From Arthrobacter agilis (GTDB taxonomy: Bacteria > Actinomycetota > Actinomycetes > Actinomycetales > Micrococcaceae): DNA of 64,000 nucleotides. The notes under the pieces were generated by a model, which was given only the letters and a program-made list of their open reading frames with translations, made no database searches and was not told the DNA's origin. Shown here one piece after another: positions 1 through 64,000 of this stretch. Made by a program: the position numbers and the translations under genes. The stretch is from assembly GCF_030816075.1 (NCBI RefSeq), contig NZ_JAUSXO010000001.1, positions 1,488,001-1,552,000 of the forward strand. Direction: 5' to 3'. Position 1 is the stretch's first letter. Each line of letters begins with the position of its first letter.

Positions 1-86
1 GGCTCTGATCCGGACAGCGATCGGTCCGTAGCGTCAGGACCACCCCGTCGATGACGACGCGGGCGACGACAAGGAAGGCCCGCATC

Positions 87-536
87 ATGACGAGTTCCCC
101 CGACCAGGACACCTTCTGGGACAACCCCGGCACCCTTCGTGCCTCGGAGATCCTCACGCCCACCGAGTGCTGGGCCCTGGCCACCACCCAGTCCACGGGA
201 CGGCTCGGATTCTTCAGTGAAGGTCTGCTGAACATCTTCCCGGTCAACTACTTCGTGCTCGATCACCGCGTGTACTTCCGGACATCGGCGGACGGAGTCA
301 TTGCGACCAGCTATCTGGAACATGCGGCGTTCCAGGTGGACTCCGTCGATCGGACCAGGCAGCACGGATGGACGGTGCTGATCAACGGTCCCGCGACCCG
401 CGTCGAGGATCCCGGTCTGCTGACGACCCTGTGGGGCAAGGTCTCCGATGAACCATGGGCTCCCGGCCTCCGCGACCTGTTCCTCACCGTGGCCCCGGAG
501 CACGTGCGCGGACGCCGCCTGCGCAGCGCCAGGTGA
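87..536 (+). CDS. Pyridoxamine 5'-phosphate oxidase-like (split-barrel, flavin-binding) protein
   Basis: 149 residues with the compact split beta-barrel typical of PNPOx-like proteins. A short N-terminal helix (LTPTECWALA, about residues 24-33) leads into strands carrying TGRLGF and FPVNYFV, then VYFRTSADG, the usual phosphate/flavin contact loop. Family members bind FMN or F420 and reduce small molecules or store flavin; the substrate cannot be told from sequence. The start at 87 is preceded by AGGAAGG at good spacing. An in-frame ATG at 51 adds a 12-residue basic extension without a ribosome site and was rejected. It stands alone, with no gene in the next 200 bases. The family is clear; the reaction is unknown. 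Confidence 0.8.
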   Translation: MTSSPDQDTFWDNPGTLRASEILTPTECWALATTQSTGRLGFFSEGLLNIFPVNYFVLDHRVYFRTSADGVIATSYLEHAAFQVDSVDRTRQHGWTVLINGPATRVEDPGLLTTLWGKVSDEPWAPGLRDLFLTVAPEHVRGRRLRSAR

Positions 537-734
537 CCCGGGACCGGGGCCGGCACGGTCACTCGCGGTCGTGTCCCCGGTCACGGGTACGCGGAGGGGA
601 CTTTCTGCCCTAGCTCAACACCGCCCTTCGGCGCAGAGTGGACGATCCCGGGGCCTCCAGCGGGTCACGGGCCACGCCGTTCAGGCTTCGGCGCGTTCCC
701 ATCCACGATGTCGCGACGCAAAGGATGGCATGTC

Positions 735-2273
735 ATGAGCTCGCCTCTCAGCAGTACTCCCCCCGTTCCTCCAGCAGCCCGCATGCGGACCGCTCCCCTG
801 ATCCTGGTCCTCCTCGGCGCCCTCCTCATCACGATCGCGGGCGGTATCGGTATCGGCGGTGCCACCGTGGCTGCGCTGGCCGGCCTGCAGCGTGACGGGG
901 ACTTCCTCACCAGCTCCACCGAGCGATTCTCCTTCGACTCCTACGCCCTGACGAGCAGCCAGGTGGAGGTGAACGAGGTGGACGGCGTCGAGGACCTGCC
1001 GGCCGGGCTCGCCACGCTGCGGCTGCGCGCGACGGCAGCCGATCCGGGGCAGGCAGTCTTCATCGGGGTGGCCCGTCAGGATGACGTGGACGCCTACCTG
1101 TCGTCGGTGCACCACACGGAACTGCGCGATCTCCGGACCACGCCTTTCCGCGCCGTGTACCGCGACGTGCCGGGATCCGGTGTCCCGGGCCCGCCTGCCG
1201 AGCAGGAATTCTGGACCATGTCGGCGTCGGGGACGGGGATGCAGGAGATCACGGCGGACCTGCGGGCCGGCAACTGGGCGGTCGTCATCATGAACGCCGA
1301 CGGCAGCCCTGCCGGTGCCGAGGACCTGCAGGCGGGGTTCCGGTCCACCCTGTTCGCCCCGATCGGGGTGGCGCTGCTCCTCACCGCCGTCCTGCTGCTC
1401 CTGGTCGGTATCCCCCTGGTGCTGGCCGGGGCCAGCGGCCTCGGCCGGGGGCTCGACCCTTCCCTGAGCGCCACCCGGCAGGGACGGCTGGTATCTTCCG
1501 CGGAGAGGCACCATCTGGATTCCGCGGATGCCGCACGTGACCTCCTGCCCCACCCCGCCTCGCTGAGCGGCAGCCTTCGGCCCGGGCTGTCGCGGTGGTT
1601 GTGGCTGGTGAAGTGGTTCCTGGCCCTTCCCCACGCCGTGATCCTGGTGCTGCTGTGGGTCGCCTGCTGGGTCTGCACGATCGCTGCGGGCATCGTCATC
1701 CTCTTCACCGGCCGGTACCCGGCGACGCTCTTCCCCTTCACGGTGGGCGTTCTGCGGTGGACCTGGCGGGTCCAGTTCTACAGCTCGGTCCTCGGCACGG
1801 ACAAGTACCCTCCCTTCACCCTGGCACCCGTGGATGCCTACCCGGCCGACTTCCACGTCCCGTATCCGGCACGGCTGCACCGTGGCCTGGTCCTGGTCAA
1901 AGGGTGGCTCCTGGCGCTGCCGCACCTCCTCATCCTCGCTGTGCTGACCGGTGCCTGGTCCTGGACGGCCACCGGCACCGATCCGGGCCAATTCGCCAGG
2001 ACGGCGGGTCCGTCGCTCCTGGGCATCCTGGCCCTCGTCGCCGGGGTCGCACTGCTGTTCACCGCCCGCTACCCCAGGCCGCTGTTCGACTTCGTCATGG
2101 GCATCTCCCGCTGGACCTACCGCGTGCTGGCCTACGTCCTCCTCCTGCGGGACGAGTACCCCCCGTTCCGGCTGGATCAGGGACCGGACGAGCCGGACCC
2201 GCAACCGCAGGATCCTCATACCCCCGGTCTCGTGGAGGCCGGACGACCCTCACCGGCCGGTCTGGACCGCTAG
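735..2273 (+). CDS. DUF4389 domain membrane protein (two DUF4389 units)
   Basis: 512 residues. A hydrophobic segment at about residues 19-42 anchors an extracytoplasmic region (about 55-200), followed by another hydrophobic segment near 207-235. Two copies of a DUF4389-like unit follow. Each has a pair of membrane segments and ends in a similar signature: TGRYPATLF...RWTWRV...YPPFTL in the first, TARYPRPLF...RWTYRV...YPPFRL in the second. The internal repeat is seen directly in the sequence. The function of DUF4389 is not established. ATG at 735 was chosen because AAGGATG lies just upstream; a start at 708 would add nine residues. It is monocistronic, followed by a short gap and then a convergent gene. 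Confidence 0.8.
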   Translation: MSSPLSSTPPVPPAARMRTAPLILVLLGALLITIAGGIGIGGATVAALAGLQRDGDFLTSSTERFSFDSYALTSSQVEVNEVDGVEDLPAGLATLRLRATAADPGQAVFIGVARQDDVDAYLSSVHHTELRDLRTTPFRAVYRDVPGSGVPGPPAEQEFWTMSASGTGMQEITADLRAGNWAVVIMNADGSPAGAEDLQAGFRSTLFAPIGVALLLTAVLLLLVGIPLVLAGASGLGRGLDPSLSATRQGRLVSSAERHHLDSADAARDLLPHPASLSGSLRPGLSRWLWLVKWFLALPHAVILVLLWVACWVCTIAAGIVILFTGRYPATLFPFTVGVLRWTWRVQFYSSVLGTDKYPPFTLAPVDAYPADFHVPYPARLHRGLVLVKGWLLALPHLLILAVLTGAWSWTATGTDPGQFARTAGPSLLGILALVAGVALLFTARYPRPLFDFVMGISRWTYRVLAYVLLLRDEYPPFRLDQGPDEPDPQPQDPHTPGLVEAGRPSPAGLDR

Positions 2274-2379
2274 CGCCACCGGGCCTGCAGCCCGACGTCG
2301 GGAGAACCGGTCCGCGGACATCGATCCAGGCTCCTTCGGCGGAGCGGCCGACCACCCGTCGACGGGACGCGTCCGACAC

Positions 2380-2910
2380 TCACCGGGCCCGGCGCGCAGC
2401 GCCGCGGTTGAGCGCCATGTGCCCGCCCAGGAATCCCGCGGACGCCACGACGACGTTCCCGGCGAGACCCAGCCGGGTCCCCAGAGAGTGATGGTCTCGC
2501 ATGCGTGCAATCAGCGATCCGAGGAGCAGGAAGACGGCGATGTCGGTCCCCAGGGCGTGCACGGCCACGATACGGCGTGCGGAGCCGGTCATCCCCGCCC
2601 AGTCACCGGCGCCGGAGAGCGCCGTCGGCACAGCCGCCGCCAGTCCTGCACCGACCAGGAGCGTGGCACTGCCGCGCGCCTGGGGCCCACCGCCCAGGTC
2701 CAGGACGGACGCGCTCACCCAGAATCCGAGCGTCAGGTCGGTGAGCGGGGGGTGTATCGAGTGCCCGAGGACGCCTGAATGGAAGGGACTGCGCTGCGCC
2801 CAGCCGATCAGCGGACCGTACACGACGTCCTGGGCGACGGCGATCCGCTCCGAGAGGGGATGCTGCCCCACGAAGCGGGCCACGCGTTGCGGTGCCGGGA
2901 GTTCGTCCAC
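2380..2910 (-). CDS. DUF2231-type membrane protein
   Basis: 176 residues with about four hydrophobic segments. The N-terminal part contains the HPLSERIA and HSIHPPLTD motifs typical of the DUF2231 membrane family (His-Pro after a short soluble start, then a TDLTLGFW helix). Later helices include AVHALGTDIAVFLLLG and a final VVVASAGFLGGHMALN. The role of the family is unknown; it is sometimes found beside redox or heme proteins. The reading frame is open far upstream through non-coding-like sequence, so GTG at 2910 is the most reasonable start. No strong ribosome site is visible, and a leaderless start is possible. It points toward the preceding + gene and shares its strand with the CYTH-CHAD gene. 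Confidence 0.72.
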   Translation of the reverse strand: MDELPAPQRVARFVGQHPLSERIAVAQDVVYGPLIGWAQRSPFHSGVLGHSIHPPLTDLTLGFWVSASVLDLGGGPQARGSATLLVGAGLAAAVPTALSGAGDWAGMTGSARRIVAVHALGTDIAVFLLLGSLIARMRDHHSLGTRLGLAGNVVVASAGFLGGHMALNRGAARRAR

Positions 2911-3020
2911 GGTCGTAAGGTACGCCGATCCTGCCGCCCTGCATAGGGTGCTTGGGCCGGCGACGGGCGGCGGGTGACCGCCATGGGTGTCCGCCGGCCC
3001 CGACCGGGAACGGGCGTGCG

Positions 3021-4541
3021 CTACTTCTTCCGCAGGGGTGACGGGAAGTGCTTCCATGCGCGCCGGAAACGGTCTTCGGCGTCGAGAGCGACCGCCTGTT
3101 CCAGGGCATGCAGCCGGCCGTAGCTGAAGCCGTTCTCCCCCTCCTGGAAGGCCGTGGCGGCGAGGCGGCGCAGCAGCTCCCGGGTCACGATGCTGTCCTG
3201 GTGCTCGCCCAGGATCTGTTGGATCGCCTGCGCCCCTCCGGCGATCCGGGCGATCTTCTTGCGCCCCATGGGCCGGGCCGCCTCTGCTGCGTAGCGCAGG
3301 CGTTTTCCGGCCTTCCGCGCCTCGTGCAGGCCGGGATGGTCGCCGGTCCCCGCCCGGTGGTCCCTCGCATGATCGACCGCTCTGCGCAGGCGCTCCAGAT
3401 CCCGGTCGATGAGGGCGGGGATCACCTGAGCGGCAGGATCGGCTGCTGCGGGAGTCAGCGTCGGGGCGGCGACCAGGGCGTCGAGCGTGTCGAGGAGGCG
3501 GAAATAGCGTTGTCCGTCCAGCGTCCGGAGCACGCGGGTATGGAACCTCTGGTGATCCCCTCCGAGCTCGATCTCGAGCCTGCGCTCGACGGGGCCCAGG
3601 AGGAGCTCGGCCGGTTCGTCGGCCACCAGCTGCCGGAGCCGCGCGTGCATCACCTGCGCGTCGCGCGCTGTGCCGAGGACCCCGGCGAGCCACGCGAGCT
3701 CGCCGCGCAGGCGCCGGACGGCGTCCGCGTCCTCCAGCAGCGTCCGGTACGTCGCCAGCACCGACCGCAGGCGTCGGATGGCAACCCTCATCCGGTGGAT
3801 CGCGTCGGATGCGTCCAGCCGCACGCGGGGATCCTGCTGCTGGAGCACGGCCACCTGCTCGTGGAGGTACGCGAGGAGGACATCCCCTGCCGGACCGCCC
3901 GGCGCGGGTGCCGGGACGATGCCGACGGCGGTCGGTCGGCGAGCGCCGAGGGCTCGTGCCGGCTCCGAGCGGGGAGCGGCAGGACGACCGCCCGCGGCCG
4001 CGAAGAGGGCCTCCGCGGCATCCAGCAGGTCCCTCGATCCGTCGGCCAGTGCGAGCCCCCATTCCCGCCGGTGCCGGGGAGAGGGTCCGGGACCGGTTAC
4101 CTCGGCCTCGACGTGGTCGTCCCGGAACTCGGCGAGGATCTCGCCGTCCCCGCCCCGCAGGCGCCACACGATGCGCCGGGTGGACAGCCTGGCCACCGGT
4201 ACCAGTCCGCTGTCCCTGGTGTGCACCCGGACCAGTCTCAGGAGAGCCGCGGGAACGGCGTCGGTGCCCCTGCGCAGCGGTCCGGAGTGCTCGTGGCGCT
4301 CGTCGGGGCCGGCGGGCACCTCCAGGGTCCAGCCGTCGCCCTCGCCGCTGGTCCGCCGTCGCAGGGTGATCCGGCGGGACGCCAGCCGGAAGTCCGGGGT
4401 GTCGACGTATTCGGCTCCGAGGTGGTGCTCCTCCGGCTGGTCCACGCTCCCGACCCCGGGGAGGTCCGCCAGCGCGGGAAGCGGGGCGTCGTCCTCGACG
4501 TCGAACGTCCGCTCGATCCCGACAACAGGCTCACCGCGCAT
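3021..4541 (-). CDS. CYTH and CHAD domain protein
   Basis: 506 residues: an N-terminal CYTH (triphosphate tunnel) domain at about 1-200 and a C-terminal CHAD helical domain at about 215-500. CHAD is supported by the two conserved His/Arg helices DAIHRMRVAIRRLRSVL and LHEARKAGKRLRYAAE, which in the family bind polyphosphate. CYTH proteins normally open with ExExK; here the equivalent stretch is GIERT, so the first Glu and the Lys are replaced, and the usual TxK strand reads WTLEVP. The CYTH half may therefore bind without catalysis (inference). A likely role is polyphosphate-associated chemistry or localisation. The ATG at 4541 has AAGGTG upstream and a TATAAG-like -10 box close by. Confidence 0.88.
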   Translation of the reverse strand: MRGEPVVGIERTFDVEDDAPLPALADLPGVGSVDQPEEHHLGAEYVDTPDFRLASRRITLRRRTSGEGDGWTLEVPAGPDERHEHSGPLRRGTDAVPAALLRLVRVHTRDSGLVPVARLSTRRIVWRLRGGDGEILAEFRDDHVEAEVTGPGPSPRHRREWGLALADGSRDLLDAAEALFAAAGGRPAAPRSEPARALGARRPTAVGIVPAPAPGGPAGDVLLAYLHEQVAVLQQQDPRVRLDASDAIHRMRVAIRRLRSVLATYRTLLEDADAVRRLRGELAWLAGVLGTARDAQVMHARLRQLVADEPAELLLGPVERRLEIELGGDHQRFHTRVLRTLDGQRYFRLLDTLDALVAAPTLTPAAADPAAQVIPALIDRDLERLRRAVDHARDHRAGTGDHPGLHEARKAGKRLRYAAEAARPMGRKKIARIAGGAQAIQQILGEHQDSIVTRELLRRLAATAFQEGENGFSYGRLHALEQAVALDAEDRFRRAWKHFPSPLRKK

Positions 4542-4753
4542 AGGGCACCTTATATCGTCACCCCGCCGGGCGTCAGCAGTCGCCCACGCTCCCGGTTCCG
4601 TCGATCAAAGGGGGCCGAAAGACCCTAGAGGGACGCCCGGACTCGGCGCACACTGGCGGGACTCACGGACCGACACCGTCCCTGGGTCGACGAAGGCGCG
4701 CGTCGGCTCCAGGATGATCAGCCGCGCGCCCTTCCCCCACGAAGGACACCGCC

Positions 4754-4969
4754 ATGACCACACAGGAATCCGAGGCCCGATCCCTGAGCCTCCCTGCCAC
4801 ACCCCCACCTGCTCCCCCGCTGTCGGGGGATCGTCTCCAGCGCGGTGCCCCCGCGCTCTCGGAATCCGACCTGAAACGCCAGCTCGAGCGTCGTCGGGAG
4901 ACCGAGCGGAAGCTCGCCCTCCACATCCAGACGTATCGGGAGACCCACCCTCTTCCCCCCAGCCACTGA
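4754..4969 (+). CDS. Small hypothetical protein, proline-rich N-terminus and charged helix
   Basis: 71 residues. Residues 1-32 are Pro/Ser-rich and probably disordered. Residues about 36-62 (SESDLKRQLERRRETERKLA and onward) form a strongly charged amphipathic helix, possibly a coiled coil. GAAGGA sits about 8 bases before the ATG, and a perfect 14-bp hairpin lies 4 bases after the stop. It therefore looks like a genuine short transcription unit rather than a chance frame. I recognise no family. Such helices often mediate oligomerisation or nucleic-acid contact, but nothing here proves it. Confidence 0.6.
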   Translation: MTTQESEARSLSLPATPPPAPPLSGDRLQRGAPALSESDLKRQLERRRETERKLALHIQTYRETHPLPPSH

Positions 4970-4973
4970 TGCC

Positions 4974-5011
4974 GTCCCCGGCGGAAGACTCTGTCCGCTT
5001 CCGCCGGGGAC
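4974..5011 (+). terminator. Strong hairpin after the 71-residue gene
   Basis: A 14-bp perfect inverted repeat (GTCCCCGGCGGAAG at 4974-4987 with its complement at 4998-5011) around a 10-base loop starts 4 bases after the stop codon. No U-tract follows, as is common for actinobacterial terminators. Confidence 0.7.
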
Positions 5012-5031
5012 GGGCTCGGTAGGCTTCCGCC

Positions 5032-5460
5032 ATGGACCAACAGCTGCACTTCCTCACGGTCGCGGTGCCGGACCTCGACGCCGCCCGCGCGTTCTACGCC
5101 GACGGGCTCGGCTGGACGCCGGTGGTGGACGTCCCCGACGAGGTCGTCTTCTACCAGGTGGCTCCCGGCATGCTGCTCGGGTTGTTCATCGCCCACAAGT
5201 TCGCCCAGGATCTCGGGCTCGAGACCGCGCCGGCACCCGCCGGTATCACGCTGTCCCACAACGTCGGCGGTCCGGTCGAGGTCCGCGCGGCCATCACTGC
5301 CATGACGCGCGCCGGCGGCGTCCTCCTGAAGGAGCCGCAGCACAGTGCGTTCGGCGGGATCTTCCACGCCCTCGTCCGTGATCCGAGTGGGGTGGTGTGG
5401 GAGGTGGCGCACAATCCCGGCTGGCAGATCCTCGACGACGGCACCGTCGTGCTGGGCTGA
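5032..5460 (+). CDS. VOC (glyoxalase/bleomycin-resistance) family protein
   Basis: 142 residues with two beta-alpha-beta-beta-beta modules of the vicinal oxygen chelate fold. [24 protein letters not shown] opens the first (residues about 4-27); the second begins near residue 80 and ends in [21 protein letters not shown], the usual final strand. Members bind a divalent metal and act as lyases, dioxygenases or antibiotic-binding proteins. The canonical first metal ligand position is occupied by Leu/Thr rather than a clear His, so catalysis is uncertain. ATG at 5032 has only a weak GTAGG upstream. It is a single gene; the next operon begins after a 387-bp leader. Confidence 0.85.
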
Positions 5461-5532
5461 GCGCACCCCTGCCGTCGTCATACGCTCTTCGTGCGCCGAC
5501 GGACATTTCCGCAGATGTCACATTTCTTTTTG

Positions 5533-5564
5533 TTGATCGAATATCAGGGGCTTCTGCCTATAGT
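5533..5564 (+). promoter_or_regulatory. Candidate promoter for the organosulfur operon leader
   Basis: TTGATC (5533-5538) and TATAGT (5559-5564) lie 20 bases apart in an unusually AT-rich patch. The expected transcript start near 5571 falls exactly at the first base of the riboswitch P1 stem. The spacer is a little long, so the -35 assignment is tentative. Confidence 0.5.
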
Positions 5565-5571
5565 TGTTCCA

Positions 5572-5650
5572 GCTTCAAGAGACGCGGTCGCAAAGCTCCG
5601 ACTGGACCGCGCACCAACCCCATGTTCCTGGGTGGTTCGGATGACGAAGC
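5572..5650 (+). promoter_or_regulatory. SAM-I/SAM-IV clan riboswitch (S-adenosylmethionine sensor)
   Basis: The RNA folds into the SAM-clan core. P1 pairs GCUUC (5572-5576) with GAAGC (5646-5650). J1/2 is AAGAGA. P2 is a perfect 7-bp stem (5583-5589 with 5605-5611). The P2 loop UCCGA (5597-5601) is the exact complement of J3/4 UCGGA (5637-5641), giving the clan's pseudoknot. P3 has the hallmark asymmetric internal loop: ACC-AA-CCC (5613-5620) against GGG-U-GGU (5630-5636). Only four bases separate J3/4 from the P1 right arm, so P4 is absent, as in SAM-IV and SAM-I-IV variants. A GGCAC/GUGCU hairpin follows at 5663-5675. It precedes a transporter and monooxygenase operon, consistent with repression by SAM. 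I could not run a covariance model. Confidence 0.72.
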
Positions 5651-5747
5651 GGCCTTCTCCTCGGCACTCGGTGCTGGTCCGGTGCAGGCAAGAGCACTCC
5701 GAAAGGCACTCATCGTGAGCTGTACAGCCCTCCCCTAGCCGGATCAC

Positions 5748-5792
5748 GGCGCATCGCGCCCTTTTCTCCCTTTCTCCTTTTTTCTTTTTCTT
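5748..5792 (+). terminator. Leader terminator (riboswitch expression platform)
   Basis: GGCGC-AUC-GCGCC (5748-5760) is followed at once by a long pyrimidine run (5761-5797, mostly U and C, including UUUU and UUUUUU). It lies between the SAM-type aptamer and the first gene, so it is the natural site of SAM-dependent termination. The stem is short (5 bp), and the length of the pyrimidine tract is unusual for this genome. Confidence 0.6.
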
Positions 5793-5847
5793 CCCTCCTG
5801 GCGAATTGTGCTGTGCGCTGCGCCAGAATGCACCCGAGGAATTCTTC

Positions 5848-7509
5848 ATGAATGCATCCGTACTTCGCCCTGCCCGAAATCGAAAGCTGTTCGGACAGGT
5901 CACGGCGCTGTCCGCCGTCGGCCTTCTCGCCCTGCTGACCGGCTGCGCCGGGCCGGCAGCCCCATCCTCCGCGACGAGCGGGGAGCCGGTGTCCGGCGGC
6001 ATCCTGGACGTGTCCATCTCGGCCGAGCCGGGCTGCCTCGACGGCCACGGCATCTCCGCGACACAGCAGCAGTTCCTCGGCCGCCTGATCTACGACAACG
6101 TGGTGACCCTCGACGAGAACGGGGATGTCGCGCCCTACCTGGCGGAGTCCTGGGACGTCTCGGAGGACGGCAGAACGTACACGTTCCACCTCAGGCAGGG
6201 TGTCACCTTCAGCGACGGCTCACCGTGGGACGCGGAGGTCCTCGGGCAGAACTTCGAGCACATGAGGGACCCCGCCACGAAGTCACCGCTCGCCGCCGCG
6301 TACATCGCCCCGTACGTGGACGGCACGGTGGTCGACGACTACACGTTCGAGGCCCATCTCGCCTACCCCTACACGCCCTTCCTCTACACGCTCGCGCAGT
6401 CCTGGCTCGGCATGAACTCGGGCAAGGCCATCACCGAGGCGCCGGAGACACTGTGCCAGAAGCCGGTCGGCACCGGTCCGTTCACCGTCGCCGACTACGA
6501 GCCCGGCCAGAGCATCAGCTACACCAGGCGCGAAGGGTACGACTGGGCGCCGGAATGGCTCGAGGGCGACGGCGAGGCGTACCTCGACGGCGTGGAGGTC
6601 ACCCTCGTCAGCGAACCCGTCATCCGCCACCAGTCGCTCGTCTCGGGCCAGTACGACCTGACGGAGAACCTCGCGCCGCAGAACGCCGCCGCCGTGCAGG
6701 CGGATCCGAACTTCACGTACGAGAACCTGCCCCGCACCGGCAGCCCGTACGTGCTCGGCTTCAACCTCAGCCGTGCCCCGTTCGACGACCTCGCGGTGCG
6801 GCAGGCGTTCGCGGCCGCCGTGGACACGAAGGCCGTCACGGAGAGCCTCGGCTTCGGCACCTACACGCCGATCGACAGCTTCCTGTCGAAGGAGAGCAAG
6901 TACTACGACCCGTCCGTCGAGGGCGTCCTGACCTACGACCCCGAACGGGCGAACCAGCTCCTCGACGGCGCCGGCTGGGCCGGTCGGGACGACGAGGGCT
7001 TCCGCACCAGGGACGGGAAGCGGCTGACGGTCGAGGTGCCCACGGTCGAGAGTTCGACCCCGAGCCCGCTGCTCGTGCAGCTGCAGGGAGAGGCGCGGAA
7101 GGTCGGCTTCGACGTCCGGATCATCCAGCTCCCCCAGGCCCAGTTGACCGAGCTCCGCTACGCGGGCGACTACGACGCCCTCGCCGGCGTCTGGCACACC
7201 AACACCACCGACGTCCTGTTCATCCGGTACCACTCCTCCGAGATCACGGGCGAGCGGATCGGCCAGAACTCCTCCTACGTCAACGATCCGGAACTCGACG
7301 AGCTGCTCTCCACGGCCCGTGAGGCCGACGACGGCCCCGTGGCCGAGGAGGCCTACTCGGAGGCCCAGCACCGACTGCTCGAGATCGTGCCGGGCGTGCC
7401 CCTCTACGAGAACCCGAGCCAGTTCGCCTACGCGAATACCGTCCACGACGTCGCCGTGGACACCTCCCACCCGGTGCCGGTCCTCACCTACGCCTGGAAG
7501 GCCGAGTAG
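5848..7509 (+). CDS. ABC transporter substrate-binding lipoprotein, solute-binding family 5
   Basis: 553 residues. A signal peptide ends in a lipobox (LLTGC, Cys about residue 33), so the mature protein is membrane-anchored outside the cell. The body matches the family-5 (DppA/OppA/NikA-type) solute-binding fold: GGILDVSISAEPGCLDGHG near the mature N-terminus, YLAESWDVSEDGRTYTFHLR, and a late stretch of Asn/Asp-rich segments before EEAYSEAQHRLLEIVPGVPLYE. ATG at 5848 follows CGAGGA. An earlier in-frame ATG at 5806 lacks a ribosome site and lies in leader RNA. It heads the six-gene operon. Family 5 covers peptides, nickel, glutathione and other small ligands; the monooxygenases downstream suggest an organosulfur ligand (inference). 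Confidence 0.9.
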   Translation: MNASVLRPARNRKLFGQVTALSAVGLLALLTGCAGPAAPSSATSGEPVSGGILDVSISAEPGCLDGHGISATQQQFLGRLIYDNVVTLDENGDVAPYLAESWDVSEDGRTYTFHLRQGVTFSDGSPWDAEVLGQNFEHMRDPATKSPLAAAYIAPYVDGTVVDDYTFEAHLAYPYTPFLYTLAQSWLGMNSGKAITEAPETLCQKPVGTGPFTVADYEPGQSISYTRREGYDWAPEWLEGDGEAYLDGVEVTLVSEPVIRHQSLVSGQYDLTENLAPQNAAAVQADPNFTYENLPRTGSPYVLGFNLSRAPFDDLAVRQAFAAAVDTKAVTESLGFGTYTPIDSFLSKESKYYDPSVEGVLTYDPERANQLLDGAGWAGRDDEGFRTRDGKRLTVEVPTVESSTPSPLLVQLQGEARKVGFDVRIIQLPQAQLTELRYAGDYDALAGVWHTNTTDVLFIRYHSSEITGERIGQNSSYVNDPELDELLSTAREADDGPVAEEAYSEAQHRLLEIVPGVPLYENPSQFAYANTVHDVAVDTSHPVPVLTYAWKAE

Positions 7510-8442
7510 GTGGCCGTGCTCCGACGGGTCCTCACGCGACTCGCCGTCGGCCTCGGTGTCCTCTGGGGGGCAGCGACGCTCACGTTCCTCGCGGTCTACC
7601 TGATTCCCGGCGACACGGCACTGCTGATCCTCGGCGGACCCGATGCGCGGCCCACGGCCGAGACGCTTGCGCAGGTCCGCAGCGACTACCTCCTCGACCA
7701 GCCGTTCATCGTCCAGTACGGCAGCTACCTCGGCAACCTGCTCCAGGGCGACCTCGGGCAGTCCTACAGGCTGCGCCTGCCCGTCACGGAGGCCATCGGG
7801 CAGCAGATCGGCGCGACGGCGGCGCTGGCGGCGGCCGCCGTCGTCCTCGCCCTGCCGCTGACCTTCGCGGTGGCGATCCTGTCCGCGCAGCGGGCCCCGT
7901 GGCTCCGCTCGATCGTCTCCGGGATCGAGGTGGTCCTCGCCGCGACGCCGACGTTCATCATCGGCTTCGCGCTGCTGATCGTCTTCTCGTTCACCCTGCG
8001 CTGGTTCCCCATCGGCGGGAACCAGGGGCCGGCCGCGCTGATCCTGCCGGCCCTCACCCTCGCCCTCGCGATCTTCGGCACCCTGTCGCAGGTCCTGCGG
8101 AACGAGCTCGAGGACGTCCTGGAGCAGCCGTTCATCCTGACCGCCCGGTCCCGCGGCATGCGCGATCTCCCGGTGCGGATCCGGCACGCCCTCCGGCACG
8201 CGGCCATCCCGGTCATGACCATGTCCGGGTTCGTCGTCGCCGCCCTGCTCGGCGGGTCGGTGGTCGTCGAGGCCCTCTTCAGCCGGCAGGGCATCGGATC
8301 CCTCACGCTGGCGTCGGTCTACAACAAGGACCTGCCGGTCATCATCGGGATCGTGCTCCTCTCAGCCGCGGTCTACGTCGTCGTGAATCTCGTGATCGAC
8401 CTCCTATACACGTTCATCGACCCGAAAGTGGTGACCGCATGA
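7510..8442 (+). CDS. ABC transporter permease, DppB/OppB type
   Basis: 310 residues, about six membrane helices, BPD_transp_1 fold. The N-terminus (LRRVLTRLAVGLGVLWGAATLTFLAVYLIPGD) and the coupling-helix region (ARSRGMRD about residues 214-221, followed by RIRHALRHAAIP) are typical of the first permease of family-5 importers. GTG at 7510 abuts the stop of the lipoprotein gene, so translation is probably coupled. It forms the channel with the next gene's product. Confidence 0.9.
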   Translation: MAVLRRVLTRLAVGLGVLWGAATLTFLAVYLIPGDTALLILGGPDARPTAETLAQVRSDYLLDQPFIVQYGSYLGNLLQGDLGQSYRLRLPVTEAIGQQIGATAALAAAAVVLALPLTFAVAILSAQRAPWLRSIVSGIEVVLAATPTFIIGFALLIVFSFTLRWFPIGGNQGPAALILPALTLALAIFGTLSQVLRNELEDVLEQPFILTARSRGMRDLPVRIRHALRHAAIPVMTMSGFVVAALLGGSVVVEALFSRQGIGSLTLASVYNKDLPVIIGIVLLSAAVYVVVNLVIDLLYTFIDPKVVTA

Positions 8443-9350
8443 GCATCGCCTCGCGCACCATCCCACCCGCCGTCGCCCCGCCCGCGGCGCTCCCCGCCCG
8501 AGGGACGGCCCTGGCCGGCCCCGGCCGGGTACGGCGCCGCCGGTGGCGGATCCGCCCCGGCATCCTGCTGGCCTCCGCGTTCCTCCTGTGGCTGGCCGTG
8601 GCGGTCCTGGCCCCGGGCCTCCTGGCATCCGCCGACCCGTACGCCGTGGATCCGGCCAAAAGCTTCCAGGCGCCCGGCGCCGCCGCCTGGTTCGGTACGG
8701 ACGATTCGGGTGCCGACAACTACACGCGGATCGTGCACGGTGCCGCCACGTCGCTGTACATCGGCGTCGGCGCGACGGCCATCGGCGTGATCGGCGGGAC
8801 GGCCATCGGCCTCCTCGCCGGGCTCAACGGACGATTCGTCGAGGCCTCCGTGATGCGGTTCCTCGACGTCACCCTCGCCATCCCCGAGATCCTGCTCGCG
8901 CTCGTGGTCATCGGCATCATCGGCGGCGGCACGGAGAACGCGATCCTCGCGATCGGGGCCGGCAGCATCGCCTACTACGCCCGGATCACGCGGGCGCAGG
9001 CGCACCTCGTCCGCCGGTCGGGCTACGTCGAGGCCGCCCGCACGCTCGGCCTCCCGGCCTGGCGGATCCTCCTGGCGCACACCGTGCCGAACGTCATCAA
9101 GCCCGTCCTCGTCCTCGCCACCATCGGCATCGGTTCGGCGATCGGGGCCGGCGCCTCCCTGAGCTTCCTCGGACTCGGGACACCGCCCCCCGCCCCCGAG
9201 TGGGGGGCGATGCTCTCCGCAGGCCGCAACTTCATCTCGAACGCACCCTGGATGATCACCTTCCCCGCCGCGTTCCTCGTGGCCACCGTGCTGTCCATCA
9301 CCGTGATCGGGCGCGAGCTCCGACGCCGTGCCGAAGGGAGGCTCGCATGA
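8439..9350 (+). CDS. ABC transporter permease, DppC/OppC type
   Basis: 303 residues. A Pro/Arg-rich cytoplasmic N-terminus (1-40) is followed by a first helix (ILLASAFLLWLAVAVLAPGLL), the short OppC N-terminal segment with WFGTDDSGADNYTRIVHGA, and about five further helices. The coupling loop EAARTLGLPAWRILLAHTVPN is typical. Its ATG overlaps the stop of the upstream permease (ATGA). It pairs with that permease to form the transmembrane pore. Confidence 0.9.
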   Translation: MSIASRTIPPAVAPPAALPARGTALAGPGRVRRRRWRIRPGILLASAFLLWLAVAVLAPGLLASADPYAVDPAKSFQAPGAAAWFGTDDSGADNYTRIVHGAATSLYIGVGATAIGVIGGTAIGLLAGLNGRFVEASVMRFLDVTLAIPEILLALVVIGIIGGGTENAILAIGAGSIAYYARITRAQAHLVRRSGYVEAARTLGLPAWRILLAHTVPNVIKPVLVLATIGIGSAIGAGASLSFLGLGTPPPAPEWGAMLSAGRNFISNAPWMITFPAAFLVATVLSITVIGRELRRRAEGRLA

Positions 9351-11095
9351 GCTCCACAGCCCTGACCGGCCCCACCGACTCCCCCGACTCCCCCGACTCC
9401 CCCGACGCGACGGGGGCGCTCGTGCCGGCCGCCCCCGTCGTCGAACTCGACGGACTCTCCGTGGGGTTCGGCCGCGGCGTCCACCGTCGGGAGGTCATCC
9501 ACGACCTCAGCCTGTCCATCCGGCCGGGCGAGTGCCTCGCGCTCGTCGGCGAGTCCGGATCCGGGAAATCCGTCACGGCCCGCACCCTCGTGGGACTCAC
9601 CGGTCCCGGCGCCCAGGTCCGGTCCCGCACCCAGCGCTTCAACGGCCAGGACGCCTCCACGTGGGGCGAACGCCAGTGGACCCGCATCCGAGGCAGGGAG
9701 GCAGGGTTCATCCTGCAGGACGCCCTGTCATCCCTCGACTCCCTGCGCACGGTGGGCGACGAGGTGGGAGAGGTCCTCCGCCTGCACGGCGACCTCGACC
9801 GGGGCGCCCGACGGACCCGCGTCGTCGAACTCCTCGCCTCCGTGGGCGTCCCCGATCCTGAGCTCCGGGCCGGCCAGTACCCGCACCAGTTGTCCGGCGG
9901 GCTCCGCCAGCGGGCCCTCATCGCCTCCGCGATCGCCGCGGACCCGGGCTTCCTCATCGCCGACGAACCCACGACGGCGCTGGACGCCACCATCGCGGCA
10001 CAGGTCCTCCGCCTGCTCGGCGGCCTGAAGGGCGGCAGGACGGCGATGCTCGTGGTCAGCCACGACCTCGCCGTCGTCGCGGACCTCGCCGACCGCGTCG
10101 CCGTCATGCGCGACGGCGTGATCGTCGAGGAGGGCAGCGTCGGGGCCGTCCTGCAGGACCCCCGCCACCCCTACACGCAAGGGCTGCTCGCGGCCATCCC
10201 GTCGCGGTCGTCCCGTGGACGGCGCCTCACGGTGACGGGCCGACCGGAACGCGGCGACGCGACGCCGTCCACCCCGTCCCGCGACGCGCCGAACCCGCCT
10301 GCCCCGCCTGCCCTGGCGGTCGAGGGACTCACCAAGGCCTTCCCCGGCCCCGGCGGCAGCAGTCGCACGGCGGTCGACGGCGTCTCCTTCACGCTGCCGG
10401 GAGGATCCACGCTGGGGATCGTCGGGGAGTCCGGGAGCGGCAAGAGCACTGTGGCACGCATCGCGCTGGGTGTCGAGGCACCCGACGCGGGTACCGTCCG
10501 CGTCCGCGGGCGCACGTGGGCCGAGCACCGGAGTACCCGGGACCTCGCAGCACGCCGCTCGGTGCAGATGATCTATCAGGACCCGCTGCAGTCGTTCGAT
10601 CCGCGGAAGACCGTGCGGCAGGTGATCGGACAGGCCGCCGCCGCTGCCGGCACCCCGCGGAACGCGCTGGCCGGTCGGGTCCTCGAACTGCTCGACCTCG
10701 TGGGCCTTCCGGCGGACAGGGCCCGCAGCCGTCCCCTCGAACTCTCGGGAGGCCAGCGCCAGCGCGTCGCCATCGCCCGCGCCCTGGCCGCCGAACCGGA
10801 GACCATCATCTGCGACGAGCCCGTCTCCGCGCTCGACATCACGGTGCAGGCCCGCATCCTCGACCTCCTGGCGGACCTCCAGGAGCGCTTCGGACTCAGC
10901 TACCTCTTCATCTCCCACGATCTCGGGGTGATCCAGCACGTCAGCCGTGAGGTGCTGGTGCTGAAGGACGGCGGTGTCCTCGACCACGGGTCCGTCGCCG
11001 GGGTCTTCGATAATCCCGCACACGAGTACACGCGCAGACTCATCAACGCCATCCCCGAACTCCCCGCCGCCCGGAAGGACATCCCCCGCTCATGA
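9347..11095 (+). CDS. ABC transporter double ATPase (DppD-DppF-type fusion)
   Basis: 582 residues containing two complete nucleotide-binding domains. Domain 1 (about 30-290) has Walker A GESGSGKS (68-75), signature LSGGLRQR and Walker B FLIADEPTTALD. Domain 2 (about 325-575) repeats GESGSGKS, LSGGQRQRVAIARAL and TIICDEPVSALD, and ends with the oligopeptide-transporter C-terminal extension (HEYTRRLINAIPEL). Family-5 importers often use two separate ATPases; here they are fused. The N-terminus has an in-frame 9-bp repeat coding Asp-Ser-Pro three times. Its ATG overlaps the preceding stop (ATGA). It powers uptake by the lipoprotein/permease system. Confidence 0.93.
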   Translation: MSSTALTGPTDSPDSPDSPDATGALVPAAPVVELDGLSVGFGRGVHRREVIHDLSLSIRPGECLALVGESGSGKSVTARTLVGLTGPGAQVRSRTQRFNGQDASTWGERQWTRIRGREAGFILQDALSSLDSLRTVGDEVGEVLRLHGDLDRGARRTRVVELLASVGVPDPELRAGQYPHQLSGGLRQRALIASAIAADPGFLIADEPTTALDATIAAQVLRLLGGLKGGRTAMLVVSHDLAVVADLADRVAVMRDGVIVEEGSVGAVLQDPRHPYTQGLLAAIPSRSSRGRRLTVTGRPERGDATPSTPSRDAPNPPAPPALAVEGLTKAFPGPGGSSRTAVDGVSFTLPGGSTLGIVGESGSGKSTVARIALGVEAPDAGTVRVRGRTWAEHRSTRDLAARRSVQMIYQDPLQSFDPRKTVRQVIGQAAAAAGTPRNALAGRVLELLDLVGLPADRARSRPLELSGGQRQRVAIARALAAEPETIICDEPVSALDITVQARILDLLADLQERFGLSYLFISHDLGVIQHVSREVLVLKDGGVLDHGSVAGVFDNPAHEYTRRLINAIPELPAARKDIPRS

Positions 11096-12552
11096 CACGC
11101 CAGATCGCCTTCAACCTCTTCGAGATGAACTGCGTGGGGCACATCTCCCACGGTCTCTGGGTCCACCCGGAGAACAACCGCCACCGCTTCAACGACCTCG
11201 ACTTCTGGGTGGAGACCGCGAAGCTGCTCGAGGCCGGGCTCTTCGACAGCGTCTTCCTCGCCGACGTGATCGGCACGTACGACGGGTACCGGGGCGGTCC
11301 CGAGACGGCCCTGCGCGAGGCCGTCCAGATCCCCAGCAACGATCCCCTGCTGGTCATCCCGGCGATGGCCGCCGTCACCGAACACCTGGGCTTCGCGGCC
11401 ACGTTCTCCACGACGTACGAGCCGCCGTTCGCCTTCGCGCGCCGCGCATCCACCCTCGACCACCTGACGAAGGGACGGTTCGGCTGGAACATCGTCACGT
11501 CCTACCTCCCCAACGCGGCCCGGAACTTCGGGCTGGCCGACGAGGTGGAGCACGACCAGCGCTACGCCATCGCGGACGAGTACCTCGACGTCCTGTACAA
11601 GCTGTGGGAGGGGTCCTGGGACGACGACGCGGTGATCGAGGACCGCGAGCGGCGCGTCTACACCGATCCGTCGAAGGTCCGGTACATCGACCACCGGGGC
11701 ACGCACTTCTCCGTCGCCGGGCCGCACCTGAGCGCCCCCTCCCTGCAGCGCACACCCGTCCTGTTCCAGGCGGGCAGCTCCGTCGCGGGGAAGGCGTTCG
11801 CCGCACGGCACGCCGAGGGCGTGTTCGTCGGGGGTCGGGATGCCGCGGCCTACCGGGATAACGTCGCGGACCTCCGTCGGCTGGCCGTCGCGAACGGCCG
11901 GGGCGCGGATCACATCAAGACGTTCGCGAGCGCCGTCGTCATCGTCGGCAGGACCTCCAAGGACGCCCAGCGGAAGGCGGACGAATACCGGCGCCTGTCC
12001 AGCGCCGAGGGCTACCTCGCGCACGCGGGCGGCGGGGGCATCGACCTCGCGGCGTACCGGCCGGACGAGGTGATCGACGACATCCTCGCCCGCGAGGACC
12101 GGCCCGGCCGCGACCGCCGGCCCAGCAACCGGCGCCACCCTGCGGGGACCACCGTCGGCGAGGCACTCGAGCGCATCACGCGCTTCGACCGGGGCCCCTT
12201 CGTAGCCATCGGGACCCCCACGGAGGTCGCCGACGAGATCGAGCGGTGGGTCGAGGGCACGGACCTCGACGGGTTCAACCTGCGGCAGTTCCTCACCCCG
12301 GGGACGGCCGAGGACTTCGTCGAACTCGTTGTCCCCGAACTGCAGAAGCGCGGGCTGTACCGCAGGTCGTACGAGGAATCGACGCTCCGCGAGCGCCTGT
12401 TCGGCCCCGGTACGACACGCCTCTTCGACCAGCACCCCGGTGCGCGCTACCGGAACGGCGCCAACCTCGGCGGCGAGGCTGCGACCCTCGCCGCGTCCCC
12501 GGCCGCCGGTGCTGCCGGAACGGCCGCACCCGCCAGCCCGTCCTACGCCTAG
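11092..12552 (+). CDS. FMN-dependent monooxygenase, NtaA/SnaA/DmoA (bacterial luciferase-like) family
   Basis: 486 residues, the full length of the NtaA-type subgroup. The N-terminal strand IAFNLFEMNCVGHISHGLW and the segments FDSVFLADVIGTYDGYRGG, TLDHLTKGRFGWNIVTSY and FQAGSSVAGKAFAARHAEGVFVGG are characteristic of this TIM-barrel family, which uses reduced FMN from a separate reductase to oxygenate substrates such as nitrilotriacetate, dimethyl sulfide or sulfone and EDTA. The C-terminus carries a low-complexity Ala/Pro tail (about residues 463-486). The ATG overlaps the ATPase stop (ATGA), tying the enzyme to import. No flavin reductase gene is in the operon. With a SAM-type leader, an organosulfur substrate is the best guess. 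Confidence 0.9.
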   Translation: MTRQIAFNLFEMNCVGHISHGLWVHPENNRHRFNDLDFWVETAKLLEAGLFDSVFLADVIGTYDGYRGGPETALREAVQIPSNDPLLVIPAMAAVTEHLGFAATFSTTYEPPFAFARRASTLDHLTKGRFGWNIVTSYLPNAARNFGLADEVEHDQRYAIADEYLDVLYKLWEGSWDDDAVIEDRERRVYTDPSKVRYIDHRGTHFSVAGPHLSAPSLQRTPVLFQAGSSVAGKAFAARHAEGVFVGGRDAAAYRDNVADLRRLAVANGRGADHIKTFASAVVIVGRTSKDAQRKADEYRRLSSAEGYLAHAGGGGIDLAAYRPDEVIDDILAREDRPGRDRRPSNRRHPAGTTVGEALERITRFDRGPFVAIGTPTEVADEIERWVEGTDLDGFNLRQFLTPGTAEDFVELVVPELQKRGLYRRSYEESTLRERLFGPGTTRLFDQHPGARYRNGANLGGEAATLAASPAAGAAGTAAPASPSYA

Positions 12553-12561
12553 GAGTACGCC

Positions 12562-13842
12562 ATGTCCACGACCACCATCGATCCGGCCCGGACGGGCGAC
12601 CCCGCACCGCAGGGCGTCCCACCCTCGACGGCGTCGCTCCGGGAGCGGTTCCGCCCCCTGTTCGACGCCGTCGCTGCAGGAGCGGCACGCCGGGAGCAGG
12701 ACCGCGTGCTGCCCTTCGACGAGGTGGCGGCCCTCAAGGAGGCGGGGTTCGGCGCCCTGCGCGTCCCCGTGGAGTACGGCGGGTCGGGAGCGTCACTGCG
12801 CCAGCTCTTCACCCTCCTCACCGACCTGGCCGTGGCCGATTCGAATCTCACGCAGCTGTGGCGCGGCCATTTCGCGTACGTCGAGGGGACGCTGCTCCAG
12901 CCGCCGTCGGCGCATCGGGACCGATGGCTCTTCGACATCGCGGCGGGAACGATGATCGGCAACGCCTCGAGCGAGCTCACCGGCATATCGCTGCGCGACA
13001 TCCGCACGACCCTGACCTCCCCGAGCGCCCAGGACGGCGCGCTGACGCTCACAGGCAGCAAGTACTACAGCACCGGCAGCCTGTACGCAGACTGGATCGC
13101 CGGCAGCGCGGTGCGCGACGGCGAGCGCGTCGGGTACGCGGTGCGGGCCACGGCTCCCGGCGTGGAGCGGATCGACGACTGGGACGGCTTCGGCCAGCGG
13201 CTGACCGGCAGCGGGACCACCCATTTCACGGAGGTGCGCGTGGATCCGCGGAACGTGCGCCCGTTCTCACCTGACGCACCGAGCCACGTGCCCGCGTTCT
13301 TCCAGCTGGTGCTGGTCGCATCGCTCGCCGGTATCGCCCGGGCCGCTGCGCAGGACGCGGCGGCATTCGTCCGGCCCCGCACGCGGTCCTACGTCAACGC
13401 ACCGACGCCGCTGCCGCGCGAGGACCCGCAGGTGCTGCAGGTGGTGGGTGAGCTGACCGGGCGCGCCTTCGCGGCGGACGCCGTCGTGCTGGCCGCCGCC
13501 GACCTCCTGGACTCCGCCTACGAGGCGCTCCACGCGGACCGTCCGGCGCCCGGTCGGGAGGAGGACGGCACCCCGGCGCCGAGCGCGGCCCGGCCTGCGG
13601 TCGACGCCGCCGACATCGCGGTCAGCCAGGCGCAGCTGGTCGCCGTCGACCAGGCGCTGACCGCGGCCACCCAGCTGTTCGAGGTCGGCGGGGCGTCGGC
13701 GACGTCCACCGGGCGGGCGCTGGATCGGCACTGGCGCAATGCGCGGACCATCTCCTCGCACAACCCCGCCATCTACAAGGCCCGGTCCGTGGGCCACTGG
13801 GCCGTCCACGGGGAGCGTGAACCGCAACCGGGACAGGCCTGA
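12562..13842 (+). CDS. Acyl-CoA dehydrogenase-fold flavin monooxygenase, DszC/SfnB-like
   Basis: 426 residues with the acyl-CoA dehydrogenase fold. The N-terminal helical domain includes FGALRVPVEYGGSGASLRQL. The middle beta domain has FRGNASSEL-like flavin contact (IGNASSELTG) and LTGSKYYSTGSLYADWI. The C-terminal helical bundle ends in ARTISSHNPAIYKARSVGHW. The last stretch, with His-Asn-Pro near the end and no catalytic Glu for dehydrogenation, is typical of DszC, SfnB and related flavin monooxygenases in sulfur acquisition. GGAG of the TAGGAG around the previous stop serves as ribosome site, 10 bases from the ATG. It is the last gene of the operon and probably works with the NtaA-type enzyme in sequential oxidation of one imported compound (inference). 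Confidence 0.85.
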   Translation: MSTTTIDPARTGDPAPQGVPPSTASLRERFRPLFDAVAAGAARREQDRVLPFDEVAALKEAGFGALRVPVEYGGSGASLRQLFTLLTDLAVADSNLTQLWRGHFAYVEGTLLQPPSAHRDRWLFDIAAGTMIGNASSELTGISLRDIRTTLTSPSAQDGALTLTGSKYYSTGSLYADWIAGSAVRDGERVGYAVRATAPGVERIDDWDGFGQRLTGSGTTHFTEVRVDPRNVRPFSPDAPSHVPAFFQLVLVASLAGIARAAAQDAAAFVRPRTRSYVNAPTPLPREDPQVLQVVGELTGRAFAADAVVLAAADLLDSAYEALHADRPAPGREEDGTPAPSAARPAVDAADIAVSQAQLVAVDQALTAATQLFEVGGASATSTGRALDRHWRNARTISSHNPAIYKARSVGHWAVHGEREPQPGQA

Positions 13843-13889
13843 CGCGGTCCCGAGCGTCGTGGGTGCCGGCGGGGGCTAGCGTGGGCACC

Positions 13890-14462
13890 ATGACGCATGA
13901 GTTCCGGTACGACGTCGAGATCCTGCACCTGCTCGTGTCTCCCGCGCACGCCTACTTCGGCCGTGCCCGGGACGGCGCGGCTGACGTGGCCACCACCGAC
14001 GCCGAGACGGTGGAGGTCGTGGCCGGCAAGGGGATCGTCGGTGACCGCTTCTTCGGGAAGGCGGCGCACATGGACGCGGCGGTGACCCTGTTCGCCATCG
14101 AGTCCCTCGAAGCCATCGCCGCCGGGCTCGGGGTCGCGCCCTTCGATCCGCTGCTCCCCCGCCGCAACGTGGTGCTGCGCGGCGCCGAGCTGGTTCCGCT
14201 CATCGGGCACGGGTTCGTCCTGGAGTCCGCAGGCTCGGCCGTCGCCTTCCACGGGGGCCGGCACGCCCACCCCTGCGCGTGGATGGACCGGGTCCTGGCG
14301 CCCGGCGCCCACAAGGCGATGCGTGGACGCGGTGGGCTGCGGTGCCGTCCGGTCGGCAGCGGGACCCTCCACCGCGGCCCGGCGGTGCTCGTCAGCCCCG
14401 TGGAGCTGGATCCGGCCCGAGCGGCCCACGCCTCCGTCCTGCAGCCCTCGCGCCTGCCCTGA
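13890..14462 (+). CDS. MOSC domain protein
   Basis: 190 residues. The MOSC core is visible: VEVVAGKGIVGDRFFG at about residues 43-58, AVTLFAIESLEAIA, and RRNVVLRGAELVPLIGHGFVL with the Arg-Asn-Val signature. MOSC proteins bind sulfur- or molybdenum-cofactor-related ligands and include mARC-type enzymes and sulfur carriers. The conserved Cys at PCAWMD (about residue 130) is retained. It lies 47 bases after the flavoenzyme gene and may be cotranscribed, which would fit a sulfur theme. ATG at 13890 was chosen because the domain begins right after it; an in-frame ATG at 13863 lies in the intergenic stretch. Confidence 0.82.
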   Translation: MTHEFRYDVEILHLLVSPAHAYFGRARDGAADVATTDAETVEVVAGKGIVGDRFFGKAAHMDAAVTLFAIESLEAIAAGLGVAPFDPLLPRRNVVLRGAELVPLIGHGFVLESAGSAVAFHGGRHAHPCAWMDRVLAPGAHKAMRGRGGLRCRPVGSGTLHRGPAVLVSPVELDPARAAHASVLQPSRLP

Positions 14463-14486
14463 ACCGCCCGGGCCCCCGGCAGGAGA

Positions 14487-14571
14487 GCCGGCGTGGGATC
14501 AGGGCCGGCGTGGAAGCAGGACCGGCGCGGAAGCAGGACCGGCGCGGAAGCAGGACCGGCGCGGAATCACC
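14487..14571 (+). repeat. Five tandem copies of a 17-bp repeat
   Basis: Units at 14487-14503, 14504-14520, 14521-14537, 14538-14554 and 14555-14571 follow the pattern RCCGGCGYGGAAGCAGG. Copies 3 and 4 are identical; copies 1, 2 and 5 differ by a few bases. The array lies in the 236-bp gap between the MOSC gene and an AraC-type regulator, about 130 bases upstream of the regulator's start. There are no spacers. Confidence 0.9.
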
Positions 14572-14698
14572 CGCACTAGGTGATACGGCGGAGCCTGCCT
14601 CCCCTTCACCATGGGGTATCGGTGACGGCACGGACTCCGCCAGGCGGTGCTCCCGTGCCGCAGCACGGGCGGCGGGACGTCCGGGAGGGAGGGCACCT

Positions 14699-15673
14699 AT
14701 GCCGGCACATCCGGGCACCGGCGTCCTGCCGTCCCGACGGCCCGGCGGGCCCCCTCATCACCTCGGTTCCGGCCCCTCCGGGCCCTCCGGCCCGTCGGGT
14801 GCTGCCGTCGGGCGGCTCTCCCCTCCCGCCCGTCGGAGCGCCGCGGCGCCCACGGAACGCCGGACGGTCGTCGGTGACGTGACGCTCGCGTACCTCCCCG
14901 TGGCACCCGAGACGCCGCTGCAGCTCGCCGCCGCGGAAGGCACTGCGCAGGCGGTCATCATCCTCTCCGGGTCCGTCGCCCTCCGGGGTCGCCGTGGCCC
15001 GATGGTGCCCGTGGATCGAGGTGCTGTCGCCGCCGCAGCAGGAGCACTGACCCTGGACGGCGGCGGCCCCGCGGCGATGCTGCGCCTCACGCTTCCCCTG
15101 AACGTGCTCTCCCGGCGCGGCGTCCGCCTGCCCGGCGGTGTGGCGAGGAGCTGCGCGGACGGCGCACTCCTCGCGCCGCTCCGCGAGTTCGCCTATGCCC
15201 TGCACCGTGCCCCTCCGCTGGCCCCCCTCGACGCCGCACGCGCAGCGGAGCGGAGCCTCGTCGAACTCCTCGTCGGGACGCTGCTCGAAGCCGACCCGCC
15301 GAGTATGGACAGCGCCGCCCTCCGCGGGATCCTCAGGACCCGCGCTGCCGCGATCGTCCAGCGCCGGTTCACCGACCCGGCGCTCCGCCCCCGCCTGGTG
15401 GCGCTCGAGCTCAACGTCTCGCTGCGCCACCTGCAGCGCAGCTTCGAGGGGTCGGGCACCACGATCGCGCTCGAGATCCGCCGGGCCAGGAGCGACTACG
15501 CGGCGGCCCTCATCGACACCCTGACGGGCCCGGACCGGAGCGACCGCCGCATCGCCGCCCGTGCCGGTTTCACCTCCGCGGGCCAGCTACGTGCTGCTTT
15601 CGACGACCGCTTCGGCATGCCCACGTCCTCCTACCGGATGCTCGCCCCGACGCAGGTCCTGCCCTCGGCGTGA
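14699..15673 (+). CDS. AraC-family transcriptional regulator
   Basis: 324 residues. The first 60 are low-complexity Gly/Ser/Pro/Arg (GSGPSGPSGPSG). Residues about 65-205 form a diverged effector or dimerisation domain of AraC-binding-like type (VIILSGSVALRG). The C-terminal AraC-type double helix-turn-helix is at about 210-318: LVALELNVSLRHLQRSFEG in the first motif, RIAARAGFTSAGQLRAAFDDRFGMPTSSYR in the second. ATG at 14699 follows an exceptionally strong GGGAGGGAGGG. The frame is open farther upstream through the tandem repeat, but that part is not protein-like. Its 3' end overlaps the convergent regulator by 87 bases. The ligand is unknown; targets may be the organosulfur operon or the YcaO locus. 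Confidence 0.85.
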   Translation: MPAHPGTGVLPSRRPGGPPHHLGSGPSGPSGPSGAAVGRLSPPARRSAAAPTERRTVVGDVTLAYLPVAPETPLQLAAAEGTAQAVIILSGSVALRGRRGPMVPVDRGAVAAAAGALTLDGGGPAAMLRLTLPLNVLSRRGVRLPGGVARSCADGALLAPLREFAYALHRAPPLAPLDAARAAERSLVELLVGTLLEADPPSMDSAALRGILRTRAAAIVQRRFTDPALRPRLVALELNVSLRHLQRSFEGSGTTIALEIRRARSDYAAALIDTLTGPDRSDRRIAARAGFTSAGQLRAAFDDRFGMPTSSYRMLAPTQVLPSA

Positions 15674-16621
15674 CACGTCGGCGCCCACCCCCAGGGTGCG
15701 CCGCAGTTCCGACGGCGGGACGCCGAACCTCGACCTGACGCGGGAGCGCAGTTCGAAGGCCGAGGAGAATCCCGACCGTCGGGCGATCTCGTTCACGGTC
15801 AGCTCACGTGACGCCGGAGCGGACAGCAGCATGCAGGCGTTGTCGGTGCGTCGCTGGCTGATCTCCGCGGCGATGCTCGTCCCGCTGCCCTCGAACGCGC
15901 GCTGGAGGTGGCGCAGCGACACCCCGGCGACCTCCGCGACCGCCGCCGGAGTCAGCAGCGGGTCGCTGAAGGATTCGTCGATGAGGTCGATCGCCGCCCG
16001 GCGCAGGCGCCACCGTTGGTCCGCCCGAGGATCGGCATCACCGAGCCCGTCTCCGTAGACGGCGACAAGGAGGTTCTCGAGCACCCGCGCCGCCACCACG
16101 GTACTGACGGCGTTCCGTCCGTCCTGCGCGTCGATGAGGGCGGATGCGAAGGCCGCCACGGGTCCCGCGAGCGCACCGCGCCTGATGAGGCACTCACCGA
16201 CCCGCAGGTCCACCCCGCGCTGCCGGAGGCGGGCTGACGGCACGAGGAGGTGGATCCAGCGGGTGGGGACGCTGCTCTCGAGCACGAGATCGATCGGCTC
16301 CGTGAGGATGAGCGCCTCCCCCTGCTGCAGGGGGACGCCGGCGGATCCGGCGGGAGCGACGCGCGCACGTCCCCGCGCCGCGAAACCCACGTACGTCATC
16401 CCGCGCAGGCCCACGGAGGCCGCGGTCACCCTGAGCGCGGTCTGCGTGGTTGTGGCGGCCACCATGCCGCCGACCGCCTTCGCCCGGACCGTCACGTCCG
16501 GATCGTCACCGTGGACGGGCGACAGGGACAGCCCGTCGACGCCGGGGCACACCCAGCGTCCGCCGCTCGCCGGCACGAAGGTCACACCCTCCAGCACCTC
16601 CGCTGGCACATCACCCGGCAT
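15587..16621 (-). CDS. AraC-family transcriptional regulator
   Basis: 344 residues. The N-terminal effector domain (about 1-205) has LQQGEALILTEPIDLVLES and VPTRWIHLLVPSARLRQRG, as in AraC-binding-domain-like regulators. The C-terminal double helix-turn-helix has VAEVAGVSLRHLQRAFEGSG and EIARRSGFSSAFELRSRVRSRFGVPPSELRR. The helix pair is strikingly like that of the convergent neighbour (SLRHLQRxFEGSGT), so the two are probably paralogs. Past the domain it has a 30-residue Arg/Gly-rich tail that lies within the neighbour's coding 3' end. The ATG at 16621 is preceded by GGGAG. It lies downstream of the YcaO/NodB pair on the same strand, 144 bases away, and could be the last gene of that unit. 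Confidence 0.83.
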   Translation of the reverse strand: MPGDVPAEVLEGVTFVPASGGRWVCPGVDGLSLSPVHGDDPDVTVRAKAVGGMVAATTTQTALRVTAASVGLRGMTYVGFAARGRARVAPAGSAGVPLQQGEALILTEPIDLVLESSVPTRWIHLLVPSARLRQRGVDLRVGECLIRRGALAGPVAAFASALIDAQDGRNAVSTVVAARVLENLLVAVYGDGLGDADPRADQRWRLRRAAIDLIDESFSDPLLTPAAVAEVAGVSLRHLQRAFEGSGTSIAAEISQRRTDNACMLLSAPASRELTVNEIARRSGFSSAFELRSRVRSRFGVPPSELRRTLGVGADVSRRGQDLRRGEHPVGGRGHAEAVVESST

Positions 16622-16765
16622 ACCCGCCCCGTCTCCCGTTCCTTCGCCGGTCCGTCTGCTCCCTTGCCGTGCTCTCCGCCGAACCGGTTCCTCGATTCTG
16701 CGCGATCGGCGCGACGGTGGCGATGGCCGTCCGTCCCGGTGACCGGATCGGACGCCCGACCGGCA

Positions 16766-17683
16766 TCAGTCCAGCGACACGGCGGAGGGATCCGAGGGAT
16801 TCCGCGGACCCGACGGACCGGGCGTCCCGGGCGTTCCGGGCGTTCCGGCCGTCCCGGGCGTTCCGGGCGTTCCGTCCCGGATCGTCTCCCAGGACCAGTT
16901 CGAGACGAGCTCGGTCACCCCGAGCTCACGCAGTCGCCGGTTCCCCAGCAGGCGGTCGTCGAAGCGGGCACCACCGCACCAGGCGGCCACGCGCGGTGCC
17001 CGGCCGGCGATCCGGGTCAGCCGGCGCACGACGTCCGACACCTCGGCGACCACCGTGGCGGGCGTGATCTCCTCCGCCGCGCGATGGGTGAGCGTGTGGA
17101 AACCCAGCGCGTGCCGTCGAGCCAGCCGGATCAGCGCGTCGTCGCCCAGCGTCCCTGCACGGTCGTCCTCGACCTCGACCGCGATGGGCAGGATCAGGAC
17201 GCGGAGCCCGAGCCGCTCGCAGATCGGGACGACCATCTCGGCCGCATCCTTGTACCCGTCGAACAGGAGGACGACGACGCGCGGGCGGAGCACCCCGTCG
17301 CCGCCGTCGCCCAGGAGGTCGCCGAGCCGTGCCAGCTTGGCCAGCCGCCTGTCCGTCGCCTCGCGGTGGTCCGGTGAGACATCGTGGAAGTTCAGGGTCA
17401 CCAGCGGGACGGCGCGAAGCTCGGCCCGGGACCACCCGGCGCCCTCGCTCTCGAGCAGGAGCTCGCCGAGGACGCTCTGCAGGACGTAGGCCTCGTACGA
17501 GAACGGCGCGGGCCGCCGGAGCAGTTCCGGGAGCGGGTCGAAGACGCCCGGGATCAGCCCGGACGGATCCGCTCCTGTCGCTACGGCGGCGTCGTCGAGC
17601 AGCACCACCGGCGCTCCCCCGGGTCTCCCACCCTGATCGAGGATGTAGCTCTCGAGCTCGTCCGCGCGGGACTGCGTGCTCAT
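16766..17683 (-). CDS. Polysaccharide-deacetylase (NodB)-fold protein with collagen-like tail
   Basis: 305 residues, no signal peptide, so cytosolic. The NodB-like core at about 90-270 shows LVTLNFHDVSPDHR, VVVLLFDGYKDAAE (about 136-149) and the metal motif HTLTH (196-200). The canonical TFDDG motif is reduced to LFDG: one of the two acidic residues (base or metal ligand) is missing, so classic deacetylation is doubtful. RAPRVAAWCGGARFDDRL corresponds to the third motif. The last 30 residues are a collagen-like Gly-Thr-Pro repeat (coded by a 9-bp DNA repeat at about 16819-16874) ending PSGPRNPSDPS. It lies 42 bases after the YcaO gene, clearly an operon, and probably acts on the same substrate. 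Confidence 0.7.
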   Translation of the reverse strand: MSTQSRADELESYILDQGGRPGGAPVVLLDDAAVATGADPSGLIPGVFDPLPELLRRPAPFSYEAYVLQSVLGELLLESEGAGWSRAELRAVPLVTLNFHDVSPDHREATDRRLAKLARLGDLLGDGGDGVLRPRVVVLLFDGYKDAAEMVVPICERLGLRVLILPIAVEVEDDRAGTLGDDALIRLARRHALGFHTLTHRAAEEITPATVVAEVSDVVRRLTRIAGRAPRVAAWCGGARFDDRLLGNRRLRELGVTELVSNWSWETIRDGTPGTPGTAGTPGTPGTPGPSGPRNPSDPSAVSLD

Positions 17684-17725
17684 CGCATCACCGTAGCCAT
17701 CACGTCGTCGGGTCCGTCGGAAGCA

Positions 17726-19276
17726 CTAGCGCTCACCGAGGAGGACGCGGGCAGTGTGCCGTCCCGGCTCACGGTACAGCGGCAGCAACCCCCGGGCGAC
17801 GCCGTCGACGGCGTCACGATCCAGCCACGCCGGCCCGCCGAGCCGTTCCGAGGCCCCTGGGGTCAGGATCACCTCTCGCCACCCGTCACCCTCGGGCCGT
17901 GTGCCCACGCGCGCGAGGTCGTCGCGGCCGTCCTCGACCAGTCTCCGCACGCCTGCCTCACCGATGCGGCCGTAGGCCACCGTCTCCACCTCGGTCCCGG
18001 GCACCACGACCTTGACCGCCCGCGCCGCACCGGCGTCGGTCGCCCCGGGCGGGGTCAGATCCGCGACGAGGACCTCGAGACCGTGCCCGGCCATCACCGC
18101 CAGCGGATCCGCGGCCGGGCGGGTCGGCAGATCGCCGAACCGCACGGTGGATCGGCGGGAGAACACGGTGGCAGCCAGGCGCGCCCGCACCGCTGCCTCC
18201 TGCTCAGGGCCCGCGGTCAGCCAGCCCACGGTCGCGTGGAGGACCCGCGGCTCCTCGGCGGCCGGCTCCACGACTGACAGCGCATCGTCCAGGTAGTCCC
18301 GCGGCGCGACACCCCGGACCGCGGCCAGCGGGCCGTGAATGAAGGCCTTCCGCGCCCGGGCCGAGGCGAACTCGAGGACCGCCTTGCGCAACGCCACCTC
18401 CCGGTCCGGATGCGCCGCCTCACCGCATGCCGTCGCGACGACGAGATCGTCACCGGGTGCGTGCCCGACGACGAAGAGATCGGGCACGCCCCGGTCGGTC
18501 GAGGCGATCTTCACCATCACGTCCACCCCGGCCGCGCGGAGGGCGGCGAGCGCCTGGCGGGTCTCGGCGTCCCCGTCGTCGGGACCCAGCGCGACGACGG
18601 CACCCCGATCGAGAGCCCGGAACGTGAGGCCGTTGCCGTCGCGCTGCAGGATCTCGAGCACGCCGTGGACGACGGCCTGCCGCAGGCTCGTCCCCGCGCC
18701 CAGCCCGTTCGCGACGGGCATCAGCAGTCGCACGCCCTGGTCCCGGTCGGTCAGCTCCGAGGGGCTGCTCGCCACGAGATCGACGGGCACGAGCACGGTC
18801 TCCCCGTCGAGTTCGAGGTCCGCTCCGCCGTGCATGTCGGAGGCGTCAGGGCCGGGGGCCGAGCGGGCACGACGCAGTGGCACCCAGGTGAGCACCATGT
18901 CATCGGAGTAGCCGGAGCCGGCCGGCAACCCCAGGGTCCGCGGATCGGCGACCCCCGCCGCACCCCGACGGCGCCGGAGATCGCTGTACGAGGCCGTCGT
19001 CCGCTCGAGGTCCGCGAGTGCCCTGAGGGAGAAGGCGCTCTCCACCGTCTCGCCGAGAGCCCCGACGCGCGCCTGCGCCGCGGACGGACCGTACCCGACG
19101 CCGCCCAGCGCCGCACCGTCGCCCCGCCACCAGGTCGCCCACGTCGGCACGCCCGTCCGGTCGAGGCCGTCGATGGCGAACTGCGCGCGCAGTCCCGGCA
19201 ACGCCGCTTCGTAGGCGCCGGCGGCCGCCGCCAGCGCTCCCTCCGCCGGCTGCGACGTCGCGCTCCTGTGCGTCAT
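17726..19276 (-). CDS. YcaO family protein
   Basis: 516 residues. YcaO enzymes use ATP to activate backbone amides, making azolines, thioamides or amidines in peptides, or they modify ribosomal or tRNA-related targets. Diagnostic segments are LGETVESAFS (about 74-83), ANGLGAGTSLRQAV (189-202) leading into HGVLEILQRDG, and later EVALRKAVLEFASARARKAF and VKVVVPGTEVETVAYGRIGE. The C-terminus lacks the PxPxP end of azoline-forming members and has no fused cyclodehydratase C domain. ATG at 19276 was chosen because it opens a plausible N-terminus; an in-frame start at 19354 adds 26 basic residues. The NodB-fold gene follows in the same operon and an exporter is divergent. No clear precursor peptide is adjacent. 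Confidence 0.82.
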   Translation of the reverse strand: MTHRSATSQPAEGALAAAAGAYEAALPGLRAQFAIDGLDRTGVPTWATWWRGDGAALGGVGYGPSAAQARVGALGETVESAFSLRALADLERTTASYSDLRRRRGAAGVADPRTLGLPAGSGYSDDMVLTWVPLRRARSAPGPDASDMHGGADLELDGETVLVPVDLVASSPSELTDRDQGVRLLMPVANGLGAGTSLRQAVVHGVLEILQRDGNGLTFRALDRGAVVALGPDDGDAETRQALAALRAAGVDVMVKIASTDRGVPDLFVVGHAPGDDLVVATACGEAAHPDREVALRKAVLEFASARARKAFIHGPLAAVRGVAPRDYLDDALSVVEPAAEEPRVLHATVGWLTAGPEQEAAVRARLAATVFSRRSTVRFGDLPTRPAADPLAVMAGHGLEVLVADLTPPGATDAGAARAVKVVVPGTEVETVAYGRIGEAGVRRLVEDGRDDLARVGTRPEGDGWREVILTPGASERLGGPAWLDRDAVDGVARGLLPLYREPGRHTARVLLGER

Positions 19277-19363
19277 GCCCCCAGTAGAGCACACGGCCCG
19301 CCGTCGCATCCGGGCGGGCCCGCGGATGGGTGCAGGGGTGGAAACCGTGCGCACGGTCCGCCC

Positions 19364-19403
19364 AGGCTGTTCCCCCAGCTGTTCCCCCCAGGCTGTTCTC
19401 CCC
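19364..19403 (+). repeat. Imperfect tandem CTGTTCCCCCCAG repeat in the divergent promoter region
   Basis: Three successive near-copies of the unit AGGCTGTTCYCCCC occur between the YcaO gene and the divergent exporter gene. Such a G/C-strand-biased repeat in a shared 271-bp upstream region may be a regulator site or only slippage; nothing in the bases decides. Confidence 0.6.
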
Positions 19404-19547
19404 GCGGCCCTCCGACCGACGGACAGTGTGATTCAGCGACCGGGCGACCCGATTCGAGCGACGGGGCGCCCGAGGGTGGCGGCGTCCGCTCGTAGCATTG
19501 CGGCACCGAACCGGCAGTTCACGATTCTGCTCCCACGGAGGTACCTC

Positions 19548-21215
19548 ATGAAGACTCGACCGGGCCGCGAGGCTGCAACCGACCAGGAGGGGACGACGTC
19601 GTGGCTGCCGCTCGTCGTCGTCGTGCTGACGCAGATCCAGGCCTCCTTCGCGGTGAACGCGCTGACGGTCTCGATGCAGGGCATCACCAGTGACCTCGAC
19701 ACCCCGGCCACGACCGTCGGGACGGCGATCACCGCCGGCACCTTCGCCATGGCGGCATTCATCCTCCTCGGCGCCCAGCTCGGTGCGAAGTTCGGGTCCA
19801 TGCGGATCCTGCGCATCGCGCTCGTCATCCATGGCGCGGCCATGGCGGGCGTGGCGCTGAGCGTCAGCCCGGTCATGCTGTTCGCCGCGCAGGCGCTCTC
19901 GGGCGCCGTGATCGCGCTCATCGCCCCGGCCCTCGTCGTCGTGATCGCCGCGAACTTCTCGGGCCAGCAGCAGGCGCGTGCCATCGGGTACCTCGCCGCC
20001 GCCATCCCGGCCGCCGGGGTCCTGGCCCTGCTGCTCGCCGGGTCCTTCGCGTCCACGATCGGCTGGCGCTACTCGTTCGCGCTCGTCGTCGCCCTCGCCG
20101 TCGTCAACTTCCTGCTGGCCCTCCGGCTGGCCCCCGTCGCCCCGCAGACCGGCATGACCATCGACTGGACCGGCGCCGGCCTCGCTGCGGCGACCGTGAT
20201 CCTCCTCAGCTTCGGCTTCAGCGGACTGAACAGCTGGGGCGTGGTGATCGCGACCCCCTCGGCCCCGTTCTCCGTGCTCGGGCTCTCCCCGGCCCTCGTC
20301 CTGATCGTGCTCGGTGCCGTCTTCGGGCAGAGCTTCTTCGCGTGGCTCCGGAAGCGGAAGGCCGAGGGAGCGCCGCAGCTCTTCGACCTCGAGGTCCTCA
20401 AGAGCGCCTCCGAACGTGCCACCACCGTGTGCATGGCGTGCATGCTGTTCGTGGGGACCGCGGCGAACTTCCTGATCCCCCTCTACATCCAGGTGGTGCA
20501 GGGCCGCACCGGGTTCCAGACATCGATCGCCATCATCCCGTACACCATCTCCATCTTCATCGCCAGCACGGCCGTGGCCGGCCTGTACACGCGCTTCCCG
20601 CCGCGCACCATCGCCCGCGCAGCGTTCGTCGTCGTCGCGGCGGCCCTGATCCTCCTCGCATTCACCATCCGCAACGACTGGAGCCAGTTCCTCGTCGTCG
20701 TCGGACTCGTCACCCTCGGCCTGGGCCAGGGGGCCATCGTCGCCCTCGTCTTCAACACCCTGCTCTCCGCCGCACCCAAGCGCCTTGCCGGTGACGTCGG
20801 CGCGTGGCGGGGGCTCGTCCACAACATCTCGGGCAGCATCGGGATCGCGGTGGCGAGCGTCTTCGCCGTGACGGCGCTGAGCGCCCTGGTGAACGCGAAC
20901 CTGGTGGACAACGAGACCATCCCGCCGTCACTGAAGGCGCAGGTCGATCTCGACGAGGTCAACTTCATCACGAACGACCAGCTCGAGGACGTGCTCGGCG
21001 CCACCGACGCCACCGAAGCGCAGGTCGCCGAGGCCGTGCGCATCAACGAGGAGTCGAGGCTCCGCGCACTGAACCTCTCGCTGCTCGGCCTCGCGGGCAT
21101 CGCCCTCCTGGCCGTGGTACCCGCCGGACGCCTGCCCTCCTGGCTCCCCGGAGACATCCCCCCGACCGTCACCGCCGGCAGCCCGGGCACCGAACCCGCT
21201 GCCGCCCAGGCCTGA
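19548..21215 (+). CDS. MFS transporter, DHA2 (14-helix) drug/H+ antiporter type
   Basis: 555 residues with about 14 hydrophobic segments. The loop between helices 2 and 3 reads GAQLGAKFGSMRILRIAL, a variant of MFS motif A, and motif C-like GWRYSFALVVALAVVNF follows helix 5. A soluble insert at about 460-520 (LVNANLVDNETIPPSL...) precedes the final helix, as in many DHA2 exporters. ATG at 19548 has ACGGAGG 6 bases upstream. It is divergent from the YcaO operon and shares its upstream region, so it may export that pathway's product, though coregulation is not shown. Confidence 0.87.
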   Translation: MKTRPGREAATDQEGTTSWLPLVVVVLTQIQASFAVNALTVSMQGITSDLDTPATTVGTAITAGTFAMAAFILLGAQLGAKFGSMRILRIALVIHGAAMAGVALSVSPVMLFAAQALSGAVIALIAPALVVVIAANFSGQQQARAIGYLAAAIPAAGVLALLLAGSFASTIGWRYSFALVVALAVVNFLLALRLAPVAPQTGMTIDWTGAGLAAATVILLSFGFSGLNSWGVVIATPSAPFSVLGLSPALVLIVLGAVFGQSFFAWLRKRKAEGAPQLFDLEVLKSASERATTVCMACMLFVGTAANFLIPLYIQVVQGRTGFQTSIAIIPYTISIFIASTAVAGLYTRFPPRTIARAAFVVVAAALILLAFTIRNDWSQFLVVVGLVTLGLGQGAIVALVFNTLLSAAPKRLAGDVGAWRGLVHNISGSIGIAVASVFAVTALSALVNANLVDNETIPPSLKAQVDLDEVNFITNDQLEDVLGATDATEAQVAEAVRINEESRLRALNLSLLGLAGIALLAVVPAGRLPSWLPGDIPPTVTAGSPGTEPAAAQA

Positions 21216-21272
21216 CCGATCCTCCGGCCGCCGGCCGGACGCACCCACCTTCCACGAGCAAGGAGCAGCATC

Positions 21273-21572
21273 ATGGCCCTCGGACGACGACGACGCAGCC
21301 TCGCCGGAACCGCCGTGCGCACGGCGGTGATCACCGGCACGGCCGCGGCCACCGCCAACGCCGTGAATGCCAGGGGCCAGGCGGCCGCCGCACCGCCTCC
21401 TGCCCCGGTGCCACCGCCGCCCAGCCCGACCGCCGCTCCGGCTTCCCCGTCCGCGACGGAGGACGTCCTCGCACGGCTCGAACGCCTCGCGGCGCTGCGC
21501 GCGTCCGGGGCACTGACGGAGGACGAGTTCACCCTGCTGAAGGCGAGGACGATCACGGGTGGCGCCCCGTGA
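21273..21572 (+). CDS. SHOCT domain small protein
   Basis: 99 residues. A basic N-terminus (MALGRRRRSLAGTAVRTAVITG) is followed by an Ala/Pro-rich linker (about 28-60). The C-terminal SHOCT domain (about 64-95, LARLERLAALRASGALTEDEF) is the usual short helix pair found at protein ends and thought to mediate oligomerisation. AAGGAG lies 8 bases before the ATG. Its stop overlaps the GTG start of the aminopeptidase gene (GTGA), suggesting coupled translation. Confidence 0.8.
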   Translation: MALGRRRRSLAGTAVRTAVITGTAAATANAVNARGQAAAAPPPAPVPPPPSPTAAPASPSATEDVLARLERLAALRASGALTEDEFTLLKARTITGGAP

Positions 21573-23125
21573 CCTTCGCCTCCCACAAGCTCATCGCCGC
21601 GGACTTCGACCCGCTCCCCTCAGTGAACCACCAGCCGGGGACCCGCATCCTGGTCGGCGAACAGGACAACCTCCCGTCGGACGGCAGCGCGGACGGCTCG
21701 GCGGACGTCATCGGTTATGCCACCGGCCCCGGCCTCGGTGGGCTCGAATGGCTCGGGATGACGCAGGAGTCGCTGCGCGTCGCCGGCTTCGAGGGCAAGC
21801 CGGGCCAGGCGCTCGCGCTGCCGCACCTGGCCGGACCAGCCGTCGTCCTCGTCGGCTGCGGCGCCGTGGAGGACTTGAACGAGGCGGCGCTCCGCGACAC
21901 CGCCGCGACGTTCGCCCGGGCCTCCAGCCGCTTCCGGAATGCGTCGTTCGTACCACCCGCGGAGCTGGACCTGGCACCCGAAGCCCTGGGGAAAGCCGTC
22001 GTCGAGGGCGTGCTCCTGGCCCGCTACCGCTACACCGAACTGAAGTCCGCGCCCGACGTCGTGCCCCTGGAGACCCTCCGCCTCGTGGTGCCGGAGGCCG
22101 ACGTCCCGGGGGCGACGCAGGGAGCCGAGGCCGGGCGCCTCGCCGCACGATCCACGAACATCGCCCGGGACCTCGCCAACACCCCGCCGGGACACCTCAC
22201 CGCGGTGGCCTTCGCGGACCTCACGCGGAGTATGGCCGGGACCTACGGTTTCGGGGCCGAGACCTTCGATAAGGACCAGCTCATCGCCATGGGATGCGGC
22301 GGCCTGCTCGGCGTCAATGCCGGCAGCACGGAGGAACCGCGCATGATCATGCTGCGCTACGTGCCGCCCGGTCCGCCGGTGCAGCACCTCGCCCTCGTCG
22401 GGAAGGGGATCATGTACGACTCGGGCGGCATCTCGCTGAAGCCCTCGGACCCCATGCATTTCTCGATGAAGATGGACATGGCCGGTTCCGCGGCGATCGT
22501 CGGGATGATGACGGCCCTCCGGGACAGCGGATGCCCGATCCCCGTGACGGCTTTCCTGATGTGCACCGACAACATGCCCTCGGGCTCCGCGATGAAGCTC
22601 GGCGACGTCCTCACCATCCGCGGCGGGACCACCGTGGAGATCAAGAACAGCGACGCCGAGGGGCGCCTCGTGATGTCCGATGCCCTGGTCCTGGCCACCG
22701 AGGAGTCACCCCGGGCCATCATCGACATCGCCACGCTGACCGGCGCGGCCCTCATGGCCCTGGGTACGAGGACCGCGGCGCTCTTCGGCAACGACCAGGC
22801 CCTGCTGGACCGCGTCGCGGAGGCCGGCCGCAGGACGGACGAGGGCGTCTGGCAGCTGCCGCTCGAACACCGCTACCGCCCGCAGCTCGACTCCCACGTC
22901 GCGGATCTCTCGAACATGGGCGGCAAGTACGCCGGTGCCACGACGGCGGCCCTGTTCCTCCACGAGTTCGTGGGCGGCGTCCCGTGGGCGCACATCGACA
23001 TGGCCGGGACCATGCAGTCCGAGGACGACGACGCCTGGCGGTCGCGCGGCGCCACAGGCTTCGGTGCGCGGCTGCTGCTGGACGTGGTGATGGCCCTGGA
23101 CCCGGGCGCAGGATCACCGGCATGA
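21569..23125 (+). CDS. Leucyl aminopeptidase, M17 family
   Basis: 518 residues, normal for the family. The N-terminal macrodomain-like part is about 1-190 and the catalytic domain about 200-515. Catalytic and metal motifs: GKGIMYDSGGISLKP (Lys and Asp), MKMDMAGSAA, CTDNMPSGSA, and NSDAEGRLVMSDAL in place of the usual NTDAEGRL signature, with the Asp, Glu and Arg kept. It is a cytosolic two-metal exopeptidase that recycles peptides. The start is GTG overlapping the SHOCT gene's stop, with no independent ribosome site, so expression probably depends on that small gene. Confidence 0.93.
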   Translation: MTFASHKLIAADFDPLPSVNHQPGTRILVGEQDNLPSDGSADGSADVIGYATGPGLGGLEWLGMTQESLRVAGFEGKPGQALALPHLAGPAVVLVGCGAVEDLNEAALRDTAATFARASSRFRNASFVPPAELDLAPEALGKAVVEGVLLARYRYTELKSAPDVVPLETLRLVVPEADVPGATQGAEAGRLAARSTNIARDLANTPPGHLTAVAFADLTRSMAGTYGFGAETFDKDQLIAMGCGGLLGVNAGSTEEPRMIMLRYVPPGPPVQHLALVGKGIMYDSGGISLKPSDPMHFSMKMDMAGSAAIVGMMTALRDSGCPIPVTAFLMCTDNMPSGSAMKLGDVLTIRGGTTVEIKNSDAEGRLVMSDALVLATEESPRAIIDIATLTGAALMALGTRTAALFGNDQALLDRVAEAGRRTDEGVWQLPLEHRYRPQLDSHVADLSNMGGKYAGATTAALFLHEFVGGVPWAHIDMAGTMQSEDDDAWRSRGATGFGARLLLDVVMALDPGAGSPA

Positions 23126-23159
23126 GCGCCCACCCGCCGCTGCCACCGGCGGGTGGACC

Positions 23160-24677
23160 ATGACCGATCCCGCCATCGTCGCGACGGTCCTGGGGATCTC
23201 CCACGTGGTCCTCGGCTTCATCGCGACCGTCTACGTCTCCGCGAACCGGCAGCCGTCGGCGGCGATCGCCTGGGTCCTGACCATCGTGTTCATCCCCCTC
23301 CTGGGTGCGCTGGCCTTCCTGCTCGTGGGCGTCGGGCGGCTGCCCCGCGCCCGGCGTGAGGCGCAGCGCCGGTTCAACGAGAGGGCGCTGGAGCGGCCGC
23401 AGGCCCTCGCCGCCGTCGAACGCCGTGACGAGTGGCCGCCGTGGCTCGCGTCCGCCGTCGCGCTCAACACGCGCCTCGGCGCGCTGCCGATGACCGCCGG
23501 GAACCGGGGCGTGCTCCTCGGCGACTACGACGACAGCCTCCGGCGCATGGTGCACCGGATCGACGCGGCCCGGACGACGATCCACGTCGAGTTCTACATC
23601 CTCGTGCTGGACCACGCCACCGAACCGCTGTTCGAGGCGCTGGCCCGGGCCACAGCACGCGGGGTCGTCGTCCGTGTGCTCTTCGACCACGTCGCCGGAC
23701 TCCTGCTCCCGCGGCACCGGCCCACGCAGGCGGCGCTGACGGCCATGGGAGCGCAGTGGCACCCCATGCTGCCCCTGCGCCCGCTGCGCCGCCAGTGGCA
23801 GCGCCCGGACATGCGCAACCACCGCAAACTGCTCATCGTCGACGGGGACGTGGCCTTCACGGGCTCCCAGAACGTCATCGACGCCAGCTACCTGAAGAAG
23901 CGGAACGTGGCGCGCGGGCTGCGCTGGAAGGAACTCATGGTGGCGCTCGAGGGACCGGCGGTCGACGAGCTCGCGGCCGTCTTCGCGAGCGACTGGTACA
24001 GCGAGACCGGTGAGGTCCTCGTCCCGGCACCCGCGGGCACCACCGCCGGCGCCATGCTCGGCGCGACCGCACCCGCAGCACCCGGCGGACTGCTCCTCGG
24101 CGCGGAGGGCGGGTGGGGGGATGCGACAGCGGACGTCCAGATCGTGCCGAGCGGCCCCACGTTCGAGAACGCGAACAATCTCAAGCTGTACGTCCACATG
24201 ATCCAGAACGCGACCCGGCGCGTCAGCATCACGAGCCCCTACTTCGTGCCGGACGAGTCCCTGATGCTGGCCATCGTCACCGCCGCCGCCCGCGGGGTAC
24301 GCGTCGATCTGTTCGTCTCCGCCATCGGCGACCAGCCCCTCGTGCACCACGCACAGCGGTCCTACTACGAGGCCCTCCTGAGGGCGGGCGTGACGGTATG
24401 GCTCTACCGTGCACCGCACGTCCTGCACAGCAAGCACTTCAGCATCGACGACGACGTCGCCGTGGTCGGCTCAAGCAACATGGATATCCGCTCCTTCGCC
24501 CTGAACCTGGAGGTCTCCGTGCTCATCAGGGACCCGCACCTGGTGTCGGAGCTCGACGCGATCGAGGACGGGTACCGCCGCAACAGCGACCGGCTCCTCC
24601 TCGAGGAGTGGCTGAAGCGGCCCGCCGGCCACAAGGTGATGGACAACCTGGCGCGGCTCACGTCCTCCCTGCAGTAG
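23160..24677 (+). CDS. cls: Cardiolipin synthase (phospholipase D superfamily)
   Basis: 505 residues. Two N-terminal membrane helices (about 1-60) carry SANRQPSAAIAWVLTIVFIP, the nuclease-regulator-like segment common to bacterial Cls. The two PLD catalytic motifs follow: NHRKLLIVDGDVAFTGSQN and HSKHFSIDDDVAVVGSSNMD (HxKx4D with trailing GS). The enzyme joins phosphatidylglycerol molecules to cardiolipin in the membrane. It begins 34 bases after the aminopeptidase gene and could be cotranscribed. The C-terminus (LARLTSSLQ) matches the family end. Confidence 0.92.
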   Translation: MTDPAIVATVLGISHVVLGFIATVYVSANRQPSAAIAWVLTIVFIPLLGALAFLLVGVGRLPRARREAQRRFNERALERPQALAAVERRDEWPPWLASAVALNTRLGALPMTAGNRGVLLGDYDDSLRRMVHRIDAARTTIHVEFYILVLDHATEPLFEALARATARGVVVRVLFDHVAGLLLPRHRPTQAALTAMGAQWHPMLPLRPLRRQWQRPDMRNHRKLLIVDGDVAFTGSQNVIDASYLKKRNVARGLRWKELMVALEGPAVDELAAVFASDWYSETGEVLVPAPAGTTAGAMLGATAPAAPGGLLLGAEGGWGDATADVQIVPSGPTFENANNLKLYVHMIQNATRRVSITSPYFVPDESLMLAIVTAAARGVRVDLFVSAIGDQPLVHHAQRSYYEALLRAGVTVWLYRAPHVLHSKHFSIDDDVAVVGSSNMDIRSFALNLEVSVLIRDPHLVSELDAIEDGYRRNSDRLLLEEWLKRPAGHKVMDNLARLTSSLQ

Positions 24678-24747
24678 CCGGCCCCGGGCGGCCGCCGCGC
24701 GCCGCCGCGGGATCTGCCACGGCCGGTCGTCCCGTCCGCTCCCGCGG

Positions 24748-25266
24748 TCAGTCGTCCGCGCGGTCGGGCGGGTCCGACCGCCGGCTCCAGCGGAAGTCGA
24801 TCTCCGCCACCGCGACGACGGTACACGGATCCGCGAGATGGTCCACGGGGCGCTCGTCGCCCAGCCGCTCGGAGGGGATGCAGAACCACGCGAGGATCCG
24901 GCGGTCCCGGCAGCCGGAGGTCCGTCCGATCAGCGCCACCTCGGCGATGAGCGGCCGGACGCGGTGTGCTGCGGCGTCGAACTGGAAGCCCGGGTAGAGC
25001 ACCCGGCCTGCGCGCGTCCCGACGCCGAGGATCCTCCGCTCGGCGGCGAGGCACCCGGCCGGCGGACTCGCAGGGCCGAGGAGGGCATCGACGGCAGAAC
25101 CGGGAAGGAGTCCGAATTCCCGAGCGATCGAGCGCCATACCGCACCGGCGGACTGGCTCCCGGGAAGGGGCGGCGCGGGAACGGATCGGCGAGCGCGGAG
25201 GGCGGCGCCGCCGGTAGCGGCACGCACCCGGGGCTCCTCGCCGGTGGACGCACGTCGTGGACCCAT
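24748..25266 (-). CDS. MbcA/ParS/Xre-type antitoxin-like domain protein, orphan
   Basis: 172 residues. Residues about 85-165 resemble the toxin-binding domain of Xre/MbcA/ParS antitoxins: the segment ILGVGTRAGRVLYPGFQFD, then VRPLIAEVALIGRTSG, ILAWFCIPSERLGDERPVDHL and VVAVAEIDFRW. The first half is Arg-rich with no clear helix-turn-helix. ATG at 25266 follows GAGGGGG. These antitoxins normally sit beside a RES-domain toxin, but none is found on either side: the neighbours are cardiolipin synthase and an isochorismatase. The 219 bases upstream hold nothing I can identify. It may be a solitary regulator derived from such a system. Confidence 0.62.
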   Translation of the reverse strand: MGPRRASTGEEPRVRAATGGAALRARRSVPAPPLPGSQSAGAVWRSIAREFGLLPGSAVDALLGPASPPAGCLAAERRILGVGTRAGRVLYPGFQFDAAAHRVRPLIAEVALIGRTSGCRDRRILAWFCIPSERLGDERPVDHLADPCTVVAVAEIDFRWSRRSDPPDRADD

Positions 25267-25485
25267 GCCCGGATCCCCCTCTGGAGCCGCTCGGGACGCA
25301 CCGGACGCGCGTCCTCGTAGGGCCAGTCTGTGGTGCCCCTGCCTCCTGTACAGGACGGTGGCGCGCGATTGCACTCCCGGGCGCGCTCCGGGCGTCACGA
25401 TGCGGTTCCCGTCGCGGTCGTGACGCCCGGCGACGGGAAGTACCCACCCGGACGGATGCCGCGCCCGGACCGGGTCGAGGACCCG

Positions 25486-26040
25486 CTAGGCGCTGAAGGC
25501 GACCTCGCCGGCAGCCACCACGCCGGCCGTCCGCCCGGGCGCCGTCTGGTACTGCCAGTACATGTTGGTGTGGCCGATGACCTGGTCGGGCGTCGGGGCC
25601 CCGTAGGCGCTGAGGTCCTCGGTGGTGTGCGCGTCGCCGACGAGCGTCACGTCGTACCCCCGGGCGAATGCCCCGTGGATGGTGGAGCGGATGCACGCAT
25701 CCGTCTGGGCACCCGAGACCACGAGCCTGCCTACGCCGGCGGCCGCGAGGACCTCCTCGAGATCGGTTCCCTCGAACGAGTCCCCGTACGTCTTGTGCAC
25801 GACGGCCTCCGACGCGAGGGGCTCCAGCTCCGGCACGATCTGCCACGGTTCGCTTCCCGCCTCCAGGTCCGCGTCGGCGTGCTGCACCCACACCACGGGC
25901 GCGGAGGCGGTACGGGCCCTGTCGACGAGACCGTTGATGGTGGCGACCACGGTGTCCCTCGCATGGGCGCCGGAGACGACGCCGTTCTGCACGTCGATGA
26001 CCAGGAGTGCGGTGTTCGGGCGGTTCTGGAGGGTGGTCAT
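25486..26040 (-). CDS. Isochorismatase-like cysteine hydrolase
   Basis: 184 residues with the complete catalytic triad of the family: Asp in LLVIDVQNGV (about 14-23), Lys in VVHKTYGDSF (about 95-104) and Cys in GAQTDACIRST (about 130-140), the last preceded by the usual cis-peptide context. Family members hydrolyse isochorismate, nicotinamide, ureido compounds or similar; the substrate is not evident. The ATG at 26040 has GGAGGG upstream. It appears monocistronic. Confidence 0.88.
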   Translation of the reverse strand: MTTLQNRPNTALLVIDVQNGVVSGAHARDTVVATINGLVDRARTASAPVVWVQHADADLEAGSEPWQIVPELEPLASEAVVHKTYGDSFEGTDLEEVLAAAGVGRLVVSGAQTDACIRSTIHGAFARGYDVTLVGDAHTTEDLSAYGAPTPDQVIGHTNMYWQYQTAPGRTAGVVAAGEVAFSA

Positions 26041-26144
26041 GGCTGCTCCTCGAAACTGGAAGGACTGCTCTGCCTACTCGGGTCACGTCCCGATTGCGAC
26101 GAGCGTACCCGTGCCGAGGAATGCCCGCAGGAGGATCGAGGACA

Positions 26145-26185
26145 GGATGGTTCCGCGACGGCGGCTGCCCGCGACGGAACCATCC
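26145..26185 (-). terminator. Long hairpin downstream of the secreted helical protein gene
   Basis: GGATGGTTCCG (26145-26155) pairs perfectly with CGGAACCATCC (26175-26185), with further GC pairing inside. It is about 100 bases past the stop of the minus-strand gene at 26288 and upstream of the isochorismatase start, so it most likely separates the two transcripts. Confidence 0.55.
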
Positions 26186-26287
26186 CCGCGCCTCGAGGGC
26201 GCCGTCAGGCCCTGACGGGCCCGATCAGGAGCGGGCCCGGGTCAGCCGTGCGCCGGTCAGCCGTGGGCCGGCAGGGGCCGGACCGCC

Positions 26288-26800
26288 TCAGCGGTGCCCG
26301 CCGAGGATGCCGAGCTCCACGGCCTTCGCCGCGCCGTCGGCCTCGTCCTGCGTGAGGGAGCCGTCCGCGACCGCCGCGTCGAGCCTCTCCTGCAGATCGG
26401 CGGAGCGTTCCGCCCGGCGCTCCGCCTCCAGGTCGTCGAGCGCGGTCTGCACGGTCGCCTCGTCGAGCCCGAGCGCTTCCGCGAGGGAGGCCGCGAGCGC
26501 CGACTGCAGGGCGTTGCGGTCCGGCCGGCCTCCGGTGTCCTCCCGGGAGGACTGCAGCGCATCCTGGACCGCCGCCTCCTCGACCCCCAGCTTCTCCGCG
26601 AGGGCGGCGGCGTCGAATCCGCCGCCGTGCCGGCCGCCCCCGCCGCCCCGGCCCTCGGCGTCGGGGGCGGCCGAGGCGCTCGCGGACGGCTCGGGTGTCG
26701 CCGTCGTCGCGGCATTGGCCATGCCCGTGATCCCGAGGCTCGTCCCGGCCACCAGGGCTGCCGCACCGATGCCCAGTGCCATCTTCCTCCGCTGAATCAT
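26288..26800 (-). CDS. Secreted hypothetical protein with repeated helical motif
   Basis: 170 residues. A signal peptide (basic start, hydrophobic AAALVAGTSLGITG, probable cleavage after NAA about residue 31) is followed by a Gly/Ser/Ala linker containing a GGGGGRHGGG run. Three helical units follow: LAEKLGVEEAAVQDAL, LAEALGLDEATVQTALDDL and a third near ERLDAAVADGSLTQDEADG. The LGVxEAxVQxAL pattern is seen in several secreted actinobacterial proteins of unknown role. Export through the Sec route is likely; function is not known. The upstream region contains no strong promoter that I can call. Confidence 0.75.
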   Translation of the reverse strand: MIQRRKMALGIGAAALVAGTSLGITGMANAATTATPEPSASASAAPDAEGRGGGGGRHGGGFDAAALAEKLGVEEAAVQDALQSSREDTGGRPDRNALQSALAASLAEALGLDEATVQTALDDLEAERRAERSADLQERLDAAVADGSLTQDEADGAAKAVELGILGGHR

Positions 26801-27148
26801 TGTGTCTCCTCGATCTGCCGCTCTCCGCGGCCGCTTGCAGTGGACTGGGCCTTCATCGACCCTGCACCACTGTCACCGGTGAACGTGTGGCGCGGCTTTC
26901 GTGGTGCTGTGCGCCGGCTGTGTCCGGTCGTGCCCGGCTGTGTCCGGGTATGCCGACGGACCGGCGCCCGCCGCAGCTCTCGCGATCGGCTCGGCGCAGA
27001 AGGGTGGCGCGCAGGGTCGGCGCACAGGGTCGGCTACGACCGGGCGTCGGCGACGCCGGAGGCCTACGCCACGTCCGCGCGCTGTCGGGCAGACCGTGGC
27101 CCCGATGTCATCCACGCCCCCGCCACCGACGGGCAGTAGGCTGACCTC
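26801..27148. other. Intergenic region between divergent genes (348 bp)
   Basis: It separates the secreted protein gene (minus) from the DUF3054 gene (plus). It contains a twice-repeated GGCTGTGTCCGG and several CGCACAGGGTCGG-like near-repeats. No conserved RNA, tRNA or credible coding frame was seen. Promoters for both flanking genes must lie here, but I cannot place them with confidence. Confidence 0.5.
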
Positions 27149-27568
27149 ATGGTCCGCCGCACTCCCGTCCGCCCGCACGCACGGCCGACCCGGGGGGACA
27201 CGCGGCGCACCCCGCTCGTCTGGCACCTCGCCGATGTCCTCCTCGTCCTGGCCTTCGCCGCGTCCGGTCGCCGTACCCATGAGCACGGGGTCACGGCGGC
27301 GGGCATCCTCGAGACGGCCTGGCCGTTCCTCCTCGCCTACGCGCTCACGGCGCTCGTGGCACGGGCGTGGCGCACACCGGGCTCCCTGGTGCCCACCGCG
27401 GTCGTCCTGTGGCTCGGGACCGTCGTCGGCGGACTCGCCCTGCGTGCCCTCTCCGGTGCGGGGGTGGCCTTCAGCTTCCAGGTGGTCACGCTGCTCGTCC
27501 TCGGCGTGTTCCTGCTGGCACCGCGGGCCGTGGCACGCGCTATCGACCGGCGCCGACGGGTAGCGTAG
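27149..27568 (+). CDS. DUF3054 membrane protein
   Basis: 139 residues with about four membrane helices. The family's opening segment WHLADVLLVLAFAASGRRTHE is at about residues 25-45, followed by AWPFLLAYALTALVARAW and VPTAVVLWLGTVVGGLALR. DUF3054 is restricted mainly to actinobacteria and has no assigned function. It ends 29 bases before the Lrp-type ligand-domain gene, so the two probably form a transcription unit. Confidence 0.82.
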   Translation: MVRRTPVRPHARPTRGDTRRTPLVWHLADVLLVLAFAASGRRTHEHGVTAAGILETAWPFLLAYALTALVARAWRTPGSLVPTAVVLWLGTVVGGLALRALSGAGVAFSFQVVTLLVLGVFLLAPRAVARAIDRRRRVA

Positions 27569-27597
27569 GACCGAGGTCCCTACCCGAAAGGCACGCC

Positions 27598-27879
27598 ATG
27601 ATCACCGCATTCGTCCTCATCCAGACCGATGCCGCGCGCATCCCCGAGAGTGCGCAGGCCATCTCCGAGATCGAGGGCATCAGCGAGGTCTACTCGGTGA
27701 CCGGCGAATGGGATCTCATCGCCATCGCACGCGTGAGCCGTCACGAGGACCTCGCGGACGTCATCGCCGACCGCCTGTCCAAGATCGAGGGCATACGGTC
27801 CACGACGACGCAGATCGCCTTCCGGTCCTACTCGCAGCACGACCTCGACGCCGCGTTCTCCCTGGGCTTCGACAGCTGA
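27598..27879 (+). CDS. Stand-alone Lrp/AsnC ligand-binding (RAM) domain protein
   Basis: 93 residues, consisting only of the alpha/beta sandwich of Lrp/AsnC regulators (AFVLIQTDAARIPESAQAIS to IAFRSYSQHDLDAAF), without a DNA-binding helix-turn-helix. Family motif VYSVTGEWDLIAIARV is intact. Such proteins bind amino acids or other small ligands as oligomers and may modulate full Lrp regulators or enzymes. GAAAGG lies 8 bases before ATG 27598. Position next to trpD (convergent) is common in related actinobacteria. Confidence 0.85.
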   Translation: MITAFVLIQTDAARIPESAQAISEIEGISEVYSVTGEWDLIAIARVSRHEDLADVIADRLSKIEGIRSTTTQIAFRSYSQHDLDAAFSLGFDS

Positions 27880-27937
27880 CGGATCGCGGCGGGTCCGCGG
27901 GCCCGCCATCGCCGGCACGCCGAGGACCTTCCGCCGG

Positions 27938-28999
27938 TCAGCAGGACCGGGTGGCCTCGATCCACCGCTCGAGCACGTCCGCCGCCGCCCCGGAGTCGAT
28001 GGAGGCGCGGGCGCGGTCCATCGCCGCCCGGATCCGGTCGACGAGGTCCCCGTCGGCGGTGTCGTCGAGCGCCACGAGGCCGGCGGCGGCATTCAGGACG
28101 ACGGCGTCGCGTACCGGACCCGTGTGGCCGGCCAGTACTGCACGCACCACGCCCGCGTTGCCGGTCGCGTCGGTGCCGCGGAGCGCGTCGACCGGCACGG
28201 CGTCGAGGCCGAAGTCCCCCGGGTGCACCTGATGCGCCTGCACCCGACCGTCGCGGACCTCCCACACCGTCGAGGACCCGCTGGTGGTGAGCTTGTCGCG
28301 GCCGTCGTCGCCGCGGAAGACGAGGGCCCGGATGCCGCGGGCCGCGAGCACGCCGGCCATCAGGGGAGCCATCCTCGCGTCGGCGCAGCCGAGCGCCTGG
28401 GCCGTGACCCCGGCCGGATTGCTTAGCGGCCCGAGGAAGTTGAACGCCGTCGGCACGCCGAGCTCACGCCGTGGGACGGCCACGTGCTTCATCGAGGGGT
28501 GGAAGACCTGCGCGAAGCAGAACGTGATCCCCGCCCGCTCGGCCGTCCTCGCGACGTCGGACGGCGCGAGGTCGAGCCGGACGCCCAGCTCCTCGATGAC
28601 GTCGGCCGCCCCGGACGCCGACGACGCCCCCCGGTTCCCGTGCTTGACGACCCTCGCCCCGGCCCCGACCGCCACGAGCGACGCCATGGTCGAGATGTTC
28701 AGTGTGTTCAGGCCGTCACCGCCGGTCCCGACGATGTCCAGGGTCGGTCCTTCGACAGCGATGCGGTGCGCGCGTCCCAGCATCGCCTCGACGAGCCCGA
28801 CCAGTTCGTCGACCGACTCGCCCTTGGCGCGCAGGGCGATCAGGAAGCCCGCGATCTGGGCGTGGCTCGCCTCACCCGCCATGATCGTGTCCATCGCCCA
28901 GCGGCTCTGCGCCGTCGTCAGATCCGTCCTTGACAGGAGGGACGAGAAGATGGACGGCCAGGTCGGTTGCACCCCTGCAGGGGTCGTTGTCAGGCTCAC
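27938..28999 (-). CDS. trpD: Anthranilate phosphoribosyltransferase
   Basis: 353 residues. It transfers phosphoribose to anthranilate, the second step of tryptophan synthesis. The family signatures are clear: [14 protein letters not shown] (PRPP-binding), [20 protein letters not shown]-type segment (here DVIEELG) and [10 protein letters not shown]. The start is GTG at 28999; GATAAT sits 8 bases upstream, so the transcript may be leaderless. It is isolated from other trp genes, as is common in actinobacteria. A palindrome TCTAC-N5-GTAGA overlaps its promoter. Confidence 0.95.
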
Positions 29000-29011
29000 C
29001 GTCCCAGATTA

Positions 29012-29026
29012 TCTACGAATTGTAGA
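29012..29026. promoter_or_regulatory. Palindrome TCTAC-GAATT-GTAGA, copy 1 of 3
   Basis: A perfect 5+5 inverted repeat between the divergent trpD and ctaE genes. On the minus strand it is followed directly by the GATAAT -10 box of trpD. The same arms recur before qcrC and, with one change, before ctaC. Confidence 0.6.
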
Positions 29027-29110
29027 AAGTCATCACGGGGAACTTCCGCGGAAATCCGGGCGTTGGGGCTCCCCACGGTCTCGGGCGGCGCCCGGGAGGC
29101 CCATTTCGCG

Positions 29111-29141
29111 TTGGTGATCGTGATGTTCTTGGGGACATAAT
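29111..29141 (+). promoter_or_regulatory. ctaE: Probable leaderless promoter of ctaE
   Basis: TTGGTG (29111-29116) and CATAAT (29136-29141) are 19 bases apart. The expected transcript start, about 7 bases after the -10 box, coincides with the GTG start codon at 29148, and no ribosome site is visible before it. Confidence 0.5.
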
Positions 29142-29147
29142 GACTCT

Positions 29148-29786
29148 GTGACATCTGCGACCCAAGCCCCCAGCGCCGCCCCGCATCCCGCACTCAACCG
29201 CCCCAACATGGTCTCCGTAGGAACCGTGGTGTGGCTGTCCAGCGAGCTGATGTTCTTCGCCGGCCTCTTTGCCATGTACTTCACCCTGCGGTCCACCTCC
29301 AGCGAGCTGTGGGCCATGGAGACCGAGAAGCTGAACGTGCCGTTCGCCCTCGTTAACACGATCATCCTCGTGTCGAGCTCCTTCAGCTGCCAGTTCGGCG
29401 TCTTCGCCGCGGAGCGCCTCCAGCCGCGCAGGACCGGCGGAGTGTTCGCCTTCAGCCGCTGGGGCATGGTCGAGTGGTTCCTCCTGACCTTCCTCCTGGG
29501 GGCGATCTTCGTCTCGGTGCAGGCCTACGAGTACGCACACCTCGTGGCCGAGGGCGTCTCGCTGTCCTCCAACCCCTTCGGGTCGGCCTTCTACATGACC
29601 ACCGGCTTCCACGGGATCCACGTCATGGGCGGCCTCGTCGCCTTCCTCTTCATCATCGGCCGCGCGTTCATCGCCCGCCAGTTCGGCCACTTCGAAGCCA
29701 CCTCGGCGATCGTCACGTCCTACTACTGGCACTTCGTCGACGTCGTCTGGATCGGCCTGTTCATCATCATCTACTTCCTCCAGTAA
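29148..29786 (+). CDS. ctaE: Cytochrome c oxidase subunit III
   Basis: 212 residues, five membrane helices, the short form of the subunit found in actinobacteria. [37 protein letters not shown] and [22 protein letters not shown] are diagnostic. It is part of the aa3 oxidase that docks with the bc1 complex encoded next (qcrCAB). The GTG at 29148 appears leaderless; an ATG at 29208 would remove the family N-terminus. Confidence 0.95.
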
Positions 29787-29804
29787 CTGCCTCACGTAAA
29801 CTCT

Positions 29805-29819
29805 TCTACTAGAGGTAGA
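29805..29819. promoter_or_regulatory. Palindrome TCTAC-TAGAG-GTAGA, copy 2 of 3
   Basis: A perfect 5+5 inverted repeat in the 38-base gap between ctaE and qcrC. Its right half overlaps the qcrC ribosome site (AGAGG), so binding could affect transcription or translation of qcrCAB, or the similarity could partly reflect that site. Confidence 0.55.
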
Positions 29820-29824
29820 ATTCA

Positions 29825-30664
29825 ATGAAGAACTCCAGCAGCTCTGGCACCACAAAAGGCAGGAACCACTCCGTGAAGGCACTCTCCCAGAGGCGGCGTC
29901 ATCCCCTTGCAGCGTTCGCGCTGCTCCTGATGGCGCTCCTCGTCACCGGCGGGCTGTACGCCGCCGCCAGCACCGCCAACGAAGCGCAGGCACAGACCAC
30001 CACGTTCACGGCGAACGACGTCGAGGAGGGCGGCAAGCTGTTCTCGGCGAACTGCGCCTCCTGCCACGGCATGGGCGCCACCGGATCCGACGCGGCACCG
30101 TCGCTCGTCGGTGTCGGCGCGGCCTCGGTCGACTTCCAGGTGGGCACCGGGCGCATGCCGATGCAGATGGACGGCCCCCAGGCGCAGGCCAAGCCCGTCC
30201 AGTTCACCGAGGAGCAGATCAGCCAGCTCGCGGCCTACGTGTCCTCGCTCGGCGCCGGCCCGTCGATCCCCTCCGAGGAGATCACCGATGCCTCCGAGGG
30301 TGATCCCTCGAAGGGCGGCGAGCTCTTCCGCGTGAACTGCGCGATGTGCCACAACGCCGCTGCCGCCGGTGGCGCCCTGACCCGGGGCAAGTTCGCCCCG
30401 TCGATCGACGGCACCTCCGAGAAGCACATCTACGAGGCCATGGTCACGGGCCCGCAGAACATGCCCGTCTTCAACGACGCGAACATCGCCCCCGAGGACA
30501 AGCAGGACATCATCGCGTTCCTCAAGACCATCGAGGAGCAGGGCTCCCCGGGTGGAGCCGACCTCGGCTCGCTCGGCCCGGTCTCCGAGGGACTCTTCAT
30601 CTGGGTCGCCGGCCTGGGCGTCATCATCGCCTTCACCGTGTGGCTCACGTCGCGGTCCTCCTGA
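29825..30664 (+). CDS. qcrC: Cytochrome bc1 complex diheme cytochrome c subunit
   Basis: 279 residues. An N-terminal membrane anchor (FALLLMALLVTGGLYAA, about 31-47), two cytochrome c domains with heme sites CASCH (77-81) and CAMCH (about 175), and a C-terminal membrane helix (LFIWVAGLGVIIAFTVWL). This diheme form replaces soluble cytochrome c in actinobacteria, carrying electrons directly from the bc1 complex to the aa3 oxidase. AGAGG lies 9 bases upstream of the ATG. It is followed by qcrA and qcrB. Confidence 0.95.
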   Translation: MKNSSSSGTTKGRNHSVKALSQRRRHPLAAFALLLMALLVTGGLYAAASTANEAQAQTTTFTANDVEEGGKLFSANCASCHGMGATGSDAAPSLVGVGAASVDFQVGTGRMPMQMDGPQAQAKPVQFTEEQISQLAAYVSSLGAGPSIPSEEITDASEGDPSKGGELFRVNCAMCHNAAAAGGALTRGKFAPSIDGTSEKHIYEAMVTGPQNMPVFNDANIAPEDKQDIIAFLKTIEEQGSPGGADLGSLGPVSEGLFIWVAGLGVIIAFTVWLTSRSS

Positions 30665-30739
30665 CCATCCGCACGCGCATCGTGAACGAATTCAAGACAG
30701 ACTTTCGAATGCAGTACCTGAAGAAGGATGAGAGGGATC

Positions 30740-31762
30740 ATGGCCGACTCTAGTCACGGCGCTCCCGGGACCTCGGTTACCGTCACCACGCCGGGCCGCG
30801 AGCTGGACCAGTTCGAGAACCCGGGCCTCCCCCCGCACCGGCCGCGCCTGGCGGACCGGGACCGCCGCGCCGAGAAGCGTGCGGAGCGGCAGGTCGCCCT
30901 GCTGTTCTTCATCTCGGTCCTCGGCACCCTGCTCTTCTTCGTCGGCTACTTCTTCATCCCGCTGGACCAGACGGTGGAGCGGCTACGCCTCCAGAACCTC
31001 ATGCTCGGCCTCGGCACCGCCTTCGCGATGCTCGGCATCGGCGTCGGGATCGTGCACTGGGCCAAGACGCTCATGCCCGATCACGAGGTGACGGAGAGCC
31101 GCCACGAGATCCGCCCGGAGCAGGACCGCCAGGACGCCGAGAAGATCGTCAACGACATCCTCGACGAGTCGGGCATCAAGCGCCGGCCGCTGATCCGCAA
31201 CACGCTCCTCGGAGCGGCGATCCTCGCTCCCCTGCCGGCGATCGCCATCTTCCGCGACCTCGGTCCGCTCCCCGGCAACGCGCTGAAGCAGACCATGTGG
31301 GACACGGGCGTCCGCCTGACCCGCGATCCGAGCGGCACCCCCATCCTCGCCTCCGACGTCACGATCGGTTCGGCGTTCCACGTCATCCCCGAAGGCCTCA
31401 ACGAGGTCGAGAACAAGCTCGAGGAAAAGGCGAAGGCAGTCGTCCTGCTGATGCGCCTGGACCCCGAGGAGCTCAACCCCTCTCCCGGACGGGAGAACTG
31501 GGGCTACGACGGAATTGTTGCGTATTCCAAGATCTGCACGCACGTCGGCTGCCCGGTAGCACTCTACGAACAGCAGACACACCACCTGCTGTGCCCCTGC
31601 CACCAGTCCACCTTCGACCTCGAGCAGGAATGCAAGGTCATCTTCGGACCGGCTGCACGGCCGCTGCCACAGCTACCCATCGAAGTCGACGACGAGGGCT
31701 ACCTCGTCGCGTCAAGCGATTTCCAAGAACCCGTAGGACCTAGTTTCTGGGAGCGAGGCTGA
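30740..31762 (+). CDS. qcrA: Cytochrome bc1 complex Rieske iron-sulfur subunit
   Basis: 340 residues. The actinobacterial Rieske form has three membrane helices (about 50-70, 85-110 and 155-180) before the C-terminal [2Fe-2S] domain. Cluster ligands are in CTHVGC and CPCHQSTFD, with the disulfide cysteines also present. ATG at 30740 is preferred because GAGAGGG precedes it and the family N-terminus begins there; an in-frame ATG at 30728 sits on top of its own ribosome site. The stop is one base before the qcrB start. Confidence 0.95.
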   Translation: MADSSHGAPGTSVTVTTPGRELDQFENPGLPPHRPRLADRDRRAEKRAERQVALLFFISVLGTLLFFVGYFFIPLDQTVERLRLQNLMLGLGTAFAMLGIGVGIVHWAKTLMPDHEVTESRHEIRPEQDRQDAEKIVNDILDESGIKRRPLIRNTLLGAAILAPLPAIAIFRDLGPLPGNALKQTMWDTGVRLTRDPSGTPILASDVTIGSAFHVIPEGLNEVENKLEEKAKAVVLLMRLDPEELNPSPGRENWGYDGIVAYSKICTHVGCPVALYEQQTHHLLCPCHQSTFDLEQECKVIFGPAARPLPQLPIEVDDEGYLVASSDFQEPVGPSFWERG

Positions 31763-31763
31763 C

Positions 31764-33446
31764 ATGAGCAGCTCAACTGCGACGCCTACCTACGTGCCGA
31801 AGACGCGCGTGGGCAAGGTCACCGACTACGTCGACTCCCGCGTCGGCGGCTCGGGGATCGTCAAGGAGTTCGGCCGGAAGATCTTCCCCGACCACTGGAC
31901 GTTCATGTTCGGTGAGGTGGCGCTGTACACCTTCGTCATCCTGCTCATCTCCGGCACGTTCCTCACCTTCTTCTACGACCCGTCGATGGCCGAGACGCAC
32001 TACGAGGGCAGCTACCTGCCCCTCCGCGGCGTCGAGATGTCAGTGGCCTACGGGTCATCGCTGGACATCTCCTTCGATGTCCGCGGCGGCCTGTTCATGC
32101 GCCAGATCCACCACTGGGCGGCACTGCTGTTCGTCGCCTCCGTGGCGGTGCACATGCTCCGGGTCTTCTTCACCGGCGCGTTCCGCCGGCCGCGCGAGTT
32201 CAACTGGGTCGTCGGTTGCGTGCTGCTCATCCTGAGCCTGGCCGCCGGCTTCACCGGCTACTCGCTCCCCGATGACCTGCTCTCCGGTAACGGCCTGCGC
32301 ATCATCGACGGCGTCATGAAGGCCATCCCGGTAGTCGGTACGTACCTGAGCTTCTTCCTCTTCGGCGGCGAGTTCCCGGGTACCATGATCATCGGTCGCC
32401 TGTACGTGCTGCACATCCTCCTGATCCCCGCCGTGATCCTGCTCCTGATCGGCATCCACCTCTTCATGGTCGTGCTCCACAAGCACTCGCAGTTCCCCGG
32501 CCCGGGCCGGACGAACACGAACGTCGTCGGCTACCCCGTGGGACCCGTCTACGCAGCGAAGGCCGGCGGCTTCTTCTTCATCGTGTTCGGTGTCCTCGCC
32601 GCGATCGCCGCAGCGTTCACCATCAACCCGATCTGGAACTACGGCCCCTACGATCCCTCCCCCGTGTCCGCGGGAACCCAGCCCGACTGGTACATCGGAT
32701 GGGTGGACGGCGCCCTGCGCCTGATGCCCGGCACCATCGGGGACTTCGATTTCGAGTTCATGATCCCGTTCCCGTGGGGCGTCAACGCGCTCTCCCTGAA
32801 CGTCCTGATCCCGGCGCTCGTCCCCGCGATCATCGTCTTCACCCTCATGTTCGCCTGGCCGTGGATCGAGGCCTGGGTCACGAAGGACAAGCGGGAGCAC
32901 CACCTGCTCAACCGCCCGCGCAACGCTCCGACCCGCACGGCCGTCGGCGTCGCAGGTGTCGTGTTCTACTGCGTCCTCTGGGCCGCTGCGAGCTCGGACC
33001 TCATCGCCACGCACTTCCTCGTGTCGCTGAACGATGTGACCTACTGGCTGCGCTTCCTGGTGTTCTTCGGCCCCGTCCTCGCCTTCATGGTCGCTCGGCG
33101 CATCGCCCTCGCCCTGCAGCGCAAGGACCGCGAGATCGCCCTGCACGGCCGCGAGACCGGACGCATCGTACGCCTGCCGCACGGTGAGTTCATCGAGGTC
33201 CACGAGCCGGTGGACGACTACAAGCGCTACAAGCTCGTCGCGTTCGAGTCGCCCGAGGTCATGGTCCCGGCGCCGGACGCCGACGGCAAGGTCTCGCTCC
33301 TCGACAAGGCCCACGGTCGCCTGTCCCGCTTCTTCTTCGAAGACCGCGTGGCCCCCGTGACGCCGAAGGAACTGGCGGCCTCCCATGGAGACCACCACGA
33401 CGAAGTCGCCGGCGCGAAGGACCGCGAGTCCATCGCGAGCCACTAG
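31764..33446 (+). CDS. qcrB: Cytochrome bc1 complex cytochrome b subunit
   Basis: 560 residues with about eight to nine membrane helices. The heme-ligand helix segments contain RQIHHWAALLFVASVAVHMLR and LIGIHLFMVVLHKHSQ, the pairs of His expected for hemes bL and bH. The quinol-site region around PVSAGTQPDWYIGWVDG is present, as is the long charged C-terminal extension typical of actinobacterial QcrB. It is the last gene of the ctaE-qcrCAB operon; a strong terminator follows. Confidence 0.95.
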   Translation: MSSSTATPTYVPKTRVGKVTDYVDSRVGGSGIVKEFGRKIFPDHWTFMFGEVALYTFVILLISGTFLTFFYDPSMAETHYEGSYLPLRGVEMSVAYGSSLDISFDVRGGLFMRQIHHWAALLFVASVAVHMLRVFFTGAFRRPREFNWVVGCVLLILSLAAGFTGYSLPDDLLSGNGLRIIDGVMKAIPVVGTYLSFFLFGGEFPGTMIIGRLYVLHILLIPAVILLLIGIHLFMVVLHKHSQFPGPGRTNTNVVGYPVGPVYAAKAGGFFFIVFGVLAAIAAAFTINPIWNYGPYDPSPVSAGTQPDWYIGWVDGALRLMPGTIGDFDFEFMIPFPWGVNALSLNVLIPALVPAIIVFTLMFAWPWIEAWVTKDKREHHLLNRPRNAPTRTAVGVAGVVFYCVLWAAASSDLIATHFLVSLNDVTYWLRFLVFFGPVLAFMVARRIALALQRKDREIALHGRETGRIVRLPHGEFIEVHEPVDDYKRYKLVAFESPEVMVPAPDADGKVSLLDKAHGRLSRFFFEDRVAPVTPKELAASHGDHHDEVAGAKDRESIASH

Positions 33447-33462
33447 CACCTGAACACCCGAT

Positions 33463-33496
33463 CGGAGGGCCCGGACGCCAGCGTCCGGGCCCTCCG
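33463..33496 (+). terminator. Terminator of the ctaE-qcrCAB operon
   Basis: A 15-bp perfect inverted repeat (GGAGGGCCCGGACGC at 33464-33478 and its complement at 33481-33495) begins 17 bases after the qcrB stop. It is very GC-rich and lacks a U-tract. Confidence 0.85.
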
Positions 33497-33529
33497 TCAT
33501 CTCCGCGGCGATCAGAGAAGGAATGTGGG

Positions 33530-34144
33530 ATGAGTGCTCTTCCGACCGCACAGGGACGGTCGATGTCGGACCGGCTCGCGGTCGCGGTCAGCGAGGTCTT
33601 CGCCCCCGCCGTCCTCCTGTCCCTGTTCCTGGTGCTCGCGGCCCTGCACTCCGCTGCCTGGCCGGAGAGCGTGCTCCTCGCGGCCGTGGCCGTCGGTTTC
33701 ACCGCGGCCCTGCCCCTCGTCGGCGTCATCGCCCTCGTGCGCCGCGGGTATCTCGTCGACCACCACATCAGCGATCGCCGCCAGCGGTTGCCCGTGCTCG
33801 CCGGGACCCTCGTGTCGATCGGCATCGGCCTCGCACTGCTCCTCCGCCTCGACGCGCCGGCCGCGGTGGTCGGGGCTGTGGTGTGCACCGTCGCAGGGGT
33901 GCTCGCGGTCCTGGTCGTGAACCTCTGGTGGAAGCTCTCGGCGCATTCCGCGGTCGCCGTGTTCGCCGTCGTCGGCATGCTCGCGCTGTTCGGTGCGTGG
34001 GCGTCCCCCCTCGTGCTGGTCCCCGCGGCCGTCGGCTGGTCGCGCGTCCGGCTCCTCGCCCACACCCCGGGCCAGGTGGCGGCCGGCTACGCCGTCGGGG
34101 CCCTCATCGGAGGTGCGTTCGCTCTCCTCGTGGCGGCCGGTTGA
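33530..34144 (+). CDS. PAP2-like membrane protein, degenerate phosphatase motifs
   Basis: 204 residues, about six membrane helices. The three phosphatidic-acid-phosphatase (PAP2) motifs can be traced in order but are altered: HHISDRRQRLP in place of KX6RP, KLSAHSAVAVF in place of PSGH, and WSRVRLLAHTPGQVAAG in place of SRX5HX3D. The catalytic His equivalents are kept, but the final Asp is replaced. It may be a membrane lipid phosphatase with relaxed motifs or a non-catalytic relative. ATG at 33530 follows AAGGA. It is a single gene after the qcr terminator. Confidence 0.7.
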   Translation: MSALPTAQGRSMSDRLAVAVSEVFAPAVLLSLFLVLAALHSAAWPESVLLAAVAVGFTAALPLVGVIALVRRGYLVDHHISDRRQRLPVLAGTLVSIGIGLALLLRLDAPAAVVGAVVCTVAGVLAVLVVNLWWKLSAHSAVAVFAVVGMLALFGAWASPLVLVPAAVGWSRVRLLAHTPGQVAAGYAVGALIGGAFALLVAAG

Positions 34145-34213
34145 CGGCTCCTGTCTTGAGCCACCGGTCCGGTCACCCTAGAGTGATCGCCAACGACAAG
34201 CCCAGGAGATGCC

Positions 34214-34885
34214 ATGTCCCTCGTCCGCGTGCACAACTTCTCGATCTCCCTCGACGGCTTCGGTGCCGGTGACGGCCAGGCCCTGGACGCCCCCTTCGGT
34301 CATGCCGGCTCCCGGCTCATGGAATGGGCGTTCGAGACGAGCACGTTCCGCGCCATGGGCATCCACGGGGAGTCGGAGGGGTCCCGCGGCGTGGACGAGG
34401 CGTTCGCCAGCGCGTGGGGTCCCGGGATCGGCGCGGAGATCATGGGACGCAACAAGTTCGGCCCCCAGCGCGGCCCCTGGGAGGACGAGGCGTGGCGGGG
34501 CTGGTGGGGTGAGGACCCGGTCTTCCACACCCCCGTGGTCGTCCTGACCCACCACCCCCGGCCGGTCCTCTCCATGGACGGCGGCACAGCCTTCCATTTC
34601 GTCGACGCCGATCCGGCCGCTGCGCTCGAGCAGGCGCGCGCCCTGGCCGGTGACGGCGACATCCGCATCGGCGGCGGCGTCGCGACGGTCCGGCAGTTCC
34701 TCGAGGCCGATCTGATCGACCACCTGCACATCGTCCTCGTGCCGATCGTCCTCGGCCGGGGCGAACGGCTCTGGGACAGCCTCGAAGGACTCGAGGAGCG
34801 CTTCGCCATCGAAGCGACCCCTTCCCCGTCCGGCGTCGTGCACCTCGTCTTCACGCGCCGCACGCCCCCGAGTGCCGGCTCGTGA
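34214..34885 (+). CDS. Dihydrofolate reductase family protein (RibD C-terminal domain type)
   Basis: 223 residues. The N-terminal strand VRVHNFSISLDGFGAG and the later IRIGGGVATVRQFLEADLIDHLHI and VPIVLGRGERLW are typical of the RibD-C/DHFR-like reductase fold that binds NADPH. The specific substrate is unknown; homologs are often called dihydrofolate reductases without proof. Its stop overlaps the GTG start of the nitronate monooxygenase gene (GTGA), so the two are translationally coupled. Confidence 0.87.
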   Translation: MSLVRVHNFSISLDGFGAGDGQALDAPFGHAGSRLMEWAFETSTFRAMGIHGESEGSRGVDEAFASAWGPGIGAEIMGRNKFGPQRGPWEDEAWRGWWGEDPVFHTPVVVLTHHPRPVLSMDGGTAFHFVDADPAAALEQARALAGDGDIRIGGGVATVRQFLEADLIDHLHIVLVPIVLGRGERLWDSLEGLEERFAIEATPSPSGVVHLVFTRRTPPSAGS

Positions 34886-35925
34886 CGGATCCCTCCGCGG
34901 TCCTGCCCGATCCGGTTCCCCTGCCCTTCGCGCTGCGCCGACCGATCATCGGGGCACCGATGGCCGGAGGACCCTCCACCCCGGCACTCGCCGCCGCCGT
35001 GACCGACGCCGGCGGCCTGGGATTCCTCGCCGGCGGGAACAAGACACCGCAGCAGCTCGCAGACCAGATCGCCACCACGAGGACCCTCACCTCGGGGCTC
35101 ATCGGGGTCAATCTCTTCGTCGTGTCAGCCAACCATGCCGACGAGGACGAGCTGGAGGCCTACCGGCAGGAACTGCAGCCCGACGCCGACCGGTACGGCG
35201 TCGAGGTCGGTGCCCCCAGCTGGGACGACGACGCCTGGCACGCCAAGCTGGACGTGATCCGGGACTTGGGACCCGACGTGGTGTCGTTCACCTTCGACTG
35301 TCCGGACGCCGACGTCCTGCAGGAGCTGAACGCCCTCGGCATCCACACCGCCGTCACCGTCACCTCCACGGACGAGGCACGCACCGCCGCCGAACGCGGC
35401 GCGCGGATCCTCATCGTGCAGGGCCCCGACGCCGGCGGCCACCGCGCCACGTTCGATCCGGCCGCCGAGCCCGGCACCGAGCCGCTCCCCGACCTGGTCA
35501 CCGCCATCAGGAACACCACCGACCGTCCGCTGATCGCCGGCGGTGGCATCAGCACCCGGACGCAGGTCCGCGCGATCCTGGACACCGGCGCCGCAGCCGT
35601 GCAGGTCGGGACCGCCCTTCTCCTGGCCGACGAAGCCGGAACGACCCCGGCTCACCGCTCAGCCCTGCAGGACCCGGTCTTCACCGAAACGAAGGTGACC
35701 CGCGCCTTCACCGGCAGGCCCGCCCGCGGACTGCGGAACCGGTTCATGGACGACCACGAACGCAATGATCACGCCTACCCGCAGATCCACCACATGACCG
35801 CACCCCTGCGGGCGGCCGCGGCCGCGCACAACGACCTGCAGGCACTGCACCTCTGGGCCGGCACCGGCTACCGTCACAGTCGCTCCGGGCCGGCCGCGAA
35901 CATCATCGCCGACCTGACACCCTGA
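34882..35925 (+). CDS. Nitronate monooxygenase (2-nitropropane dioxygenase family)
   Basis: 347 residues, FMN-binding TIM barrel. Motifs include RRPIIGAPMAGGPSTPALA at the N-terminus, LIGVNLFV, the GPDAGGHRATFD flavin phosphate-binding loop with its catalytic-position His (GGHR), and PLIAGGGISTRTQV followed by GAAAVQVGTALLLADEAG. Enzymes of this family oxidise alkyl nitronates such as propionate 3-nitronate. It is coupled to the upstream reductase-like gene, which suggests a shared detoxification role (inference). Confidence 0.9.
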   Translation: MTDPSAVLPDPVPLPFALRRPIIGAPMAGGPSTPALAAAVTDAGGLGFLAGGNKTPQQLADQIATTRTLTSGLIGVNLFVVSANHADEDELEAYRQELQPDADRYGVEVGAPSWDDDAWHAKLDVIRDLGPDVVSFTFDCPDADVLQELNALGIHTAVTVTSTDEARTAAERGARILIVQGPDAGGHRATFDPAAEPGTEPLPDLVTAIRNTTDRPLIAGGGISTRTQVRAILDTGAAAVQVGTALLLADEAGTTPAHRSALQDPVFTETKVTRAFTGRPARGLRNRFMDDHERNDHAYPQIHHMTAPLRAAAAAHNDLQALHLWAGTGYRHSRSGPAANIIADLTP

Positions 35926-36042
35926 CCCCCGACACCCTGGCCCCCGACACCCTGACACCCGCGGGGTCCTCCCCTGCCGGCGGTCCCGCGTCCCGTCCTC
36001 GGTACCACCCGGCGCCGGGTCGCGGTATCGGGGGCCGGCACG

Positions 36043-36834
36043 TCACCCGAGTCGCTTGGAGCTGTACGCACGCGGCGTGCGGACGCCCGGGCGTTGCAGG
36101 GGCACCCACAGCTTGTAGCGATCGGCGCGGTAGTAGGACACGGAGTAGTCGATCATCGCCCGCGCCACGTACGCATGCCGCTGGATCTTCAGCAGCGGGG
36201 CATTCATCTCCACGTTGAGCAGGCGGGCGATGGACGGCGACGCCGCCGTCGCCTCGATGGTGTCCTCCCCCCACTCCATGACGAGGCCGTACTTCTCGCT
36301 GAGCACGTTGTAGAGCGAGGTGGGAGGAGGACCGTCGAGCAGGCCCTTCACCCGGTGCGCCGGAAGGAAGTTCTCGTCGACGCTCATGGGCTCCCCGTCG
36401 GCGAGGAGCTGACGCCGGAACCGGACGACCGGCTGGCCGATCTCGATCTGCAGCTCCCGCGCCACCAGGGGGCTCGCTCCCTGCTGCTCGAAACTGAGGA
36501 CCCGGGCGTCGGGCACCATCCCGCGGCGGATCATCTCCTCCGTGTAGGACGTCATCTTCATGTGCAGGTCCACCTTGGCCCGCGCCACGAAGGTCCCCAG
36601 GCCCACCACCCGCTCCAGTACCTCCTCCGCGACGAGCGCGTCGACGGCCTGCCGGACGGTCATGCGTGCCACGCCGAAGTACTCGCTCAGCTGCCGCTCG
36701 GACGGGATGCCGGCCCCGGGCTCCCCGAACTGCCGGATGTAGCGGCGCAGGCTCTCCCGGAGCTGGACGTGCTTGGGTGTGCCGGACGCGTCGTCGAGGC
36801 GGTCCGCGTCGAAAGGCCTGGGCAGTACTGCCAC
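36043..36834 (-). CDS. GntR-family regulator, HutC/DasR subfamily
   Basis: 263 residues. The N-terminal winged helix (about 20-90) has IPSERQLSEYFGVARMTVRQAV and the wing VERVVGLGTFVAR-type segment. The C-terminal UTRA ligand domain (about 105-250) follows the HutC pattern, with FRRQLLADGEPMSVDENFLPAHR. HutC/DasR regulators sense sugar phosphates, histidine intermediates or similar. No obvious partner genes adjoin it; it lies between the nitronate monooxygenase and the ctaCDF operon. The target is unknown. Confidence 0.9.
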   Translation of the reverse strand: MAVLPRPFDADRLDDASGTPKHVQLRESLRRYIRQFGEPGAGIPSERQLSEYFGVARMTVRQAVDALVAEEVLERVVGLGTFVARAKVDLHMKMTSYTEEMIRRGMVPDARVLSFEQQGASPLVARELQIEIGQPVVRFRRQLLADGEPMSVDENFLPAHRVKGLLDGPPPTSLYNVLSEKYGLVMEWGEDTIEATAASPSIARLLNVEMNAPLLKIQRHAYVARAMIDYSVSYYRADRYKLWVPLQRPGVRTPRAYSSKRLG

Positions 36835-36897
36835 GTGTCGGTCTCCTCGCTCCGCCGGCGTCCCCCGTGCGGGGTCGCTGTACCGACTCTAGTTAAA

Positions 36898-36932
36898 CGA
36901 CAGGGAGCCCGCACGTGGCGGGCTCCCTGTCG
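36898..36932 (-). terminator. Terminator of the ctaC-ctaD-ctaF operon
   Basis: CGACAGGGAGCCCGC (36898-36912) pairs perfectly with 36918-36932 around the loop ACGTG, ending 17 bases past the ctaF stop on the minus strand. The AT-rich stretch beyond it (TTTAACTAGAG on the minus strand) supports termination. Confidence 0.85.
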
Positions 36933-36949
36933 CAGGGCTTCGAGCGGTA

Positions 36950-37351
36950 CTAGTGGGCGTGGTACCCGCGGCTGTATTCGAAGACCCAGCCGACGAGGGC
37001 GATCGCAGCCAGGCCGAGACCGATGTACAGGATCCAGAACCCGATGGCGATTCCGAGGAAACCGGTCGCGGCGGCGAGGCCGAGGACCAGCGGCCACCAG
37101 CTCCACGGGCTGAAGTGGCCCTGCTCGCCGGATCCCTCGTGGATCTCGGCGTCGAGGCGATCCTCGGGGCGTGCACCGACGCGCTTGCCCGTGAAGGCCA
37201 GGTAGAAGCCGATCATGCCGGCGAGGCCACCGACGAGCAGGATCCCGAGCAGGCCGACCCACTCGGACCATTCCGTCAGCCAGCCGTAGATGAAGGCGAC
37301 CGGCACGAAGATCGGCACACCGAAAAGGAACAGGTTCTTCTCGATCCTCAT
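36950..37351 (-). CDS. ctaF: Cytochrome c oxidase subunit IV (actinobacterial type)
   Basis: 133 residues with about four membrane helices: KNLFLFGVPIFVPVAFIYGW, LLGILLVGGLAGMIGFYLAF, a pair near 85-125, and the end motif EYSRGYHAH. The small actinobacterial subunit IV stabilises the aa3 oxidase. Its ATG overlaps the stop of the frame-corrected ctaD (ATGA). Confidence 0.93.
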   Translation of the reverse strand: MRIEKNLFLFGVPIFVPVAFIYGWLTEWSEWVGLLGILLVGGLAGMIGFYLAFTGKRVGARPEDRLDAEIHEGSGEQGHFSPWSWWPLVLGLAAATGFLGIAIGFWILYIGLGLAAIALVGWVFEYSRGYHAH

Positions 37352-39076
37352 GCGTTGGCGTCCTTCCGGTCGGCCGAGCCCATGAAGCTGGCCGGGCTCT
37401 CATCGGGGGTGTGGGTCTGCTGCAGCTCGGGGTGGTGCAGGTCGAGCGCAGGGCGCTCCGAGCGGATGCGCGGCAGCGACGTGAAGTTTGTGGCGCGGCG
37501 GCGGGCACGAGGTCGCCCACTCCAGGGAGGCACCGAAGCCCCACGGGTCGTCGACCTCGACCTTCTTGCCGGTGCGCCAGGTGATGTACACGTTCCAGAA
37601 GAACGGGATCAGCGATGCGCCGAGGACGAAGGACCCGATCGTGGAGAACTGGTTCATGGCCGTGTAGCCGTCCTCGGGCAGGTAGTCCGCGTACCGGCGG
37701 GGCATGCCTTCGACGCCGAGCCAGTGCTGGATGAGGAACGTGGCGTGGAAGCCGAGGAACAGCATCCAGAAGTGGATCTTCCCGAGCCGCTCGTTCAGCA
37801 TCTTGCCGGTGAACTTCGGCCACCAGAAGTAGAACCCGGCGAACATCGCGAACACCACGGTGCCGAAGACCACGTAGTGGAAGTGCGCGACCACGAAGTA
37901 GGTGTCGGAGACGTGGAAGTCCAGCGGCGGCGAGGCCAGGATGATGCCGGTGAGTCCGCCGAAGAGGAACGTGACGAGGAAGCCGAGGCTCCACAGCATC
38001 GGTGTCTCGAAGGTCAGCGAGCCTCGCCAGAGGGTGCCGATCCAGTTGAAGAACTTCACGCCGGTGGGCACCGCGATGAGCATGGTCATGAAGGCGAAGA
38101 ACGGCAGCAGGACGGCGCCGGTGACGTACATGTGGTGCGCCCACACGGTCACGGACAGGGCCGCGATGGCGATCGTCGCGTAGACCAGGCCCTTGTAGCC
38201 GAAGATCGGCTTGCGGCTGAAGACCGGGAAGATCTCCGAGACGATGCCGAAGAACGGCAGGGCGATGATGTACACCTCGGGATGGCCGAAGAACCAGAAC
38301 AGGTGCTGCCAGAGGATGGCACCGCCGGCCTCGGGGTCGAAGATGTGGGCACCGAAGCGGCGGTCCGCGCCGAGCGCGAAGAGGGCCGCGGCCAGCGGCG
38401 GGAACGCCATCAGCACGAGGATCGAGGTGATCAGGGCGTTCCAGGTGAAGATGGGCATACGCCACATGGTCATGCCCGGTGCGCGCATGCAGATGATCGT
38501 GGTGATGAAGTTGACGGCGCCGAGGATCGTGCCGAAGCCGGAGAGCGCGAGGCCGAAGACCCAGAGGTCACCGCCGACGCCCGGCGAGAAGGTCGTGCTC
38601 GAGAGCGGTGCGTAGGCGAACCAGCCGAACGACGCGGCACCCTGGGGGGTGATGAACCCCGAGACGGCGATGCTGCTGCCGAATAGGAAGAACCAGAACG
38701 CCAGGGCGTTCAGCCGCGGGAACGCGACGTCGGGTGCGCCGATCTGCAGCGGCATCACGAAGTTCGTGAAGCCCGCGAACAGCGGGGTCGCGAACATCAG
38801 GAGCATCACGGTGCCGTGCATCGTGAACAGCTGGTTGTACTGCTCCTTGGTCTGCAGGATCTGCATCCCGGGCTCGAACAGTTCTGCGCGGATGATCAGC
38901 GCCATGACACCGGCGAAGCAGAAGAAGACGAACGAGGCGATCAGGTACATGAACCCGATCGTCTTGTGGTCCGTCGAGGTGATCCAGTTGACGACGATGC
39001 GTCCCTTGGACCGCGGAACCACGCGGGGAGCGGCTACGGTGCCGGCTTCCTCAAGGGTGTATTCGAAGGTGGACAT
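37348..39076 (-). CDS. ctaD: Cytochrome c oxidase subunit I, with an apparent +1 frameshift near the 3' end
   Basis: Core catalytic subunit of the aa3 oxidase with 12 membrane helices. Heme and copper ligands are present: [18 protein letters not shown] (CuB His and cross-linked Tyr), WAHHMYV and [10 protein letters not shown]. The frame from 39076 runs to a stop at 37400 (558 residues), but its last ~29 residues are unlike the family. The normal tail ([21 protein letters not shown] onward) is in another frame that ends at 37348. The shift maps to TTT at 37487-37489 (AAA on the coding strand), where two A's would restore a 575-residue protein and an ATGA overlap with ctaF. Either a sequencing error or a real C-terminal mutation; the active site is unaffected. 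Confidence 0.92.
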
Positions 39077-39948
39077 CAGCTGCTGCTCCTGGCTGGGTCG
39101 GTATCGGGATCATCTCCGGGGTAGGAGTCGCGGTCGTACTCGTCGCCGAGCTGACCGTCCTCCAGACGGTCCATCTGCGCATCGAATTCCGCCTGCGAGA
39201 CGACCTTGACGTTGAAGAGCATCTCCGAGTGGTACTGACCGCACAGCTCGGCGCACTTGCCCGCGAAGGTCCCCTCCTTGGTAGGAGTGAGGTTGATGTA
39301 GTTGGTGCGCCCGGGGTACAGGTCGCGCTTCTGCAGGAACGCCGGGACGAAGAACGAGTGCTGCACGTCGCGGGCGTTGAGCTGGAGCTCGACCGACCGG
39401 TTCACGGGCAGGTACAGGGTCGGAAGGTTCTCCGGGACGCCTTCCTCGCCGTTCAGGCTGCCCTGGACACCGGTGGAGTACTTGTCCTCGGTGACGTAGT
39501 TGAAGTCCCACGACCACTGCTTGCCGCGGACGTCCACGATCACGTCGGGGTCCTCCACGCGGGCGTCGATCGTCGCGATGTCGCGCTCGGTGAAGTAGAA
39601 GAACACGAGCACCATGAACAGCGGGATCGTCAGGTAGAAGATCTCGAGCGGCAGGTTGTAGCTCATCTGCCGCGGGTAGCCGGTGTCGTTCTTCCGGCGG
39701 CGGTACGCGACCATGCACCAGATGATCAGGCCCCACGTGATGACGCCGACGGCCAGGGCCGCGATCCACGAGTTGACCCACAGATCGGTGATGGCCCCGG
39801 TGTGGTTGGTGTTGTCCCGGTCTGCCGGAAGCCAGCCCTTTTGGGCTTCTGCCGAACAGCCGGTCAGTAGGAGGGCGCCAGCCAGCGAGATGCTGGAGAT
39901 CTTCGCGATCCTGACGCGCTTGCTACCGGTTCGGTCCTGCGAACTCAC
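39076..39948 (-). CDS. ctaC: Cytochrome c oxidase subunit II
   Basis: 290 residues. Lipoprotein-type signal with lipobox LLTGC (Cys about residue 31), two membrane helices (about 55-80 and 95-120), then the cupredoxin domain with the CuA ligands [15 protein letters not shown] at 39948 was chosen because GAAGG precedes it and the signal peptide then has a normal basic start; an upstream in-frame ATG at 40008 would add 20 residues. The stop overlaps the ctaD start by one base (TGATG). It heads the ctaC-ctaD-ctaF operon and sits behind the third copy of the shared palindrome. Confidence 0.94.
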
Positions 39949-40018
39949 AGACGGACCTTCCTTTTCTACGTGCGTTGCCACCCGCCCATGAAGCTGCCCG
40001 GGGTGCACATCCAGTTTT

Positions 40019-40033
40019 ACTACTCACTGTAGA
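40019..40033. promoter_or_regulatory. Near-palindrome ACTAC-TCACT-GTAGA, copy 3 of 3
   Basis: It matches the TCTAC-N5-GTAGA pattern at nine of ten arm positions and lies 71 bases upstream of the ctaC start, with a TAGTAA/TAAAAC -10-like stretch overlapping on the minus strand. Confidence 0.5.
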
Positions 40034-40069
40034 GCTTACCCGGAAGACCCGCGATCCGGTGACATGCGA

Positions 40070-40108
40070 AAGGCCCGGAACACACCCTCTCGGGTTGTTC
40101 CGGGCCTT
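40070..40108 (-). terminator. Terminator of erpA
   Basis: AAGGCCCGGAACA (40070-40082) pairs with 40096-40108, and an inner ACCC/GGGT stem extends it. It lies 23 bases past the erpA stop on the minus strand and isolates erpA from ctaC. Confidence 0.8.
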
Positions 40109-40130
40109 CGCCGCGTGCTAGTGGACAGCC

Positions 40131-40511
40131 TTAGTGGAAGGAGTCCCCGCAGGCGCAGGAGCCGCCGGCGTTCGGGTTGTCAATGGTGAATCCCTGCTTC
40201 GAGATGGTGTCCTCGAAGTCGATGGACGCACCGGACAGGTAGGGCACGCTCATCTTGTCCACGATGACCTCGACGCCGTCGAAGTCGCGGACGGCATCGC
40301 CGTCCAGGACCCGCTCGTCGAAGTACAGCTGGTAGATCAGGCCCGAGCAGCCGCCGGGCTGTACCGCCACGCGCAGGCGGAGGTCCGTACGGCCCTCCTG
40401 CTCGAGGAGGCTGCGCACCTTGCCGGCTGCGACATCGGACAGGTCGACCTCGTGGGCAGGAAGCTCGGTGGACTCCTGCAGGGCTGCTGCTTCGGTGGTC
40501 GGTGTGCTCAT
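40131..40511 (-). CDS. erpA: Iron-sulfur cluster insertion protein (HesB/IscA/ErpA family)
   Basis: 126 residues. An acidic N-terminal extension (1-25) is followed by the A-type carrier fold. The three cluster-binding cysteines are in GGCSGLIYQL and the C-terminal SCACGDSF. It passes [Fe-S] clusters to apoproteins, plausibly including the Rieske and other respiratory proteins nearby. It is monocistronic, with its own terminator. Confidence 0.93.
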   Translation of the reverse strand: MSTPTTEAAALQESTELPAHEVDLSDVAAGKVRSLLEQEGRTDLRLRVAVQPGGCSGLIYQLYFDERVLDGDAVRDFDGVEVIVDKMSVPYLSGASIDFEDTISKQGFTIDNPNAGGSCACGDSFH

Positions 40512-40664
40512 CGTGTCTCTCCTAGCTCGGATCCTGGCGGATCCGCTCGTGCGTCCGCGGGGTGGCGCGCACGGCGTCGTCCCATTCTACGCCGGGCCCA
40601 CTCTCCATCTAACGGCCGAGGGGCCCGAAACATTTCCGTCCCCCGGCCGGGCACGGCCCGGGTG

Positions 40665-42095
40665 TCACCCCTGGTCGCGGTGCAGCCCGCCGTCGTTGAT
40701 CCGGGCGAGGAGGATCGCCTCGGCCAGGACGGCTTTCCGGAACTCGTCGAGGTGCAGGGACTCGTTCGCGCTGTGGGCCCTCGAATCGGGGTCCTCGACG
40801 CCGGTGATCAGGATCTGGGCGGAGGGGAAGAGCTCCGTGAGGTCGGCGATGAAGGGGATGGAACCACCCATCCCCGCCTCGACGGCCGGCACGCCCCACG
40901 CCTCCTCGAGGGCCTCCAGCGCCAGGCGCGACGCGGGCTCGCTGGTATCGGTACGGAAGGGGCTGCCGGTCTCCCCCGGCGTGAAGGTCACGCGGGCGCC
41001 GAACGGCGCGTGGCTCTCGACATGGCTCCGGACGGCGTCCATGGCCGCCTGCGGTTCCTGCCCGGGCGCCAGGCGGAGGCTGAACTTGGCGCGGGCGCGC
41101 GGGAGGAGGGTGTTCGAGGACAGGGCGACGCTCGGGACGTCCATGCCGATGATGGACAGGGCGGGCTTGTGCCACAGCCTGGAGGCGATGGAGCCCGTCC
41201 CTGCGAGGTCGACGCCGTCGAGCACCGAGGCGTCCGCGCGGTAGTCCTGTTCGGCGTAGTCCACGGTCGCGTGGTCCCCGCCCTGCAGGCCCGCGATGGC
41301 GACGTCGCCGGCGTCGTCGTGCAGCGTCGCGATGAGCCGGGCGAGCAGCGTCGGGGCGTCGAGGACCGGCCCGCCGAACATCCCGGAGTGCACCGCGTGG
41401 TCGAGGACCTGCACCTCGATGGTGCCGTCGACGAGCCCTCGCAGGCTCGTGGTCAGCGCGGGCACGCCGACCTTCCAGTTGCTCGAATCGGCGACGACGA
41501 TGACGTCGGCCTCCAGGTCGGCGCGGTAGGTCTCGAGGAAGGAGCGGAAAGTGGGCGAGCCGGCCTCCTCCTCGCCCTCGATGAACAGCGTGACGCCCAC
41601 CCCGAACGCGTCGCCGAGCACGTCGGACAGTGCCCGGAAGGCGCCGACGTGCGCCATGATGCCGGCCTTGTCGTCGGCTGCCCCCCGCCCGTAGAGCCTG
41701 CCGTCGCGTTCCGTGGCGACGAACGGTTCGGTCTCCCACAGCGCGGGATCGCCGGGCGGCTGGACGTCGTGATGCGCGTAGAGGAGCACGGTCGGCCGGT
41801 CGCCGACCGCGGGACGGCGGGCGACGACGGCGGGCCCGCCGGGCGTGCCGTCGTTGTCGACGCGCAGGATGCGGACGTCGTCGATGCCGGCGCCGCGGAT
41901 CAGCGCGGCGACGGCCTCTGCGCTGCGATCGAGTTCGGCGGCGTCGAAGGCCTCCCAGGCGATGCCCGGGATGGCGACGAGGCCGGAGAGCTCCTCGACG
42001 ATCCGGGGGAACGCCGTGTCGACGCTCGCCCGCAGCTGCTCGACGACGTCGGAGGGCTCGTGCGGATGCTCGGTGGGGGTACTCATGGAAGTCAT
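40665..42095 (-). CDS. M20/M25/M40 family dipeptidase
   Basis: 476 residues. Metal-binding motifs: YAHHDVQPPGD (His and Asp), GRGAADDKAG (bridging Asp), and IEGEEEAGS (the catalytic and metal Glu pair). The dimerisation or lid domain is inserted at about 205-330. It is the carnosinase/PepV-like group of cytosolic dipeptidases. Two in-frame ATGs (42095 and 42086) are possible starts; the earlier is kept. It is divergent from the DUF3043 gene. Confidence 0.9.
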   Translation of the reverse strand: MTSMSTPTEHPHEPSDVVEQLRASVDTAFPRIVEELSGLVAIPGIAWEAFDAAELDRSAEAVAALIRGAGIDDVRILRVDNDGTPGGPAVVARRPAVGDRPTVLLYAHHDVQPPGDPALWETEPFVATERDGRLYGRGAADDKAGIMAHVGAFRALSDVLGDAFGVGVTLFIEGEEEAGSPTFRSFLETYRADLEADVIVVADSSNWKVGVPALTTSLRGLVDGTIEVQVLDHAVHSGMFGGPVLDAPTLLARLIATLHDDAGDVAIAGLQGGDHATVDYAEQDYRADASVLDGVDLAGTGSIASRLWHKPALSIIGMDVPSVALSSNTLLPRARAKFSLRLAPGQEPQAAMDAVRSHVESHAPFGARVTFTPGETGSPFRTDTSEPASRLALEALEEAWGVPAVEAGMGGSIPFIADLTELFPSAQILITGVEDPDSRAHSANESLHLDEFRKAVLAEAILLARINDGGLHRDQG

Positions 42096-42201
42096 GCCAG
42101 AACCCTACACAGCCCGACCGCGGGACCGGGGCGGCAGGGGGCGGGCGAAATGCCCGGACCGGACCGGCGGGGCGGACCCGGCGAGCCGGTATCCTGAAGG
42201 G

Positions 42202-42792
42202 GTGTTCGGACGAAATAAGGAAGCCCCCTCTGCCCAGGAAGTCGTTGACAGCGCTTCATCGACCCACGAGACGCAGCGCGTGCAGGGCAAGGGTGCCCCG
42301 ACACCCAAGCGCAGCGTCCAGCAGGCCGCCCGCAAGCGACCCCTCGTGCCCACCGACCGCAAGGCCGCCCGGGACAAGGACCGGTCGGCGGTGCGGGACG
42401 ACCGCGCCAGGATGCGCCAGGCCCTCGACACCGATGACGAGCGCTACCTGCCGCTCCGGGACAAGGGCCCGAACCGGCGCTTCATCCGGCAGTTCGTCGA
42501 CGCGCGCGTGAACATCGGCGAGTTCCTCATGATCGCCGCCCTCGTGTTCGTGATCCTCAGCTTCTTCCAGTCCCTCGCGGTGCAGAGCGCCGTGCTCATG
42601 GCGTTCTGGGTCCTCATCGTCGCGGTGATCGTCGACTGCATCCTGCTGCGGCGCAAGCTGAAGAAGAAACTGACGGAGAAGTTCGGCGGCCCCAACCAGG
42701 GCGATCTCTGGTACGGGGTGACCCGGGCGCTGCAGCTTCGCCGCCTGCGCCTGCCGAAGCCGCAGGTCAAGCGCGGACAGTACCCCTCCTGA
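42202..42792 (+). CDS. DUF3043 membrane protein
   Basis: 196 residues. A charged, probably disordered N-terminal half (KGAPTPKRSVQQAARKRPL, then DRKAARDKDRSAVRDDRARM) leads to two membrane helices at about 110-155 (IGEFLMIAALVFVILSFFQS and VLMAFWVLIVAVIVDCIL) and a basic tail. DUF3043 is an actinobacterial family of unknown role. The start is GTG at 42202, with GAAGGGG just upstream. A strong shared terminator follows. Confidence 0.85.
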   Translation: MFGRNKEAPSAQEVVDSASSTHETQRVQGKGAPTPKRSVQQAARKRPLVPTDRKAARDKDRSAVRDDRARMRQALDTDDERYLPLRDKGPNRRFIRQFVDARVNIGEFLMIAALVFVILSFFQSLAVQSAVLMAFWVLIVAVIVDCILLRRKLKKKLTEKFGGPNQGDLWYGVTRALQLRRLRLPKPQVKRGQYPS

Positions 42793-42834
42793 TCGCGACC
42801 ACGAGCTCCTGACGTCCGCGGCGCGCCGCGGACG

Positions 42835-42881
42835 GGAACGGAAGAAGAGCCGGGCCTACGGGCCCGGCTCTTCTCCGTTCC
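42835..42881. terminator. Bidirectional terminator between DUF3043 and pyrD
   Basis: A nearly perfect stem of about 21 bp (arms GGAACGGA-GAAGAGCCGGGCC and complement) with loop TAC lies between the convergent DUF3043 and pyrD genes. AAGAAGAG/CTCTTCTCC arms give U-rich ends in both directions. Confidence 0.85.
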
Positions 42882-42894
42882 ACGAGGGACCGCG

Positions 42895-43971
42895 TCAGGT
42901 GGCTGCGCGACGGCGTGCCAGCCCCCGATTGATGCGGCGCGCCCAGAACGGTCCCTCGTAGAGGAAGGCCGTGTAGCCCTGCACGAGCGTGGCGCCGGCG
43001 TCGAGCCGCTCGGCGACGTCGTCGGGCGTCTCGACGCCGCCCACGGAGACGATGGCCAGCTCATCACCCACGGCGGCCCGCAGCCGCGTGAGGACCTCCA
43101 GCGAACGGGCTTTCAGGGGCGCGCCGCTGAGGCCGCCCACGCCCTTGGCCATCACCGTGGCGGGGTCGGTGGTGAGATTCCCGCGGGTGATGGTGGTGTT
43201 CGTGGCGACGATGCCGTCGAGTCCGAGGTCCAGGGCGAGGGCGCCGACGTCGTCGAGGTCCTGGTCCGTGAGGTCGGGGGCGATCTTGACGAGGAGCGGC
43301 ACGTGCCGGCCCGCCGCGCCGTCGGCCGTGCTGCGCACCGCTTCCAGCAGCGGCCGGAGGGAGTCCACGCTCTGCAGCAGCCGGAGCCCCGGCGTGTTCG
43401 GTGAGGACACGTTGACCACCAGGTAGTCCGCCACGGGGGCGAGCTGACCTGCGCTCACGAGGTAGTCGGCGATGGCGTCGGCGATGTCGACCTTCTTGGT
43501 CTTGCCGATGTTCACACCGACCACGGGCCGCCGGCGCTCCCCGTAGCGGCGCGCCAGCCGGTGCCGGGCCGACTGCAGGCGGGGGGCGACGGCGGCGGCA
43601 CCGTCGTTGTTGAAGCCCATCCGGTTGATGACGGCCCTGTCCTCCACGAGGCGGAACAGGCGGGGCGCCGGGTTGCCGGGCTGCGCCTGGCCGGTGATCG
43701 TCCCGATCTCCACATGGCCGAAGCCGAGCGCGGTCAGCGACAGCACGCCCTTGCCGGCCTTGTCGAAACCGGCAGCGAGGCCGAAGGGCGACGGGAACTC
43801 GACCCCGAACGCGGTGGTGGCGAGGCCCGGGTCGGGTGCGCAGAAGCGGCGCAGGGCCCAGCCCACGGGTGTCATGTCGACGGCGCGGATGAGGGTGAAC
43901 CCGATCCTGTGGGCCCTCTCGGCGTCCATCCCGGAGAAGACGAGCCGGAAGAAGGTCGGGTAGAAACGCAT
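42895..43971 (-). CDS. pyrD: Dihydroorotate dehydrogenase, class 2 (quinone-dependent)
   Basis: 358 residues. The N-terminal amphipathic region ([20 protein letters not shown]) binds the membrane and quinone, as in class 2 enzymes. FMN-barrel motifs are [45 protein letters not shown], catalytic Ser in [11 protein letters not shown], and IVATNTTI. It makes orotate for pyrimidine synthesis, passing electrons to the quinone pool. It is isolated from other pyr genes. Confidence 0.95.
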
Positions 43972-44039
43972 GGGTCAAGAGTTCCATGACGGGTGCTGGA
44001 GCATCAACTCGGGGCGGCGGAAGGAGGATAGTGTCCTGC

Positions 44040-45131
44040 ATGGACGAATCCTGGGCCGAGGACATCCTCGGGCCATCCTTCCGCGCACTGACCCTGCCGC
44101 TCGAGCCCGACGACGAGGGACCCCGCGTCGCGACGCTCGTCGCCTACGAGCCGGACGGCGCCGGGGGCACCGCCGAACCGGCGGGTACCGCGCGTGCGGT
44201 GCTGTACGTCCACGGCTTCAGCGACTACTTCTTCCACGAGGAGCTCGCCCGGACCCTGCACCTGCACGGCTGGGCGTTCTTCGCCCTCGACCTGCACAAG
44301 TACGGGAGGAGCCTGCTGCCCGGCCAGACCCCGGGCTACGTGACCTCGCTCGAGGACTACGACGCGGACCTCGAGGCCGCGATCCTCGCCCTCGAACGCC
44401 GCATCGCCGTCCGCCGCGGCGTGCCGACGGCCGTCGACCTCGTCCTGATCGCGCACTCCACCGGCGGGCTCGTCGCCACGCTCTGGGCGGCACGCAATCC
44501 GGGCCGGATCGCCGCCCTCGTGCTCAGCAGCCCGTGGCTCGACACCCCGGGCACCGCGCTGGTGAAGCGCGCGGCCCACGGCATCCTGGCCCGGCTGTCC
44601 CACCGCCGGCCGAAGCTGCGCCTGCGGCTGCCCGAACCCGGCGCGTCCTTCCGCAGCATCAGCGACACGCGGGAGGGCGAGTGGGACGTCGATCCGGCAT
44701 GGCGCCCGGAGGCCGGCTTCCCGGTGACCGTCGGCTGGCTCGCCGCCGTCCTGGCCGCACACGCCACCCTCGCGAGGGGGATCTCGGTCAGCGCCCCGGT
44801 CCTCGTCCTGTGCTCCGCGGCGTCGACCCTCGGCCTGGCGTGGAAGAGCGCGAAGCTCGCGACGGACAGCGTCCTCGACGTGGAACCCATGGTGCGCCGC
44901 GCGGCGGGACTCGGCCCGAGGGTGACCATCCGCCGGCTCCCCGGTGCACTGCACGACGTGTTCCTGTCCCGCGGTGAGGTGCGGAGACTCGCCGTCGACA
45001 GCGCCGCGTGGTGGCTCGATGCGTACGTCCCCGTGCGGGCGGCCGACCGCCGCGAACTCCCCCGGGCCGCTCCGGCCCGGACCGCCGTGCCGGTCGCGGA
45101 CGCGGAGCCGGCCGGACGGTCGGAGGACTAG
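44040..45131 (+). CDS. Alpha/beta hydrolase (serine lipase/esterase-like)
   Basis: 363 residues, alpha/beta hydrolase fold. The strand and loop AVLYVHGFSDYFFHEELA give the oxyanion region; the nucleophile is Ser in LIAHSTGGLVATLW (about 138-151); a late Asp region and LPGALHDVFLSRGEVR supply the catalytic His. It is closest in style to Hydrolase_4 / monoacylglycerol-lipase-like enzymes. ATG at 44040 was chosen; GGAGG lies 14 bases upstream, and an alternative GTG at 44031 is too near that site. Downstream it runs into a tandem repeat. Confidence 0.82.
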   Translation: MDESWAEDILGPSFRALTLPLEPDDEGPRVATLVAYEPDGAGGTAEPAGTARAVLYVHGFSDYFFHEELARTLHLHGWAFFALDLHKYGRSLLPGQTPGYVTSLEDYDADLEAAILALERRIAVRRGVPTAVDLVLIAHSTGGLVATLWAARNPGRIAALVLSSPWLDTPGTALVKRAAHGILARLSHRRPKLRLRLPEPGASFRSISDTREGEWDVDPAWRPEAGFPVTVGWLAAVLAAHATLARGISVSAPVLVLCSAASTLGLAWKSAKLATDSVLDVEPMVRRAAGLGPRVTIRRLPGALHDVFLSRGEVRRLAVDSAAWWLDAYVPVRAADRRELPRAAPARTAVPVADAEPAGRSED

Positions 45132-45191
45132 ACGGTCGGAGGACCGGACGGTCGAAGCACCAGACCGTCGAAGCACCAGACCGACGGAGGG
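45113..45191 (+). repeat. Degenerate ~16-bp tandem repeat at the hydrolase/uppS boundary
   Basis: Five to six imperfect units around GACGGTCGGAGGACC / GACGGTCGAAGCACC / GACCGTCGAAGCACC span the hydrolase stop codon and reach the uppS stop. The unit drifts between direct and partly inverted copies (GACGGTC and GACCGTC), so the transcript could also form hairpins between the convergent genes. Confidence 0.8.
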
Positions 45192-45941
45192 CTAGGAGGA
45201 GCGGCGGGCGTCCGCGGTGCGGTCCACGGCTCCGCCGTAGCGGCGGTCGCGCGACGCGTACTCCTCGATGGCACGCCAGAGCGTGCGGCGGTCGACGTCG
45301 GGCCAGAGGGTGTTCATGAACACCATCTCCGCGTACGCCGACTGCCACAGCATGAAGTTGGACAGCCGCTGCTCACCGGACGTGCGGAGGAACAGGTCGA
45401 CGTCGGGCAGGTCGGGTTCATCCAGGTAGCGCTGGATCGTCTTCTCGTTGACCGAGGAGGCCTTCAGTGTCCCCGCGGCGACGTCCTCGGCGATGGCCCG
45501 GGCCGCATCGGCGATCTCGGCCCGCCCGCCGTAGTTGACGCACATGGTGAGCGTGCACGTCGTGTTGTGCACTGTGTGCCGCTCCGCCTCCTCCAGCTCG
45601 CGGATGACCGACTGCCACAGCTTCGGACGCCGCCCGGACCAGCGGATCCTCACACCCCAGGCGTCGAGCTGATCGCGCTGGCGGCGCAGCACGTCCTTGT
45701 TGAAGCCCATGAGGAAGCGGACCTCCTCAGGTGAGCGCTTCCAGTTCTCCGTGCTGAAGGCGTACACGGAGACGTGCCGGACACCGATCTCGATCGCGCC
45801 GGCCATGACGTCGAGGAGCGCGGCCTCGCCGGCCTTGTGCCCGTCCGTGCGGGGCAGTCCCCGCTCGTTGGCCCAGCGGCCGTTGCCGTCCATGACGATC
45901 GCCACGTGCTCGGGGACGAATTGCCGTGGGATGGACGGCAC
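45192..45941 (-). CDS. uppS: Isoprenyl transferase (undecaprenyl/decaprenyl diphosphate synthase, cis type)
   Basis: 249 residues. Motifs are [17 protein letters not shown] (catalytic Asp18 and the Arg cluster), [32 protein letters not shown] and [18 protein letters not shown]-type C-terminal region. It makes the C50/C55 polyprenyl carrier for cell-wall synthesis. A strong GGGGAG precedes the ATG at 45941. It lies downstream of recO on the same strand, 54 bases away. Confidence 0.94.
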
Positions 45942-45995
45942 CTGCTCCCCGCTCGGGTGCGGCCAAGGCGCGACGGGACGGTGTGCCGGGGTTGT

Positions 45996-46742
45996 TCATG
46001 CACGCTCCACATGTTTGAGGGAGGCGACCCCGCGTTCGAGGTGCCATTGCAGGTAGGCCGCGACGAGCCCGGCGGCCTCGCGGCGCGCTCCGCTCTCCGA
46101 CGCGTCCGCGAGAGTCCAGTCCCCCGTGAGGAGCGCTCCGAGCAGGTCCATCGTGGCGGGCGACGGCGACGCCGACCCGGGCGGCCGGCACACCGGACAG
46201 ACGGCCCCGCCGAGCGGCGCCGAGAACGCGGAGTGGGGTCCGGGCGCGCCGCACCGGGCGCAGTCGGTGAAGCTGGGAGCCCATCCCGCGGTCGCGAGGG
46301 CCCGCAGCAGGTAGGAGTCGAGGATGAGCTCCGACGGGTGCAGGTCGCGGCTGAGGGCCGAGAACGCCCCGGCGACGAGGGCGTACTGCGCTCCCCCGGC
46401 CTCACCGATATCGGTCAGGCGCTCGGCGGTCTCGGCGATGGCCGTCGCGGCCGTGTAGCGCCCGTAGTCGGAGGCGATGCCGTGCCCGTAGGCGCCCTTC
46501 GTCTGCGCCTGGGTGATGACGTCGAGGTTGCGTCCGTGCGCGAGCAGGAGGTCGACGGACATGAACGGTTCGAGGCGCGAACCGAACTTGCTGCTGGTCC
46601 GCCGCACGCCCTTGGCCACCGCGCGGACCTGGCCCTGGTCGCGGGTCAGCAGCACGATGATGCGGTCCGCCTCACCGAGCTTGTAGGTGCGGAGCACGAC
46701 ACCTTCGGTGCGGTAGGTACGTGATGCTGAGGAGGACGGCAC
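45996..46742 (-). CDS. recO: DNA repair protein RecO
   Basis: 248 residues. An N-terminal OB-fold (about 8-85: [35 protein letters not shown]) is followed by the helical C-terminal domain with a four-Cys zinc site (CARCGAP and CPVCR, about 166-200). It loads RecA with RecR and anneals single strands. It is cotranscribed with uppS in many actinobacteria, as here. Confidence 0.94.
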
Positions 46743-46823
46743 CTGCCTATTGTCCCACCTGCCACCCCCGCCGAAGCCATCGGCAGGGGTGGCGGGCGGA
46801 GGTGGCGGGTGCGCCGCAGGCGA

Positions 46824-48711
<1,888 letters not shown>

Positions 48712-48800
48712 GCACGGCACATAGGATGGCTTGCGGGCGTCCCGCGCCGGGACGCCCAGGTTCAGCACCGAGGAACACCACGAGGAAACGGGAAGCGACA

Positions 48801-50759
48801 ATGACGATCAGCACTTTCGATCCGGACCAGCTCGACGGGTCGGTCCGGCCGCAGGACGACCTCTTCCGGCACGCGAACGGCGTGTGGCTGAGCTCCGCCG
48901 TCATCCCCGAGGACCGCCCGCTCACGGGCTCCTTCACCGCGCTGCGCGACGCCTCGGAACTCGCCGTCCGCGCCATCATCGAGGATGCCGCCGGGACGGG
49001 CGGGGACGCCGCGGCGGACGGCATCGACGCGAAGCTCGGCACCCTGTACGCCGGTTTCATGGACACGCAGCGCATCGAGGCGGAGGGCGCCGCGCCGATC
49101 ATGCCGCTGCTCGAGCGGATCGCCGCGGTGACGACGGTCGAGGAACTGGTGGACCTGAGCGCCGGTCTCACCCGCTCCGGGGTGCAGGGCCTCGCGGCGC
49201 CCTATGTCAGCAACGACGCCGGCAATCCGGAGCGGTACCTGCTGCACCTCTACCAGTCCGGCCTCGGGCTGCCGGACGAGTCGTACTACCGGGAGGACGG
49301 CTTCGCCGAGACCCGGGAGAAGTACGGCGAGCTGCTCGCCACCCTTTTCGGGCTCGTCGGCACCGGGGACCCGGCGGGCGCGGCGGCTCGCGTCCTGGCG
49401 TTGGAGACGCGCCTCGCGGCGTCGTCCATGGGCAGCGTCGAGAGGCGTGACCCGCAGAAGACCTACAACCTGGTGCAGCACGGCGACGTCGCCGGCCTGT
49501 CGGACCACCTCGTCCCGTGGCTGGGCATCGTCACCGATGCACCGGACCAGGCGGCGGAGCTCGTCGTCAACCAGCCGGACTACGTCCGCGGGCTGGACGC
49601 GGCCCTGCGCGAGGAGGACCTCGCCACCTGGCGGGAGTGGCTGGCGAGCCGCGTCCTGCTGCACGCGTCCGACTACCTCGACGAGCGGTTCGTCGACGCG
49701 GCCTTCGCCTTCTACGGCACCCACCTCGCGGGTACGCCGCAGCTGAAGGACCGGTGGAAGCGCGGGGTCGCGCTGGTGGAGGGCGCCATGGGCGAGGCGA
49801 TCGGCCAGCGGTACGTGGAGCGCCACTTCCCCGCGACGCACAAGGCAGCGATGCTCGACCTGGTGGGCAACCTCATCGCCGCCTACGAGTCGAGCATCAC
49901 GGCCCTCACCTGGATGACCGACGAGACACGGTCACGGGCCCTCGAGAAGCTGGCCCGCTTCACCACGAAGATCGGCTACCCCGAGCAGTGGATCGACTAC
50001 GGGCCGCTCGATGTCCGGCCCTCGGACCTCTACGGCAACGTCCTGCGCGCGGCCGAGTTCGAGCACCGCCGCCAGCTGGACAAGCTCGGCCAGCCGATCG
50101 ACCGCGGGCTGTGGCTCATGACGCCGCAGACGGTCAACGCCTACTACATGCCCACCATGAACGAGATCGTGTTCCCCGCCGCGATCCTCCAGCCGCCGTT
50201 CTTCGACATCGAGGCCGACGACGCGATCAACTACGGCGCGATCGGCGCGGTGATCGGGCACGAGATCGGCCACGGCTTCGACGACAAGGGGTCCCAGTTC
50301 GACGGGACGGGCAGGCTCTCCAACTGGTGGAGCGAGCAGGACAGGAAGGCCTTCGACGCCCTCACGGGCCGGCTCGTGGCGCAGTACGCCGCGCTCGAAC
50401 CGTCCGAGGTGCCGGGCCAGGCGGTCAACGGCGAGCTGACGCTCGGCGAGAACATCGGCGACCTCGGCGGGCTGGGCATCAGCTACCGGGCCTACCTCCT
50501 CAGCCTCGGCGGCGCCGAGGCCCCCGTCGTCGACGGCCTCACCGGCACCCAGCGGTTCTTCCTCTCCTGGGCGACGTGCTGGCAGCAGAAGATCCGGCCC
50601 GAGGAGGCGAAGCGGCGCCTGACCGTCGATCCGCACTCGCCGAACGAGTTCCGCTGCAACCAGGTGGTGCGGAACCTCGACGAGTTCCACGAGGCCTTCG
50701 CCGTCGGAGAGCAGGACGGCCTCTGGCTCGACCCGGCCGAGCGCGTCAGGATCTGGTAG
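48801..50759 (+). CDS. M13 family metallopeptidase (neprilysin-like)
   Basis: 652 residues, full M13 length but without signal peptide or membrane anchor, so cytosolic or exported by another route. Zinc motif VIGHEIGHGFDDKG, third ligand in TLGENIGDLGG, substrate-binding NAYYMPTMNEIVFPA, and C-terminal CNQVVRNLDEFHEAF all fit. It cleaves oligopeptides. GGAAG lies 7 bases before ATG 48801; a -10-like TAGGAT at 48722-48727 overlaps the leuA promoter region on the other strand. Confidence 0.94.
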   Translation: MTISTFDPDQLDGSVRPQDDLFRHANGVWLSSAVIPEDRPLTGSFTALRDASELAVRAIIEDAAGTGGDAAADGIDAKLGTLYAGFMDTQRIEAEGAAPIMPLLERIAAVTTVEELVDLSAGLTRSGVQGLAAPYVSNDAGNPERYLLHLYQSGLGLPDESYYREDGFAETREKYGELLATLFGLVGTGDPAGAAARVLALETRLAASSMGSVERRDPQKTYNLVQHGDVAGLSDHLVPWLGIVTDAPDQAAELVVNQPDYVRGLDAALREEDLATWREWLASRVLLHASDYLDERFVDAAFAFYGTHLAGTPQLKDRWKRGVALVEGAMGEAIGQRYVERHFPATHKAAMLDLVGNLIAAYESSITALTWMTDETRSRALEKLARFTTKIGYPEQWIDYGPLDVRPSDLYGNVLRAAEFEHRRQLDKLGQPIDRGLWLMTPQTVNAYYMPTMNEIVFPAAILQPPFFDIEADDAINYGAIGAVIGHEIGHGFDDKGSQFDGTGRLSNWWSEQDRKAFDALTGRLVAQYAALEPSEVPGQAVNGELTLGENIGDLGGLGISYRAYLLSLGGAEAPVVDGLTGTQRFFLSWATCWQQKIRPEEAKRRLTVDPHSPNEFRCNQVVRNLDEFHEAFAVGEQDGLWLDPAERVRIW

Positions 50760-50874
50760 GAACCGCGCCGGACGGGCCCGGACGACCGGCCCCGTCCGGC
50801 GCTCACCCAGGACCCGTCCGGCATCCCGGCGGCGGGTCGGGGGCGTCGGGGGCGTCGGGGCGGAACCCCTCCGG

Positions 50875-52416
50875 CTAGAGGCCCGACGTCGCCTGGCAGG
50901 TGACCTGGTCGGCCGTCTGGCCGTCGAGGTCGCTGCCGAGCGGCGGGACGACGACCTTCGAGCCCGTGGCGAGGTCGGCGCCGACGACCAGCTGGACCCC
51001 TACGGTCTGCTCGCTGAGGAGCACCTGGCTGTCGGGGATCCCGAACCGGGCGGCGAGGTCGGCAGCAGCGGTCTCGTATCCGGGGCCGAACACGACCTGC
51101 GACACCTCGGCCGGCACGGACTCGTAGGGCGAGCTCTGCGTGTAGCCGGCCGCGGCGAGGAGCTGCTGGATCTCGGCCCCGCGGGCCGTGTCCGTGGTGG
51201 CGTTGATGACGAGGACGGGCACCGTGGCCGGATCGACCGCCGGCGTCTCGGGAGCCTGCGGGGTCTCCGGCGCGGACGGTGTGGCCGAGGGCTCGGGGGC
51301 ATCCTCGGTGAGGCCGCGGTCCTCCCGCAGCGCGTCGAAGAGCGGGGCCGCCGCTTCCTCGTTCAGCACCAGCCGGTTGGGGTCCTCGACCCACTGCTCG
51401 GTCGGGACGGTCACGAAGGCGATGTTGCCGAGGTCCACGTCCTTCATGCGGTCGGCGATCTTCAGCAGTTCCGTGGGCTGGGAGAGCCCTTCGTCCACCG
51501 TGAGGTTGCGGGTGATCACGTCGGCGATCGAGTAGAGCTTCGGGAGGTTCGTCAGGGTGCCCTCGGCCCGCACCTTGCGTGCCAGGGACGCCATGAACGC
51601 CTGCTGGGCCGCGATCCGCCCGGTGTCGCCGCCGTCGCCGAAGCTGTGGCGTGTCCGCAGGAAGGCCAGCGCCTGGTCGCCCTCGACCTCGCTGGTGCCG
51701 GCGGGCAGGGAGAGCCCCGAGTACTCGTCGTCGACGGGCTCCTGGACGCAGACCTCGACGCCGCCGACGGCGGAGGACAGCTCCTTGACGGCGTTGAAGC
51801 CCGCCATCATGAAGTGGTCCACGGAGAGGCCGGTGAGGTTGTTGATCGCCGCGACGGTGCAGCCGGGCCCGCCCTCGTCGAGAGCCCCGTTGAGCTGGCC
51901 GAGGTCGAGGGCTTCGGAGACGTCGCCGGTCTCGGGGTCGACGCAGCTGGGCAGGGGCACGAGCAGATCGCGGGGGAAGGAGACGACCGTGACGTCCTCG
52001 CGGTCGGCCGAGAGGGTCAGCAGCATCATGACGTCCGAGTTCCCCTCGCCCGAGGAGTCGCTCTCGTCACCGAAGAACTCCCCGCTGTTCCCGGTCCGGG
52101 TGTCCGATCCGAGGATCAGGATCTGCAGCGGATCGGTGCTCGAATCGACGGGGAGGGCCGAGCCCTGGTCCTCGGCGAGGTTGAGCGGCAACGTGGAGAC
52201 GTTGGACTGCAGGCGGAGGACCTGCACCGCGACGAAGCCGACGGCGGCCACGAGGACCGTCGCCATCACGAGGGCCGTCAGCCTCAGGACCCGGTGCCCA
52301 CCGCCACTGCCGAGGTGCCGTCCCACTGGGCCCGTGGTGGCGGGCGCCCCTGCAGGAGCCGCCTCGGAGGCGTCGATGGCGCTGTCTGCGCCCTCGGAGG
52401 ACGATCGGCGGGTCAT
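50875..52416 (-). CDS. LCP (LytR-CpsA-Psr) family glycopolymer ligase with LytR_C domain
   Basis: 513 residues. Cytoplasmic N-terminus (1-45), one membrane helix (about 46-70), LCP domain at about 95-330 with ILILGSDTRTG, SFPRDLLVPLP and FLRTRHSFGDGGDTGR (the arginines that bind the polyprenyl phosphate), then a Pro/Glu/Thr linker and a C-terminal LytR_C domain (about 390-500). LCP enzymes attach teichoic acid, arabinogalactan or capsule polymers to peptidoglycan. It is separated from era by about 195 bases in which I see no further gene. Confidence 0.92.
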   Translation of the reverse strand: MTRRSSSEGADSAIDASEAAPAGAPATTGPVGRHLGSGGGHRVLRLTALVMATVLVAAVGFVAVQVLRLQSNVSTLPLNLAEDQGSALPVDSSTDPLQILILGSDTRTGNSGEFFGDESDSSGEGNSDVMMLLTLSADREDVTVVSFPRDLLVPLPSCVDPETGDVSEALDLGQLNGALDEGGPGCTVAAINNLTGLSVDHFMMAGFNAVKELSSAVGGVEVCVQEPVDDEYSGLSLPAGTSEVEGDQALAFLRTRHSFGDGGDTGRIAAQQAFMASLARKVRAEGTLTNLPKLYSIADVITRNLTVDEGLSQPTELLKIADRMKDVDLGNIAFVTVPTEQWVEDPNRLVLNEEAAAPLFDALREDRGLTEDAPEPSATPSAPETPQAPETPAVDPATVPVLVINATTDTARGAEIQQLLAAAGYTQSSPYESVPAEVSQVVFGPGYETAAADLAARFGIPDSQVLLSEQTVGVQLVVGADLATGSKVVVPPLGSDLDGQTADQVTCQATSGL

Positions 52417-52611
52417 GCCCGGGCTCCTTCGGATGGAGGATGGTGGTCGGTACCGGTCGGGACCGTGCGCCGTCGCCGGCGCAGGGATCCGCAGCGCGAC
52501 GGCAGTGGCGCCGGTCGCCCGGCAATGCTGTGGGAGTCGGCTGCGGAGGCTATCGCAGCCTACCGGGCCGTTCCCGCATCCTAACGAGCGGACCCGGTGA
52601 GTCGTGCCCGG

Positions 52612-53541
52612 CTAGAAGCCGAGCTTCACCAGCTGCTTGGGATCGCGCTGCCAGTCCTTGGCCACCTTGACGTGCAGGTCGAGGTAGATCCGGGTCCCGA
52701 GGAGCGCCTCGATCCCGCGGCGGGCGTTCGTCCCGACCTCCCGCAGCCGGGCGCCCTGCTTGCCGATGATGATGGCCTTCTGCGACGGCCGCTCGACGTA
52801 GAGGTTCACGTGGACGTCGAGCATGGGGTTGTCCTCGCTGCGGCCCTCGCGCGGGATCATCTCCTCGACGACGACGGCCAGGGAGTGCGGCAGTTCGTCG
52901 CGCACGCCCTCCAGGGCGGCCTCGCGGACGAGCTCGGCGACCATCACGGCCTCGGGTTCGTCGGTGAGCTCTCCCCCGGGGTACAGCACGGGGGATTCCG
53001 GCATGTGGCGGCTGAACACCTCGGCGACCGTGTCGACCTGGAAGCCGTCGGCGGCGGAGACGGGCACGATGTCCGCCCAGCCCGCGGGTCCGGCCACGTC
53101 GGTGCCGAGCTTCGCGACGGCCAGGAGCTGCTCGGTGAGGGCCCGTCGGTCCACGAGGTCGGTCTTGGTGACCACCGCGATCAGGGGCTTGCGGTTGAGC
53201 CGCGCGAGCTGCTCGGCGATGAAGCGGTCACCCGGACCGATCTTCTCGTTGGCGGGCAGGCAGAACCCGACGGCGTCGACCTCGGCGAGCGTGTCGGCGA
53301 CGAGGTCGTTGAGCCGCTGCCCGAGGAGCGTCCGTGGCCGGTGCAGGCCCGGGGTGTCGACGAGGACGATCTGGGAGTCCTCGCGGTTCACGATGCCCCG
53401 GATGGTGTGGCGGGTGGTCTGCGGCTTCGCCGACGTGATGGCGACCTTCTGCCCCACCAGGGCGTTCGTCAGGGTGGACTTGCCGGCGTTGGGCCGGCCG
53501 ACGAGCGAGACGAATCCGGCCCTGTGTTCAACGTCGCTCAT
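52612..53541 (-). CDS. era: GTPase Era
   Basis: 309 residues. G-domain motifs: GRPNAGKS (15-22), DTPG (about 58-61), VTKTD (G4), then the C-terminal KH RNA-binding domain with VERPSQKAIIIGKQGARLREVG. Era acts in 16S rRNA maturation and 30S assembly. It overlaps the upstream CNNM gene by 14 bases, part of the phoH-ybeY-CNNM-era operon. Confidence 0.96.
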   Translation of the reverse strand: MSDVEHRAGFVSLVGRPNAGKSTLTNALVGQKVAITSAKPQTTRHTIRGIVNREDSQIVLVDTPGLHRPRTLLGQRLNDLVADTLAEVDAVGFCLPANEKIGPGDRFIAEQLARLNRKPLIAVVTKTDLVDRRALTEQLLAVAKLGTDVAGPAGWADIVPVSAADGFQVDTVAEVFSRHMPESPVLYPGGELTDEPEAVMVAELVREAALEGVRDELPHSLAVVVEEMIPREGRSEDNPMLDVHVNLYVERPSQKAIIIGKQGARLREVGTNARRGIEALLGTRIYLDLHVKVAKDWQRDPKQLVKLGF

Positions 53542-54838
53542 GATCTGCCTCTATCGTCTCTCGTTCGTCCTGCTCGGTGTGCTCCGGGGGGAGGCGGTGC
53601 GCGATCACGTGGGAGACCCTGTTGCGTCGGCCTTCCACGCGCTCGGCCCGCAGACCGATACCGTCAATTGTGACCTCGGATCCGACGATCGGCACCCTTC
53701 CCAGCGTCTTGGCCAGGAGGCCGCCGACCGTGTCGACCTCCTCATCGTCGAGGTCGAGGCCGAACAGCTCGCCGAGGTCGTCGATCCCCATCCGCGCGCT
53801 CACCCGGTACTCGCCGTCGTCGAGCCGTTCCTGCTCGGGCACCTCGGAATCGTACTCGTCCACGATCTCGCCGACGATCTCCTCGATGAGGTCCTCGAGC
53901 GTGACGAGCCCGGCGGTGCCGCCGTATTCGTCGATGACGATGGCGACGTGCGTGGACTCACGCTGCAGCTCGCGCAGCAGGTCGCCCACGGGCTTGGACT
54001 CGGGGACGTACCGGGCGGGCCGGCACACGGCGTCCACGGGCCGGGAGAGGTTCGGCGTGGCCCGGCCGTGCAGATTCGCGACGACGTCCTTCAGGTACAG
54101 CAGCCCCCGGATGTCGTCGGAACTCTCGCCGATCACCGGGATGCGGGAGTAGCCCGAGCGGAGGAAGAGCGACATCGCCTGGTCGAGCGTGGACCCGGTG
54201 TCGATCGTGACCATGTCGGTGCGCGGCACCATGACCGAGCGGACCTTGGTGTCGCCGAGTTCGAACACCGAGTGGATCAGTTCCGCCTCGTTGTCCTCGA
54301 TCATCTCCGCGTCCGAGGCACGGGACAGGAGTTCGCGGAACTCCTCCTCCGTGAAGAAGGCGGCTTCGTCGCGGCTCGCTCCCGGTGTGATGGAACTGCC
54401 GATGCGCACGAGCCAGCGCGGGATCGGACCGAGGATCGCGCAGAGGAAGGCCACGAGCCCCGCGGTGAGCCGGACCACGGCGGATGCATGCATCCGCCCC
54501 AGCTGGCGGGGCGAGACGCCGACGATCACGAAACCGATGGCCGCCATGACAGCCGTGGCGAGGAGGCCGGCGAGCCAGATGCTGTCCAGCAGGTCGTGGA
54601 ACAGGATGGCGACGGCGACGGCCCCGGCCATCTCGAACCACACCCGCCAGAAGCGCAGGGCATGCATGTGGGCGACGGGGGCGTCCAGGATGCGGCGCAG
54701 CGACGACGTCCGTGATTCCTGGACGAGCGCTTCGCCCTCCTGCCGGGGGAGGTAGCTGAAGGCCGCTTCGGCGGAGGTGACGAGGGCCGCGGTGAGCGCG
54801 AAGAACAGGCCCATGAGGGCCAGGAGCCAGACGGTCAA
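53528..54838 (-). CDS. CNNM/hemolysin-C family protein (DUF21, CBS pair, CorC_HlyC)
   Basis: 436 residues. The DUF21 membrane domain (about 1-190) has three to four helices beginning [28 protein letters not shown] pair follows (about 205-325, [14 protein letters not shown] and [24 protein letters not shown]). The CorC_HlyC domain (about 340-425) ends the protein. The family is linked to magnesium or cobalt efflux. It lies between ybeY (ATGA overlap) and era. Confidence 0.93.
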
Positions 54839-55308
54839 GCGCGGGTCTCCCGTGGGGCGCTGCCACCGAGGAAGCCCGAGAGGAGCTGCCGCTGCAGGCC
54901 GAACATCTCCTTCTCCTCCTCCGGTTCCGCGTGGTCGTAGCCGAGGAGGTGGAGCACGCCGTGGGTGGTCAGCAGGAGCAGCTCGTCATTGGTGCTATGA
55001 CCCGCTGCCGCACCCTGGGACGCGGCGACCTCCGGGCAGAGGACGATGTCCCCGAGGAGCCCGGCGGGCGTGACCCGCCCCGGCGTGCCGGGCCGCAGCT
55101 CGTCCATGGGGAAGGAGAGCACGTCCGTGGGGCCGGGCTCGTCCATCCACTCGACGTGCAGCTTCTCCATCGCCGCGGTGTCCACGAGGATGATGGAGAG
55201 CTCGGCCTCGGGGTGGACGAACATCGATTCGAACAGGTAGTTGGCGAGGCGGACGAGCGACTCCTCGTCGACGTCGTACCCGGACTCGTTGTTGACCTCG
55301 ACGCTCAT
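54835..55308 (-). CDS. ybeY: Endoribonuclease YbeY (rRNA maturation)
   Basis: 157 residues with the family's zinc motif [11 protein letters not shown] (HxxxHxxxxxH, about 114-124) and the opening [17 protein letters not shown]. YbeY matures the 16S rRNA 3' end and takes part in ribosome quality control. Its start overlaps the phoH stop and its stop overlaps the CNNM start (both ATGA), so the unit is translated as a block. Confidence 0.95.
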
Positions 55309-56339
55309 CGGTTGCCACCCGGCCGGGTGGCGCGTGCCTGCCCTGCGCGCTGCTCTTCGTCCCAGGCGCTGTAGGCGGTGACGATGTCCCCGACGAGGCG
55401 GTGCCGGACGACGTCGGCGGAGTCGAGTTCGCTGAAGTAGACGTCGTCGACGTCGCGGAGGATCTCGCTGACGATCCGGAGTCCGGAACTGGTCCCGTTG
55501 GGCAGGTCCACCTGGGTGACGTCGCCGGTGACGACCATCTTCGAGCCGAAGCCGAGGCGGGTGAGGAACATCTTCATCTGCTCCGGCGTGGTGTTCTGGG
55601 CCTCGTCGAGGATGATGAACGCGTCGTTGAGGGTGCGGCCGCGCATGTAGGCGAGGGGGGCCACCTCGATCGTCCCGGCCGCCATGAGGCGCGGGATCGA
55701 ATCGGGGTCCATCATGTCGTGCAGGGCGTCGTACAGCGGCCGCAGGTACGGGTCGATCTTGTCGTTCAGAGTGCCGGGCAGGAAGCCCAGCCGCTCCCCC
55801 GCCTCGACGGCCGGCCGCGTCAGGATGATCCGGTTGACTTCCTTCTGCTGCAGCGCCTGCACCGCCTTGGCCATGGCCAGGTACGTCTTGCCGGTACCGG
55901 CCGGGCCGATCCCGAACACGATGGTGTTGCGGTCGATCGCGTCCACGTACGTGCTCTGGTTGAGCGTCTTGGGGCGGATCGTCTTCCCGCGGGAGGTGAG
56001 GATGTTGACCGACAGGACCTCGGACGGCCTGGCAGCGCTCTGCGTCTTCAGCATGGTGACCAGCTGCTCGAGGACCTGCGGGGAGACGGTCGCGTTGTTG
56101 CTCGCCATGGTCTGGATCTCGCCGATGAGCCGCTCGGTGCGGAGCACGTCGGCCGAGGGCCCGGTGATGGTCAGCTCGTTCCCCCGCGCCTGCAGGCCGA
56201 CGCCCGGGAACGAGTCCTCGATCAGCCGGAGCGCCTCGTCGTTGGAGCCGAGGGCCTGCACCATCTGCTCCGTCGAGTCGAAGACGAACATCCGGGTGTC
56301 CAGTCCTGCCGCATTGATGCCAGTTGAAGATTCGCTCAT
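55305..56339 (-). CDS. phoH: PhoH family ATPase
   Basis: 344 residues. An N-terminal KH-like region (about 20-100) is followed by the PhoH ATPase domain with Walker [11 protein letters not shown] (143-152), [16 protein letters not shown] and Walker [11 protein letters not shown]. PhoH proteins are likely RNA-dependent ATPases working with YbeY. ATG at 56339 (GAAGG upstream) matches the family N-terminus; the frame's earlier start at 56558 would add an atypical extension. Confidence 0.94.
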
Positions 56340-56812
56340 AGCTCGGCCGTCCGGCCTTCGATCGCCCTCATTCGAGTAGTCGTACACGTGGTGACGGTGG
56401 CTGCGCCCGCCGCGGGTCCCGCGCTGGACCAGCGCTCGGACCGACAGCCGCAGAGATGCCAATCCTACGTCATGGTCCACTGCCGCCTCCTGTGTCAACA
56501 GGAGCCGGAGGCCTTTGATTCCCGGCCGGACATGGTGCAGGGACGTGATCTGCGGCATCCTACCCGGAGACCGAGTTCCACTCGGGTTTCATCGCGAATC
56601 GGCAACGGCTTCGTATCGATCGGGTTTCAGTCCCGCCCGGTGGCGGTCTTCCTACGGGTGCGTCCTCCCGCCCTGTGCCAAGCTGAATGAGGCCCGGCAG
56701 CGGGACCGGCTCCCGGTCCGCGCCTGCACCGACTCCAGCCGTCGATGCGCTGGACCGCGAATTTTCCAGGAATCGATCCGCGCACCTGTGCGCCTGACGG
56801 AAGGGGGCCGGC
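56340..56812. other. Intergenic region between divergent phoH and the GerMN-type gene (473 bp)
   Basis: The phoH promoter and the promoter of the GerMN-type gene must lie here. It is less GC-rich than its surroundings, notably 56560-56650 (TTTCATCGCGAATCGGCAACG). No tRNA, conserved RNA or credible coding frame was recognised; the open frames that cross it have no ribosome sites. Its length is unusual for this compact genome. Confidence 0.5.
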
Positions 56813-57788
56813 ATGAGCGAGCAGGACCCCCTGAAGCGGAGCCGCCTCGGGCTGCCCGGCATCCTCCTCGTCTCCGGCGGCGTGCTCGTCGCCAGCAGCG
56901 TGTTCATCGTCCCGAACGTGGGGCTGTTCCAGGGCGGCGGGCACACGACGGCGATCGCCGAGCCCTTCGCCACCGCCGCGCCCGAGGGCTCCGCGCCGTC
57001 GGACCCCTCCGTCCAGACCCAGGGCGCCGCTGCGGGACCGGCCGAGGCGCAACCTCTGCTGCCCGTGTACTGGCTCGGGGACGTCGAGGGCAGCGACCGG
57101 CTGTTCCGCGAGTTCCTCCCGCCTCCGGAGGGGGCCACGGGTGATCCGATCGCCGATGCGGTGCAGCTCATGACGGCGGGGCGGCCCCTGGATCCCGACT
57201 ACCGCTCCCCCTGGCAGCAGGCTTCGAGCGTCCGGTCCGCGATCTCCACCAAGAACGTCATCACGCTGGACATGTCCTCGGATGCGTTCTCGTCCCGCCT
57301 GGACGAGGACGCAGCCCGCCTGGCGCTGCAGCAGCTCGTCTACACGGCGACCGCCGCGGCATCGAACGCGGGACTCATCCCGGGGGGCGAGTCGAGCTCC
57401 GTCGTCGTCCTCGTGGACGGGGCGGCCGACGTCCGCGCCTTCGGCGCGGTCGATCTGGTCGGCGAATGGACGCGGGACTCAGCGGCGCTGGGCGCCCGTC
57501 TGGATCATCGACCCCCAGCAGGACGTGGAAGCGGACACCGCCGGGCTGATCATCCACGGCGTCGGTCCCTCGTCGGAGGAATCCGTCGGCTGGCGTATCG
57601 ACCGCGGGGAGGACAGCTCCACCCCGGGCCCCACGGGACTGTTCCGCGACGGCTCGGTGGACATCGCGGACGGGGCCTACTCCTTCTCCGTGACGCTGCC
57701 ACCGGGCCGGTACGAGGTCACCGTGACCGTCCCCGACGGCGACGGCGACGGCGAGGCACAGGATTCCAAGAGCGTCACCGTCAGGTAG
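56813..57788 (+). CDS. GerMN/Gmad2-type lipoprotein-like secreted protein, broken by a +1 frameshift
   Basis: The first frame (from ATG 56813) gives an N-terminal membrane segment (LPGILLVSGGVLVASSVFIVPN), an Ala/Pro linker and a GerMN domain (about 80-225: VYWLGDVEGSDRLFREF, LQQLVYTATAA). After about residue 225 it turns into Arg/His/Pro-rich nonsense. The frame starting near 57489 (APVWIIDPQQDVEADTAG) continues with a typical Gmad2 (immunoglobulin-like spore-germination) domain to the stop at 57788. One extra base within 57484-57489 (GCGGCGCTGG) accounts for it; removing it gives 324 residues. The role in non-sporulating actinobacteria is unknown, probably envelope-related. Confidence 0.78.
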
Positions 57789-57839
57789 ACGGGGTCGGAT
57801 CGGGGACGCCCGGCGCGGCCGGCATGACCGGGGTGTCCG

Positions 57840-58607
57840 CTACCAGCGGTCGAGCAGGTGGTTGAGCAGGACCAGTGCCGCCGGCCCGGCGGACGACGAC
57901 CGCAGGACGTGTGGTCCGAGGCGCGCCGTCCGGGCTCCGACGGCGCGGAGCTTCCCCAGCTCGGCGTCGCTGATCCCGCCCTCCGGGCCCACGACGACGG
58001 CGGTCGACGAGGGCGCGTCCAGCACACCGGAGGTGCGCAGCGCCGTCACCTGAGCCGCCAGGGAGGTCTCCGCGTCCTCGTGGAGGACGACCATGCGGTC
58101 CACCGACGCCGCCCAGGTGGCGAGCCCGGAGGTGTCCACCACGCCGTGCACGTCGGGGACGAACGAGCGGCGGGACTGCTTGGCCGCGGCGCCGACGAGC
58201 GACACCCACTTCTGCCGGCCCTTCTCCGCCTTGTCGCCGCGCCAGCGGACGATGCTGCGCTCGGCATGCCACGGTACGACGGCGTCGACGCCGAGCTCCG
58301 TGGCGGCTTCGACGGCCTGCTCGTCGCGGCCGCCCTTCGCCAGGGCCTGCACGAGCACGAGGCGATGGAGCGGTGCGGGGTCCTGGCCCGCCGTCTCCAC
58401 CTCGAGGTCGACCGTCCCCGTCCCGACCGCGGCGATGACGCCGCCGATCCGGTAGCCGGCGCCGTCGGACACGTCGATCCGCTCGCCCGCGGTGAGCCGT
58501 CTCACGGTGGCGGCGTGGCGCCCCTCGTCCCCGCCGAGGACGAACACGGTGCCGGGTACGGCGGACCGGACGGTCTCACCCGGACCGAAGAAGAGGGGCC
58601 GCGTCAT
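57840..58607 (-). CDS. rsmE: 16S rRNA (uracil(1498)-N3)-methyltransferase
   Basis: 255 residues. An N-terminal PUA-like domain (about 1-80) is followed by the SPOUT knot methyltransferase domain with VVVGPEGGISDAELG (SAM-binding loop) and LGPHVLRSSSAGPAALVLLN at the end. It methylates U1498 in the decoding centre. It starts 2 bases after dnaJ and so belongs to the hrcA-dnaJ operon. Confidence 0.94.
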   Translation of the reverse strand: MTRPLFFGPGETVRSAVPGTVFVLGGDEGRHAATVRRLTAGERIDVSDGAGYRIGGVIAAVGTGTVDLEVETAGQDPAPLHRLVLVQALAKGGRDEQAVEAATELGVDAVVPWHAERSIVRWRGDKAEKGRQKWVSLVGAAAKQSRRSFVPDVHGVVDTSGLATWAASVDRMVVLHEDAETSLAAQVTALRTSGVLDAPSSTAVVVGPEGGISDAELGKLRAVGARTARLGPHVLRSSSAGPAALVLLNHLLDRW

Positions 58608-58609
58608 GG

Positions 58610-59740
58610 TCAGCGGTTCCCGAGGCGCTCCCGGAGGCGCGCGAAGACGCCCGAACCGCTGCTGGCGAGCTGTCCGTCCGTGTACTCCTCGCCGCGCAGC
58701 TCCGCGAGCCGGCGCAGGAGCTCCTCCTGCTGGTGGTCGATGTTGCGTGGGGTCTCGACGTTGAGGTGGACGCGGAGGTCTCCCCTGCCCTGGCTCCGGA
58801 GGTGTGTGACGCCGAGCCCGCGCAGCGTCAGGATCTCCCCCGACTGCGTCCCGGGCTTGATGACGAGCTCCTGGTCGCCGTCGTACGTGTCCAGGTGCAC
58901 GCTGGTGCCGAGCGCGGCCGCCGTCATGGGGACGCTCAGGGTCACGTGCAGGTCGTCGCCGTCGCGCAGGAAGGTCGAGTCCGTGTTGACGCGGATCTCC
59001 ACGTACAGGTCGCCCTGCGGCCCGCCGGCGATCCCGGCCTCGCCCTGCCCGGCGAGCTGGATGCGCGTGCCGGTACCGACGCCTGCGGGCACCTTGATGG
59101 TCAGGGTGCGGCGCGCGCGGATGCGGCCCTCACCGCTGCACTCGTGGCAGGGGCTCGGGATGACGGTGCCGTAGCCCTGGCAGGTACCGCAGGGGGCACT
59201 CGTCATGACCTGGCCGAGGATGGACCGCACGGCGCGCTGGACCTGGCCGGAGCCGCCGCAGATGTCGCAGGTGCGGACGGAGGTGCCGGGCTGGCAGCAG
59301 CTGCCGTCGCACGTGGGGCAGACCTCCGCGGTGTCCACCTCGATCTTCTTGTTGGCCCCGAAGACGGCGTCCTTCAGGTCGATGCGGACGTTGATCAGGG
59401 CGTCCTGCCCGCGGCGGGTCCGCGTCGGGGCTCCGGCCTGCTGGCCGCCGCCGCCGAAGAAGGTCTCGAAGATGTCCTGGAACGCGAAGCCGGAGCCCGA
59501 GTAGCCGGCGCCGTACCCGTTGTCCGTGCCGTTCTCGTTGCCCGTCGTGTCGTAGACCCTGCGCTTCTGGGGGTCCGAGAGCACCTCGTAGGCGTGCGTG
59601 ACGCGCTTGAACTCCTCGGCGGCATCGTCCCCCGTGTTCACGTCCGGGTGGAGCTTGCGCGCCAGCTTGCGGTACGCCTTCTTGATCTCCTCGCCGGTCG
59701 CACCCTGCGCCACACCGAGGACCTCATAGTGATTACTCAC
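58610..59740 (-). CDS. dnaJ: Chaperone DnaJ
   Basis: 376 residues, type I. The J domain (1-70) has the catalytic HPD (KLHPDVN). The Gly/Phe region has [18 protein letters not shown]. The zinc-finger region (about 135-210) has four Cys-rich motifs ([31 protein letters not shown]), followed by the C-terminal substrate-binding domains. It is the DnaJ2-type copy found with hrcA in actinobacteria and stimulates DnaK ATPase. It is probably controlled by HrcA through the upstream CIRCE. Confidence 0.96.
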
Positions 59741-59826
59741 TCGTGCACATCACTTCCTGTTGGAGACTTCTGTCTGCTGCTCGCCGGAACCGGCGGAAAT
59801 GCCTGGGTGCCCCGGAGGGCACTCGC

Positions 59827-60840
59827 CTACTCCTCGAGGATCCTCGAGAGGTAGCGGGCGACGGCGCGCACGGCGGCCATCGTCGTCGGGTAGTCCATGC
59901 GGGTGGGCCCGAGGACCCCGAGCTTCGCGCCGGCGTCCGGCCCGTAGCCCGTGGCGACGACGGAGGCCCCCGACAGGCCCCCGTAGGGGTTCTCGCTGCC
60001 GATCCTCACGGAGATGCCGCGGGCGTCGTACTCCATCTCGGACAGGAGCCTCAGCATGACCACCTGCTCCTCGAGCGCCTCGAGGATGGGGCCGATGCTC
60101 AGCGGGAAATCCCCGGTGGAACGGGCGAGGTTCGCCGTCCCCGCCAGCAGGATCCGGTCGTCACGGCCGAGCCCTGCGAGCTGTTCCAGCGCCCTGATGA
60201 TCGTACCCCCGTGCGCCCTCAGTGCGGGAGGCAGTTGCGCCAGGGCGACACCGAGTTCGGCGGGCAGCCCGGACAGCTTCACACCCGACACCGCGGACAG
60301 GATCCGCTGCCTGAGTTCCGCGAGTTCGGCCTCCTGGATCGCGGCCGGGGTCCGTACGATGCGCTGCTGGACGGTGCCGTTGCTGGCGATCAGGACGACC
60401 AGGATCTGCTGCGGGGCGAGCAGCACGAACTCGATGTGCCGGACGGACGCTCCCCCGACCCGGGGGAACTGGACGACGGCGACCTGGTTGGTCAGCTGTG
60501 CCAGCAGGCGCACGGTCCGGTCCATGACGTCGTCGAGATCGTCGGCGCCTTCCAGCAGCGTCTGGATCGCCTTCTTCTCGGGAGCCGAGAGCGGCTTCAC
60601 CTCGGAGATGCGGTCGACGAACAGGCGGTAGCCCTTGTCCGTGGGGATGCGGCCCGAACTGGTGTGGGGAGCCGCGATGAGGCCCTCCTCCTCGAGGACG
60701 GCCATGTCGTTACGGATGGTGGCGGACGAGACGCCCAGCCGGTGGCGGTCCACGAGTGCCTTGGAGCCGACGGGCTCCCGGGAGTGGACGTAGTCCTCGA
60801 CGATGGCCCGGAGTACCTCCAGGCGTCGTGGTTCGCTCAT
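59827..60840 (-). CDS. hrcA: Heat-inducible transcription repressor HrcA
   Basis: 337 residues. The N-terminal winged helix (RRLEVLRAIVEDYVHSREPVGSKAL, then HRLGVSSATIRNDMAVLEEEG) is followed by a GAF-like domain to the end. HrcA represses heat-shock genes by binding CIRCE. GGAGG lies 9 bases before ATG 60840; an in-frame start at 60924 would run through the operator. It is autoregulated through the CIRCE just upstream. Confidence 0.96.
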   Translation of the reverse strand: MSEPRRLEVLRAIVEDYVHSREPVGSKALVDRHRLGVSSATIRNDMAVLEEEGLIAAPHTSSGRIPTDKGYRLFVDRISEVKPLSAPEKKAIQTLLEGADDLDDVMDRTVRLLAQLTNQVAVVQFPRVGGASVRHIEFVLLAPQQILVVLIASNGTVQQRIVRTPAAIQEAELAELRQRILSAVSGVKLSGLPAELGVALAQLPPALRAHGGTIIRALEQLAGLGRDDRILLAGTANLARSTGDFPLSIGPILEALEEQVVMLRLLSEMEYDARGISVRIGSENPYGGLSGASVVATGYGPDAGAKLGVLGPTRMDYPTTMAAVRAVARYLSRILEE

Positions 60841-60904
60841 TCCTGACTCACCTCCGGGTCTGTTCCTCTCCATGCGGGTGCGTTCTGCGGGCGGCCCCGA
60901 GCGG

Positions 60905-60931
60905 TTAGCACTCGACACACCCAAGTGCCAA
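60905..60931. promoter_or_regulatory. CIRCE operator (HrcA-binding site)
   Basis: TTAGCACTC (60905-60913), 9-base spacer, AAGTGCCAA (60923-60931): the left arm is the consensus; the right arm differs from GAGTGCTAA at two positions. It lies 65 bases upstream of the hrcA start and should couple hrcA, dnaJ and rsmE to heat shock. A second TTAGCATT-like half-site occurs near 60955-60962. Confidence 0.85.
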
Positions 60932-61016
60932 GTCTAGTACGTGCGGGCCGATTGTTAGCATTGGGACCCGGGCAGCGGCAGACCGCCGCAGCCCTCACGG
61001 GAAGGACGCGCACGGC

Positions 61017-61868
61017 ATGGACTACGGCTGGGGAGCACAGGACATCGCGGCTCCGAAGCGGGTCAGCCTGCCCGACGTCCCGGTGGAGAAGGACATGGTC
61101 CTCGAGGACGTGCAGAGCGGCTTCGTCGGCGCCGTGGTCCGCGTCGAGAAGTCAGGCGGGCTGCACGTCATGGTGCTCGAGGACCGGCGCGGGAAGAAGC
61201 GCACCTTCAGGCTCGGTCACGGGTTCCTCCTCGACGGCGATCCCGTGCACGTCGTCGCGCCCGTCCTGCGCGCCGCCCCGGCGTCCACGCGCACCGCCTC
61301 CGGATCGGTGCGGGTCGACGGCGCCCGTGCCCGGACGGCGCGCGCCAGCAGGATCTGGGTCGAGGGCCAGCACGACGCCGAACTGGTGGAGAAGGTCTGG
61401 GGCGACGATCTCCGGCTCGAGGGGATCGTCGTCGAACCGCTGCACGGGGTCGACGACCTCGAAGGGGCCGTGCGCGCGTTCGCGCCCGGCCCGGAGCGCA
61501 GGCTCGGGATCCTCGTCGACCACCTGCTGCCGGGGACGAAGGAGTCGCGGATCGCCCAGCAGGCGATGACCGTACCCGGCGCCCGCAACCACGTCCTGAT
61601 CGTGGGCCACCCCTACGTGGACGTCTGGCAGGCGGTGAAACCGGCTGCCCTGGGGCTCGACGCGTGGCCGGTGGTCCCCCGCCACCAGGACTGGAAGACG
61701 GGCATCCTCGCCGGCCTCGGCTGGCCGCACCACAACCAGGCAGCCGTCGCACACGGGTGGAAGCGGATCCTCGCCGGCGTCAGCACCTACGCGGATCTGG
61801 AGCCCTCCCTGCTGGGCCGGGTCGAAGAGGTCATCGATTTCCTGACCGCCCAGCCGGGGACCGCCTGA
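61017..61868 (+). CDS. DUF3097 family protein
   Basis: 283 residues matching the actinobacterial DUF3097 family: the N-terminal VEKDMVLEDVQSGFVGAVVRVEK (about residues 24-46), RIWVEGQHDAELVEKVWGDDLR (about 117-139) with the Toprim-like acidic motif EGxxD, and LGILVDHLLPGTKESRIA. The EGQHD and LVDH segments resemble Toprim folds (inference), so an RNase M5-like or DNA-processing role is conceivable; no function is established. It is divergent from hrcA and shares its upstream region. Confidence 0.88.
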   Translation: MDYGWGAQDIAAPKRVSLPDVPVEKDMVLEDVQSGFVGAVVRVEKSGGLHVMVLEDRRGKKRTFRLGHGFLLDGDPVHVVAPVLRAAPASTRTASGSVRVDGARARTARASRIWVEGQHDAELVEKVWGDDLRLEGIVVEPLHGVDDLEGAVRAFAPGPERRLGILVDHLLPGTKESRIAQQAMTVPGARNHVLIVGHPYVDVWQAVKPAALGLDAWPVVPRHQDWKTGILAGLGWPHHNQAAVAHGWKRILAGVSTYADLEPSLLGRVEEVIDFLTAQPGTA

Positions 61869-61948
61869 GCCGTCCGGCCCCCGCCACCCCGTATCCTTGA
61901 AGCACACTCCCGGGGGAGAGTTCCCGCCAGCCACCAAAGGAACCGAAG

Positions 61949-62365
61949 TTGTCCAACACCGCCGACCACCAGCACCACGGCCGGAACGAGTCCCGTCCTG
62001 CGTTCGAGGGGACGCCCGCGACCGCCCTCCCCCTGACGGCCTCCGAGGACCGCCAGTACGCCACGCTGGCACATTTCGGCGGGATCCTGGGGTTCATCCC
62101 CTCGCTGCTGATCTACCTCATCTTCAAGGACCGTGGCCCCTTCACGGCGCAGGAGTCGAAGGAGGCGCTCAACTTCACGCTTCCGCCCACCATCCTGGCC
62201 CTGGTCGCGTGGCTCCTGTCGCTCCTGCCGGTCATCGGCGGTGTCTTCGCCGTCGTCAATGCCCTCATCTGGGTCGTCATCGCGATCTTCTCGGTCAGCG
62301 CGGGCATCCAGGTGAATCGCGGACGCCCGTACCGCTACGCCCTGAACCTGCGCCCGATCCGCTGA
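61949..62365 (+). CDS. DUF4870 membrane protein
   Basis: 138 residues. A polar N-terminus (about 1-35) is followed by three membrane helices with the family patterns ATLAHFGGILGFIPSLLIYLI, ESKEALNF and VFAVVNALIWVVIAIFSVSAG. The start is TTG at 61949 with AAAGGA 8 bases upstream; no ATG or GTG allows the conserved N-terminus. The function is unknown, likely membrane-associated. It is a single gene between DUF3097 and the convergent hemW. Confidence 0.85.
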   Translation: MSNTADHQHHGRNESRPAFEGTPATALPLTASEDRQYATLAHFGGILGFIPSLLIYLIFKDRGPFTAQESKEALNFTLPPTILALVAWLLSLLPVIGGVFAVVNALIWVVIAIFSVSAGIQVNRGRPYRYALNLRPIR

Positions 62366-62421
62366 GCGGCCGGCACCCCTGACCCGGCGCGGCGCTCGCG
62401 TCCCGCAGCGGGGGTGGCGGA

Positions 62422-62439
62422 CCGGCCAGGCCTGGCCGG
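62422..62439. repeat. Perfect 18-bp palindrome between convergent genes
   Basis: CCGGCCAGG followed directly by its complement CCTGGCCGG, located between the DUF4870 and hemW stops. It may serve as a weak bidirectional terminator (loop formed by the central bases) or be incidental GC-rich symmetry. Confidence 0.55.
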
Positions 62440-62484
62440 GACAGCACCCACCTCCTGTGGTCCGCACTGGATCCGCGCGGCGCC

Positions 62485-63714
62485 TCAGTCCGGCAGGAGC
62501 CGGCGCACCACGGCGTCGGCGAGCAGCCTGCCGTTGAACGTCAGGACCAGGCGGCCGGCGAACGCGGCGGCCGGGTCGACCAGTCCGTCGGCGATCAGGC
62601 CGGCGACGGCCCTGCGTCCGGTCGCCGTCAGGGACTGCGTGGACAGCCCCTCGCGCAGCCGCACGCGCAGCATGACGTCCTCGACGTAACGGTCCTCCGC
62701 CGACAGCACCTCGCGGCCCGCCGCGGGTGACCGCCCGGCGCCCAGTGCGTCCGCGTAGGGACGGGGATGCTTCACGTTCCACCAGCGGGTCCCGCCCACG
62801 TGCGAGTGCGCGCCCGGGCCGGCTCCCCACCAGTCGCTGCCCCGCCAGTAGGCGAGGTTGTGGCGGCACTCGTCCGCGGGCGTACGTGCCCAGTTGCTGA
62901 CCTCGTACCAGTGCAGACCGGCGGCCGTGAGCATCTCCTCGGCGAGGGCGTACTTGTCCGCGTGGTCGTCGTCGTCGATGGGCGGGACCTGGCCGCGCCG
63001 GATGCGCGAGGCGAGCCTCGTTCCGTCCTCGATGATGAGGGCGTAGGCGGAGATGTGGTCCGGTCCGTAGGACAGGGCCGTGGCCAGGGTGGTGCGCCAG
63101 TCCTCCAGCGACTCCCCCGGCGTCCCGTAGATCAGGTCGAGGCTCACGGCCAGTCCGGCGTCGCGGGCCCACTGCACGGCCTGCGGGACGCGCTCGGGCG
63201 CGTGCGTGCGGTCGAGCACCGCGAGGACGTGCGGCACGGCCGACTGCATGCCGAAGGACACACGGGTGAAGCCGGCCTCCCGCAGGGTGCGCAGGGACTC
63301 GGGGGTGACCGAGTCGGGGTTTGCCTCGGTGGTGACCTCCGCGTCCGGGGCCAGCCCCCACGTGGCACGCGCCGCGCGCAGGATCGAGGCGAGGTCCTCG
63401 GCCGGGAGCAGGGTGGGGGTGCCTCCGCCGAAGAACACGGTGGACAGCGGGCGGGCGGGCACGCCGGAGGTCTCCAGCACGCGCGCGCCGAGCTCGATCT
63501 CGGCGAGCACGGAGCCCGCATAGGCGTCCTGGGATGCTCCCCCGCCGAGCTCCGTGGCCGTGTAGGTGTTGAAGTCGCAGTACCCGCACCGGACGGCGCA
63601 GAACGGGATGTGCACGTAGAGGCAGAAGTCGCGCTCGAGCGCACCATCTGCCGCCGTGGGCGGCAGGAGTCCGTCGTCGGGCGCCGGCAGGCCGAGCGGC
63701 AGCGCGCTAGGCAT
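62485..63714 (-). CDS. hemW: Radical SAM heme chaperone HemW
   Basis: 409 residues. Radical SAM domain with the cluster motif PFCAVRCGYCDF (CxxxCxxC, about residues 37-48), GGGTPTLL, and the C-terminal HemW domain with YEVSNWARTPADECRHNLAYW and WWGAGPGAHSHVGG-type segments. It lacks the extra Cys of the true anaerobic coproporphyrinogen oxidase HemN; HemW transfers heme to respiratory proteins. It lies 30 bases after the lepA stop on the same strand. Confidence 0.92.
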   Translation of the reverse strand: MPSALPLGLPAPDDGLLPPTAADGALERDFCLYVHIPFCAVRCGYCDFNTYTATELGGGASQDAYAGSVLAEIELGARVLETSGVPARPLSTVFFGGGTPTLLPAEDLASILRAARATWGLAPDAEVTTEANPDSVTPESLRTLREAGFTRVSFGMQSAVPHVLAVLDRTHAPERVPQAVQWARDAGLAVSLDLIYGTPGESLEDWRTTLATALSYGPDHISAYALIIEDGTRLASRIRRGQVPPIDDDDHADKYALAEEMLTAAGLHWYEVSNWARTPADECRHNLAYWRGSDWWGAGPGAHSHVGGTRWWNVKHPRPYADALGAGRSPAAGREVLSAEDRYVEDVMLRVRLREGLSTQSLTATGRRAVAGLIADGLVDPAAAFAGRLVLTFNGRLLADAVVRRLLPD

Positions 63715-63744
63715 GCCGGCTCGCCGCCTGGGAACCGTTCGGCA

Positions 63745-64000
63745 TCACTTCTTGGCTTTGTCCTTCGACTCGTCGGATGACAGGGCGGCGATGAAGGCCT
63801 CCTGGGGGACCTCGACGCGGCCCACCATCTTCATGCGCTTCTTGCCCTCCTTCTGCTTCTCGAGGAGCTTGCGCTTGCGGGTGATGTCACCGCCGTAGCA
63901 CTTGGCCAGGACGTCCTTGCGGATGGCCCGGATGCTCTCGCGCGCGATGATCCGTGCCCCGATCGCGGCCTGGATGGGCACCTCGAACTGCTGGCGTGGG
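63745..64000 (-). CDS. lepA: Elongation factor 4 (LepA), C-terminal part only
   Basis: The frame is open to the window edge. About 84 residues are visible: [50 protein letters not shown] and the end [11 protein letters not shown]. This is the LepA C-terminal domain that enters the ribosomal A site. The rest lies outside the window. Confidence 0.92.

Follow-up and report, generated by a model that had tools for sequence, protein, structure and literature searches.

A divergent SAM-IV riboswitch ahead of a cysteine-containing leader ORF and an organosulfur operon in Arthrobacter agilis

A putative importer/monooxygenase operon of Arthrobacter agilis is preceded by a structured leader, which raises the question of what kind of RNA this leader is and how it might control the genes behind it. 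The original prediction, made by eye, had read it as a SAM-clan riboswitch acting through a terminator. Using cmscan with Rfam 15, we found a single gathering-level match in the whole window (the 64,000-nucleotide stretch analysed here, to whose positions the coordinates refer unless a contig or locus is named): SAM-IV (RF00634) at 5573-5700 on the plus strand, with 57.3 bits against a cut-off of 38 (E = 1.7e-7), covering the full length of the model (positions 1-116 of 116). Permissive cmscan of 5400-5950, with the best match per clan kept, revealed no further SAM family. As regards the SAM-I-IV-variant (RF01725), cmscan keeps the best clan match per site, which here is SAM-IV. A SAM-I identity was rejected, as a search of the genome with RF00162 at E ≤ 0.001 pointed to two places, neither of them here. 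All 12 orthologous loci scanned match SAM-IV as well, and the assignment to the SAM clan was borne out. The elements of the aptamer and of its upstream flank are as follows.

5559..5564, plus strand: candidate −10 element TATAGT (read directly; TATA-like sequence at the same place in many orthologs)
5572..5696, plus strand: SAM-IV aptamer of a divergent subtype (RF00634, 57.3 bits; pair counts in 30 relatives)
5572-5576/5646-5650, plus strand: P1 of the aptamer
5583-5589/5605-5611, plus strand: P2 of the aptamer, 7 bp
5594-5595/5602-5603, plus strand: P2b of the aptamer
5597-5601/5637-5641, plus strand: PK1, 5 pairs between the P2 loop and the strand 3' of P3
5613-5620/5630-5636, plus strand: P3 of the aptamer, with AA/U loop
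5652-5689, plus strand: P5, a hairpin 3' of P1 with two mismatches (by eye)
5623-5627/5692-5696, plus strand: PK2, UGUUC of the P3 loop with GAGCA of the 3' tail, 5 pairs including one G-U

P1, the 7-bp P2 and P3 with its AA/U loop had been recognised before, as had PK1, which was correct to the nucleotide. The absence of P4 had also been pointed out correctly, but it is no oddity: it is expected because SAM-IV as a class has no P4. According to a cryo-EM study (PMC6890682), SAM-IV consists of P1, P2a, P2b, P3, P5, PK-1 and PK-2, and is devoid of the P4 of SAM-I. P5 and PK2, in turn, had been overlooked. Similarly, the C-G change in P3 that had been regarded as unusual is indeed present, but is usual in the subtype to which the aptamer belongs, a low-scoring group of SAM-IV with a GGGTGG core that fits 21 of the 22 model matches fetched, themselves mostly low-scoring.

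Of 149 genomes sampled from this family of bacteria, 148 contain SAM-IV, and the genome of the window has five matches. The exact core pattern of the subtype occurs in at least 120 stretches of named genomes, 118 of which were analysed as distinct sites; among 80 matches listed, most come from Arthrobacter, Glutamicibacter, Kocuria and their kin, and some from Rhodococcus and Tomitella. One record titled Vibrio cholerae strain 35D (L173) carries a variant SAM-IV of the Micrococcaceae type, the assembly probably being mislabelled or contaminated.

Thermodynamic folding alone did not single out the aptamer (z = 0.42; 134 of 200 shuffles fold equally well or better), and the minimum free energy structure of the leader is a different fold. 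The pairings were assessed by comparison, using 30 aptamers out of 49 that had passed a length filter and had fixed P1 and core. Over seven helices, 98.4% of 1005 cells are paired, so that conservation of the pairings in relatives, left to be checked by the original prediction, is now documented; when partner strands are slid, pairing falls to 34-45%. There are 54 double-sided changes, whereas shuffling gives 14 on average and not once in 500 trials as many as 54. Two further counts are not clearly outside the shuffles, namely, pairs with a double change (8 versus 5.7; 23 of 500 shuffles) and further pair types (24 versus 22.2; 85 of 500). Most of the covariation resides in P2, where six of seven pairs covary. 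PK2 is paired in 94.7% of cells and has seven double changes at its end pair, and the basal pairs of P5 are paired in 99.2%. No variation is seen in P1 and PK1 and almost none in P3, which makes these helices uninformative, because the collecting pattern and the filter largely fix them; PK1, for example, is paired in all 30 relatives, but the pattern fixes one of its strands, and this provides no evidence of covariation. Judging from its sequence and these comparisons, the window leader is a genuine SAM-IV riboswitch that belongs to a divergent subtype and is predicted to bind SAM. From the candidate TATAGT element, transcription would begin at or beside P1; a consensus scan gave no sigma-70 promoter.

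The remaining features, downstream of the aptamer, comprise a short ORF, a gap and the operon itself.

5701..5706, plus strand: Shine-Dalgarno sequence GAAAGG preceding the leader ORF, 4 nt past PK2 (read directly; same place in orthologs)
5715..5738, plus strand: leader mini-ORF GTG AGC TGT ACA GCC CTC CCC TAG (V/M-S-C-T-A-L-P), 7 codons, with Cys at codon 3
5748..5760, plus strand: terminator-like hairpin GGCGC-AUC-GCGCC, with a U/C-rich tract to about 5797 (partly conserved)
5798..5826, plus strand: second predicted hairpin, ahead of the first structural gene's ribosome site (folding prediction)
5848..7509, plus strand: extracellular solute-binding protein of the SBP_bac_5 family (Pfam PF00496, 277.2 bits)
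7510..8442, plus strand: ABC permease of NikB/Opp type (profile matches)
8439..9350, plus strand: ABC permease of NikC/Opp type (profile matches)
9347..11095, plus strand: fused double ABC ATPase of OppD-OppF type (profile matches)
11092..12552, plus strand: NtaA/DmoA-family FMN-dependent monooxygenase (TIGR03860, 522.9 bits against a cut-off of 279.7)
12562..13842, plus strand: SfnB/DszC-like flavin oxidoreductase (TIGR04022, 282.2 bits, below the equivalog cut-off of 430.9; 129 bits with the DszC model, cut-off 850)
13863..14462, plus strand: MOSC-domain protein (PF03473, 21.9 bits, just below the cut-off of 22.7)

The leader had been predicted to control this operon. Its position ahead of the operon was seen correctly and is common to relatives, but the cysteine-containing ORF between the two had gone unseen. 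The first start codon 3' of the aptamer is that of the mini-ORF, the transporter gene starting only at 5848. To put this arrangement in the context of the subtype, we turned to the 118 pattern sites. A PK2 tail is recognisable in 98 of them, 79 of which have a Shine-Dalgarno-preceded start within 45 nt. The distance from PK2 to that start is 13-25 nt in 74 of the 79 measurable loci, with a median of 18 nt; the window also has 18 nt, so that its leader start occupies the position at which the gene begins elsewhere in the subtype. At 87 of the 118 sites, an ORF of 45 codons or more begins at a Shine-Dalgarno-preceded start. Among these 87 first genes, 59 form one blastp cluster, with 55 complete members of 88-184 aa. 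This small-protein family lies directly 3' of variant SAM-IV in loci of the range L111-L229 (e.g. L129:5391-5690 and L112:5018-5281); three of its members gave no match in Pfam, and a structural model of the L129 protein (mean pLDDT 88.1) no match in the PDB at E ≤ 0.001. Very small proteins (50-77 aa) with the motif 'DY...AR.EFV.FLL' follow variant SAM-IV in L116 (minus strand), L135, L140 (minus strand), L144, L153 and L220; one of these, searched against Pfam, had no match.

How consistently the mini-ORF accompanies the operon was examined within the genus. Searching with the monooxygenase gave a strong match in 16 of 38 genomes. In 15 of them, the window included, the monooxygenase is at least 84% identical, and all 15 have the subtype aptamer together with a mini-ORF; the sixteenth (G162), with a monooxygenase 55% identical, has SAM-I in place of the subtype aptamer. 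Two further loci, L170, where the sequence stops short of the monooxygenase, and L072 of A. castelli, were added for showing the mini-ORF or the operon. In one genome (G057) the operon was pieced together from two contigs, the monooxygenase lying apart from the mini-ORF and the transporter genes. All 17 loci examined that have this aptamer plus the operon or its monooxygenase carry a mini-ORF; most of them are close relatives and the mini-ORFs were read by eye, with the choice in A. castelli of an ATG start (MNSCPS) over an upstream GTG (VHRTVLS) being a matter of judgement. The mini-ORFs span 6-12 codons, with length changes that keep the frame, start with GTG or ATG and use all three stops. 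Cysteine is kept in 16 of 17, always as a single codon, G168 (L233) having Phe instead. Changes at codon positions 1, 2 and 3 number 22, 7 and 35, and the amino acid is preserved in 24 of the 53 changed codons, both counts being pairwise and hence not independent. Two loci (L073 and L237) are without the ABC genes, and there the mini-ORF stands directly ahead of the monooxygenase.

A second case was found in another genus. Genome G080 has a canonical SAM-IV, followed by the mini-ORF MNRCPRSTS* and a homologous operon encoding a binding protein (31% identical), two permeases, an ATPase, an SfnB-like protein and a monooxygenase (60%). Genome G146 has the same mini-ORF with differing flanking sequence; the identity of the two mini-ORFs is weak evidence, because the whole stretch is 94% identical. 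Divergent SAM-IV pairs were also observed. The pair in L240 (1371-1490, minus strand, and 1636-1766, plus strand) faces a gene with a flavin reductase domain (PF01613) on one side and a cysteine mini-ORF with an ABC operon on the other; further pairs occur in L083 and L084.

The link between SAM riboswitches and such genes extends beyond this locus. For 28 genomes chosen from the 149, containing 78 TIGR03860 (NtaA/DmoA) genes that exceed the cut-off, one of them assembled from two fragments, 18 of 132 SAM-IV matches precede a same-strand TIGR03860 gene that lies at most 8 kb downstream. Counted as pairs there are 19, compared to 0.42 expected, distributed over 12 of the 28 genomes, while the controls yielded one pair with the gene upstream and one with the gene on the opposite strand. 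Outside the family, among 24 searched of the 26 SAM-IV-bearing genomes of the class, G223 is a clear case and G215 lies just past 8 kb. The genome of the window has seven SAM-IV and SAM-I matches, four of which precede organosulfur genes. Besides the present leader, these include a canonical SAM-IV ahead of another NtaA/DmoA gene and the two SAM-I places. One SAM-I (G000:C1:203415-203513, minus strand; L103:12416-12514; 50.9 bits) precedes a paralogous ABC/SfnB operon, and the other (G000:C1:3670325-3670430, minus strand; L265) stands directly ahead of sfnG, encoding dimethylsulfone monooxygenase (619.6 bits with the SfnG profile, cut-off 382.95). The other three matches precede genes for O-acetylhomoserine sulfhydrylase, an ABC transporter with a MetQ-like (NlpA) binding protein and an ABC transporter with a family-3 binding protein. 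Control of organosulfur scavenging by SAM riboswitches is thus well supported. The suggestion that the regulon extends to organosulfur uptake holds, but as a feature that recurs in other Micrococcaceae rather than one peculiar to this locus.

Several observations concern the leaders of related operons. SAM-I ahead of a homologous ABC/SfnB operon occurs also in G162 and G106. In the SAM-I at 203415-203513, a sequence complementary to the 3' strand of P1, CUCCAUCGG, was recognised by eye further downstream, an arrangement known from classical S-box switches. The gene behind sfnG resembles O-acetylhomoserine sulfhydrylase by eye. Homologous operons with no SAM-IV or SAM-I match were found in G035 (L044, L104) and in L045-L048 and L050 of another genus. 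The latter five share a conserved element shortly ahead of the binding-protein gene, with outer arms ACUGC/GCAGU, an inner hairpin CGAGGC/GCYUCG and then UUGAACACUAGCCGGUGA. It has no gathering-level Rfam match, L045 giving chance-level matches only, and its exact core is present in 7 of 295 genomes of the family, all from one genus, with the neighbourhood checked in five. The element is a candidate regulatory RNA or DNA site.

How might the aptamer, the mini-ORF and the operon work together? When SAM is plentiful, the aptamer would fold fully, with PK2 closing 4 nt ahead of the Shine-Dalgarno sequence; because PK2 ends so close to that sequence, the ligand-held aptamer would block initiation on the leader ORF (5715-5738). 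When SAM is scarce, PK2 would open and the leader would be translated. Leader translation would then govern whether transcription continues through the pyrimidine-rich, terminator-like stretch that separates the leader from the transporter gene, either by keeping Rho off or by preventing formation of the hairpin. SAM would accordingly be an OFF signal, as suggested by the biology of the class, and the operon would import an organosulfur compound and oxidatively desulfurise it. Such a gate, in which SAM-IV controls the leader ORF, with or without cysteine sensing, is in our opinion the probable arrangement. A more specific form, which we consider less likely than not, is put forward tentatively: the operon would open only at low SAM and be tuned by cysteinyl-tRNA read at codon 3, and this two-input gate would have arisen twice, with variant and with canonical SAM-IV, on the same operon type, sister operons having recruited SAM-I or another element. 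Cysteine sensing is the least secure step of the model, and counting against it, a lone Cys codon is a weaker signal than the runs of Cys found in mycobacterial leaders.

The main alternative is a plain SAM-IV riboswitch with a transcription terminator, the mini-ORF being a by-product of the Shine-Dalgarno sequence and start built into the subtype. The terminator switch of the original prediction is supported in part: the stem at 5748-5760 with its U-rich tail exists, one terminator-like site being present where shuffles predict 0.3. Among the 17 loci, each represented by its best-scoring hairpin, the hairpin starts 7-11 nt past the leader stop in nine, with varying stem sequence, and six of these nine have a U-rich tail (five or more U among the 12 nt that follow, by eye). 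The six (the window, L070, L230, L232, L233 and L234) are all close relatives, and the combination of hairpin and tail is absent from the more distant loci of this survey. The stem is thus only partly conserved, and no antiterminator was established, none complementary to P1 being seen by eye. An intrinsic terminator is possible in close relatives, and less so further out. A by-product could also account for the ORF itself to some degree, as an early stop (at most 12 codons) with an early Cys codon has a chance of 1.7-3.8% per lineage by first-order resampling. A mere by-product, however, fits poorly with Cys in 16 of 17 mini-ORFs despite frame-keeping length changes, and with the cysteine mini-ORF behind canonical SAM-IV on the homologous operon of G080. 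Taken together, we consider the plain terminator somewhat unlikely.

If leader translation does gate the operon, the geometry of the gap bears on how. A simple anti-terminator responding to cysteine starvation is disfavoured because a ribosome at the leader stop overlaps the hairpin, whereas a ribosome paused at the Cys codon does not. Protection from Rho by the paused ribosome would fit the geometry better. The gap contains more C than G in all 17 loci, a count made without control regions. Seliverstov (2005; PMC1262725) suggested Rho for the cysteine leaders of Mycobacterium, rating this a weak prediction, and for a mycobacterial Mbox, control of a uORF combined with termination by Rho has been demonstrated (PMC12810186). 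As for sequestration of the Shine-Dalgarno sequence by base pairing, folds of 11 loci, computed once with the aptamer helices imposed and once without, did not agree with each other, pseudoknots being invisible to folding.

Within the share of confidence given to gating, leader translation could drive expression with the Cys codon playing no role. Precedents in mycobacteria, namely, the Mbox-uORF-Rho system (PMC12810186) and B12 riboswitches with uORFs (PMC11260477), are in favour of this, as are the excess of C over G in the gaps and the lack of Cys in G168. Retention of Cys in the other 16 loci, and its reappearance in G080/G146, speak against it, and gating devoid of sensing appears unlikely. 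Binding of a ligand other than SAM is highly improbable: the P3 and PK1 sequences depart from the SAM-IV consensus, but the inner P1 pairs, the GAG junction and the AA/U loop match it, and some genes behind the subtype resemble O-acetylhomoserine sulfhydrylase and MetE by eye.

If the leader step of the gating model is true, a riboswitch and an amino-acid leader peptide would be joined in one short RNA, and one leader would read both ends of sulfur-amino-acid metabolism. The SAM-IV regulon is extended to scavenging of organosulfur compounds of the dimethylsulfone/DszC type in soil actinobacteria, and one operon type standing under variant SAM-IV, canonical SAM-IV or SAM-I provides a natural series for testing riboswitch exchange. 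The literature searched contains no report tying SAM-IV to monooxygenase genes or to Arthrobacter, or a SAM riboswitch to alkanesulfonate. Nor did this limited search show the combination of SAM-IV with a cysteine leader ORF. Cysteine leader peptides of Mycobacterium cys operons have reportedly been studied by Canestrari (2020).

Compared with known systems, the window aptamer shares with the actinobacterial SAM-IV (RF00634), as presented in PMC6890682, P1, P2a/P2b, P3, PK1, P5, PK2 and the lack of P4. It differs by its divergent core (CCAACCC/GGGUGG and UCCGA/UCGGA) and imperfect P5. Furthermore, in the subtype a Shine-Dalgarno sequence and start usually follow PK2 within 13-25 nt, and in the window it is a leader mini-ORF that would be translated first. 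The SAM-I (S-box, RF00162) leader of the paralogous operon also senses SAM, by its class, and serves the same ABC/SfnB operon type, but it is a riboswitch of another class, and the upstream scan listed no cysteine mini-ORF for it. The M. tuberculosis Mbox-uORF-Rho (PMC12810186) and B12 riboswitch-uORF (PMC11260477) systems likewise combine a riboswitch with a short uORF conditioning downstream expression; their ligands and aptamers are different, and the accessible portions of these papers do not present the uORFs as sensing the pathway that the riboswitch senses. The leaders of cys genes in Mycobacterium (PMC1262725) resemble the window in having a short cysteine-containing ORF ahead of sulfur genes, a pyrimidine-rich gap and suspected involvement of Rho, and translation attenuation is ascribed to the M. 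smegmatis cysteine leader in a work cited in PMC13236596. The Mycobacterium leaders, however, have runs of Cys codons, and the available text of PMC1262725 mentions no riboswitch, whereas the window has one Cys codon behind a SAM-IV riboswitch.
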